Source of the DNA: an uncultured Lachnospiraceae bacterium
Lineage (GTDB): Bacteria; Bacillota; Clostridia; Lachnospirales; Lachnospiraceae
Assembly (NCBI GenBank): GCA_946414825.1
Contig: CAMKQB010000014.1
Coordinates: forward strand, 1-36,956
Reading direction: 5' to 3'
Length of the DNA stretch: 36,956 nucleotides
The notes beneath the pieces were generated by a model. It ran no database searches. It saw only the letters and a list, made by a program, of their open reading frames with translations, and was not told the DNA's origin. Positions 1-36,956 of this stretch are shown here, in pieces. Every line of letters begins with the position of its first letter. Within the stretch, counting starts at the first letter, position 1. The translations under genes and the position numbers were made by a program.

Positions 1-186
1 GAGCTCCTTGCTCAGAACTGGAACTATGATGGACAGTGTAATCCATTCCAGGCTAGCTACATTGATGAAGTAATCAAGACTCTTGAGAAGGGTGAGAAGC
101 CAGCAGAGAAGGTTATCATCATGGAAGAGAAGGGATTCGATGCTTCTTCAATCACACAGGATGATGTTGATAAATATGGTATCTAA
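1..186 (+). CDS. Sugar ABC transporter substrate-binding protein, 3' end only
   Basis: The last 61 codons of an open frame run from the left edge to a TAA stop. The visible C-terminus contains QNWNYDGQCNPFQASYIDEV and ends in DDVDKYGI. It is followed directly by a CUT2-type ATPase and two permeases, so by position it should be the periplasmic-type lipid-anchored binding protein of the same importer. A C-terminal lobe rich in short charged helices fits the periplasmic-binding-protein-like fold of this family. The lipobox and the ligand-binding residues lie outside the window, so substrate cannot be judged. It is truncated only by the window edge. The family call rests mainly on context. Confidence 0.7.
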   Translation, partial: ELLAQNWNYDGQCNPFQASYIDEVIKTLEKGEKPAEKVIIMEEKGFDASSITQDDVDKYGI

Positions 187-211
187 TTAAGAAACCTTTA
201 TACATGGGTGT

Positions 212-245
212 GGGGGTGCGGCATTAATCTCAATGTTGCGCCCTC
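212..245 (+). promoter_or_regulatory. Intercistronic hairpin between binding-protein and ATPase genes
   Basis: GGGTGCGGCATT (214-225) pairs with AATGTTGCGCCC (232-243) around a 6-nt loop, with three G-U pairs, and can be extended by two pairs on the outside. No T-run follows, so it is not a canonical terminator. Hairpins placed just after the binding-protein gene often protect its mRNA so that the binding protein is made in excess over the membrane subunits. I infer the same role here. Confidence 0.55.
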
Positions 246-293
246 GTGCTCTTTATAAGACACAAATTTTGATAATAAGAATGAGGTGAGGCT

Positions 294-1841
294 GTGAAAG
301 AGAATGCAGTTTTAGAACTACACAATATATATAAGATCTTTCCTGGTGTAAAAGCTCTTCAGGATGTAGACTTCACCCTTCGTGAGGGAGAGATACATGC
401 ACTCATGGGCGAGAATGGTGCAGGTAAGTCTACTCTCATTAAGGTCATAACAGGAGTTTATGAGAAAGAGGAAGGAAAGATATTCCTCAAGGGTAATGAG
501 TCAGAGGTGAATATTCACTCTCCACAGGATGCGCAGAATCTTGGAATAAGTACAGTGTATCAGGAGATTACACTTTGTCCAAATCTTACAGTTGCAGAGA
601 ATATGTTCATAGGAAGAACTAAGAGCAAGTTTACAAACTGGAAGAAAATGAATGAGGAAGCGGACAGAATCCTAAAGTCTCTGGATATCGCAGTAAGTGC
701 GACTCAGCAACTGGCCAGCTGCTCTCTAGCTGTACAGCAGATGGTGGCTATAGCAAGAGCTGTCGATATGGAATGTAAGGTTCTGATTCTGGATGAACCA
801 ACTTCATCTCTGGATGAAAGCGAGGTTCAGAAGCTTTTCGGACTTATGAGAGATCTGAAGGCTAAGGGAGTAGGAATCATTTTTGTTACACATTTCCTTG
901 ATCAGGTATATGAGGTTTGCGACAAGATAACAGTTCTTCGGGATGGAAAGCTTGTTGGAGAATATGACATCAGTCAGCTTCCAAGAGTTGAGCTTGTTTC
1001 GAAGATGCTGGGTAAAGAACTTGATGATCTGTCAGATATCAAGGAAGAATCTGCAGAGGCAGAAGTAAAGAGTGACGAGGTTCCTGTTTTTGAGGCTAAA
1101 GGACTTCAGTCAAATGCAGGTATTAAGCCATTTGATTTCCATATCCAGAAGGGTGAGGTGAATGGCTTCACTGGTCTTCTAGGATCTGGACGAAGTGAAT
1201 GTGTTAGAGCAATCTTTGGAGCGGACCGTGTTATCGCAGGTAAAGTCAAGAAAAATGGTAAGGATATCAAGATATCTAAACCAATCGATGCAATGAAGAA
1301 TGGAATAGCTTATCTGCCTGAGGATAGAAAGGTTGATGGCATCGTAGGAGACTTATCAGTTAGAGAAAATATCATTCTGGCAGCTCAGGTGCTTAGAGGT
1401 TTCTTCAGACCATTTTCAAAGGCTGAAACCTATAAGCTTGCAGATGAATACATTAAGCTTCTGGATATTAAAACTGCTTCGGCTGATACGCCTATCAAAT
1501 CTCTTTCGGGTGGTAATCAGCAGAAGGTTATCGTAGCCAGATGGCTGCTAATGCATCCTGAATATCTGATACTTGATGAGCCTACTCGAGGTATTGACGT
1601 AGGAACCAAGGTAGATATTCAGAAACTTGTACTTAAGCTTGCATCAGAAGGAATGAGTATTACATTTATCTCCTCTGAAACAGACGAGATGCTGAGAACC
1701 TGTTCAAGACTCATAGTAATGAGAGATAGAAAGGTTGTTGGCGAACTTAAGGGCGCAGAGCTGACTCAGAGTGGAATCATGAAGACCATTGCTGGTGGCG
1801 AAAAACAAACAGTAGAGGAAGGAGGAGAGAGCAATGAATAA
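294..1841 (+). CDS. ytfR: CUT2-family sugar ABC transporter ATPase (YtfR/RbsA/XylG-like)
   Basis: This is a cytoplasmic ATPase of 515 residues with two fused nucleotide-binding domains, the length normal for the RbsA/XylG/YtfR group. The first half has a full Walker A (GENGAGKST, residues 39-47), a weakened signature (CSLAVQQM) and Walker B (VLILDEPTSSLD). The second half has a degenerate P-loop (GLLGSGRSE), a good signature (LSGGNQQKV) and Walker B (LILDEPTRGID). Such asymmetry is usual in this family. The start is GTG at 294, behind GAGGTGAGG; no earlier ATG fits. Its end overlaps the first permease by 8 nt, suggesting translational coupling. One ATPase with two different permeases matches the E. 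coli YtfQ-YtfR-YtfT-YjfF galactofuranose system, but the true substrate here is unknown. Confidence 0.9.
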   Translation: MKENAVLELHNIYKIFPGVKALQDVDFTLREGEIHALMGENGAGKSTLIKVITGVYEKEEGKIFLKGNESEVNIHSPQDAQNLGISTVYQEITLCPNLTVAENMFIGRTKSKFTNWKKMNEEADRILKSLDIAVSATQQLASCSLAVQQMVAIARAVDMECKVLILDEPTSSLDESEVQKLFGLMRDLKAKGVGIIFVTHFLDQVYEVCDKITVLRDGKLVGEYDISQLPRVELVSKMLGKELDDLSDIKEESAEAEVKSDEVPVFEAKGLQSNAGIKPFDFHIQKGEVNGFTGLLGSGRSECVRAIFGADRVIAGKVKKNGKDIKISKPIDAMKNGIAYLPEDRKVDGIVGDLSVRENIILAAQVLRGFFRPFSKAETYKLADEYIKLLDIKTASADTPIKSLSGGNQQKVIVARWLLMHPEYLILDEPTRGIDVGTKVDIQKLVLKLASEGMSITFISSETDEMLRTCSRLIVMRDRKVVGELKGAELTQSGIMKTIAGGEKQTVEEGGESNE

Positions 1842-2892
1842 GAAAAAGGTATTCAATAAACAGCTGCTTATACCTATAGTGGCTATACTTGCGCTGGCTT
1901 TGTTCAACCTTTTTGTTGATCCATCCTTCTTCAAAATAACACTTGGAACAAATAGTGCAGGCGATCCGGTTCTCTCTGGATATCTAATAACCATACTCGA
2001 TTATGGTTCAGAGCTTGCAATACTTGCTATAGGAATGACGCTTGTAACTGCTGCATCGGGTGGACAGGATATCTCAGTTGGTGCAACTATAGCTATTGCA
2101 GGAAGTGTGATTCTTAGAGTTCTTTGTGGAACGAATTCAAGACCTGATGAGCTTCAGGCTCCTATAATTGTTGCATTCCTTGTGGCATGTGTAGTAGCGA
2201 TGCTCTTCGGTGCATTTAACGGAATTCTCGTTGCTTACTTCAAGATACAACCGATGGTTGCGACACTGATACTCTTCACGGCAGGTCGTTCTATAGCAGC
2301 CTGGATCAATAACAACGAGCTTCCAATTATTAGTGATCCAAAGTTTGGATATTTCGGTGGATATATTCCTGGAGTGCCGATTCCAACACCATTCTTCATA
2401 GCTATGATCTCTGTTATCGTAGTTATGCTGGTGCTGAAGTTCACTACTCTTGGTCTGTATACTCAGTCAGTTGGTATAAATGAGAGCTCATCCAGACTGA
2501 ATGGTATCAATCCTCAGTTTATCAAGTTCCTGACATTTGTTATTCTTGGGCTCTGTGTAGCAGTTGCCGGTCTCATCAAGGTTAGTAGACTATCAACTAT
2601 CAACTACTCAGTTATTGCAAAGGATATAGAGATGGATGCAATCCTTGCGGTTGCGCTTGGCGGAAATGCACTTAGTGGTGGTAAGTTCAACATGCCGGCT
2701 TCAATACTAGGCGCATATGTTATTCAGTTCCTTACAACAACTTTATATAAGATGAATGTTAATTCAGATGCCCTGTCCGCTTATAAGGCAATAGTCGTTA
2801 TAATTCTAGTTGTAGTAAGTTCTCCGGCAGTTCGCAAGGCGTTTTCACAGTCTGCTAGCAAAATAAAATCTACGAAGAAGGAGGTGGCTTAA
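1834..2892 (+). CDS. ytfT: Sugar ABC transporter permease 1 (YtfT-like)
   Basis: This is an integral membrane permease of 352 residues with about eight to ten hydrophobic segments, in the RbsC/XylH/YtfT family (BPD_transp_2 type). Family landmarks are visible: GMTLVTAASGGQDISVGA near residue 75 and ALGGNALSGGKFNMP near residue 280, the latter being the usual region contacting the ATPase. The ATG lies behind GAAGGAGGAGAG, inside the end of the ATPase gene. The next permease starts one base after its stop, so the two are certainly co-translated. It probably forms a heterodimeric channel with that permease. Substrate is not readable from the sequence. Confidence 0.88.
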   Translation: MNKKKVFNKQLLIPIVAILALALFNLFVDPSFFKITLGTNSAGDPVLSGYLITILDYGSELAILAIGMTLVTAASGGQDISVGATIAIAGSVILRVLCGTNSRPDELQAPIIVAFLVACVVAMLFGAFNGILVAYFKIQPMVATLILFTAGRSIAAWINNNELPIISDPKFGYFGGYIPGVPIPTPFFIAMISVIVVMLVLKFTTLGLYTQSVGINESSSRLNGINPQFIKFLTFVILGLCVAVAGLIKVSRLSTINYSVIAKDIEMDAILAVALGGNALSGGKFNMPASILGAYVIQFLTTTLYKMNVNSDALSAYKAIVVIILVVVSSPAVRKAFSQSASKIKSTKKEVA

Positions 2893-2893
2893 A

Positions 2894-3952
2894 ATGCCTG
2901 AGAAGAAGAAAAGTGGTATAGGTGCCATAATCTCCAGATGGTTTGGAAGAACCAGTGATACAAATCTCCTTCTTACTATCACGATAGTAGTATTTTTCTT
3001 GATGTATATAGGTGCTATCATTTTCCAGGGAGAAGGATTTCTGAAGCCACAGACATTTTTCAACATTTTAAATGCAAATGCTGCGCTTATCATTACATCA
3101 GTTGGACTTAGTATCGTAATGATCTGCGGTGGTATCGATATATCCGTCGGTGGTGTAGTTGCTCTTGTAAGTATGAGCTGCGCTGTATTTCTAGATTTCC
3201 ATAATGGAAGCGTGCTTGGAGCTATCGCAATCGCTCTTGGTATAGGACTTGCATTTGGACTTGTACAGGGCTTCCTTGTAGCATATTTAGATATTCAGCC
3301 ATTCATCGTTACTCTGGCGGGAATGTTCTTCGCCCGAGGTATGACCACCATAGTTCATACAGCTCCCTTCAACGTAGAGAATGAAGAGTTCGTTGCACTT
3401 AAAGAAACAAGAGTTATAGTTCCTGGTTTTGGTTCTGTTAATAAGCTGGGTAACTATGTAAATGCTTACGTAGAAGTAGGAGTTATAGTAGCATTACTTA
3501 TTGTTCTTATATTCTTCGTAGTACTTAGATGGACAAACCTTGGTAGAGCATTTTACGCTGTTGGCGGTAATAGCCAGAGCGCTTTGATGCTGGGTGTAAA
3601 TGTAAAAAGAACTAAGTTCCTGTCACACCTTATCTGTGGTGTGCTTGCAGGAATCGCAGGTTTTGTATATTTCATGCATGTTGGTTCTGGTTCAGCATCA
3701 CATGCAAGTGGAATGGAGATGAATGCGATAGCATCATCAATCATCGGAGGAACAATGCTTTCAGGTGGTGTTGGTAATATTATCGGAACCCTCTTCGGAG
3801 TATTATCACTATCAACTATTCAGAACATAGTTTCCTCTGCAGGTCTGGATCAAGCTTGGTGGACAGGTATAACAATAGCAGCTATGCTTTGCCTCTTCCT
3901 TGTAATCCAGTCAATAGTTATCTCAAATAAAAAGAAACTTCTTACAAAATAA
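2894..3952 (+). CDS. yjfF: Sugar ABC transporter permease 2 (YjfF-like)
   Basis: This is a second membrane permease of the same family, also 352 residues, but clearly diverged from the first rather than a recent duplicate. It has the conserved SVGLSIVMICGGIDISVGGV segment near residue 70 and the C-terminal IIGGTMLSGGVGNIIGT loop near residue 290. The AAGGAGG ribosome binding site is inside the last codons of the preceding gene and the ATG follows its stop by one base. A strong terminator 12 bases downstream closes the operon. The pair of unlike permeases is the feature that points to the YtfT/YjfF arrangement instead of a ribose-type homodimer. Confidence 0.88.
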   Translation: MPEKKKSGIGAIISRWFGRTSDTNLLLTITIVVFFLMYIGAIIFQGEGFLKPQTFFNILNANAALIITSVGLSIVMICGGIDISVGGVVALVSMSCAVFLDFHNGSVLGAIAIALGIGLAFGLVQGFLVAYLDIQPFIVTLAGMFFARGMTTIVHTAPFNVENEEFVALKETRVIVPGFGSVNKLGNYVNAYVEVGVIVALLIVLIFFVVLRWTNLGRAFYAVGGNSQSALMLGVNVKRTKFLSHLICGVLAGIAGFVYFMHVGSGSASHASGMEMNAIASSIIGGTMLSGGVGNIIGTLFGVLSLSTIQNIVSSAGLDQAWWTGITIAAMLCLFLVIQSIVISNKKKLLTK

Positions 3953-3964
3953 TCCCATGTGCAT

Positions 3965-4004
3965 ATGAGGCCAGTAGGAACCGTTCCTGCTGGCCTCATT
4001 TTTC
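3965..4004 (+). terminator. Rho-independent terminator of the sugar ABC operon
   Basis: A 16-bp stem (ATGAGGCCAGTAGGAA with TTCCTGCTGGCCTCAT, one G-U pair) closes on a 3-nt CCG loop and is followed by TTTTCT. It begins 12 nt after the permease stop codon. Confidence 0.95.
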
Positions 4005-4006
4005 TG

Positions 4007-4035
4007 TTGTTATGGGGAAGGGGGTGGTGTAAAAT
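4007..4035 (+). promoter_or_regulatory. Sigma-A promoter for the HAD phosphatase gene
   Basis: TTGTTA (4007-4012), a 17-nt spacer and TAAAAT (4030-4035) lie between the preceding terminator and the gene, about 37 nt before the start codon. The spacer is unusually G-rich. The promoter is predicted by eye only. Confidence 0.6.
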
Positions 4036-4071
4036 TAGGAATGAATTGTTCGTTTAGAAAAGGAGGTAAGT

Positions 4072-4935
4072 ATGGGGGATATAAAAGAAACTGTACTGGC
4101 TATTTGTTATGATTTTGATAAGACACTTTCGCCTACGGATATGCAGGCACAGGGCTATATTCAGTCGGTTGGATATGATGTAGAAGAGTTTTGGGAGAAA
4201 ACAAATGCTCTCGCCCAGGCAAACGAAATGGACAGCAATCTTGCCTATATGTATGTGATGATGGATGAGGCGAGAGGACGCCTTCTGTTTAATCGAGAGA
4301 AGCTGGAGGAGTATGGAAGCAGGGTTCAGCTTTTTCCAGGTGTAGATGGCTGGTTTGGCAGGATAAATGAATATGGTAAAGAGAGAAATGTAAAGGTTGA
4401 ACATTACATCATTTCATCAGGTCTTAAGGAAATGATAGATGGCACAAGCATCGCTAAGAAGGGGGCATTTACCAAGGTTTATGCCAGCAGCTTTTATTAT
4501 GATGATAGAGGCATGGCAGTGTGGCCGGCGCAGGTGATAAATTATACCAACAAGACACAGTTCCTTTTCAGAATAGAAAAGGGTGTGCTGGATATAAATG
4601 ACGAAGCCGTAAATGAATATTTTGAGCCTGAAAATATGAGGGTTCCTTTTAGAAATATGGTCTATATAGGAGATAGTGATACAGACATTCCTTGTATGAA
4701 GCTTGTCAATATAAATGGAGGGCATTCAATAGGTGTTTATAATCCTGAAAACCAGAATAAGGACCGCGTTCATAAAATGCTGAGGGATAATCGTATCAGA
4801 TATTTTGCTCCTGCGGACTATTCAGAGGGAGCTGAGATAGATAAGCTTCTAAAGGCCATAATTGATAAGACAGCAGCCTACGAAATACTGGAAGCTAAAC
4901 ATGTACGAGATAAGCATGAATCTTACGATAAATAA
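4072..4935 (+). CDS. HAD-superfamily hydrolase (phosphatase-like)
   Basis: This is a soluble protein of 287 residues with the haloacid dehalogenase catalytic set. Motif I is DFDKT at residues 14-18 (nucleophile D14, acid/base D16), motif II is the YIISSG stretch near residue 115, and motif IV is GDSDTDIP near residue 200 with paired acidic residues for Mg2+. A long insert between motifs I and II forms a helical cap. The layout resembles PSP/SerB-type or HAD-IB phosphatases, but I cannot name the substrate. The start ATG follows AAAGGAGG at proper spacing. It appears to be a single-gene unit: a promoter lies just upstream and a new promoter with riboswitch starts 25 bases downstream. Confidence 0.8.
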   Translation: MGDIKETVLAICYDFDKTLSPTDMQAQGYIQSVGYDVEEFWEKTNALAQANEMDSNLAYMYVMMDEARGRLLFNREKLEEYGSRVQLFPGVDGWFGRINEYGKERNVKVEHYIISSGLKEMIDGTSIAKKGAFTKVYASSFYYDDRGMAVWPAQVINYTNKTQFLFRIEKGVLDINDEAVNEYFEPENMRVPFRNMVYIGDSDTDIPCMKLVNINGGHSIGVYNPENQNKDRVHKMLRDNRIRYFAPADYSEGAEIDKLLKAIIDKTAAYEILEAKHVRDKHESYDK

Positions 4936-4959
4936 GGCGATTTTTAGCTATTTTGAATA

Positions 4960-4988
4960 TTGACTTTGAACATGGCTATATGTAGAAT
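4960..4988 (+). promoter_or_regulatory. Sigma-A promoter of the purine (ZTP-controlled) operon
   Basis: TTGACT (4960-4965), a 17-nt spacer and TAGAAT (4983-4988) place the transcription start near 4995, right at the 5' edge of the riboswitch aptamer. Confidence 0.75.
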
Positions 4989-4996
4989 AGATTGTA

Positions 4997-5072
4997 GCTG
5001 TGTAACTGACGGATTTGAGTGGAGTTTACCACGGGAAGCACAGTATATAGATGAAAAACCGGCCGTCTGGGT
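4997..5072 (+). ncRNA. ZTP (ZMP; pfl motif) riboswitch aptamer
   Basis: The leader carries the hallmark pieces of the pfl motif in order. GTAACTGACGG is followed by a GTGG/CCAC hairpin, then the conserved CCACGGGAAGCAC block. A short linker leads to the 3' domain CCGGCCGTCTGGG. P1 forms between CTGTG (4998-5002) and CACAG (5039-5043). The class binds ZMP/ZTP, the AICAR derivatives that build up when 10-formyl-tetrahydrofolate is short, and commonly switches on purH and one-carbon genes. The gene just downstream belongs to the AICAR-to-IMP steps, so identity and context agree. The 3' half of the aptamer also forms the 5' arm of a terminator, which gives an ON switch: ligand-bound aptamer blocks termination. 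Confidence 0.9.
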
Positions 5073-5095
5073 AAATGTTTGCCCAGATGGCTTTT
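5062..5095 (+). terminator. Riboswitch-controlled intrinsic terminator
   Basis: GCCGTCTGGG (5062-5071) pairs with CCCAGATGGC (5082-5091) around a 10-nt loop, followed by TTTT. Its 5' arm is the same sequence that completes the ZTP aptamer, so terminator and aptamer are mutually exclusive. Confidence 0.85.
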
Positions 5096-5151
5096 ATTCT
5101 AAAAAGAAGTATTTGGGAATAAATATAAAACCAATTTGAAGGAGGAATGAA

Positions 5152-5865
5152 ATGAAAAGAGTTGATTTAGCAGCAGAAATCGGAGCAACCAGCTATCCAG
5201 GAAGAGGTATCGTTATTGGATGTACTCCAGATGGTAAGAAGGCAGCAATTGCTTACTTTATTATGGGACGTTCTGAGAACAGTCGTAACAGAGTATTCGT
5301 AACAGAAGGCGAGGGGATCAGAACTGAAGCATTTGATCCAGCAAAGCTTGAGGATCCAAGCCTTATCATATATGCACCAGTAAGAGTTCGTGGTACAGAT
5401 ACTATCGTAACAAATGGTGATCAGACAGATACTATTTTCGAGAATATGGAGCAGGGAGATACCTTTGAGGAGTCTCTTAGAAATCGTGAGTTCGAGCCAG
5501 ATGCTCCTAACTATACACCTAGAATATCTGGTGTACTTCATGTAGAAGATGGATACACATATGAGATGTCTATCCTTAAGTCAAATAACGGTGATCCAGA
5601 TCAGTGCTTGAGATTCACATTTAGCTATGATAATCCAAAGGCTGGTGAGGGACATTTCATTCACACATATATGGGCGACGGAAATCCACTTCCAAGCTAT
5701 GAGGGAGAGCCAACACCTGTTGAAATTAAGACGGATGACCTAGATACATTTACAGAAACAGTTTGGAACGCCCTTAATGAAGATAACAAAGTATCCCTCT
5801 TCACACGTTTTATCGATATTGAAACAGGTAAAGTAGAAACCAAGATAGTAAATAAAAATAATTAA
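5152..5865 (+). CDS. purO: IMP cyclohydrolase, PurO type
   Basis: The protein has 237 residues and begins with the landmark TSYPGRGIVIGCTPDGKKA, followed by YFIMGRSENSRNRVF near residues 37-52. These are typical of the PurO-like IMP cyclohydrolase family first known from archaea (PF07826). It should close the ring of FAICAR to give IMP, the last step of de novo purine synthesis, in the cytoplasm. The start ATG follows GAAGGAGGAATGAA. It is the first gene behind the ZTP riboswitch and 57 bases ahead of a free-standing AICAR formyltransferase, so the two genes supply the activities normally fused in PurH. The family call is by motif; a divergent Ntn-hydrolase of other function is possible but unlikely in this setting. 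Confidence 0.85.
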   Translation: MKRVDLAAEIGATSYPGRGIVIGCTPDGKKAAIAYFIMGRSENSRNRVFVTEGEGIRTEAFDPAKLEDPSLIIYAPVRVRGTDTIVTNGDQTDTIFENMEQGDTFEESLRNREFEPDAPNYTPRISGVLHVEDGYTYEMSILKSNNGDPDQCLRFTFSYDNPKAGEGHFIHTYMGDGNPLPSYEGEPTPVEIKTDDLDTFTETVWNALNEDNKVSLFTRFIDIETGKVETKIVNKNN

Positions 5866-5922
5866 ATTAATATACTATTTGCATAATTATAAGTGAGCCG
5901 TAAATAAAAAGGAGAATATAAA

Positions 5923-7101
5923 ATGAACGAATTAGAACTTAAGTATGGATGTAACCCAAATCAGAAGCCTTCTAGAGTTTTCATGAAGGACGGAAGTGAT
6001 CTTCCCTTTACAGTACTTTGTGGTAAGCCAGGATATATAAATCTTCTGGATGCCTTCAATGGTTATCAGTTAGTTAAAGAACTGAAGAAGGCAACTAACC
6101 TTCCAGCTGCTACATCTTTCAAGCATGTTTCTCCAGCAGGTGCTGCTGTAGGTCTTCCTCTTACAGATGTAGAGAAGAAGATATACTGGGTAGAGGATAT
6201 GGGAGAGCTTAGCCCACTTGCATGTGCATATGCTAGAGCAAGAGGTGCAGATAGAATGTCCTCTTTTGGTGATTTCATCTCACTTTCAGATGTATGTGAT
6301 GCTGATACAGCAAAGCTTGTAAAGAGAGAGGTTTCAGACGGAATCGTTGCTCCAGGATATACAGATGAAGCTCTTGAGATTCTTAAGTCTAAGAAGAACG
6401 GAAACTATTGCGTAATTCAGATAGATCCAAACTATACACCAGCTCCAAGTGAGACAAAGGATGTATACGGAGTTACATTTGAACAGGGAAGAAATGAGCT
6501 CGTTATCGATGACAACTTCTTCTCAAATATTGTTACAGAAGCTAAGGAGCTTCCTGACTCAGCTAAGATCGATCTTACTATCGCAATGATTACTCTTAAG
6601 TATACACAGTCAAACTCAGTATGCTATGTAAAGAATGGCGCTGCTATCGGTATCGGTGCTGGACAGCAGTCACGTATCCATTGTACAAGACTTGCAGGTG
6701 ACAAGGCTGATAAGTGGTTCCTTCGTCAGTCCCCTCAGGTTCTTAACCTGCCTTTCAAGGCTGATATCAGAAGAGCTGATAGAGATAATACAATTGATGT
6801 ATATATCAGTGATGATTATGAGGATGTAATTGGTGAAGGCGAGTGGCAGAAGTACTTCACAGAGAAGCCTGCTGTTTTCACAAGAGAAGAGAGAAAAGAA
6901 TGGCTTAAGAAGAACACAGGAGTATCCGTTGGTTCTGATGCTTTCTTCCCATTTGGAGATAATGTTGAGAGAGCTCACAGAAGTGGTGTTGAGTTCATTG
7001 CTCAGCCAGGTGGATCAATCAGAGATGATAATGTAATTGAAACCTGTAACAAGTATGGAATAGTAATGAGCTTCACAGGTATCAGACTTTTCCATCACTA
7101 A
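5923..7101 (+). CDS. purH: Free-standing AICAR formyltransferase (PurH C-terminal-domain type)
   Basis: The protein has 392 residues and corresponds to the transformylase half of PurH/ATIC without the cyclohydrolase half. It transfers the formyl group of 10-formyl-THF to AICAR. The catalytic Lys-His pair lies in SFKHVSPAGAA (near residues 65-75). YARARGADRMSSFGDF, REVSDGIVAPGY, KYTQSNSVCY and GIGAGQQSRIHCTRLAGDKA are all intact, as is the RLFHH C-terminus. From memory these segments resemble the animal ATIC transformylase domain more than E. coli PurH, which has KHxNPCGxA at the catalytic site. It lies 57 bases behind purO, with an AAAAGGAGA site. Most likely it is co-transcribed with purO under ZTP control. 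No cyclohydrolase remnant is visible upstream in frame. Confidence 0.93.
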   Translation: MNELELKYGCNPNQKPSRVFMKDGSDLPFTVLCGKPGYINLLDAFNGYQLVKELKKATNLPAATSFKHVSPAGAAVGLPLTDVEKKIYWVEDMGELSPLACAYARARGADRMSSFGDFISLSDVCDADTAKLVKREVSDGIVAPGYTDEALEILKSKKNGNYCVIQIDPNYTPAPSETKDVYGVTFEQGRNELVIDDNFFSNIVTEAKELPDSAKIDLTIAMITLKYTQSNSVCYVKNGAAIGIGAGQQSRIHCTRLAGDKADKWFLRQSPQVLNLPFKADIRRADRDNTIDVYISDDYEDVIGEGEWQKYFTEKPAVFTREERKEWLKKNTGVSVGSDAFFPFGDNVERAHRSGVEFIAQPGGSIRDDNVIETCNKYGIVMSFTGIRLFHH

Positions 7102-7128
7102 AAAAACTCCTGTAAAGGAAATGTTAAA

Positions 7129-7941
7129 ATGCTTAGATATGAGGATATACAAGATATATCTGATGGCAATATATATGAGCCGGAGGATGAGGTGCTGCTA
7201 GGCACAGGAGGCTGCAAGGGATGCAGTCATTGCTGTGAAACAGATATGGGTAAGTCAATAGTACTTACGCCGTATGACATTTACAACCTGTGTCGGGCTA
7301 GCGGTAAGAGCTTCGATGAACTGTTAGTTGGTTTCTATATAGAAATCTCCATGATAGACGGAGTGGCTCTTCCTCATCTAAAAATGGATAAGGGTTGCAA
7401 GTTCCTTGAAAATGGAAGATGTTTAGTACATACCTTGAGACCGGGAATCTGTAGACTCTTTCCTCTAGGCAGGATATATCAAAATGGCGACTTTAAATAT
7501 ATCCTTCAAGTAAAGGAATGTGTTGTCCAGGATAGAACCCCTGTTACTGTTAGAGAATGGCTGGGGATAGAGGATCTGGAGACTAATTCGAAATTCATAA
7601 ATAAGTGGCATAAATTTCTAGGATTTGAACAGAAAAAGGTAGCTGAGATTCGCGAGATGTCTGGATACGAAAGTAAAAGGATAAGTGAAATCGATGAAGG
7701 TGAGTTGGAAGTGTATGCTGGAATAGTTGGAGACGCTGAGAAGTGGGACGCTATGAAGGCGGAAGAATATAGAAAGTGGAAGGCGGAAGCGATAAGGGCT
7801 GAAGGCGAGATGAGAATCAAGGAAATAATGAAGCTTTGCCTAAAATATTTCTATATGGATCCATATGATTTTGAAAAAGATTTTTACACCGAATTTGACG
7901 AGCGAATGAAGAAGAGCCTATCAGCTATCAGAAAGAAATAA
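7129..7941 (+). CDS. YkgJ-family cysteine cluster protein (putative metal-cluster binding)
   Basis: This 270-residue protein carries an N-terminal CKGCSHCC cluster (residues 29-36) and a second set of cysteines in DKGCKF, GRCLVHTLRPGICRLFPLGR (near residues 87-113), plus a later KECV. This spacing is that of the YkgJ/UPF0153 family, thought to bind zinc or an iron-sulfur cluster; no reaction is established. The C-terminal 120 residues are highly charged and helical (many E, K, R), without a recognised domain. It starts 27 bases after the AICAR formyltransferase stop with AAAGGAAA in front and ends 11 bases before mnmA, so it is probably transcribed with both. Its neighbourhood to a tRNA-thiolation gene is suggestive but proves nothing. 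Confidence 0.75.
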   Translation: MLRYEDIQDISDGNIYEPEDEVLLGTGGCKGCSHCCETDMGKSIVLTPYDIYNLCRASGKSFDELLVGFYIEISMIDGVALPHLKMDKGCKFLENGRCLVHTLRPGICRLFPLGRIYQNGDFKYILQVKECVVQDRTPVTVREWLGIEDLETNSKFINKWHKFLGFEQKKVAEIREMSGYESKRISEIDEGELEVYAGIVGDAEKWDAMKAEEYRKWKAEAIRAEGEMRIKEIMKLCLKYFYMDPYDFEKDFYTEFDERMKKSLSAIRKK

Positions 7942-7952
7942 TTGAGGTAGAA

Positions 7953-9173
7953 ATGTCCGAGGTTCAGAAGAAGGCACTTGTAGCAATGAGCGGCGGAGTT
8001 GATAGCTCCGTCGCTGTTTTATTAATGAAGGAAGCAGGGTATTCTCCTATAGGAGTTACAATGATGCTTCATGATCAAGATATAGCAAGTACAGCAGGTA
8101 CACATCTATGCTGCACTCCAGATGATATAGAGGATGCAAGAACTGTTGCCTCTAGTCTTGGTGTGCCTTTTTATGTAGTGAACTTCATGGAGGGTTTCAG
8201 AGAGAAGATAATCGATAAATTTATAGATACCTATCTCGAGGGGCATACTCCAAATCCGTGTATAGATTGTAATAGGTATATGAAGTTCGGAAGACTATTT
8301 GAGATGGCAGATAGAGAAGGCTGCGAAAAGGTAGTGACTGGACATTATGCTCAGATAGAATATGACGAAGCAAAAGGTATATATAAATTAAAAAGAGCTG
8401 TGGACCAGACAAAGGATCAAACCTATGTTTTATATTTCCTTAGTCAGCAGCAGCTGGCTAAGCTGGAATTTCCTCTTGGGAAATATGAGAAGACTTCTGC
8501 GAGAGAGATAGCAGCAGAAGGTGGGCTGATAGTTGCAGATAAGCACGACAGCCAGGATATCTGTTTTGTCCCCGATAGGGACTACGCAGGTTATATAGAT
8601 AGAGAGGCTTCGGACAAGATTTCTGAAATTTTGAAGAAGGCGGAAATGCTTTGCAAGAACTCCACTAATATAGACAACGAAGAGGCAGGCTTCGGCTGCT
8701 TCGTAGATACAAAAGGGAATATACTCGGTAAGAATAAAGGATATTATCACTATACGATAGGCCAGCGAAAAGGCCTGGGAATATCCTATACGGAACCGTT
8801 ATATGTTATAGATATAATACCTGAAAAAAATCAGGTAATACTTGGCTCCAATGAAGAGCTCTTTACCAGACGAGTAGATGCAGTGGATTTCAATCTGATT
8901 TATACTCCGGACGCTTTAGTTTCAGTGGAGGAACTGGATAAGTCAGATGACGAGCTGCAACAGTGTCTCGAATCTGGGGACAGAGTTTTCAGAGTTACAG
9001 GTAAGGTTAGATATAGAGCAAAGGATACGGCAGGTTTCCTTTTGCTTCATGAAAATGGAAATGTGACGATGGTTTTTGATGATGCTGTAAGAGCATCTAC
9101 TCCTGGACAGAGTCTCGTGGTTTATGATGGTGATTATTGCCTAGGGGGTGGAATAATAGTTAAAGGGGGATGA
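7953..9173 (+). CDS. mnmA: tRNA-specific 2-thiouridylase MnmA
   Basis: The enzyme inserts sulfur at C2 of the wobble uridine of Lys, Glu and Gln tRNAs, using ATP and persulfide sulfur. The PP-loop SGGVDSS sits at residues 13-19. The two catalytic cysteines are C106 in NPCIDCNRY and C204 in SQDICFV. The GHYAQ motif and the C-terminal beta-barrel follow. At 406 residues it is somewhat longer than the usual ~360; part of the extra length is a charged insert in the C-terminal barrel near residues 325-345 (VEELDKSDDELQQ). Near the N-terminus HLCCTPDDIEDAR takes the place of the more familiar C/S-rich loop. The stop overlaps an upstream in-frame ATG of the citrate synthase frame. Confidence 0.95.
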   Translation: MSEVQKKALVAMSGGVDSSVAVLLMKEAGYSPIGVTMMLHDQDIASTAGTHLCCTPDDIEDARTVASSLGVPFYVVNFMEGFREKIIDKFIDTYLEGHTPNPCIDCNRYMKFGRLFEMADREGCEKVVTGHYAQIEYDEAKGIYKLKRAVDQTKDQTYVLYFLSQQQLAKLEFPLGKYEKTSAREIAAEGGLIVADKHDSQDICFVPDRDYAGYIDREASDKISEILKKAEMLCKNSTNIDNEEAGFGCFVDTKGNILGKNKGYYHYTIGQRKGLGISYTEPLYVIDIIPEKNQVILGSNEELFTRRVDAVDFNLIYTPDALVSVEELDKSDDELQQCLESGDRVFRVTGKVRYRAKDTAGFLLLHENGNVTMVFDDAVRASTPGQSLVVYDGDYCLGGGIIVKGG

Positions 9174-9178
9174 ACGGT

Positions 9179-10537
9179 ATGAACAAAAAAGAAATGCTTG
9201 AATATATGAAAAAAGGCGCTATCCTCTGTCAAGATGAGGATGTAGTAGATAGCAGCCTTTATGATAAATATGGAGTCAAGAGAGGACTTAGAGATCTGAA
9301 TGGTCATGGAGTTTTAACGGGAGTGACCAATATATCTAAAGTTGTTTCTTCTAAGATGATAGATGGTAAAGAGGTTTTCTGTGACGGAGAACTCTGGTAC
9401 CGCGGATATAATGTAATAGATATGGTAAAGGATTTCGGCTTCAAGAGATTTGGATTTGAGGAAATGGCATATCTGCTCCTCTTTGGCGAACTTCCAAATG
9501 CTGATCAGTTAGCTGAATTCAGAGCGGCACTGGGAAATCTGAATCATTTACCTACCAACTTTACACGTGACGTAATAATGAAGGCTCCGAGCCATGACAT
9601 AATGAACTCTATGACGAAGTCTGTACTGACACTTGCTTCCTATGATGATTATGAGGTTGCAGATCTTTCTATTCCGAACGTACTTCGTCAGTGCATGGCG
9701 CTCATAAGTGAGTTTCCTATGCTGGCAGTTTATGGCTACTGCGCCTATAACCATTACGAGAGGGATGACAGTATGTACATACATCGTCCTAATCCAAGCC
9801 TTAGTACCTCTGAGAACTTCCTCAGAATGCTTAGACCAGATAAGCAGTATACTGAGCTCGAGGCTCAGGTTCTGGATGCGGCACTGGTTCTTCATATGGA
9901 GCATGGTGGTGGTAACAACTCTACCTTTACCACCAGAGTTGTTTCGAGTGCGGGCTCCGATACATATTCAGTTATAGCAGCAGCTCTTTCGTCTCTTAAG
10001 GGACCAAAGCATGGCGGCGCGAATATCAAGGTTATGAAGATGATGGAAGATATCAGAGCACATGTGCCGGATTATAATGATCACGCGGCTCTTAAGGATT
10101 ATCTGAGCAAGATAGTAGATAAACAGGCCTTTGATAAGGCGGGACTTATCTATGGAATGGGTCACGCTATTTATGCTATTTCAGATCCTAGAGCGAGAGC
10201 CTTTAAGAAATTCGTTGAGAGACTGGCTGTAGATAAGCATATGGAGAAAGAGTTTGAATTATATTCTAACATCGAGAAGCTGGCTCCGGAAATTATTGCA
10301 GAGAAACGCAGGATCTACAAAGGTGTTAGCGCTAATGTCGACTTCTACAGTGGTTTCGTTTACAGCATGCTGGGCATTCCAGTAGAATTATATACCCCAC
10401 TATTTGCTATAGCGAGAATAGTTGGATGGTCAGCTCATAGAATAGAAGAGCTGATAAATGTTGATAAGATTATCCGTCCTGCATATATGAGTATTATGAA
10501 AGAGCGTGATTATATCACACTTGATGACAGAAACTGA
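9179..10537 (+). CDS. gltA: Citrate (Si)-synthase
   Basis: The enzyme condenses acetyl-CoA with oxaloacetate to citrate. The catalytic set is present: H in GPKHGGAN, H in GMGHAIY, and D in NVDFYSG, with EHGGGNNSTFTTR in front. I chose ATG 9179 (452 residues), not the in-frame ATG at 9170. The AAAGGGGG site (9162-9169) abuts 9170 with no spacer but lies 9 nt ahead of 9179. It overlaps nothing that way and starts 5 bases after mnmA. Together with the Por genes and the aconitase-like hydratase downstream it makes the oxidative branch toward isocitrate. There is a long N-terminal part (~50 residues) before the core, as in several clostridial citrate synthases. A 2-methylcitrate role is unlikely in this context. 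Confidence 0.93.
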   Translation: MNKKEMLEYMKKGAILCQDEDVVDSSLYDKYGVKRGLRDLNGHGVLTGVTNISKVVSSKMIDGKEVFCDGELWYRGYNVIDMVKDFGFKRFGFEEMAYLLLFGELPNADQLAEFRAALGNLNHLPTNFTRDVIMKAPSHDIMNSMTKSVLTLASYDDYEVADLSIPNVLRQCMALISEFPMLAVYGYCAYNHYERDDSMYIHRPNPSLSTSENFLRMLRPDKQYTELEAQVLDAALVLHMEHGGGNNSTFTTRVVSSAGSDTYSVIAAALSSLKGPKHGGANIKVMKMMEDIRAHVPDYNDHAALKDYLSKIVDKQAFDKAGLIYGMGHAIYAISDPRARAFKKFVERLAVDKHMEKEFELYSNIEKLAPEIIAEKRRIYKGVSANVDFYSGFVYSMLGIPVELYTPLFAIARIVGWSAHRIEELINVDKIIRPAYMSIMKERDYITLDDRN

Positions 10538-10538
10538 T

Positions 10539-10566
10539 TTTACAAATGAACAACTTATGATACAAT
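10539..10566 (+). promoter_or_regulatory. Sigma-A promoter for porCDAB
   Basis: TTTACA (10539-10544), a 16-nt spacer and TACAAT (10561-10566) lie in the 64-nt gap between gltA and porC, about 35 nt before the porC start. A T-run between promoter and GGGAGGAA has no hairpin, so I see no terminator between gltA and porC. Confidence 0.55.
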
Positions 10567-10601
10567 GAAGAGTGGTTTAGTTTTTTCTGGGAGGAAAAAT
10601 A

Positions 10602-11174
10602 ATGAGTAAAGCAATTGAAATCAGATGGCATGGTCGAGGCGGCCAGGGTGCCAAGACTGCAGCACTTTTGCTGGCAGATGTGGCATTCAACACTGGAATG
10701 TATGTTCAGGGATTCCCTGAGTATGGTCCAGAGAGAATGGGAGCTCCTATTACAGCTTATAACAGAATAAGCGAGAAGGAGATTAGAAACCATTCAAATA
10801 TCTACAACCCTGATTATGTAGTAGTAGTTGATGAAACTCTGCTTCATAGTGTAGATGTAACAGCAGGACTTAACAAGGACGGAGGCATAATTGTAAATAC
10901 TCCAAAGCCTAAGGAAGAGATTATTCCTCTTCTCAAGGGATATGAAGGAGCGGTATATACAATTGATGCTCGTACTATTTCAATGGAAACTCTGGGAAAG
11001 TATTTCCCTAATTCCCCAATGCTTGCAGCAATAGTTAAGGTTTCAGGAATCATGTCCAAGCAGGACTTCCTGGAGCAGATGAGAGGCTCCTACGAACACA
11101 AGTTTGCTAAGAAACCAGAAGTAATAGATGGAAACATGCGTGCTCTTGAGCGTGCATTTGAGGAGGTGCAGTAA
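10602..11174 (+). CDS. porC: Pyruvate:ferredoxin oxidoreductase, gamma subunit
   Basis: This is a 190-residue subunit of a 2-oxoacid:ferredoxin oxidoreductase. The family hallmark WHGRGGQGAKTAA is at residues 9-21, followed by GFPEYGPERMGAP and a VVDETLL loop. In four-subunit enzymes this domain helps bind CoA. The order gamma-delta-alpha-beta is the one known for porCDAB of Thermotoga-like and archaeal pyruvate enzymes. The start has GGGAGGAA upstream. Its stop shares one base with the delta start, so coupling is tight. Substrate is assigned as pyruvate mainly from the beta subunit and gene order; 2-ketoisovalerate or 2-oxoglutarate cannot be fully excluded. Confidence 0.9.
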   Translation: MSKAIEIRWHGRGGQGAKTAALLLADVAFNTGMYVQGFPEYGPERMGAPITAYNRISEKEIRNHSNIYNPDYVVVVDETLLHSVDVTAGLNKDGGIIVNTPKPKEEIIPLLKGYEGAVYTIDARTISMETLGKYFPNSPMLAAIVKVSGIMSKQDFLEQMRGSYEHKFAKKPEVIDGNMRALERAFEEVQ

Positions 11175-11488
11175 TGGCTAACAAGACAAGAACAGATATT
11201 CATACATTAATGGAGACTGCACCATATCAGGATATAACATTTGGAAATGTTGTCTATGGCGGTGGTGGTGCCAGAGAGTTTAATACTGGTGAGTGGAGAA
11301 CTCAGACACCAGTTGTTGACTGGGATAAGTGTGTACAGTGTCTACTGTGCGCTCCTATGTGTCCAGATTCATCTATTCCTGTAGAGGATGGAAAGAGACT
11401 GGACTTTGATCTGGATCATTGTAAGGGCTGCGGTATATGTGTAGGCTGCTGCTCCTTCGGGGCTATAACTATGAAGGAGGGCCTGTAA
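11174..11488 (+). CDS. porD: Pyruvate:ferredoxin oxidoreductase, delta (ferredoxin) subunit
   Basis: This 104-residue subunit carries two complete [4Fe-4S] motifs: CVQCLLCAPMCP (near residues 54-65) and CKGCGICVGCC (near residues 83-93). It passes electrons from the thiamine site to external ferredoxin. About 50 residues precede the clusters, including TFGNVVYGGGGAREFNTGEWR, a segment also common in PorD proteins. The ATG lies in the TAATG overlap with porC, using the AGGAGG site just ahead of the porC stop. The alpha gene starts one base after its stop. Confidence 0.93.
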   Translation: MANKTRTDIHTLMETAPYQDITFGNVVYGGGGAREFNTGEWRTQTPVVDWDKCVQCLLCAPMCPDSSIPVEDGKRLDFDLDHCKGCGICVGCCSFGAITMKEGL

Positions 11489-11489
11489 G

Positions 11490-12911
11490 ATGTCAAAGGA
11501 TAAGAAGTTAACAGCAGAAGAGATGGCAATGTCCGCTATCGATGCTGTAAATGCAAATCAGACTCCAAGCGTAGAGAGTCCATATGATACTGAGTATAGA
11601 GAAAATCAGAAGAACGCTGAGCGAGTAACAGGAACAGCAGTTCTTAAGAGAGATAGAATGTCTGGTAACGAAGCAGTTGCGCTTGCTATTAAGCAGGTTA
11701 ATCCTGATGTTATGCCAGCCTTCCCTATCACACCTTCCACGGAGCTTCCTCAGATGGTATCAACATATATCTCAAATGGTGAGATAGATACAGAGTTTAT
11801 TCCGGTTGAGTCAGAGCATAGTTCAATGAGTGCTGCAATTGGTGCCTCAGCGGCTGGAGCAAGAGCTCTTACAGCTACATCTTCAGCAGGACTTGCTTTC
11901 ATGTGGGAGGAGCTATATATAGCTGCTTCTGATAGACTTCCTCTAGTTCTATGCCTTGTCAATAGAACACTGACAGGACCTCTTAATATCAACTGTGACC
12001 ATTCAGATGCGATGGGAGCAAGAGATAGTGGATGGCTTCAGGTATTTGCTGAGACAAATGAAGAAGCGTACGATAACTTCATTATGGCTTACAGAGTAAC
12101 AGAGCATCCAGACGTAATGCTTCCAATGATGGTTTGCTATGATGGATTTATTACCAGCCATGCTGTAATGAATATAGAAACAATAGATACAGATTCAGTT
12201 AGAAACTTCGTAGGACAGTATGAGCCTAAGAATTTCCTTCTTAATAAGGATATGCCAATGGCTGCTGGCCCTTATGCAAACTCCCCATACTATATGGAGA
12301 CTAAGTACAGCCAGAGACAGGGCATGATAAATGCTAAGAAGGTCATCCTTGATGTATGTGCTGAATATGAACAGCTTACAGGTCGTAAGTATGGTCTGTT
12401 TGAAGAGTACAGAATGGAGGATGCGAAGTATGCCATAGTTATTATGGGATCAGCTGCGGGACAGACAAAGGATGCAGTGGACAAGCTTCGTGAATATGGA
12501 ATCCATGTAGGAATGATAAAGGTTCGAGTATTTAGACCTTTCCCTGGTGCAGAGCTTGCAGAGGCGCTGAAGAAATGTCAGTCCGTTGCTATTCTTGATA
12601 GAGCGGAGAGTTTCTCAGGAAATGGTGGGCCTCTTGGTTCAGAGCTCAAGGCTGCAATGTACGATGCCGGTCTGAAGATACCTACCGTTAACTATTTCTA
12701 TGGTCTTGGTGGTCGTGATTACACAGTTGAAGAGGCCAGAGATGTATTCAAGGATATTCGTGAGATCGTTAGACGTGATGAGACACCAGTTCAGTTCAAG
12801 TACGTTGGACTGCGTGATAAGGACGCAAAGAAGGATCAGGTATTTGACTTCAAGGGTCCTGATAAGATGGATATCAGAATATCCGGTGACGGAATCAAGG
12901 TTAGTGAGTAG
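11490..12911 (+). CDS. porA: Pyruvate:ferredoxin oxidoreductase, alpha subunit
   Basis: This 473-residue catalytic subunit shows MSGNEAVALAIKQVNPDVMP (the normal N-terminal edge of the family), PAFPITPSTELP, EHSSMSAAIGAS for the pyrimidine half of thiamine diphosphate, and the later VRVFRPFPGAEL region. About 55 residues lie in front of the usual start. They are charged, lack cysteines, begin MSKDKKLTAEEMAMSAID, and are read in the same frame from an ATG with AAGGAGGG upstream. An internal ATG at MSGNEA has no comparable site, so I keep the long form. It lies one base after porD and 13 before porB. Confidence 0.92.
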   Translation: MSKDKKLTAEEMAMSAIDAVNANQTPSVESPYDTEYRENQKNAERVTGTAVLKRDRMSGNEAVALAIKQVNPDVMPAFPITPSTELPQMVSTYISNGEIDTEFIPVESEHSSMSAAIGASAAGARALTATSSAGLAFMWEELYIAASDRLPLVLCLVNRTLTGPLNINCDHSDAMGARDSGWLQVFAETNEEAYDNFIMAYRVTEHPDVMLPMMVCYDGFITSHAVMNIETIDTDSVRNFVGQYEPKNFLLNKDMPMAAGPYANSPYYMETKYSQRQGMINAKKVILDVCAEYEQLTGRKYGLFEEYRMEDAKYAIVIMGSAAGQTKDAVDKLREYGIHVGMIKVRVFRPFPGAELAEALKKCQSVAILDRAESFSGNGGPLGSELKAAMYDAGLKIPTVNYFYGLGGRDYTVEEARDVFKDIREIVRRDETPVQFKYVGLRDKDAKKDQVFDFKGPDKMDIRISGDGIKVSE

Positions 12912-12924
12912 GAGGTAGACGGAA

Positions 12925-13860
12925 ATGGCATATAATTTAAAAGAAGTAATGAACAAGCCGGATCGTTTGACTCCAGGTCATAGACTTTGTGCCGGATGTG
13001 GTGCGGCTATAACAGTAAGAACAGTGCTTAGAGCGCTTAAGGAAGAGGATAAGGCAGTTATTGGAAATGCAACAGGATGTCTTGAGGTATCAACATTTCT
13101 CTATCCATATACAGCATACGAAGACAGCTATATCCATAATGCGTTTGCCTGTGCAGGAGCAACCCTGTCAGGAGTCGAGACAGCATACAATGCGTTGAAG
13201 AAGCGTGGACGTATTGATGAAGATGTTACATACAAATTCATTACCTTTGGTGGTGATGGTGGTACATATGATATCGGTTTTCAGTCACTGTCAGGTGCTA
13301 TGGAACGTGGACATGACATGGTTTATGTTTGCTATGATAATGGCGCTTATATGAATACTGGTATCCAGAGATCCTCTGCGACTCCTAGATTTGCAGATAC
13401 TACAACAACTCCTGTAGGAAAGGTTAGTACAGGTAAGGTTCAGTCCCGTAAGGATCTGGCTGCAATCATGGCAGCTCATAACATTCCATATGTTGGACAG
13501 TCAACCTTTACATCTGGAATGAAGGATCTCTATGAGAAGGCTGAGAAGGCTATATATACAGAAGGACCGGCATTTCTGAATGTAATGTCACCATGTCCAA
13601 GAGGATGGAGATTTGATGCGGCAGATATGGCTAAGATATGTAAGCTTGCAGTTGATACCTGCTACTGGCCACTCTTCGAGGTTGTGGATGGAAAGTGGAT
13701 ACTGAGCTACGAGCCTAAGACAAAGCTTCCTATTGAGGACTTCCTGAAGCCTCAGGGACGCTTCAAACATCTCTTTAAACCTGAAAATGAGCATTTACTT
13801 GCTGAGTTCCAGGCTGAGGTTGATAAGAGATGGGAAGAACTAAAAAATAGATGTAACTAG
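12925..13860 (+). CDS. porB: Pyruvate:ferredoxin oxidoreductase, beta subunit
   Basis: This 311-residue thiamine diphosphate-binding subunit has a cluster-ligating HRLCAGCGAAI near residues 20-30 and a further cysteine in NATGCLEVST. The TPP motif starts at GGDGGTYDIG, and YMNTGIQRS with TTTTPVGKVSTGK follows. CPRGWRFD is near the end. The NTGIQRS...TTTTPVGK stretch is typical of pyruvate-specific beta subunits, which is why I prefer pyruvate as substrate. It completes the enzyme that makes acetyl-CoA, CO2 and reduced ferredoxin in the cytoplasm. An AGGAGGT site overlaps the porA stop. The next gene begins 13 bases downstream. Confidence 0.92.
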   Translation: MAYNLKEVMNKPDRLTPGHRLCAGCGAAITVRTVLRALKEEDKAVIGNATGCLEVSTFLYPYTAYEDSYIHNAFACAGATLSGVETAYNALKKRGRIDEDVTYKFITFGGDGGTYDIGFQSLSGAMERGHDMVYVCYDNGAYMNTGIQRSSATPRFADTTTTPVGKVSTGKVQSRKDLAAIMAAHNIPYVGQSTFTSGMKDLYEKAEKAIYTEGPAFLNVMSPCPRGWRFDAADMAKICKLAVDTCYWPLFEVVDGKWILSYEPKTKLPIEDFLKPQGRFKHLFKPENEHLLAEFQAEVDKRWEELKNRCN

Positions 13861-13873
13861 TGAGGAATAATAG

Positions 13874-15319
13874 GTGATAACTAAGAATATAAAAAGGATG
13901 ATCGATTATTGTTTCTCCTATGCGGATAACGTGCAGTACAAAGAGGGTAGTCCATACCCTCGTGATGCGCGTATCACGCTGAAGAATCAACTTAAGGACG
14001 ATATGCTTGTATTTCTGGGCTATGTATTCGATGAAACCAGCTCAGATATGGCAAATCAGATCAAGTTCCTGAACGAGAATCTTGAAATAGTTATAACTGA
14101 ATATAATTTTAAAAGGTTTATTAATGACAGGTGCAGAAATCTGGATCTGGCTACCTATGTTCCAAGAAGTCTTCAGTATTTTGTAAATGATGATACAGCT
14201 CCCTCAGAACAGAGAACGGGCTACGGAATGTCTATATCAAAATACCTTATTGGAACCTTTAATGATGTAGGCTGTAACTTTATTGCTTATGGCGGTATAA
14301 GCGATAAAGAGGCAGACCGTCTGTCAGACTACATCAACATGATGAATAATTATGCTAATGGTTTTGATATATATAATTATGCACCATCCGGTAGTAGGTC
14401 TGGAAGAATCAGTCTGAGAGATGAAAGTGCTACACCAACAACTGTTAGTGTAGAGGAAAAGGAAGCTCCACCAGCAAATGTCAAGGTATCAAAGGCTTCT
14501 AATGAGGAAAGTCTGGAAGAGCTTCTGAATGAACTGGATTCTCTGATTGGTCTTGAGTCTGTTAAGAAGAATCTGACGAATTTGATAAATCTTGTGAAAA
14601 TAAGAGGAATGAGAGAGAAGTTGGGACTTAAAACACCTAGCATGTCTCTTCATTTGGTTTTCTCTGGAAATCCAGGAACTGGTAAGACAACAGTGGCCAG
14701 ACTCCTGGCGAAGATATATCATCAGCTGGGAGTAGTTAGTAAAGGTCAGATGGTCGAAGTTGATAGAGCTGGACTTGTAGAAGGATATGTAGGTCAGACT
14801 GCTCAGAAAACTGCTAAGGTCTGCGACGAAGCTATGGGCGGAGTTCTGTTCATCGACGAGGCATATACACTGACAAATGCAGAAGGTGAAGACTTCGGAC
14901 AAGAAGCAGTTGATACTATCCTCAAGCGTATGGAGGATAATCGTAAGGACCTTATTGTAATCGTTGCTGGTTATACTGAGGAAATGAAGAAATTCATTGA
15001 ATCAAACCCTGGACTTAAGTCCAGATTTAATAAATTCATAGAATTCCCTGATTATGCAGGTGATGAGCTGATTCAGATATTTAATCTGATGTGTGATAGT
15101 CAGGATTATGTAATGAATAAGGAGGCTAGAGAATATATTGATCAGTATCTGAGACATATTGCAGAAAAGCATGAGAAGCATTTCGCAAATGCCAGAGAGG
15201 TTCGTAACTATTTTGAACGTTGCGTAGAGAGGCAGGCTACAAGAGTGGTCAGTGAGCCGAATATTGATGCTAACAGTCTGACGACCCTCAAGCTTCCGGA
15301 TGTAAAAGAGGATATCTGA
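13874..15319 (+). CDS. AAA+ ATPase, CbxX/CfqX/SpoVK family, with unrecognised N-terminal region
   Basis: The protein has 481 residues. The C-terminal ~260 form a CbxX/SpoVK-type AAA+ module, starting LDSLIGLESVKKNL. Walker A is GNPGTGKTT (265-273), Walker B is VLFIDEA (324-330), sensor 1 is VIVAGY, and an arginine finger lies in GLKSRFNKFIEF. The first ~200 residues match nothing I know; they are soluble, moderately acidic, and end in a Ser/Gly/Pro-rich linker. The start is GTG 13874 behind GAGGAA; an ATG at codon 10 is possible. Relatives remodel protein complexes, such as Rubisco activase CbbX; the target here is unknown. It sits 13 bases after porB and 24 before a diguanylate cyclase, so it could be read from the por promoter. 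Confidence 0.85.
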   Translation: MITKNIKRMIDYCFSYADNVQYKEGSPYPRDARITLKNQLKDDMLVFLGYVFDETSSDMANQIKFLNENLEIVITEYNFKRFINDRCRNLDLATYVPRSLQYFVNDDTAPSEQRTGYGMSISKYLIGTFNDVGCNFIAYGGISDKEADRLSDYINMMNNYANGFDIYNYAPSGSRSGRISLRDESATPTTVSVEEKEAPPANVKVSKASNEESLEELLNELDSLIGLESVKKNLTNLINLVKIRGMREKLGLKTPSMSLHLVFSGNPGTGKTTVARLLAKIYHQLGVVSKGQMVEVDRAGLVEGYVGQTAQKTAKVCDEAMGGVLFIDEAYTLTNAEGEDFGQEAVDTILKRMEDNRKDLIVIVAGYTEEMKKFIESNPGLKSRFNKFIEFPDYAGDELIQIFNLMCDSQDYVMNKEAREYIDQYLRHIAEKHEKHFANAREVRNYFERCVERQATRVVSEPNIDANSLTTLKLPDVKEDI

Positions 15320-15343
15320 TATAGTTTTTGAAGAGGATATTTG

Positions 15344-16972
15344 ATGAGTAGATTTAACGATTATAGCTATTATAAAAACAGACGAGTATTGCAAATAATA
15401 TCCATGGTATTATTTGTAATTTTCGTTGTGGCTACACTTGCGGGCTGGACGCTTTTTGTTGATATAGAAACAGTATTTTTATCCATAACAATGGCGGCAC
15501 TGGTTTATGTGTCCCTTGGAACTACTGGAAAATATAATCGTACAGGTCTATGCTTTTTCCTGGGCATTTGTGTCTGGGCACTAGGAGATGTCTTATGGGC
15601 ACTCAATTCTATGCATGGCGATACCATGCCTCTGATATCCAAGATTTCAGATAATATGTATCTGGTTTCGGATTATGTGTTCCTTCTTGGAACGATAGTT
15701 TACTGTAGAGATGTTTTCAAGAAGAGTGATTATCAAAGAATAGCAGTAAATGCATTTGCAGTTGCAATTGTTACATCTGTGCTAGGATATAAATTCGCTC
15801 TGAATTTCCATCAATATGGACATAGAATATCGGTTGAACTGGTCGACCTGATCCTGTATTTCTTTGTGTCTGTGTTCTCTATAATGATAGCTGTAATCGT
15901 GCTTGGAAGAACAGGCACAAAGGGACATCATAAAGCGTTCTATATGATACTTGTTTCCATGCTTGTATTCAGCTTGATTGAGATACGCTTTACCTACATG
16001 ATGATCATCAACCAAGATCCTGAAAATGTTTATATAGATATAATTTATTATCTTTGTATTCTTGTATATAGCTTCGCCTGGATGATACCTGATATAGGAG
16101 AAAAGGTTATTACACCTAAGGATACGGTTTCTAAGAAAGAAAAATATGTTCCTTGGTTAAACGTTATTTTTATTCTTGTTTTATCAGTTATTCTATATTC
16201 GGTTCATTTTTTTGGAAGTAATATGCTGCTTTTTATGATTATTGTTGCCCTCGCATATCTGATCATGTGTAAGACAGTTCAGGCAAATGCTCTCGCCGAA
16301 GAACTTCTGGCTAGACAGAAGGATGAGACGGCTAGACTTGAGAAGATGGTGGAAGAGAAGGTTAAAGAGCTGAAGGCGGCTAATGACCATCTGGAATATG
16401 TATCTAATACAGATGCGCTCACAAAGCTCTACAACCGTAGATATGGTATGGAGCATCTGGAGAAGCTCGTAAAGGATGGAAGTACTTATCCTATAGCGCT
16501 TTATTCTCTGGATCTTAACTATTTTAAACCGATTAATGATAATTATGGTCACGATATGGGGGACGTTGTACTTCGTGAGGTTGGTAGAAGGCTTAGAAAC
16601 CTGGGACAGGATAGATGTATATCTGTTCGTATGGGTGGTGATGAGTTTCTCGTCATATTTAAGAATGCTACTAATGATGTTGCTGTTCGTGGAATAGCAG
16701 ACCTGATATGTAAGGCTATGGATGAGCCTATAGATGCTACAATTCACACTGAAGATGGCAAAACGATGAGCCATACATTTACTATTTCAGCCAGTATAGG
16801 TATTGCTGAGATACCTTCTGATACAGGGGATATAGAGGAACTCTATAAGAAGGCAGATGATGCGCTCTACACAGTTAAACATACAAGCGAGAAGAGCTCG
16901 TATCTAATGTATAGAGAGATGGAGGAGTTCAAGAAAACTCATAAAAAGGAAAAAATAGAAAAGGACCATTAA
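15344..16972 (+). CDS. Membrane-bound diguanylate cyclase (GGDEF) with multi-helix sensor
   Basis: The protein has 542 residues from ATG 15344. A TTG three bases earlier is too close to the AAGAGGA site. About eight or nine hydrophobic segments fill residues 15-315 (MASE-like sensor, family not recognised). A short coiled-coil linker rich in E and K (about 320-350) leads to a complete GGDEF domain. SNTDALTKLYNRR opens it, LDLNYFKPINDNYGHDMGD holds metal and substrate contacts, and the signature GGDEF is at 431-435. It should make cyclic di-GMP from two GTP. The RxxD inhibitory site expected before GGDEF reads QDRC, so product inhibition may be absent. The Lys-rich C-terminal tail is unusual. 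It is placed between the AAA+ gene and the hydratase gene, same strand, with short gaps. Confidence 0.9.
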   Translation: MSRFNDYSYYKNRRVLQIISMVLFVIFVVATLAGWTLFVDIETVFLSITMAALVYVSLGTTGKYNRTGLCFFLGICVWALGDVLWALNSMHGDTMPLISKISDNMYLVSDYVFLLGTIVYCRDVFKKSDYQRIAVNAFAVAIVTSVLGYKFALNFHQYGHRISVELVDLILYFFVSVFSIMIAVIVLGRTGTKGHHKAFYMILVSMLVFSLIEIRFTYMMIINQDPENVYIDIIYYLCILVYSFAWMIPDIGEKVITPKDTVSKKEKYVPWLNVIFILVLSVILYSVHFFGSNMLLFMIIVALAYLIMCKTVQANALAEELLARQKDETARLEKMVEEKVKELKAANDHLEYVSNTDALTKLYNRRYGMEHLEKLVKDGSTYPIALYSLDLNYFKPINDNYGHDMGDVVLREVGRRLRNLGQDRCISVRMGGDEFLVIFKNATNDVAVRGIADLICKAMDEPIDATIHTEDGKTMSHTFTISASIGIAEIPSDTGDIEELYKKADDALYTVKHTSEKSSYLMYREMEEFKKTHKKEKIEKDH

Positions 16973-17001
16973 GGTTTACATAAAATTCTAGGAGGAAAAA
17001 G

Positions 17002-19299
17002 ATGGTTAAGTTGTATGAAACAGGTGCATACCTTGTTAAGGGTACTGAGCTCGTTACAGATGAAGCTGAGCTTGCCGCTAAGGGTGTGAACACTAGCAAG
17101 GAAGAGGCTAGAAAGGGTACTATAGCACATGGTATTCTGACAAGCCATAATACATCAGGAGATGAGGAGAATCTTAAGATTAAGTTTGATAAGATGACTT
17201 CTCATGATATTACATTTGTAGGTATTATTCAGACTGCTAGAGCATCAGGACTTAAGGAGTTCCCTATACCTTATGTTCTGACTAACTGCCACAACTCACT
17301 TTGTGCAGTAGGTGGTACTATAAATGAAGATGACCATATGTTTGGTCTATCTGCAGCAAAGAAGTATGGTGGAATCTATGTTCCTCCTCATCAGGCTGTT
17401 ATCCATCAGTATGCACGTGAAGAGCTTGCTGAATGCGGGGCTATGATACTAGGTTCAGACAGTCATACACGTTACGGTGCTCTTGGTACAATGGCTATCG
17501 GTGAAGGTGGTGGAGAGCTTGCTAAGCAGCTTCTTGGAAGAACTTATGATGTTAAGGCTCCAAAGGTAATAGCTATTTATCTTGATGGTGAACCAGTAAA
17601 GGGGGTTGGTCCTCAGGACGTGGCCCTTGCTCTTATCGGAGCTACATTTAAGAATGGATATGTTAAGAATAGCGTAATGGAGTTTGTTGGTCCTGGAGTT
17701 GATAAGCTCAGTACAGACTTCCGTATCGGTGTTGATGTAATGACAACAGAGACTACCTGCCTCAGCTCAATCTGGAAGACAGATGAGAAGACTAAGGATT
17801 GGTTCGAGACTCATTACAGACCAGAAGCATATAAAGAAATGAAGCCAGCAGACGTTGCTTACTATGATGGTGTTGTGTATGTAGATCTTTCAAAGGTTCG
17901 TCCTATGATTGCACTTCCTTTCCACCCATCAAATACATTTACTATTGAAGAGTTAAATGCAAATCTTAAAGATATTCTTCATGAGTGTGAAGAGAATGGT
18001 AAGAAGCAGCTGACAGGTGATGTTGAATTTAAGCTCACAGATAAGATCCGTGATGGTAAGCTCTATGTAGAGCAGGGAATCATCGCTGGATGTGCAGGTG
18101 GTGGATTCGAGAATATCTGCGATGCAGCGGATATCCTTAAGGGTTCATATATCGGAAATGATGAGTTTACACTTGATGTGTATCCTGCAAGTATGCCTGT
18201 AATGATGGAACTTGTTAATAACGGACGTGCTGCTGATATCATGAAGACAGGTGCTATCATCAAGACTGCATTCTGCGGACCTTGCTTCGGTGCAGGAGAC
18301 ACACCTGCTAACAATGCACTTTCTATCAGACATTCAACACGTAACTTCCCTAACCGTGAGGGATCAAAGATACAGAATGGACAGATTAGTTCAGTTGCAC
18401 TTATGGATGCTCGTTCAATTGCAGCCACAGCTGTTAACAAGGGCTTCCTTACACCAGCAACTGATATAGATGTAGAGTATACAGGACCAAAATACTTCTT
18501 CGACAAGTCAATCTATGAAAACAGAGTATATGATGGATGGAAGAAGGCCAGACCAGAAGAGGAGCTGAAGCAGGGACCAAATATTAAGCCTTGGCCAGCT
18601 ATGCCGGCACTTACAGATAATCTGCTTCTTAAGATGTGTTCGGTAATCACAGATCCAGTAACTACTACAGATGAGCTGATTCCTTCAGGGGAGACCTCAA
18701 GCTTTAGATCAAACCCTATCGGACTTGCTGAATTTACGCTGTCTCGTAAGGATCCGGAGTATGTAGGACGTGCTAAGGAATTTCATGCTGCTGAAGTTTC
18801 CCGTGAAGAGGGGGGACATCCTTGCGAGGTATATCCTGAGATTAAGGATGTAATGATGAAGATTAAGGAGAAGTTTTCTGGCGCCAGCAGGGCAAATACC
18901 GGCTTCGGTAGTACAATATATGCAATTAAGCCTGGTGATGGTTCTGCTCGTGAACAGGCTGCTTCCTGTCAGAAGGTTCTTGGTGGATGGGCTAATATAG
19001 CTCGTGAATATGCAACTAAGAGATATAGATCAAATCTTATCAACTGGGGTATGCTTCCATTTGTTATGGATGATTCAGCAGTTGATGTAAGTGTAGATAA
19101 TCCATACGGATTTGAGAATGGAGACTATATATTTGTTCCAGATATTCGCAAGGCAGTTGAAGAAAAGGCAGAGGTAATCAAGGCTTATATCGTTAATAAG
19201 GATATGAAGGAAATCTCACTGAAGCTTGGTGAGCTTACAGATGATGAGCGTACTATTATAACAAGCGGATGCCTTATCAATTATTACAAGGAGAACTAA
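17002..19299 (+). CDS. Aconitase-family hydratase (YbhJ-like; probable aconitase)
   Basis: This 765-residue protein belongs to the aconitase/IPM isomerase superfamily. All three cluster cysteines are visible: C364 in [10 protein letters not shown], and C425 and C428 in [12 protein letters not shown], matching the C...CxxC plan of aconitases. [20 protein letters not shown] is the conserved DSHT region near residue 154. A swivel domain follows, from about residue 600 on. It is closest in style to the hydratase group that includes E. coli YbhJ. Near citrate synthase, citrate-to-isocitrate isomerisation is the obvious role, but this group is poorly tested biochemically. The start ATG follows AGGAGGAAAA. 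The lipoprotein gene begins one base after its stop. Confidence 0.85.
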
Positions 19300-19300
19300 G

Positions 19301-19921
19301 ATGAAGAAAAAAATACTTACTGGTGTTATTTTATTCGTATTAGTTTTATCACTTGTTGCATGTGGCAAGGATAAGGAGGATAATAAGTCTAAGAAGGAAG
19401 CCAAGAAGACTACAGAAGTTACTACAGAAGCTACCACAGAAGCTTCTACAGAGGCTACAACTGAGGCAACTACAGCTGCAACCACTGAGGCCGCAGCTGC
19501 TGATACAACAGAAGCGGCTGCAGAGGAAAAAGCTGCTGACGATAGTAACTCTGGTTCATCCGACGATTCTGATTTCTACGTGGTAGCTACAAATTTTGAT
19601 AAACAGACAGTAGAAAGCTATGCTGCAGAAGTAAAGAAGGCTTATACAGAATCAAACTATACAGCTCTTTCACAGATGATACGATATCCGATAACAATGT
19701 ATCCGGATGTGACCTGCAACAATGCGGAAGAATTCATGCAGTATTGTGAAGGCAAATCAATTGCCAGTGCAGATCTTGAATCTATGGAAGCGGAAACCTG
19801 TAAGGATATGTTCGCTAATAGCGGCGGAATCTGCATGGGAGAAGGACAGGTCTGGTTAGGTGAAGATGTAAATACTGGAAAGCTTGCAATCATCAGTATT
19901 TCCGGTATGGCAGAGAGATAA
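19301..19921 (+). CDS. Small lipoprotein with Thr-Thr-Glu-Ala repeat linker
   Basis: The protein has 206 residues. A lysine-rich start and hydrophobic stretch lead to the lipobox LVAC (C21), so it should be lipid-anchored outside the membrane. Residues 37-72 are a low-complexity linker of TTEA/STEA units, followed by an acidic Ser/Asp stretch. The C-terminal ~115 residues form a small globular domain with three cysteines (in DVTCNN, QYCEGK, ETCKDM) plus GGICMG. This resembles small secreted domains that many clostridial lipoproteins carry behind such linkers. Function is unknown. Its ATG is one base after the hydratase stop and uses AAGGAGAA inside that gene, yet nothing ties it functionally to the hydratase. 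Confidence 0.8.
   Translation: MKKKILTGVILFVLVLSLVACGKDKEDNKSKKEAKKTTEVTTEATTEASTEATTEATTAATTEAAAADTTEAAAEEKAADDSNSGSSDDSDFYVVATNFDKQTVESYAAEVKKAYTESNYTALSQMIRYPITMYPDVTCNNAEEFMQYCEGKSIASADLESMEAETCKDMFANSGGICMGEGQVWLGEDVNTGKLAIISISGMAER
19409..19516 (+). repeat. Imperfect 12-bp coding repeat (TTEA units)
   Basis: Tandem ACTACAGAAGCT-like units encode residues 37-72 of the lipoprotein. They vary at third positions, so this is an old, protein-selected repeat rather than a fresh microsatellite. Confidence 0.8.
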
Positions 19922-19942
19922 TTTATCAGGAAAGGCAAAAGT

Positions 19943-20380
19943 ATGAATATGGGTATATTCTGGGTTATAGTTGCGGCTATTACCCTCATAGTAGAAATTG
20001 TTTCACTCGGCTTAACCTCGATATGGTTTACAGGTGGCGCGATTGTTTCGGCTGTGATAGGATATATGGGTGGACCACTATGGCTTCAGGTTGTAGCATT
20101 TATAGTTGTATCTACGATACTTCTTGTGGCTATTCGTCCACTGGCTAAGAAGCATCTGGCAATCGGTAATGAGAAGACTAATACTGATAGTCTGATCGGC
20201 AGAACTGAGAAGGTGCTAACAGAGGTGGATAATAACGCCGGCACGGGCATGCTGAAGATTGGCGATGTAGAGTGGCGTGCAGTGTCAGAGGACGGAAGCG
20301 TGATACCGGAGGGTACTCTGGTGAAGATTGAACGTATAGAGGGCACAAAGCTCTACGTTAAACGTGAGATTGATATGTAA
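19943..20380 (+). CDS. NfeD-family membrane protein
   Basis: This is a short NfeD type of 145 residues. Two or three hydrophobic segments fill the first 75 residues, with EIVSLGLTSIWFTGGAI as the recognisable start. A C-terminal OB-fold domain begins at SLIGRTEKVLTEV and ends TKLYVKREIDM. The N-terminal protease domain of long NfeD proteins is absent, as is common. NfeD proteins nearly always sit beside an SPFH/stomatin gene and are thought to organise membrane microdomains; here the SPFH gene starts 110 bases downstream. The ATG at 19943 follows AGGAAAGG. Confidence 0.88.
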   Translation: MNMGIFWVIVAAITLIVEIVSLGLTSIWFTGGAIVSAVIGYMGGPLWLQVVAFIVVSTILLVAIRPLAKKHLAIGNEKTNTDSLIGRTEKVLTEVDNNAGTGMLKIGDVEWRAVSEDGSVIPEGTLVKIERIEGTKLYVKREIDM

Positions 20381-20439
20381 CCCTGAGGAGAGCGAGGGGC
20401 TATCAAAAAATGTTATCCTGAGCAAAGCGAGGGATCTCA
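20380..20439 (+). repeat. Two tandem copies of a CCTGAG..AGCGAGGG short repeat
   Basis: CCTGAGGAGAGCGAGGGGCT (20382-20401) and CCTGAGCAAAGCGAGGGATC (20418-20437) agree at most positions and lie 36 bases apart in the nfeD-SPFH gap. The consensus resembles the widespread intergenic repeat of the form ATCCTGAGCGAAGCGAAGGATC seen in many unrelated bacteria. The second copy is flanked by TTAT and ATAA. The first copy starts right at the nfeD stop codon. Confidence 0.6.
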
Positions 20440-20490
20440 TAATAAAAGGTATAATTTTAATAATAAGAACAATAGGAGGTTTTAAGTATT

Positions 20491-21447
20491 ATGCCAGTTT
20501 TAATAATTGTACTTGTAATTGCTGTTATTCTGCTTTGCAGCGCACTTCGCGTTGTACGTCAGGCAAATGCATATGTTATCGAGCGACTCGGTACATATAC
20601 AGCAACATGGGGGGTGGGACTTCATATGATGGTTCCTATCATTGATAAGGTTGCTCGTAGAGTGTCACTTAAGGAACAGGTTGCGGACTTCCCGCCACAG
20701 CCGGTTATCACAAAGGATAATGTTACAATGAGAATAGATACAGTTCTTTTCTTCCAGATAACAGATCCTAAGCTTTACTGCTACGGTGTTGAAAATCCAC
20801 TTGCAGCTATCGAGAATCTTACAGCGACAACACTTCGTAACATCATCGGTGATCTTGAACTTGACCAGACACTTACATCTCGTGAGACAATCAACTCTAA
20901 GATGAGAGCTACACTGGATGAGGCTACTGATCCATGGGGAATCAAGGTTAATCGTGTAGAACTTAAGAATATCATGCCACCTGCAGCTATCCAGGAGTCA
21001 ATGGAGAAGCAGATGAAGGCAGAACGTGAGAGGCGTGAGCAGATCATCAGAGCCGAAGGTGAGAAGCAGGCAGCTATCACAGTATCTGAAGGTGAGAAGG
21101 AGGCTAAAATTCTCCGTGCTACAGCTGATAAGGAAGCTACTATCCTTGAAGCAGAGGCTAAGAAGCAGGCAGCTATCCTGGAAGCTCAGGCTCAGAGAGA
21201 AGCAGCTATCCAGAGAGCTCAGGGTAATGCTGAAGCTATTCGTCAGGTACAACAGGCAGAAGCAGATGCTATCAAGATGATGAATGAAGCAGCTCCTTCA
21301 CAGAATACAATAGCTGTTAAGGGACTTGCAGCATTTGAGAGAGCAGCAGCAGGACCTGCTAATAAGCTTATAGTTCCAGCTGATCTTGCAGGTATAACTG
21401 GACTTGCAACAGCAGTTACAGAGGCTATAAAAACTGGAAAACAGTAA
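20491..21447 (+). CDS. SPFH/Band 7 (stomatin/QmcA-like) membrane protein
   Basis: This 318-residue protein has a single N-terminal membrane helix (residues 2-20). The SPFH domain follows, recognisable by NAYVIERLGTYTATWGVGLH, PPQPVITKDNVTMRIDTV and ATDPWGIKVNRVELKNIMPP. A long Ala/Glu/Lys/Gln-rich coiled coil runs from about residue 168 to 262. A Gly/Ala-rich tail closes the protein. Members form large ring-shaped oligomers in the membrane and regulate proteases or membrane order; partner here is the NfeD protein just upstream. The start ATG follows AGGAGGT at a slightly long spacing. A terminator lies 34 bases downstream. Confidence 0.93.
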   Translation: MPVLIIVLVIAVILLCSALRVVRQANAYVIERLGTYTATWGVGLHMMVPIIDKVARRVSLKEQVADFPPQPVITKDNVTMRIDTVLFFQITDPKLYCYGVENPLAAIENLTATTLRNIIGDLELDQTLTSRETINSKMRATLDEATDPWGIKVNRVELKNIMPPAAIQESMEKQMKAERERREQIIRAEGEKQAAITVSEGEKEAKILRATADKEATILEAEAKKQAAILEAQAQREAAIQRAQGNAEAIRQVQQAEADAIKMMNEAAPSQNTIAVKGLAAFERAAAGPANKLIVPADLAGITGLATAVTEAIKTGKQ

Positions 21448-21480
21448 TCAAAAAAATAACAAATCTTTGTTAAAAATGAC

Positions 21481-21524
21481 AAAAAATCAGCCTAAAACTA
21501 GTATGTTTTAAAGGCTGATTTTTG
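21481..21524 (+). terminator. Rho-independent terminator after the SPFH gene
   Basis: AAAATCAGCCT pairs with AGGCTGATTTT, with further A/T pairing in the centre, and runs into TTTTTG. It probably works in both directions. It ends the nfeD-SPFH unit. Confidence 0.88.
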
Positions 21525-21606
21525 TTTTATCCTTAATTTTATGTGCAATTTGCATAAAACGCTATATAATAATAGACATTTTCGAGTAATAATATCCAAA
21601 AAAGTG

Positions 21607-21635
21607 TTTTAATAATCCTTGTAAAGTGATATAAT
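21607..21635 (+). promoter_or_regulatory. Extended -10 promoter of the glgCD-spoVG unit
   Basis: TATAAT at 21630-21635 is preceded directly by TGA, giving the extended -10 form TGATATAAT. The -35 position (TTTTAA, 21607-21612, 17-nt spacer) is poor, as is typical of extended -10 promoters. The start of transcription would be near 21642. The rest of the 21448-21705 gap holds a terminator, AT-rich sequence and a leader hairpin. Confidence 0.65.
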
Positions 21636-21649
21636 ATATAAGACTTGTA

Positions 21650-21669
21650 TTGTAGCCGCAAGGCTACAA
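21650..21669 (+). promoter_or_regulatory. GNRA-capped hairpin in the glgC leader
   Basis: TTGTAGCC and GGCTACAA form a perfect 8-bp stem closed by a GCAA tetraloop, about 8 nt from the predicted transcription start and 26 nt before the glgC ribosome binding site. A 5'-terminal hairpin of this kind usually stabilises mRNA. Confidence 0.6.
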
Positions 21670-21705
21670 AAATGGCACAATATTTATACTAAAAGGAGTG
21701 ACAAT

Positions 21706-22977
21706 ATGGTAAAGAAGGAAATGATCGCAATGCTTCTTGCTGGTGGCCAGGGATCCCGTCTGGGTGTTCTCACCTCAAAGCTTGCAAAGCCTGCAGTTGC
21801 TTTCGGTGGAAAGTACAAAATTATTGACTTCCCTCTCAGTAACTGTATTAACTCGGGAATTGATACCGTTGGTGTACTTACTCAGTACAGACCTCTTCGT
21901 CTAAATCAGCATATCGGTATTGGTATGCCTTGGGATCTGGATAGAAATTTTGGAGGTGTTACGGTTCTTCCGCCATACGAGAGTTCAGATAATGCATCCT
22001 GGTACACAGGTACTGCGAATGCTATTTATCAGAACTTAGAGTTCATGGATTACTATAATCCTGATTATGTTCTCATTCTTTCTGGAGATCATATCTACAA
22101 GATGGATTATGAGGTAATGCTGGACTTCCACAAATCTATGCATGCTGATGTTACACTCGCTACCTATCAGGTACCGATGGAAGAGGCTAGTAGATTTGGT
22201 GTTGTTATTACTGATGAGAATAATGTTATTCAGGAGTTTGAGGAGAAGCCTGAGCATCCACGTAGCAATAAAGCTTCAATGGGTATCTATATCTTTAACT
22301 GGAAGCTTCTGAAGGAAAAGCTTATTGAAATGAAGGATACACCTTCATGTGATTTCGGTAAGCACGTTATTCCAGCTTGCCATGAAGAAGGCAAGAAGAT
22401 AGTTGCTTATGATTATAAGGGCTATTGGAAGGATGTTGGTACTCTCGGTTCTTACTGGGAGGCTAATATGGAACTTGTTGATATTATTCCTGAATTCAAC
22501 TTATATGAAGAATTCTGGAGAATATATACTAAGAGTGACAATCTACCACCTCAGTATATTGCACCGGGCAGTAGCGTAACAAAGAGTATCGTTGGAGAAG
22601 GTACTGAAATATATGGAAACGTTGAAAAGTCTGTTATCGGCTCGGCTGTAAAGATTGGAAAGGGTGCTGTTATCAAGGATTCTATCATCATGAACAATGT
22701 TGAGATTGGTGATGGAGCAATAATTGACAAGGCTATCCTGGCTGAGGGGGTTAGAATTGGCAAGAATGTAGAGCTCGGTGTGGGTGAGCCTGCAGAGAAT
22801 GACTATAAGCCTTCGGTTTATGCATTTGACCTCGTAACTATTGGAGAGAATTCTGTTATTCCTGATGATGTTAAGATCGGAAAGAATACTGCTATTCTCG
22901 GAGAGACTACGCCTGAGGATTATCCTGATGGATTACTACCGGGTGGAGGCTCAATAATCAGAGAGGCAGGTGAATAA
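21706..22977 (+). CDS. glgC: Glucose-1-phosphate adenylyltransferase, catalytic subunit
   Basis: The enzyme makes ADP-glucose for glycogen synthesis. The protein has 423 residues. The nucleotidyltransferase domain starts [13 protein letters not shown] (near residues 9-20) with [19 protein letters not shown]; the catalytic region includes [11 protein letters not shown] near residue 127 and [17 protein letters not shown] near residue 190. A left-handed beta-helix of hexapeptide-like repeats follows from about residue 290. The ATG follows AAAAGGAGTG. In Firmicutes GlgC pairs with the regulatory paralog GlgD, which begins just after its stop. It is the first gene behind a strong extended -10 promoter and leader hairpin. 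Confidence 0.96.
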
Positions 22978-22978
22978 T

Positions 22979-24103
22979 ATGAGAGCTATAGGTATAATTC
23001 TGGCAGGTGGAAACAGCAGCCGTATGGGAGACTTATCAGCAAAGCGTGCTACAGCAGCTATGCCAATGGCAGGATGCTACAGAGCAATTGATTTTTCTCT
23101 ATCAAATATGTCAAATTCCCATATTCAGAAGGTGGCTGTTTACACACAGTACAATTCAAGATCCTTGAATGAACACCTTAATTCATCAAAATGGTGGGAT
23201 TTCGGTAGAAAACAAGGTGGACTCTATATCTTCACACCTACTATAACGGCAACAAACAGCTATTGGTACAAGGGTACTGCAGATGCGCTGTATCAGAATA
23301 TTGGATTCTTGAAGGACGCTCATGAGCCTTATGTTGTAATTGCATCTGGTGATGGTGTTTACAAGATGGATTACAATAAGGTTTTGGAGGATCATATAGC
23401 TAAGAATGCCGATATCACAATTGTGACAAAGGAAATAAGAGCTGATGAAGATGACATTTCCAGATTTGGTGTTGTAAAGGTCGGAGAAAATGGAAGGGTT
23501 CTGGACTTCGAGGAGAAGCCTCTAGTTGCAGAGACCACAACCGCATCCATTGGTGTTTACGTAGTAAGACGTCGTCAGTTAATAGAGCTTCTGGAGACAT
23601 GTGCTGCAGAGGGAAGAACAGATTTCGTTAAGGATATCCTTATCAGATATAAGAATGTAAAGCGCATTAACGCTTATAACCTTGATTCTTATTGGAGAAA
23701 CATAGGTTCTATTGATTCATACTTTAAGACTAATATGGACTTCCTGAACCCTGAGGTTAGAGATCATTTCTTCCGTACGACACCTGGTGTTTATACAAAG
23801 GTTGAGGATCTTCCACCAGCCAAATTTAATGGAGATGCTGTAACATCTAACTCGCTTATTGCAAGTGGATGTATTATAAATGGTTCTGTTGAGAATTCAG
23901 TTCTATTTAAGAAGGTATACGTGGGTAATAATTGTGTTATCAAGAACTCGATCATTCTTAATGATGTACATATCGGTGATAACTGCTACATTGAGAACTG
24001 TATAGTTGAGAGTAGAGATACTATTAAGGCGAATACGGTTCATACCGGTGAGGTAGGAAATCCAAAGATAGTAATAGAGAAGAGCTTTAGATATACACTG
24101 TAG
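22979..24103 (+). CDS. glgD: Glucose-1-phosphate adenylyltransferase, GlgD subunit
   Basis: This is a paralog of GlgC with 374 residues, opening IGIILAGGNSSRMG but with degenerate active-site positions (SGDGVYKMDYN in place of [10 protein letters not shown]), consistent with a regulatory partner. The beta-helix part (VTSNSLIASGCIINGSVEN) is present. I chose ATG 22979, one base after the glgC stop, over a GTG three codons earlier: the AGGTG site at 22967-22971 is at normal distance only from 22979. In B. stearothermophilus-type systems GlgC/GlgD form a heterotetramer with higher activity than GlgC alone. Confidence 0.94.
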   Translation: MRAIGIILAGGNSSRMGDLSAKRATAAMPMAGCYRAIDFSLSNMSNSHIQKVAVYTQYNSRSLNEHLNSSKWWDFGRKQGGLYIFTPTITATNSYWYKGTADALYQNIGFLKDAHEPYVVIASGDGVYKMDYNKVLEDHIAKNADITIVTKEIRADEDDISRFGVVKVGENGRVLDFEEKPLVAETTTASIGVYVVRRRQLIELLETCAAEGRTDFVKDILIRYKNVKRINAYNLDSYWRNIGSIDSYFKTNMDFLNPEVRDHFFRTTPGVYTKVEDLPPAKFNGDAVTSNSLIASGCIINGSVENSVLFKKVYVGNNCVIKNSIILNDVHIGDNCYIENCIVESRDTIKANTVHTGEVGNPKIVIEKSFRYTL

Positions 24104-24125
24104 TATTTTTGGGAGGTAGCAAGAT

Positions 24126-24398
24126 ATGGAAATCACGGATGTAAGAGTAAGAAAAGTTGACAAAGAAGGCAAAATGAAGGCAGTCGTGTCAATAACAATC
24201 GATAATGAGTTTGTTATTCATGATATCAAGGTTATAGAAGGCGAGAAGGGACTGTTTATTGCGATGCCTAGTCGTAAGTCATCTGATGGAGAGTATAGAG
24301 ATATAGCTCATCCTATTAATTCCGAGACCAGAAACCGTATTCAGGAGCTTATACTTACAAAGTATGAGGAGACTTCTGGAGAAGAAGCGGTTATATAA
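24126..24398 (+). CDS. spoVG: SpoVG family RNA-binding regulator
   Basis: This 90-residue protein matches the family from end to end: [11 protein letters not shown] at the start, [20 protein letters not shown] in the middle and [20 protein letters not shown] toward the end. SpoVG is a site-specific RNA/DNA-binding regulator affecting septation, sporulation, capsule and metabolism in Firmicutes. It is 22 bases behind glgD with GGGAGGT in front and is closed by its own terminator, so it most likely shares the glgCD transcript. That placement may link it to carbon storage, though conserved neighbourhoods near glmU/pth are also known. Confidence 0.95.
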
Positions 24399-24421
24399 AA
24401 CTGAATATGATATTAGAGAGG

Positions 24422-24450
24422 CAAGCAGGTCGTAAAAGACCTGCTTGTTT
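24422..24450 (+). terminator. Rho-independent terminator after spoVG
   Basis: CAAGCAGGTC pairs with GACCTGCTTG around GTAAAA and is followed by TTTGTT. The T-run is shared with the -35 box of the next promoter. Confidence 0.9.
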
Positions 24451-24473
24451 GTTATATACATTTCTGATATAAT
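24445..24473 (+). promoter_or_regulatory. Extended -10 promoter of the glmU-pth-mfd-prsA unit
   Basis: TTGTTT (24445-24450), a 17-nt spacer ending TGA, and TATAAT (24468-24473) form an extended -10 promoter. The -35 box lies inside the terminator tail of spoVG. Confidence 0.7.
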
Positions 24474-24541
24474 ACGTCTGTTTTGAAGAAACTTGGATAC
24501 ACTCACATGTATAAAGGATTTGAGAGGAGTATGTAAATACT

Positions 24542-25276
24542 ATGGATAAGTTTAAGGCAGTCATTCTTGCAGCGGGTAAAGGAACTCGTATGCAATCGGA
24601 TCTACCAAAGGTTCTTCACAAGGTAGATGGTAAGCCAATGGTACATTATACTATTCAGGCAGCAAAGGATGCAGGTGCTACGGACGTTATAGTAATAGTA
24701 GGATATCAGGGTCAGCTGGTTAAGAGAGAGATAGTTGACTATGTTGAGTTCGCGGAGCAGAGAGAACAGCTGGGCACAGGCCATGCAGTAAAATGTGCTC
24801 AGAGTCTTCTGGGAAATGACGGAGATGTAATTGTTCTCTGCGGAGATACACCTCTTATTACCGCAGATACTATTCACAAGCTGTATGAGAAGCATAAGCA
24901 TGAATCAAATGGAGTGACAGTTCTATCTGCAATCATGGATGATCCTACAGGCTATGGAAGAATCATCAGGGATGATGATGGAAACTTCCTTAAGATTGTT
25001 GAGCATAAGGATTGTACTGAAGAAGAACTGGAAGTTAAAGAGATTAATTCAGGTATGTATGTATTTAATGCTGAAGCACTGAACGCAAGCCTTGGTCTTC
25101 TTACAAATGATAATGCTCAGGGTGAATACTATCTGACAGATACAGTTTCAATAATAAAAAATGCCGGACTTAAGATAAATGCACTTCCTGTTGAAGATAA
25201 TAATGAGATATTAGGTGTAAATACAATCGCTCAGCTCGAAGAGGCTGAGGCTATCATGCAGGCTAGGAAAGAATGA
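24542..25276 (+). CDS. GlmU-like UTP:sugar-1-phosphate uridylyltransferase, single domain
   Basis: The protein has 244 residues and covers only the N-terminal half of GlmU. ILAAGKGTRMQSDLPKVLHK (residues 8-27) is the nucleotide-binding signature, with REQLGTGHAV and LCGDTPL after it, GYGRIIRDDD for the GlcNAc-1-P site, and EINSGMYVFN. Canonical GlmU continues for another ~220 residues of acetyltransferase beta-helix; here the frame stops and pth starts within the stop codon, so this is a natural short form, not a sequencing break. It should make UDP-GlcNAc from UTP and GlcNAc-1-P. The acetylation of glucosamine-1-P would need another enzyme. The start ATG follows GAGAGGAG. It opens the unit glmU-pth-mfd-prsA. 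Confidence 0.85.
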   Translation: MDKFKAVILAAGKGTRMQSDLPKVLHKVDGKPMVHYTIQAAKDAGATDVIVIVGYQGQLVKREIVDYVEFAEQREQLGTGHAVKCAQSLLGNDGDVIVLCGDTPLITADTIHKLYEKHKHESNGVTVLSAIMDDPTGYGRIIRDDDGNFLKIVEHKDCTEEELEVKEINSGMYVFNAEALNASLGLLTNDNAQGEYYLTDTVSIIKNAGLKINALPVEDNNEILGVNTIAQLEEAEAIMQARKE

Positions 25277-25830
25277 AGATAATCGTTGGACTGGGAAATC
25301 CAGGAATTAAATATGCGGGAACCCGTCATAATATGGGTTTTTCGGCTATTACAGGAATATCGGATCATTTCGATATTCCATTTAATAAGAAGGAATGTAA
25401 GGCTGTTACCGGACACGGTTTTATAGGTACAGAAAAGGTTGTGCTCGCTATGCCGCAGACCTTTATGAATCTAAGTGGTGAATCGGTAAGAGAACTCCTT
25501 AACTTCTATAAATGTACCCCAGAGGATCTGATAGTCATTTATGATGATATAGATCTGGATGTGGGTAGAATCCGAGTTAGAAGTCATGGTAGTGCAGGTG
25601 GTCATAACGGAATAAAGAATATCATTCAGAATATTGGAACGGAAGAGTTTGACAGAATTAAGATAGGTGTTGGACATAAGCCTGAAAACTTTGACCTGAT
25701 TGATCATGTGCTTGGAAGATTTCCAAAGGAACAGTTAGATGATGTAAGAGATAGTGTTAATAGAGCTGTTCTTGCATGTGAAGAGATAATAATGGCTGGA
25801 GCTGCTTCGGCCATGAATAAATATAATTAA
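25273..25830 (+). CDS. pth: Peptidyl-tRNA hydrolase
   Basis: This 185-residue enzyme, of normal length for bacterial Pth, releases peptides from peptidyl-tRNA that falls off the ribosome. VGLGNPGIKYAGTRHNMGF opens it, with catalytic H19 and N9. QTFMNLSG, YDDIDLDVGRIRVR and GSAGGHNGIKNII follow, all diagnostic. The ATG overlaps the stop of the GlmU-like gene by four bases (ATGA), so coupling is likely. The order glmU-pth-mfd is conserved in many Firmicutes, which supports all three calls. Confidence 0.97.
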   Translation: MKIIVGLGNPGIKYAGTRHNMGFSAITGISDHFDIPFNKKECKAVTGHGFIGTEKVVLAMPQTFMNLSGESVRELLNFYKCTPEDLIVIYDDIDLDVGRIRVRSHGSAGGHNGIKNIIQNIGTEEFDRIKIGVGHKPENFDLIDHVLGRFPKEQLDDVRDSVNRAVLACEEIIMAGAASAMNKYN

Positions 25831-25840
25831 GGTTGACTAT

Positions 25841-28800
25841 ATGGAGTCGCTTGTAAAACCGGTTAGAGAAAGCAAGACGTTAACCAGATTACAGAAAAAA
25901 GGTTGCCCTGCGACACTGTGGGGAGTCACAAGATGTGCAGAACCGCTAGTGATGGAGGCTCTGCGAAATGACAGCCTCTTTTCACTTATTGTGACATATG
26001 ACAGAGCTAGAGCTGATAAGCTGTTTCAGGACTACAGATTTGTTGATAGAGATGTATATCTGTATCCTGCGAAGGATGCTCTGTTTTATTATGCCGATGT
26101 TCATGGTAATCTGACGTCAGCTAAAAGACTGGAAATCATTAAAAGAATATATAGGAACGAAAGAACAGTTATCATAACCACAGTTGATGGATTGATGGAC
26201 AAAATTCCGGATATGAAATATTTCCGAAGACATGCCTTCAGCCTGTCGGTGGGTCAGGAGATAGAGCTAGATGACATTAAACGTAGGCTTATCATGCTGG
26301 GTTATGAAAATGTTGCGGTAGTTGATGCGCGTGGGCAGTTTTCTGTACGTGGAGGTATACTTGATATATACCCTCTTACAGAAGAGTGCCCTTGTCGAGT
26401 TGAGTTCTTTGGTGATGAGGTTGACTCTATCAGATATTTTGATGAGAGTACACAGAGATCGATAGAGAACTGTGAAAGCTTTGATATCCTGCCTAGTAGT
26501 GAGTATGTTCTGAGTGCTGCTCGTATCAAGAGAGGTATAGATGAAATAGAGGAAGAGGGCGAAAGAGTCGCTAAGGTCTTCAAGGAAAAGTTCGAGACGG
26601 AGTCTTATGCAAGGCTAAAGTCTTATATTAAGCATGTAAAGGAAGAAGTTGTTGAGTATAACTCTACATCAGGTCTGGATAGCCTTGTAAACTATTTCTT
26701 TACAGATACAGTTTCATTTCTGGATTATCTTCCAGAGGATGTACCTGTTTTCATAGATGATCCGGCTAAGGTTGAGGAGAGGGCGGTTGCACATTCCAAT
26801 GAATTTGCAATATCTATGAAGGCAAGACTTGAGAGTGGATATATACTTCCGAAACAGGCGGAGGTTCTCTTCAGTAGCAACGAGATAGTGGGAAGACTGG
26901 CAAAGATGAAAACTGTTTCTATGTCAGAATTCTTCTATTCTGAGGGAACCCTTGTTTTCAAGGATTCTTATCATTTCGAGACAAAGGGGGTAGAGTCCTA
27001 TAAGGGCAATACAACCAGACTTCTTACTGATATAAGAAAGTGGCGTAATGATGATTACGGAATAATGATAGTATCTCCGTCTCAGACAAGGGCAAAGAGA
27101 CTTGTTCAGTCTCTGGTGGATGAAGATGTAATGGCATTTTTCTCCAGTAGTAAGTCGAGAATACTACAGCCTCGTGAGGTCATGGTTACTACAGGTAATC
27201 TGGAGGAAAGTATAAGACTGCCAGAGGTTAAACTTGTAATTATAAATGAGAGCGAGATATTTGGTGCGGACAGCGGAAGGAAACGTAGAAAGAAGCTGCC
27301 ACCAAAATATGAAGGTGAAAAGTACGGAAGTATAGATGAGATAAGTGTCGGAGACTATGTTGTTCATGAGAGGCATGGTATCGGTATCTATAAAGGGATA
27401 GAAAAGGTTCGTACCTCTGATGGAAGAGAACGTGACTATATACATATTGATTATGCCGATAGCGGAAAGCTGTTTATTCCTGTTGAGCAGCTGAGTCTGA
27501 TAGGAAAGTTCGCCGGCAAGGATTCCAGAAAACCAAAGTTGAATAAGCTGGGTGGAAATGAGTGGAACAAGACTCGCGAGAGAGTTAGGTCTCATGTTGA
27601 TGATATAGCGGATGAACTGATACAGCTCTATGCTATTCGTCAGAATAAGAAAGGCTATCAGTTCTCAGAGGATACTATCTGGCAGAAGGAATTCGAAGAA
27701 CTGTTCCCATATGAGGAAACACCGGACCAGTATAATGCGATACTGGATACCAAGAGGGATATGGAAAGCGACAAGATAATGGACCGTCTTATCTGCGGCG
27801 ACGTCGGCTTTGGTAAGACGGAGGTTGCCATCAGAGCGGCCTTTAAGGCTGTTCAGGATGGAAGACAGGTTGCATATCTGGTTCCTACTACTATTTTGGC
27901 GGAGCAGCATTTCTCTACATTCTCTGAGAGAATGAAGGATTATCCGGTAAATATAAGAGTGTTATCCAGATTCTGCACTACCAAGGAAACGAAGGAAATC
28001 CTGGAGGGGCTGAAAAATGGAAGTGTTGATATAGTTATAGGAACGCATAGGCTTCTTTCAAAGGATGTGGCTTATAAGGCACTCGGACTTCTAATCATCG
28101 ACGAGGAACAGAGGTTCGGTGTTAAGCATAAAGAAACTATAAAGCAGCTGAAGAATACGGTGGATGTTCTGACGCTTACGGCGACTCCTATTCCGAGAAC
28201 TCTTCATATGAGTCTTATAGGGATAAGGGACATGAGTCTTCTGGAGGAGCCTCCGGTAGATAGACGACCTATACAGACCTACGTCATGGAGTATGACAAG
28301 GAGATAGTGAAGGAAGCGATAGCGAGAGAACTGGCCCGAAATGGTCAGATCTACTATGTCTATAATAGAGTAGATGATATAGAGCGTGTTACACTTGAAC
28401 TGAGGTCGCTGATTCCGAATGCAAGGATTGAGTTTGCTCACGGCAAGATGAAGGAGCGGGAACTTGAAAATATCATGCACGCCTTCATCAATAAAGAGAT
28501 AGATGTACTGGTTTCAACTACTATAATTGAAACGGGACTCGATATTCCAAATGTTAATACAATTATTATCCATAATGCAGATAACTTCGGACTAGCTCAA
28601 CTATATCAGCTTCGTGGCCGTGTTGGTAGATCGGACAGATCCAGTTATGCCTTTCTGATGTATAGAAGAGATAAGGTGATTAAAGAGGTTGCGGAGAAGA
28701 GGCTTTCTGCAATTAGGGAGTTTACAGAATTGGGTTCAGGATATAAAATATCCATGAAAGACCTGGAGATTCGTGGTGCGGGAAATGTTCTCGGTAGCAG

Positions 28801-29368
28801 TCAGTCCGGCCACATGGAAGAGATAGGCTACGACCTATATGTTAAGTTGCTGAGTCAGGCGATACGTACTAAGATGGGAGAAAAGGTTGAAGAGGATTTT
28901 GATACTTCGGTGGATATTCCGGTAGATGCATTTATCCCAGACGAATATGTACGAAATGAATATCTGAAGCTTGAGATGTATAAGAGGATATCACATATTG
29001 AAACTGAGGATGATATCGCTGATATAGTCGATGAGGCAGAGGATAGATTTGGGCCTGTTCCAAAGACTATGCAACGTCTTATGAGAGTGGCACTTATTAA
29101 GGCGAAGGCGCATAGGGCGTATATTACATTTCTTAGATATAGGCAGGATAGAGTTGAATATATCATAAAGGACGGCGCACCAATAGATGTGGCGAAGGTG
29201 TCCAGGTTCATAAAGAAGTACAAGGGTGATATGAGACTTATAACTGCTAAGGAATCGGGCTTCTCTGTTAAGACTTCAAGTCTGGTTCAGGATAACATGC
29301 TAGAGAAGATAGAAGAAGTAATTAATGATATAAATGAGAATCTTATCATAACTGATAAGGATGAATAA
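25841..29368 (+). CDS. mfd: Transcription-repair coupling factor Mfd
   Basis: The protein has 1175 residues, close to the usual 1150-1180. The N-terminal part has the UvrB-like domains (FYYADVHGN, VRGGILDIYPL). The RNA polymerase interaction domain begins with GDYVVHERHGIGIYKGIEKV near residue 505. The helicase core has Walker A GDVGFGKT (653-660), DEEQ (754-757), TATPIPRTL and the RG-helix GLAQLYQLRGRVGRS. The C-terminal regulatory domain follows. It removes stalled RNA polymerase at lesions and recruits UvrA in the cytoplasm. The ATG has only a weak AAGG site, over the pth stop, and probably depends on coupling. Confidence 0.97.
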   Translation: MESLVKPVRESKTLTRLQKKGCPATLWGVTRCAEPLVMEALRNDSLFSLIVTYDRARADKLFQDYRFVDRDVYLYPAKDALFYYADVHGNLTSAKRLEIIKRIYRNERTVIITTVDGLMDKIPDMKYFRRHAFSLSVGQEIELDDIKRRLIMLGYENVAVVDARGQFSVRGGILDIYPLTEECPCRVEFFGDEVDSIRYFDESTQRSIENCESFDILPSSEYVLSAARIKRGIDEIEEEGERVAKVFKEKFETESYARLKSYIKHVKEEVVEYNSTSGLDSLVNYFFTDTVSFLDYLPEDVPVFIDDPAKVEERAVAHSNEFAISMKARLESGYILPKQAEVLFSSNEIVGRLAKMKTVSMSEFFYSEGTLVFKDSYHFETKGVESYKGNTTRLLTDIRKWRNDDYGIMIVSPSQTRAKRLVQSLVDEDVMAFFSSSKSRILQPREVMVTTGNLEESIRLPEVKLVIINESEIFGADSGRKRRKKLPPKYEGEKYGSIDEISVGDYVVHERHGIGIYKGIEKVRTSDGRERDYIHIDYADSGKLFIPVEQLSLIGKFAGKDSRKPKLNKLGGNEWNKTRERVRSHVDDIADELIQLYAIRQNKKGYQFSEDTIWQKEFEELFPYEETPDQYNAILDTKRDMESDKIMDRLICGDVGFGKTEVAIRAAFKAVQDGRQVAYLVPTTILAEQHFSTFSERMKDYPVNIRVLSRFCTTKETKEILEGLKNGSVDIVIGTHRLLSKDVAYKALGLLIIDEEQRFGVKHKETIKQLKNTVDVLTLTATPIPRTLHMSLIGIRDMSLLEEPPVDRRPIQTYVMEYDKEIVKEAIARELARNGQIYYVYNRVDDIERVTLELRSLIPNARIEFAHGKMKERELENIMHAFINKEIDVLVSTTIIETGLDIPNVNTIIIHNADNFGLAQLYQLRGRVGRSDRSSYAFLMYRRDKVIKEVAEKRLSAIREFTELGSGYKISMKDLEIRGAGNVLGSSQSGHMEEIGYDLYVKLLSQAIRTKMGEKVEEDFDTSVDIPVDAFIPDEYVRNEYLKLEMYKRISHIETEDDIADIVDEAEDRFGPVPKTMQRLMRVALIKAKAHRAYITFLRYRQDRVEYIIKDGAPIDVAKVSRFIKKYKGDMRLITAKESGFSVKTSSLVQDNMLEKIEEVINDINENLIITDKDE

Positions 29369-29380
29369 GAGGTTGGTTTG

Positions 29381-30460
29381 ATGACATTTCACAAGGGGAA
29401 AATCAGAAGATATCTTGCTTCGATACTAATGATGGCTCTGGTTCTTATAACTATGGGCTGTGGCGAGGCTGAGGTAGCTCCGAAAAATGCAGATGCTGTA
29501 TTTAGATATGCAGGCAAGGATGTATCTCTTGGTGAGGTGTATCTGTATGCTAATACAGTTATTGAGGATTACGAATCAATATATGGAAATGAAATCTGGG
29601 GAACCAGTATATCTGTCAGCAAGGATGATACCGCCAACATGGAGGACGTAACCAGAAGAGATATTATAGAAAACATCGTACATGTTAAGATGCTGAATGC
29701 AAAGGCTTCTGACTATAAGGTTGCGCTGACAGAGGATGATGAGAAGACTGTCGCAAGTGAGACGGATGCATTCTATGCCAAGCTGACGGATGAACAGCTT
29801 CATAATATGCAGCTATCCTATGACCTGGTTAAGTCTGTCATTCAGGAGAATATGGTGGCTCGAAAGGTTTATGACAAGATAATTGATGAGGCCGGAATAG
29901 AGGTTTCTGATGAGGAAGCGCGGGAGACAACATTTTACGATTTATACTTCGAGTGTTATGCAGTAGCATCTAGTGGAGATGTGACAGGCTTTTCTGAGGA
30001 TGAGAAGGCGGCGCAGTATGATAGAGCGGTTCAGGCATACAATACATTGATCAATCCAATAGAAAGTGGAATCAATGATGGAACCTCCTCATCGAACTCT
30101 AATAGTACAAATATTGAGGGACTGGCGGAGTATTACGGACTTCAGAATTCCTCCTACTATACAATGACTCCTTCGGAGATAAAGGGTATATATGGCGAGA
30201 AAATATGTGATAGCCTGTACAGCCTGGAGGATGGCTCCTACAGCCTGGTTACAGAATCTGAGTATGGATATCATATTTTCTATATGAAGGCGCTGACAGA
30301 CAGAAATGCCACAGACCTTCACAAGGAAGATATAATAAAAACTAAGAAAAATGCATACATGGAAGAACTGTATGGAGAGTGGAAGGACGATATAGATCCA
30401 AACTTCTCGTATGAAAAATCAGTAGACTTCGATGTATATAAAAGAATAGAATTTAATTAG
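29381..30460 (+). CDS. prsA: PrsA/SurA-like foldase lipoprotein (parvulin-type)
   Basis: The protein has 359 residues from ATG 29381; the in-frame TTG one codon earlier is rejected because AGAGG (29368-29372) fits 29381 better. A lysine/arginine start and hydrophobic stretch run to the Cys in ITMGCGEAE, a slightly irregular lipobox. Then comes a SurA/PrsA-type helical N-domain (residues 35-175) and an interrupted parvulin-like region ending ESEYGYHIFYMKA. A Ser/Asn-rich insert sits near residues 230-245. Catalytic competence of the isomerase is doubtful. It is expected to help exported proteins fold at the outer face of the membrane. It is the last gene of the unit and its end overlaps dut by eight bases, in opposite orientation. 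Confidence 0.75.
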   Translation: MTFHKGKIRRYLASILMMALVLITMGCGEAEVAPKNADAVFRYAGKDVSLGEVYLYANTVIEDYESIYGNEIWGTSISVSKDDTANMEDVTRRDIIENIVHVKMLNAKASDYKVALTEDDEKTVASETDAFYAKLTDEQLHNMQLSYDLVKSVIQENMVARKVYDKIIDEAGIEVSDEEARETTFYDLYFECYAVASSGDVTGFSEDEKAAQYDRAVQAYNTLINPIESGINDGTSSSNSNSTNIEGLAEYYGLQNSSYYTMTPSEIKGIYGEKICDSLYSLEDGSYSLVTESEYGYHIFYMKALTDRNATDLHKEDIIKTKKNAYMEELYGEWKDDIDPNFSYEKSVDFDVYKRIEFN

Positions 30461-30902
30461 TTCCTGTGGAACCAAATCCTCCTTCACCGCGGACGGTGTC
30501 TGACAGCTCATTAACCTCGTTAAAGGCAGCTTGTATATAAGGCGTTATTATAAGCTGTGCGATTCTTTCGTTAGGTTCTATAGTTTGTGGCTCTGGTGAA
30601 TGATTGTGAAGTGCAACCATTATCTCGCCGCGATAATCACTATCTATGACTCCCACCTTATTTGCAGGTGCGAGACCTCTTTTGGAGGCAAGACCGCTTC
30701 GTGCGTATATCAGACCAGCGTAACCCATTGGAATTTCCATTGATAGACCGGTTTTAATCAAAAATGTATCACCTGGCTGAAAGGTTATAGGGCTATCTAT
30801 ACATGCGTATAGATCAGCGCCTGCAGCAAAGTCTGAACCATAGGTTGGTATAGTCGCATTTGGACTAAGTTTCTTTATATTTACATTTGTTATTTGGACC
30901 AT
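30453..30902 (-). CDS. dut: Deoxyuridine 5'-triphosphate nucleotidohydrolase (dUTPase)
   Basis: This 149-residue trimeric type enzyme hydrolyses dUTP to dUMP. All five family motifs are present: GSDFAAGADLYA, ARSGLASKRG, GVIDSDYRGEI, NERIAQLII and the glycine-rich C-terminal RGEGGFGSTG. The ATG (30900-30902) has AAGGAGGG upstream. It is the only minus-strand gene in the window, with its own promoter in the 30903-31094 gap. It meets the PrsA-like gene tail to tail with overlapping coding ends and no separate terminator that I can see. Confidence 0.97.
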   Translation of the reverse strand: MVQITNVNIKKLSPNATIPTYGSDFAAGADLYACIDSPITFQPGDTFLIKTGLSMEIPMGYAGLIYARSGLASKRGLAPANKVGVIDSDYRGEIMVALHNHSPEPQTIEPNERIAQLIITPYIQAAFNEVNELSDTVRGEGGFGSTGTN

Positions 30903-30931
30903 TTCAGAGCCCTCCTTAATTACAGAAAAAA

Positions 30932-30960
30932 ATTATAGCATCTGCAAATCTTTTTGTAAA
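30932..30960 (-). promoter_or_regulatory. Sigma-A promoter of dut
   Basis: Read on the minus strand: TTTACA (30960-30955), a 17-nt spacer ending TGC, and TATAAT (30937-30932), an extended -10 form. Transcription would start near 30925, just upstream of the AAGGAGGG site. Confidence 0.75.
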
Positions 30961-31030
30961 TATTGTGAAAAAAGAGAGAATTATTAAAATATACTTTATT
31001 TTTAAAGGTTTGTGTGTTATTATCATACGG

Positions 31031-31059
31031 TTGAATGAAAACGAGAATTATAGTGTAAA
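31031..31059 (+). promoter_or_regulatory. Possible promoter of the trigger-factor-like lipoprotein gene
   Basis: TTGAAT (31031-31036), a 17-nt spacer and TGTAAA (31054-31059) is the best sigma-A match I find in the AT-rich divergent gap. Both boxes match consensus at only four of six positions. Confidence 0.4.
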
Positions 31060-31094
31060 GACTATTTACTAGGAAAAGTGAAAGGATGCTTATT

Positions 31095-32207
31095 ATGAAG
31101 TTCAGAAAGATTAGTGCCCTTCTTGTAGTAGTAATGATGATTTCATTATTCTCAGGATGTGGAAACAAATCAAAGGGTGTTATCGAAGATATGGCAAAGG
31201 AGTATAGCAAGTATGTAACTCTTGGCGAGTACAAGGGCTTATCATATGTGCCTACAAAGACTCCAGTTTCAGAGGATAACATTCAGTATGATATTCAGAA
31301 TCTTATCTCTCAGAATACAAAGGAGAATAAGATAATGACAGGAATCGCTACAGAAGGCGATACTGTAAACATTGATTATGTAGGTACTATCGATGGTGAG
31401 GAATTCGAAGGCGGAAGCACACAGGGTGCTGGAACTGATCTCGAGCTTGGATCTGGTAGTTATATAGAAGGATTCGAGGAGCAGATAGAAGGACATAGCC
31501 CTGGAGATGCATTTGACGTTGAAGTTACATTCCCAGATGATTACGGCAGCACAGACCTTGCTGGTAAGGATGCCGTATTCCAGACAGTTCTCAATTATAT
31601 AGTAGAAAAAGAAGAGCCAAAGTATGACGACGCTCTTGTAGCTAGTGCTACAGATTACTCAACAGTTGAGGAGTATGAGAAGTCACTTCTTGATGAATAT
31701 AAGAAAAATGCTGCAGAATCAGATCTTTCTTCAGATAAGAGTTCATTATTCCAGCAGGTTATTGATAACAGTACTGTAAGTGAATATCCTCAGGAAGAGG
31801 TTGAGCAAAGAATCAAGATGGTAATGGATAATGTTGAGCAGGAAGCTGAGGCAAATGGTGTAGACATTAATACATATCTAAGCAACTATGGTTATACTCT
31901 TGAAGACTTCAAGACAAATATCAAAGATTCCGTTCAGACATACATCAAAGAGAAGATGGTTGTTGTAACTATCGCTGAGAAAGAGAAGATTACTGTAACA
32001 GATGAAGAAGCTGATGCTAAGGTTAAAGAGCTTCTGGAAATGTCAGGATTATCTGATAAGGAAACACTAAATCAGCAGTATGGTTTTACAGATGAGGATT
32101 ATTATTATGAAGTACTCTACACAAAGATTATGGACTTCATATATGATAATGCAGTAAAGGCTTCAGCAACAGACGCTAGTAGCGATGATGCAACTTCTGA
32201 AGAGTAA
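31095..32207 (+). CDS. Trigger-factor-like lipoprotein with FKBP-type isomerase domain
   Basis: The protein has 370 residues from ATG 31095; the in-frame ATG 31086 abuts the GTGAAAGG site and is less likely. The signal peptide has a lipobox at SLFSGC, so the protein sits outside the cell. Then comes a trigger-factor FKBP domain (GDTVNIDYVGTIDGEEFEGG near residue 95, LGSGSYIEGFEEQIEGHSPGD, FPDDYGSTDLAGKDAVF) and the helical trigger-factor C-terminal arm. The ribosome-binding N-domain of true trigger factor is absent, replaced by the lipid anchor and ~60 residues. It is likely an extracytoplasmic chaperone/prolyl isomerase. The tail is Ser/Asp/Thr-rich. It appears to be monocistronic and ends before a hairpin overlapping the tRNA-Leu promoter. 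Confidence 0.88.
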   Translation: MKFRKISALLVVVMMISLFSGCGNKSKGVIEDMAKEYSKYVTLGEYKGLSYVPTKTPVSEDNIQYDIQNLISQNTKENKIMTGIATEGDTVNIDYVGTIDGEEFEGGSTQGAGTDLELGSGSYIEGFEEQIEGHSPGDAFDVEVTFPDDYGSTDLAGKDAVFQTVLNYIVEKEEPKYDDALVASATDYSTVEEYEKSLLDEYKKNAAESDLSSDKSSLFQQVIDNSTVSEYPQEEVEQRIKMVMDNVEQEAEANGVDINTYLSNYGYTLEDFKTNIKDSVQTYIKEKMVVVTIAEKEKITVTDEEADAKVKELLEMSGLSDKETLNQQYGFTDEDYYYEVLYTKIMDFIYDNAVKASATDASSDDATSEE

Positions 32208-32227
32208 TAATTAGTTAAGTAAATACT

Positions 32228-32284
32228 GCCAAAGCCATTGTTGACACATACAAAACGCTGTGTTAAACTTGGCTTTGGCGTTTT
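32228..32284 (+). terminator. Hairpin after the trigger-factor-like gene, overlapping the tRNA promoter
   Basis: GCCAAAGCCA (32228-32237) pairs with TGGCTTTGGC (32270-32279), followed by GTTTT. The 32-nt loop contains TGACACA/TGTGTTA, which can pair as well. The tRNA promoter lies inside the loop and 3' arm. Terminator function is likely but the long loop is unusual. Confidence 0.65.
32241..32269 (+). promoter_or_regulatory. Sigma-A promoter of tRNA-Leu
   Basis: A perfect TTGACA (32241-32246), a 17-nt spacer and TAAACT (32264-32269) lie 17 bases before the first base of the tRNA. Confidence 0.75.
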
Positions 32285-32286
32285 AA

Positions 32287-32371
32287 GCAGATGTGGCGGA
32301 ATTGGTATACGCGCATGATTCAGGTTCATGTCCACATTACGTGGGTTCGGGTTCGAGTCCCGTCATCTGCA
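32287..32371 (+). tRNA. tRNA-Leu (anticodon CAG)
   Basis: The 7-bp acceptor stem GCAGATG/CATCTGC closes an 85-nt cloverleaf. The D arm follows GGCGGAATTGGTA. The anticodon stem CATGA/TCATG holds the loop TTCAGGT, giving anticodon CAG. A long variable arm (TCCACATTACGTGGG) marks it as class II. The T arm contains GGTTCGAGTCC. The discriminator is A, as in leucine tRNAs. CCA is not encoded. It would read CUG codons. Confidence 0.96.
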
Positions 32372-32382
32372 AAAATAAATTA

Positions 32383-32566
32383 TTATTTGTAATAGGCAAG
32401 TTTTTAAGCTGACGCCGAGAAAGCTTGCTTTCAGAGGCGGCTGGTTAGAAACTTGACGTACTTGCGAAGCAAGAATCAAAAATGCATGAAATAAGGCAGT
32501 CTGCGAAGCAGACGGATAAGCGCGTTAGCGCGACCTTATGAATGCAGTTTTGATTATTACAAATAA
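32383..32566 (+). repeat. 184-bp inverted-repeat element made of nested small hairpins (MITE- or structured-RNA-like)
   Basis: It is bounded by a perfect 12-bp inverted repeat, TTATTTGTAATA (32383-32394) and TATTACAAATAA (32555-32566). Inside, CAAGTTT (32397-32403) pairs with AAACTTG (32449-32455) around a GAAAGC/GCTTTC hairpin. CTTGC-GAA-GCAAG follows at 32461-32473. Then ATCAAAA/TTTTGAT, TGCA/TGCA and ATAAGG/CCTTAT make a long interrupted stem (32475-32496 with 32534-32554). That stem encloses GTCTGC-GAA-GCAGAC and GCGC-GTTA-GCGC hairpins. No open frame is seen. The gap between the tRNA and greA (32372-32607) is otherwise AT-rich. It could be a mobile-element remnant or a structured RNA; I cannot decide from sequence alone. 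Confidence 0.75.
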
Positions 32567-32607
32567 ACATATAGTAATATGAAATATGAAATACGAAAGG
32601 AGCTCCC

Positions 32608-33093
32608 ATGTCAGAAGAAAAAAAGCACATAGTCACATATGAAGAACTTAAAAACCTTGAGGACGAATTATCTGATCTCAAAGTTAATCGTCGTAAAGAA
32701 ATAGCTCAGAAGATTAAAGAAGCTCGTGAACAGGGAGACTTATCAGAGAACGCTGAGTATGATGCTGCTAAAGATGAGCAGAGAGATATAGAGACACGTA
32801 TTGCAGAGCTTGAGAAAATCCTCAAGAATGTAGAAGTTATCGATGAAGATAGCTTAGATACAGAGTCTGTATATATTGGATGCAATGTACACTTTGTTGA
32901 TATGGAGTCTAAAGAAGAGTTCACATACAAAATATCCAGTTCAACTGGTGCTAACATTCTTAAAGGAAAGATTTCTAACGAATCTCCACTTGGATCTAAG
33001 CTGATTGGTTCTAAGGTAGGACAGGTAGTGACAGTTGATGCTCCAAACGGAAGACATAGTTATAAGATACTTGATTTTAAGAGAGAGAAATAA
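32608..33093 (+). CDS. greA: Transcription elongation factor GreA
   Basis: The protein has 161 residues, the normal size. The N-terminal coiled coil (residues 9-80) carries the acidic tip EQGDLSENAEYDAAKDEQ, which reaches into the secondary channel of RNA polymerase to trigger cleavage of backtracked RNA. The C-terminal FKBP-like domain has ISNESPLGSKLIGSKVGQVV and ends SYKILDFKREK. The ATG follows AAAGGAGCTCCC. A terminator lies directly behind it, so greA and lysS are probably separate transcripts at least in part, although the greA-lysS neighbourhood is common in Firmicutes. Confidence 0.97.
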   Translation: MSEEKKHIVTYEELKNLEDELSDLKVNRRKEIAQKIKEAREQGDLSENAEYDAAKDEQRDIETRIAELEKILKNVEVIDEDSLDTESVYIGCNVHFVDMESKEEFTYKISSSTGANILKGKISNESPLGSKLIGSKVGQVVTVDAPNGRHSYKILDFKREK

Positions 33094-33117
33094 TTTAGTC
33101 TCTTTATGTAGAACATT

Positions 33118-33149
33118 AACCGCTGGAGTATATTTCCAGCGGTTTTTAT
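33118..33149 (+). terminator. Rho-independent terminator after greA
   Basis: AACCGCTGGA pairs with TCCAGCGGTT around a 7-nt loop, followed by TTTATA. The stem is perfect. Confidence 0.92.
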
Positions 33150-33185
33150 ACATTATTGGATACTCATATTAGAGAGGAAAAAGAT

Positions 33186-34814
33186 ATGTCAGAACAGAAC
33201 AATCAGAACAAGAATAACGGAAAGGGTCAGCAGACTCAGGATTTGAATCAGCTACTCAAGGTTCGCCGTGAGAAGTTTGCAAACCTTCAGGAAGCTGGAA
33301 AGGATCCTTTTGTTATAACAAAGTACGATCAGAGTTATCACGTTGTTGAAGCAAAGGCAGAATATGAGGCTCTTGAGGCTAAGCTTCTTGTAGGGAAGGA
33401 TATGCCGGATACAGAAGGTATGGAGCCGGAAGAGGCAAAGGCTGTCAAGACAGAAGCCTATAATGAAAGACGCGCAATAATGGATGCAAATCCTATAAAG
33501 GTTAGCATCGCGGGACGTATGATGTCTAAGCGAGTTATGGGTAAGGCTTCCTTCTGTAACGTTCAGGATAAGAGTGGAAATATACAGGTATTCGTATCAA
33601 GAGATGAGCTTGGAACAGATGAGTATGCTGATTTCAAGAAGCTTGACGTGGGTGATATCATCGGTGTTACAGGATATGTATTCCGTACAATGATGGGCGA
33701 GATATCTGTTCATGCTGATACAGTTACACTTCTTACTAAGTCACTTCAGATACTTCCTGAGAAGTTCCACGGACTGACAAATACTGACATTAGATATAGA
33801 CAGAGATATGTAGACCTTATAATGAATCCTGATGTAAAGGATACATTTATCAAGAGATCTAAGATTATTTCAACAATAAGAAGATTCCTGGATGATCAGG
33901 GATTCATGGAAGTTGAAACTCCTATGCTGGTTTCAAATGCTGGTGGAGCTGCAGCACGTCCTTTCGAGACACATTTCAATGCTCTTGATGAGGACCTTAA
34001 GCTTCGTATATCTTTGGAGCTTTATCTAAAGAGACTTATAGTAGGTGGGCTTGAGAGAGTATACGAGATAGGCCGTGTATTTAGAAATGAAGGTGTGGAT
34101 ACTCGCCACAATCCTGAATTTACTCTGATGGAGCTCTATCAGGCATTTACAGACTATCATGGAATGATGGATCTCACAGAGGCTATGTATCGTCATATTG
34201 CTAAAGAGGTAAATGGTTCAACAACAATTACCTATCAAGGTGTAGAAATGGATCTTGGTAAGCCATTTGAGAGAATCACAATGGTTGATGCGGTTAAGAA
34301 GTATAGTGGAGTCGACTGGAACGAGGTGGCTGACCTTGAAGCTGCACGTGCGCTGGCAAAGGAACATAACATCGAGTTTGAAGACTTCCATAAGAAGGGC
34401 GACATCCTCAATCTCTTCTTCGAGAAGTATGTAGAGGAACACCTGATCCAGCCTACATTTGTAATGGATCATCCTATCGAAATCAGCCCGCTTACTAAGA
34501 AGAAGCCTGAGAATCCAGAGTATGTGGAGAGATTCGAATTCTTCATGAACGGCTGGGAGATGGCAAATGCTTACTCAGAACTGAATGATCCAATCGATCA
34601 GAGAGAAAGATTTGCGGCTCAGGATGCGCTGGCTGATGCCGGTGACGAGGAAGCAAACCACACAGACGAAGACTTCCTGAATGCTCTTGAGGTTGGTATG
34701 CCACCTACAGGCGGTATTGGATACGGAATAGATCGTCTGGTTATGATAATGACTGATAGCCCTGCTATTAGGGACGTCCTACTGTTCCCGACACTTAAGT
34801 CAGAGAAGAAGTAA
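33186..34814 (+). CDS. lysS: Lysyl-tRNA synthetase, class II
   Basis: The protein has 542 residues from ATG 33186, preceded by AGAGAGGAAAA; a TTG ten codons earlier is rejected for lack of a site. The anticodon-binding OB domain begins near residue 95 ([20 protein letters not shown]). The class II catalytic core shows [19 protein letters not shown], motif 2 [17 protein letters not shown] with its downstream TLMELYQA, and motif 3 [12 protein letters not shown]. It charges tRNA-Lys. It is longer than the ~500 usual, from a Gln/Asn-rich start and an insert near residues 55-95 ([20 protein letters not shown]). No T-box leader fits in the 90-base gap ahead. Mobile-element-like sequence begins right after its stop. 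Confidence 0.97.
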
Positions 34815-34854
34815 ATGCAGTATTTATAAGGCTTCGTAGACTTCTATAACCGCT

Positions 34855-34895
34855 TGTGTACCAATATGTGTACCAATTTGGTATAGGTATATACC
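34855..34895. other. Symmetric repeat cluster at chromosome/island junction (possible attachment or control site)
   Basis: TGTGTACCAAT occurs twice, 12 bases apart (34855-34865 and 34867-34877). The second copy overlaps the inverted repeat TACCAA-T-TTGGTA (34871-34883), and the perfect palindrome GGTATATACC follows (34886-34895). Such crowding of direct and inverted repeats is typical of recombinase, excisionase or replication-initiator binding sites. The gap 34815-35015 holds nothing else except a terminator hairpin and the repA ribosome binding site. Confidence 0.4.
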
Positions 34896-34950
34896 CGATA
34901 ATATGGTTATGAAACACTTATAGAACCGAGATAGTGAACACTAATTACTA

Positions 34951-34989
34951 AGCACTTTCCGAAACAAAACGTTTTGGAAAGTGCTTTTC
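34951..34989 (+). terminator. Rho-independent terminator upstream of repA
   Basis: AGCACTTTCCGAAAC pairs with GTTTTGGAAAGTGCT (one G-U pair) around AAAAC and runs into TTTCTT. It could end lysS transcription or attenuate repA, whose ribosome binding site starts ~15 bases on. Confidence 0.9.
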
Positions 34990-35015
34990 TTATGGTTTAA
35001 TTCGGAGGTTTTATA

Positions 35016-35939
35016 ATGGGGAAGAATATAAAGTTTGATTATTATTACGGAAAGGAAGCGGATCAGTTCAGCTTTTACAGAATACCTAAGCTGCTATTCA
35101 CAGATGAACATTTTAAGGGTTTGTCAAATGATGCAAAGCTCCTGTATGGTCTTATGCTGGATAGGATGTCGCTTTCTATGAAGAATGGCTGGAAGGATAA
35201 AGACGATAGGACATATATCATATATACAGTAGAGCAGATAGCTACTGACCTGGCTTGTGGCAGAGATAAAGCAATAAAGGTGTCAGCTGAACTGGATAGT
35301 AAGAAAGGAATCGGTCTTATAGAGAAGGTAAAGAGAGGACTTGGTAAGCCGGATATAATCTATGTGAAGAACTTTGTTGTTCAAGATAGATTATCTGATA
35401 GAAGTAGTGTATCTTCTGAAGTCGATTATTCCGACTTCAAGGAGTCGGGAAATCATACCTCTGTAAGTCGGGAAAAGGGAACTACACAGGTCGATAAATC
35501 ATACCCTAATAATACTAATATAAATAAAACTGATAATAGTAATACTAATCTTATCAATCTATCAGATGCGAAAGATGAGATGAGCTATAGCAAATATATG
35601 GAGTTCGTTAAGAGTCTTATTGATTATGATATATTGAAACAGGATTATTCAAAATCAGATACTCAGCTAGTTGATGCTATGGTAGAGCTTATGACGGAAG
35701 TGGCTATTACTGGTGGTGAATATATAGTAATCTCGGGTAAGAAGATTCGTAAATCTATGGTTGTATCAAGATTCGGGAAATATAATATGATGACGGTTCA
35801 GTATGTTATGGAATGTATGAAGGAGAATACCAGTGATGTAAAGAATATAAAACAGTATTTGCTTGCTGTGATGTATAATGCTCCGGTTACAATGGGAGCA
35901 TATTATCAGCAGAAGGTGAATCATGATTTGTATGGATAA
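35016..35939 (+). CDS. RepA_N-family replication initiator-like protein
   Basis: The protein has 307 residues. The N-terminal third (FSFYRIPKLLFTD, LSNDAKLLYGLMLDRMSLS, GRDKAIKVSAELDSKKGIGLIE) is the winged-helix DNA-binding domain of replication initiator A proteins of Firmicute plasmids and integrative elements. A Ser/Asn/Thr-rich linker (about residues 125-180) leads to a C-terminal helical domain such as in Tn1549-like and RepA_N plasmids. It should bind an origin within or next to its own gene. Start ATG follows TTCGGAGG. Flanked by terminators on both sides, it is its own unit. Its presence next to housekeeping lysS suggests an integrated plasmid or conjugative element. The replication role here is inferred from family only. 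Confidence 0.85.
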   Translation: MGKNIKFDYYYGKEADQFSFYRIPKLLFTDEHFKGLSNDAKLLYGLMLDRMSLSMKNGWKDKDDRTYIIYTVEQIATDLACGRDKAIKVSAELDSKKGIGLIEKVKRGLGKPDIIYVKNFVVQDRLSDRSSVSSEVDYSDFKESGNHTSVSREKGTTQVDKSYPNNTNINKTDNSNTNLINLSDAKDEMSYSKYMEFVKSLIDYDILKQDYSKSDTQLVDAMVELMTEVAITGGEYIVISGKKIRKSMVVSRFGKYNMMTVQYVMECMKENTSDVKNIKQYLLAVMYNAPVTMGAYYQQKVNHDLYG

Positions 35940-35965
35940 ATAGGCAGCGAATATCGAGAAATGTA

Positions 35966-36000
35966 AAGGGCGTTCATTTTGTTTTGAACGCCCTTATTTT
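35966..36000 (+). terminator. Rho-independent terminator after repA
   Basis: AAGGGCGTTCA pairs perfectly with TGAACGCCCTT around an 8-nt T-rich loop, followed by ATTTTA. It lies 27 bases after the repA stop. Confidence 0.9.
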
Positions 36001-36036
36001 ATGGTATTTAGGGTTTTATGAGATTAGATAATATGA

Positions 36037-36063
36037 TAGAATATTTGTTATACAAATATTCTA
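36037..36063. promoter_or_regulatory. 11-bp inverted repeat upstream of hsdM (operator-like)
   Basis: TAGAATATTTG and CAAATATTCTA are a perfect inverted repeat around TTATA, 26 bases before the hsdM start codon. No T-run follows, so a terminator is unlikely. A dimeric repressor site is the natural reading. No convincing -35/-10 pair can be fixed in this AT-rich stretch. Confidence 0.5.
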
Positions 36064-36088
36064 AATTATTATATAGAGGAGATTTGAA

Positions 36089-36956
36089 ATGGCAAGAGCA
36101 GCCAAAAAAGAAAAAGAAGTATCATTGGAAACAGTGCTTTGGAACTGCCGTGTGGCTTTGCGTGGTATTGGAAGCACAGAAAAAAATAGAGATGCCGTTA
36201 TCAGTCTTGTGTTCCTGAAGTTTGCGGGAGATAAATTTGAAAAGCGTCGTGCAGAGCTTATGGAACAGTATGGGGATATCCCTGCATTCCTGGAGAAGGT
36301 ATCTTTCTATAATGCGGACAACGTTTTCTACCTGAAAGAAACAGCCAGATGGTCATATATTGTGGCTCATGCGTCATCCAATGACATTGCTGTTATTTTG
36401 GATCAGGCCATGAAAGATATTGAGGAAACCAATCCTTCGCTGAGAGGTGCATTATCTTCAAGGGACAAGGATGGAAATCCGAACTATACATTTTTTGCGA
36501 CACTGGGTGCGAGCAACACGAAAATCAAGGACTTAATCGACAATGTTAATCAGATCGATGAGAAGCGTTTCCAGGAAGAAGATCTAATCGGGCGGGTTTA
36601 TGAGTATTTCCTTCAGGCGTATGCGGCTTCTGGAACGAAGGAAGACGGTGAATTCTATACGCCGGCCTGTGTGGTTAAGCTAATTGCTGAGATGATCGAG
36701 CCGTACAGTGGCGTCGTCTACGATCCTTGCTGCGGTTCGGGTGGGATGTTTGTTCAGTCTCTGAAGTTCGTGGACAAGCATAATGGCAACAGAAAGAAAA
36801 TTTCCATACTTGGACAGGAAAGTAATCCGGACACATGGAGACTCTGCAAGATGAATCTTGCAATCAGAGGTATTGCGAACAATCTTGGCGAGAAGAACGA
36901 TTCTACATTTACTAATGACCTTCACAAGGATAAAAAGGTTGACTTCATCATGGCTA
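36089..36956 (+). CDS. hsdM: Type I restriction-modification system methylase subunit HsdM, 5' part
   Basis: This is an open frame from ATG 36089 (behind AGAGGAGAT) to the right edge, 289 complete codons. The N-terminal helical HsdM domain (ETVLWNCRVALRG, AVISLVFLKFAGDKFEKR) is followed by FYTP (189-192), and the AdoMet-binding motif DPCCGSGG begins at residue 212. The last visible residues, VDFIMA, lead into the expected NPPF catalytic motif, which the window cuts off. It should methylate adenine as part of an HsdRMS complex; hsdS and hsdR would be expected further right. Codon choice looks richer in G/C third positions than repA. Being behind repA, it is likely cargo of the same mobile element. 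Confidence 0.93.
   Translation, partial: MARAAKKEKEVSLETVLWNCRVALRGIGSTEKNRDAVISLVFLKFAGDKFEKRRAELMEQYGDIPAFLEKVSFYNADNVFYLKETARWSYIVAHASSNDIAVILDQAMKDIEETNPSLRGALSSRDKDGNPNYTFFATLGASNTKIKDLIDNVNQIDEKRFQEEDLIGRVYEYFLQAYAASGTKEDGEFYTPACVVKLIAEMIEPYSGVVYDPCCGSGGMFVQSLKFVDKHNGNRKKISILGQESNPDTWRLCKMNLAIRGIANNLGEKNDSTFTNDLHKDKKVDFIMA

What the first reader, a model, noticed from the sequence alone, without database searches (positions are those of the whole stretch)
32383..32566. Hairpin-mosaic element with 12-bp terminal inverted repeats between tRNA-Leu and greA
Seen in sequence: nearly every base of 184 bp fits into a nested fold with perfect outer arms, a three-way-junction-like core and several 3- or 4-nt-loop hairpins of the forms TTGC-GAA-GCAA, TCTGC-GAA-GCAGA and GCGC-GTTA-GCGC. 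There is no reading frame. Inference: either a non-autonomous transposable element that moves by its inverted ends, a modular repeat assembled from small palindromes, or a structured RNA cotranscribed with the tRNA. The bulges look the same on both sides of the long stem (GAA opposite GAA), which is unusual for chance.
Basis: partly seen in the sequence, partly recalled or inferred. Interest (0 to 1): 0.75.

Follow-up and report, generated by a model that had tools for sequence, protein, structure and literature searches.

The report
Mobile hairpin repeat behind tRNA-Leu
The 184-base folded segment behind a leucine tRNA gene is one copy of a scattered repeat family of gut bacteria, related to a catalogued 'small RNA' whose better-known copies carry the scars of a jumping DNA element.

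Summary
The fold is real (z -5.3) and covaries: among 7 copies at the same tRNA-Leu/greA site, 28 of 67 pairs change on both sides (14.9 in shuffles). It is not single-copy. A covariance model finds 3 copies in this genome and matches in 46 of 61 genomes of the genus. Rfam places it, below threshold, in RF01699 'Clostridiales-1 RNA' (27.2 bits, cut-off 48). RF01699 matches 161 of 299 genomes of the host's family, with 31, 93 and 111 matches in three. 17 of 19 classic copies with a readable 3' end carry 7-8-bp target duplications. Classic RF01699 thus behaves as a miniature transposon. The window type is a rearranged sister: hairpins in another order, paired ends, no clear target duplication, none found near 20 RAYT-like genes, and placed just behind the 3' end of a co-oriented gene (30 of 39 loci within 15 nt of the stop). 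Its loops match known extra-stable DNA loops. Two near relatives seem to have deleted it. Most likely: a transposon-derived, co-transcribed post-gene hairpin block; function inferred.

The parts
32287..32371 (+). tRNA-Leu(CAG), the co-oriented gene just upstream; the element's outer arm starts 11 nt behind its 3' end
   Evidence: ARAGORN; Rfam tRNA 51.8 bits
32383..32566 (+). whole element: window-type relative of Clostridiales-1 (RF01699)
   Evidence: own-model match 32382-32566, 206.6 bits, expected because the window is in the model; RF01699 match 32388-32561, 27.2 bits, under the cut-off of 48
32383..32394 (+). 5' outer arm / terminal inverted repeat, 12 nt
   Evidence: fold; 6 of the 12 pairs of this helix change on both sides among the 7 same-site copies
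32555..32566 (+). 3' outer arm / terminal inverted repeat, 12 nt, perfect complement of 32383-32394
   Evidence: fold; same helix as above
32397..32455 (+). hairpin 1: long stem with G[CTTG]C tetraloop at 32424-32427; stem sequence varies greatly between loci but stays paired
   Evidence: fold; 9 of 12 pairs of its basal helix change on both sides; variability seen by eye
32461..32473 (+). hairpin 2: CTTGC-GAA-GCAAG, GNA triloop
   Evidence: fold; its 5 pairs are formed in all 7 copies
32475..32554 (+). hairpin 3: long stem with GAA/GAA internal loop (motif CATGA..GAATG shared with classic RF01699) and an inner three-way junction
   Evidence: fold; pair counts; a loose pattern of the motif in 67 of 83 window-type and 50 of 51 classic copies
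32499..32513 (+). sub-hairpin GTCTGC-GAA-GCAGAC, GNA triloop
   Evidence: fold
32520..32531 (+). sub-hairpin GCGC-GTTA-GCGC, a GNNA loop that is not GNRA
   Evidence: fold; loop tally over copies
32608..33093 (+). greA (transcription elongation factor GreA), downstream gene
   Evidence: ORF of 161 aa; Pfam GreA_GreB_N 91.2 bits and GreA_GreB 77.9 bits

Best explanation
The element is one copy of a dispersed, non-autonomous, modular hairpin repeat, a genus-level sister of the Clostridiales-1 family (RF01699). Shown: the classic family, in the two genomes where its 3' end could be read for most copies, is flanked by 7-8-bp target duplications; it reaches about 100 copies per genome and shows no clear orientation preference, so it spreads as a miniature inverted-repeat transposon. 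Shown: the window type shares its hairpin modules, lies at 49 separable loci in the sample examined, sits mostly just behind stop codons (here behind a tRNA) of co-oriented genes, and keeps its pairing by compensatory change while its sequence drifts. Inferred: it is transcribed as part of the upstream unit and acts as a stem-loop block at the 3' end of the upstream message or tRNA precursor. There it would stop or trim exonucleases, and perhaps hold up ribosomes near a stop codon as REP does, while separating the downstream gene (here greA). At this site it came in before these species split, was inherited, and is dispensable, because two near relatives appear to have deleted it. How the window type moves is unknown.
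For: Fold z -5.3. Covariation among 7 same-site copies: 28 of 67 pairs and 52 cells changed on both sides, against 14.9 and 18.7 in shuffles, 0 of 500 as high; slid structures give 4-7 pairs. Matches in 46 of 61 genomes of the genus, at most 20 in one genome with 43 candidates scored each, and 3 in the own genome. RF01699 match over model ends 1-166; a sibling in the own genome, L150, is over the RF01699 cut-off (53 bits) and also matches the window-type model (68.1 bits). RF01699: 161 of 299 genomes of the host's family; 93, 31 and 111 matches in three genomes; target duplication of 7 bp or more in 17 of 19 copies with a defined 3' end, control mean 4.4%, highest of 1000 control rounds 23.5%; one element-free orthologous site in G382. 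Window type: 39 of 49 separable loci have a co-oriented upstream gene, 30 of these 39 start within 15 nt of its stop, and 21 of 27 tandem loci do so against 7.1 expected for uniform placement in the gap. Presence/absence at a second locus, cls-rpmE.
Against: No clear target duplication for the window type: allowing 15 nt at each end, 12 of 84 have a 6-bp repeat (8.1 in control), 5 a 7-bp (2.6) and 3 an 8-bp one (0.8), the three being L238 and two units of the tandem array L225. Its own transposition is therefore not demonstrated. No transposase partner found: no window-type match in 20 stretches around RAYT-like genes, and G349, with 20 matches, has no Y1_Tnp match. The window falls under the Rfam cut-off. 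No expression data. The loop chemistry and the low G-U share (127 of 5361 cells) do not favour an RNA over a single-stranded DNA. Compensatory changes in hairpins can also come from templated repair without selection. Two relatives lack the element, so it is not essential here.
Confidence: 0.62

Rival explanations
1. The element is selected for its fold as single-stranded DNA (at replication forks, in transcription bubbles or during transposition), not as RNA; RF01699 would then be a DNA structure filed as an RNA.
For: Of 211 triloops in 83 window-type copies 200 are GNA (13 of 83 in flanks); all 18 C-G-closed tetraloops are GNNA and only 6 of these GNRA; 49 of 57 G-C-closed tetraloops are CNNG; no UNCG. 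These are the loop classes described for very stable DNA hairpins: GNA/GNNA mini-hairpins, GCGAAGC melting at 78 C (passages of PMC4686876); d(cGNNAg) and d(gCNNGc) (title of Nakano 2002 in the reference list of PMC2984261). G-U is only 2.4% of cells.
Against: G(CUUG)C is also a stable RNA loop (recalled). Sense-strand placement behind stop codons fits RNA more simply. Classic copies have fewer GNA loops (28 of 69 triloops), and G-U exceeds A-C there, 81 to 18. G-U also exceeds A-C in the window type, 127 to 65. Copies are related, so loop counts are not independent. No tRNA control for the G-U share was obtained.
Confidence: 0.25
2. A decaying copy of an ordinary MITE with no function at this site; its pairing is kept by templated (quasi-palindrome) repair and gene conversion, and its place behind stop codons only reflects which insertions survive.
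For: Deletion-like losses in L039 and L040; classic copies show no clear orientation preference (+E+ 13, -E- 13, +E- 9, -E+ 17, two incomplete); among same-site copies 52 cells changed on both sides against 8 on one side only, as templated repair would give; tandem or truncated duplicates beside several copies (seen).
Against: The loops keep G..A on one strand only (0 of 210 GNA triloops on the other strand), which repair of stems does not explain. 21 of 27 within 15 nt of the stop against 7.1 for uniform placement, and 27 sense to 7 antisense tandem loci, exceed simple survival in gaps. The element is kept at this site in 11 distinct sequences (14 matches, three of them records fetched twice).
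Confidence: 0.3
3. A free-standing small RNA or riboswitch-like leader of greA.
For: Covariation; the element lies 41 nt before greA; its relative is filed in Rfam as 'Gene; sRNA'.
Against: The same structure stands behind many unrelated genes. Promoter-like matches in the region are at chance level, 3 found against 2.9, and none lies between tRNA and element on the + strand. It is absent between tRNA-Leu and greA in L039, L040, L047 and L049.
Confidence: 0.08

Closest known systems
Clostridiales-1 RNA (Rfam RF01699)
   Same: Alignment reaching both ends of the model, outer stem, first hairpin with CTTG loop, hairpin with CATGA..GAATG internal loop, a GAGCRCGAAGYGCGGA-like module in part of the copies of both types
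   Different: 27.2 bits, under the cut-off of 48; order of hairpins 2 and 3 differs; mostly GNA loops; no TGATACC ends, no GACCCCWACATC tail (by inspection) and no clear target duplication; mostly behind stop codons in sense
MITEs with extensive secondary structure: BOX and RUP of Streptococcus pneumoniae; bcr1-bcr3 of the Bacillus cereus group
   Same: Short, many copies; inverted ends paired in the fold and modular build (BOX; passages of PMC3049150); often in UTRs and intergenic parts of operons (bcr; passages of PMC3446304)
   Different: No sequence comparison made here; the window type is strongly sense-oriented right behind stop codons and drifts with compensatory changes
REP/BIME with RAYT transposases
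   Same: Palindromic intergenic repeats; in E. coli those within 15 nt of a stop codon stall ribosomes (passages of PMC12306157)
   Different: Much larger composite fold; no window-type match in the 20 stretches around RAYT-like genes; the RAYT flanks that could be read show other hairpins, several of a GGGGACGGTTCT/GGGGACAG type

Membership tests
Clostridiales-1 RNA (RF01699) | score at or above the curated cut-off of 48 bits | tested here: not met
   27.2 bits; same-site copies L046 37.7 and L044 33.1, the other same-site loci of that call (L010, L011, L012, L014, L041, L043) not listed at E <= 1; sibling L150 in the own genome 53
Clostridiales-1 RNA (RF01699) | whole consensus architecture present | tested here: inconclusive
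   alignment runs from model position 1 to 166, but 33 model positions have no counterpart and 54 residues stand against 15 model positions
Clostridiales-1 RNA (RF01699) | hairpin order as in the consensus (CTTG hairpin, GA/GA hairpin, end hairpin) | tested here: not met
   in the window type the GA/GA hairpin comes last (by inspection)
MITE | terminal inverted repeats, short, no coding capacity | tested here: met
   12-bp perfect arms, 184 bp, no ORF of 80 aa or more
MITE | target-site duplication | tested here: not met
   none at the window (listing); window type as a whole 12 of 84 with a 6-bp repeat against 8.1 in control; met by the classic sister family, 17 of 19
MITE | many dispersed copies with presence/absence between relatives | tested here: met
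   46 of 61 genomes; cls-rpmE site
MITE | autonomous partner with the same ends | tested here: inconclusive
   none between paired ends in 15 classic-end loci inspected for ORFs (the integrase beside L189 lies outside its short element); no end pair 1-3 kb apart noticed by eye in the list; for the window type only Y1_Tnp was searched
REP/RAYT | copies flanking the RAYT gene | tested here: not met
   0 matches at E <= 1 in 20 stretches around RAYT-like genes, some cut by contig ends
conserved structured RNA | compensatory base changes | tested here: met
   on a MAFFT alignment with the structure of one of its members
conserved structured RNA | transcribed | not testable with these tools

The most novel reading that the evidence does not exclude
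Clostridiales-1 and its window-type sister are not small RNAs but a large superfamily of transposable DNA whose selected form is a single-stranded DNA fold, built from hairpin cassettes closed by the extra-stable DNA loops d(GNA), d(cGNNAg) and d(gCNNGc). One branch moves by target-duplicating transposition; the other has specialised in landing behind the 3' ends of co-oriented genes, possibly on the exposed non-template strand of transcribed DNA.
Probability: 0.2. Interest if true: 0.78.

Novelty: new variant of a known kind. Interest (0 to 1): 0.56.

Why it matters
An Rfam family annotated as 'Gene; sRNA' in many genomes of one gut and rumen family is, on the evidence of its target duplications, a transposable element; automatic pipelines may therefore be calling repeats as small RNAs. 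Its sister branch adds roughly 180-bp hairpin blocks directly behind stop codons and a tRNA in a genus known here mainly from rumen metagenomes, where they could change RNA ends and operon balance. The loop statistics give a rare handle on the open question whether such repeats are selected as RNA or as single-stranded DNA, and that can be tested in a test tube.

Tried and rejected
BLASTN in the own genome: only the window itself is convincing; this would have suggested a single copy and was corrected by the covariance model. HUH transposases: Y1_Tnp occurs in 36 of 61 genomes, not in the own genome and not in several copy-rich ones (matches: G349 20, G348 11, G342 9, G364 9, G365 8; none), while other copy-rich ones do have it (G355 16 and 4, G354 11 and 6, G001 10 and 1); it does not track the element, but no correlation was computed. 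RAYT-like genes: 20 stretches fetched, no window-type match; of the 12 whose flanks were printed the output was cut, and flanks of about ten were readable. Autonomous element for classic ends: pattern search in three genomes; 15 loci inspected for ORFs, no transposase seen between paired ends. L189 has a phage-integrase-family gene beside it, but the element there is a short derivative and the gene lies outside its ends. Deletion derivatives with about 8-bp duplications were seen (L195, L201, L208, by inspection). Replication-strand bias of classic copies in G310: judged by eye from the list, no bias seen, not computed. Empty sites of classic copies: L176 against G382 gave one; L155 against G374 gave no clean reading. 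An rpmE leader family of Rfam at the cls-rpmE loci: no match at gathering level in 9 loci, so 'leader' there rests on position and inspection; the gene is ribosomal protein L31 by Pfam. tRNA control for the G-U share: the script's parser found no tRNA and the control was dropped. PMC4081043 was listed for RF01699, but the term is not in its main text. PMC2267715 was looked at by passages for bcr1 and clostridial stem-loop families. Literature: searches found no paper in the held library that describes Clostridiales-1 as mobile, judged from listings and, for two of the papers, passages; supplementary files were not read. Dropped rows: of 30 classic loci 11 had no recognisable 3' end (8 of 10 in G310) and were left out of the duplication count; of 58 classic loci 4 with short flanks were left out; of 86 aligned window-type matches 82 had 400 bp on both sides and entered the context count, 84 had 60 bp and entered the duplication test. 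The window-type sources were part of the hits, mostly its best-scoring ones, not all of them.

Full report
OBSERVATION. The segment 32383-32566 folds as described. Its outer arms are a perfect 12-bp inverted repeat, and RNA MFE of 32372-32607 is -72.2 kcal/mol against -47.5 +/- 4.6 in 200 dinucleotide shuffles, none as low. The anatomy is an outer stem closing three hairpins: hairpin 1 (32397-32455, CTTG loop), hairpin 2 (32461-32473, GAA loop) and hairpin 3 (32475-32554, GAA opposite GAA, with two sub-hairpins with GAA and GTTA loops). It starts 11 nt behind tRNA-Leu(CAG) and ends 41 nt before greA.

SAME SITE IN RELATIVES. Copies lie between the same tRNA-Leu and greA in L010, L014, L041-L046 and others. 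In the later sample 14 matches, 11 distinct sequences, cluster at this site. Seven distinct ones, aligned by MAFFT (A2) and counted with the window's structure, give 92.1% standard pairs, 28 of 67 pairs and 52 cells changed on both sides, against 14.9 +/- 2.3 and 18.7 +/- 3.3 in shuffles (0 of 500 as high) and 4-7 pairs when slid; only 8 cells changed on one side. One measure did not exceed the shuffles: further pair types, 38 against 39.5. Two loci with GreA 99% identical lack the element: L039 has 48 nt and L040 65 nt between tRNA and greA. L040 keeps ATTATTACAAATAAT, what deletion between the ATTATTA repeats in the two arms would leave; L039 reads like a deletion between CAAA..TAA repeats. 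So the absence looks like loss, not an ancestral empty site (inference). L041, L043 and L044 carry extra truncated 3' copies (by inspection).

NOT SINGLE-COPY. BLASTN sees only the window convincingly in its own genome. A covariance model from A2 (R1) finds 3 copies there and matches in 46 of 61 genomes of the genus at E <= 0.01, at most 20 in one genome; only 43 candidates per genome were scored, so counts are lower bounds.

RELATION TO RF01699. Rfam at its gathering score gives nothing at the element. At relaxed threshold the segment aligns from position 1 to 166 of Clostridiales-1 RNA with 27.2 bits, cut-off 48, leaving out 33 model positions and setting 54 residues against 15. L046 gives 37.7 and L044 33.1; the other same-site loci in that call were not listed. 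The own genome has two matches over the cut-off, 111.8 and 53 bits; the weaker, L150, also matches R1 with 68.1 bits. Both types share CTTG (70 of 83 window-type, 50 of 51 classic) and a loose CATGA..GAATG pattern (67 of 83, 50 of 51); a GAG..CGNAG..CG module pattern is in 24 of 83 and 16 of 51. The order of the hairpins differs (by inspection). I call it a sister type, not a member by Rfam's own rule.

WHAT CLASSIC RF01699 IS. It matches 161 of 299 genomes of the host's family, 130 over the cut-off, 0 of 14 controls; three genomes hold 93, 31 and 111 matches. Host names of fetched greA relatives are Lachnospiraceae and, for the closest, 'Eubacterium sp.' or Lachnospiraceae metagenome bins. 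Thirty copies were read with flanks (10 per genome). Nineteen have a recognisable 3' end after the RF01699 match (..GACCCCWACATC, up to 3 substitutions). With the left end set at GATACC, 17 of 19 are flanked by an exact direct repeat of 7-8 bp, against 4.4% on average (at most 23.5% in 1000 rounds) when left and right flanks are re-paired. The 19 are 9 of 10 from G078, 8 of 10 from G271 and 2 of 10 from G310, whose 3' module differs. The two ends form imperfect inverted repeats (GATACCAGGGTCAAAAGG and GATGTWGGGGTCAAAAGG). Short derivatives with about 8-bp duplications exist (L195, L201, L208, by inspection). One orthologous site in G382 is element-free, but its junction has diverged too far to read the target. 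Classic copies show no clear orientation preference: +E+ 13, -E- 13, +E- 9, -E+ 17, two incomplete, of 54. I read this as a MITE. The 2010 paper that named the motif lists it as probably RNA and probably not cis-regulatory (passages of PMC2864571). Searches found no paper in the held library that treats it as mobile.

WHAT THE WINDOW TYPE DOES DIFFERENTLY. I aligned 86 matches from 84 selected sources. (1) No clear target duplication: allowing 15 nt at each end, 12 of 84 with a 6-bp repeat against 8.1 in control, 5 against 2.6 for 7 bp, 3 against 0.8 for 8 bp, the last being L238 and two units of a tandem array. (2) Among 33 copies chosen for starting with [AGT]CT[AT]TT, the ends read ACTATTYRCAGTA, with TT before the left end in most. 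(3) Placement: 82 loci fall into 49 clusters of non-similar flanks. In 39 the upstream gene is co-oriented; 30 of the 39 start within 15 nt of its stop codon (overlaps up to 18 nt counted). For tandem genes 21 of 27 do so against 7.1 expected if uniform in the gap. Sense to antisense tandem is 27 to 7. Gene calls were simple longest ORFs, and one locus stands for each cluster. The window's own place behind a tRNA fits the same rule, though it is counted there as a miss. (4) At cls-rpmE (L31), G000 has a sense copy behind cls and G347 and G012 have shortened ones. Of 18 loci searched, an antisense copy stands just upstream of the rpmE part in L299 (G347), L300 (G012), L311 (G345), L315 (G348), L314 (G355, shorter) and L310 (G016, 34.4 bits); a remnant is seen by eye in G363; G005, G341 and G354 show none. 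(5) Hairpin 1 differs almost completely in sequence between loci yet stays paired (by inspection).

RNA OR DNA. In 83 distinct window-type copies pairs are 92.0% Watson-Crick, 127 G-U and 65 A-C of 5361 cells (the alignment is fitted to the model). For 51 classic copies G-U is 81 and A-C 18 of 2082. The given strand folds better than its complement in 76 of 83 window-type copies (RNA energies) and 80 of 83 (DNA energies), and in 53 of 54 classic ones, so the structure belongs to one strand. Loops of the window type: 200 of 211 triloops are GNA (13 of 83 in flank controls, 0 of 210 on the other strand); 18 of 18 C-G-closed tetraloops are GNNA, only 6 of them GNRA; 49 of 57 G-C-closed ones are CNNG; no UNCG. 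In classic copies 28 of 69 triloops are GNA, 11 of 14 C-G-closed tetraloops GNNA, and 54 of 54 G-C-closed ones CNNG. GNA and GNNA mini-hairpins are described as extraordinarily stable DNA, GCGAAGC melting at 78 C (passages of PMC4686876). Nakano 2002, seen as a title in the references of PMC2984261, names d(cGNNAg) and d(gCNNGc). That the RNA forms are much weaker is recalled. This favours a DNA role but does not prove it; copies are related and CUUG is also a good RNA loop (recalled).

MOBILISER. Y1_Tnp is in 36 of 61 genomes, none in the own one, and absent from copy-rich G349. No window-type match lies in 20 stretches around RAYT-like genes; the flanks that could be read carry other hairpins. 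The window type's mobiliser is unknown.

HOW IT MOST LIKELY WORKS. Shown: dispersed family, structural constraint, placement behind co-oriented 3' ends, transposon nature of the sister family. Inferred: co-transcription with the upstream gene and action as a 3' stem-loop block. Precedents: E. coli REPs within 15 nt of a stop codon stall ribosomes (passages of PMC12306157); BOX/RUP repeats have extensive folds likely to affect co-transcribed genes (passages of PMC3049150), and bcr1-bcr3, MITE-like, often lie in UTRs and intergenic parts of operons, though only bcr3 correlated with decay rate (passages of PMC3446304). The alternative that pairing is kept by templated repair cannot be excluded.

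VERDICT. It is a new variant of a known kind (structured miniature interspersed repeat). The main gains are the re-reading of an Rfam sRNA family as a MITE and a testable RNA-versus-DNA question. The facts mended on the second reading did not call for a change of odds.

Noticed in passing
window 4992-5079 (+): ZMP/ZTP riboswitch (RF01750, 54.5 bits) just upstream of two ORFs at 5152-5865 and 5923-7101 that look like purine-synthesis enzymes (impression from recall, not searched).
   Followed up: no
L299, L300, L310, L311, L314, L315 (cls-rpmE region): An antisense window-type copy stands just upstream of rpmE in six of 18 loci searched, between promoter and gene where printed, inside what looks like a leader hairpin.
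   Followed up: partly
L225:1243-1681 (-): Tandem array of shortened (117-nt) copies separated by an identical 12-nt spacer TAACCATCAATC.
   Followed up: no
L321-L332: RAYT-like genes of the genus have long hairpins close by, several of a GGGGACGGTTCT/GGGGACAG type, apparently a separate REP system.
   Followed up: partly
L238-L297: Hairpin 1 is almost unrelated in sequence between loci yet long and nearly perfectly paired; how such stems are renewed is unexplained.
   Followed up: no
window 32567-32607 against L010: Window and G012 share a 98% identical element, yet the short spacer between element and greA is unalike.
   Followed up: no
L049:2675-2832 (-): A weaker window-type match (47.3 bits) in antisense just upstream of tRNA-Leu in a genome without the element before greA.
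   Followed up: no
L016 (hairpin 1 of the copy at 1405-1587): Hairpin 1 reads like an intrinsic terminator (AACAGGGTTC..GAACCCTGTTTTTATTT), suggesting that some copies end transcripts.
   Followed up: no
G310 classic copies (L133, L153, L157, L160, L163, L166, L169, L172): Their 3' module (mostly GGTGCGGAA..CCACARGGAAA..) differs from the ACATC end of the other two genomes, and they were left out of the target-duplication count.
   Followed up: no
L189:1526-2590 (-): A phage-integrase-family gene (PF00589, 114 bits) stands beside a short classic-end derivative in G078; probably a chance neighbour.
   Followed up: partly
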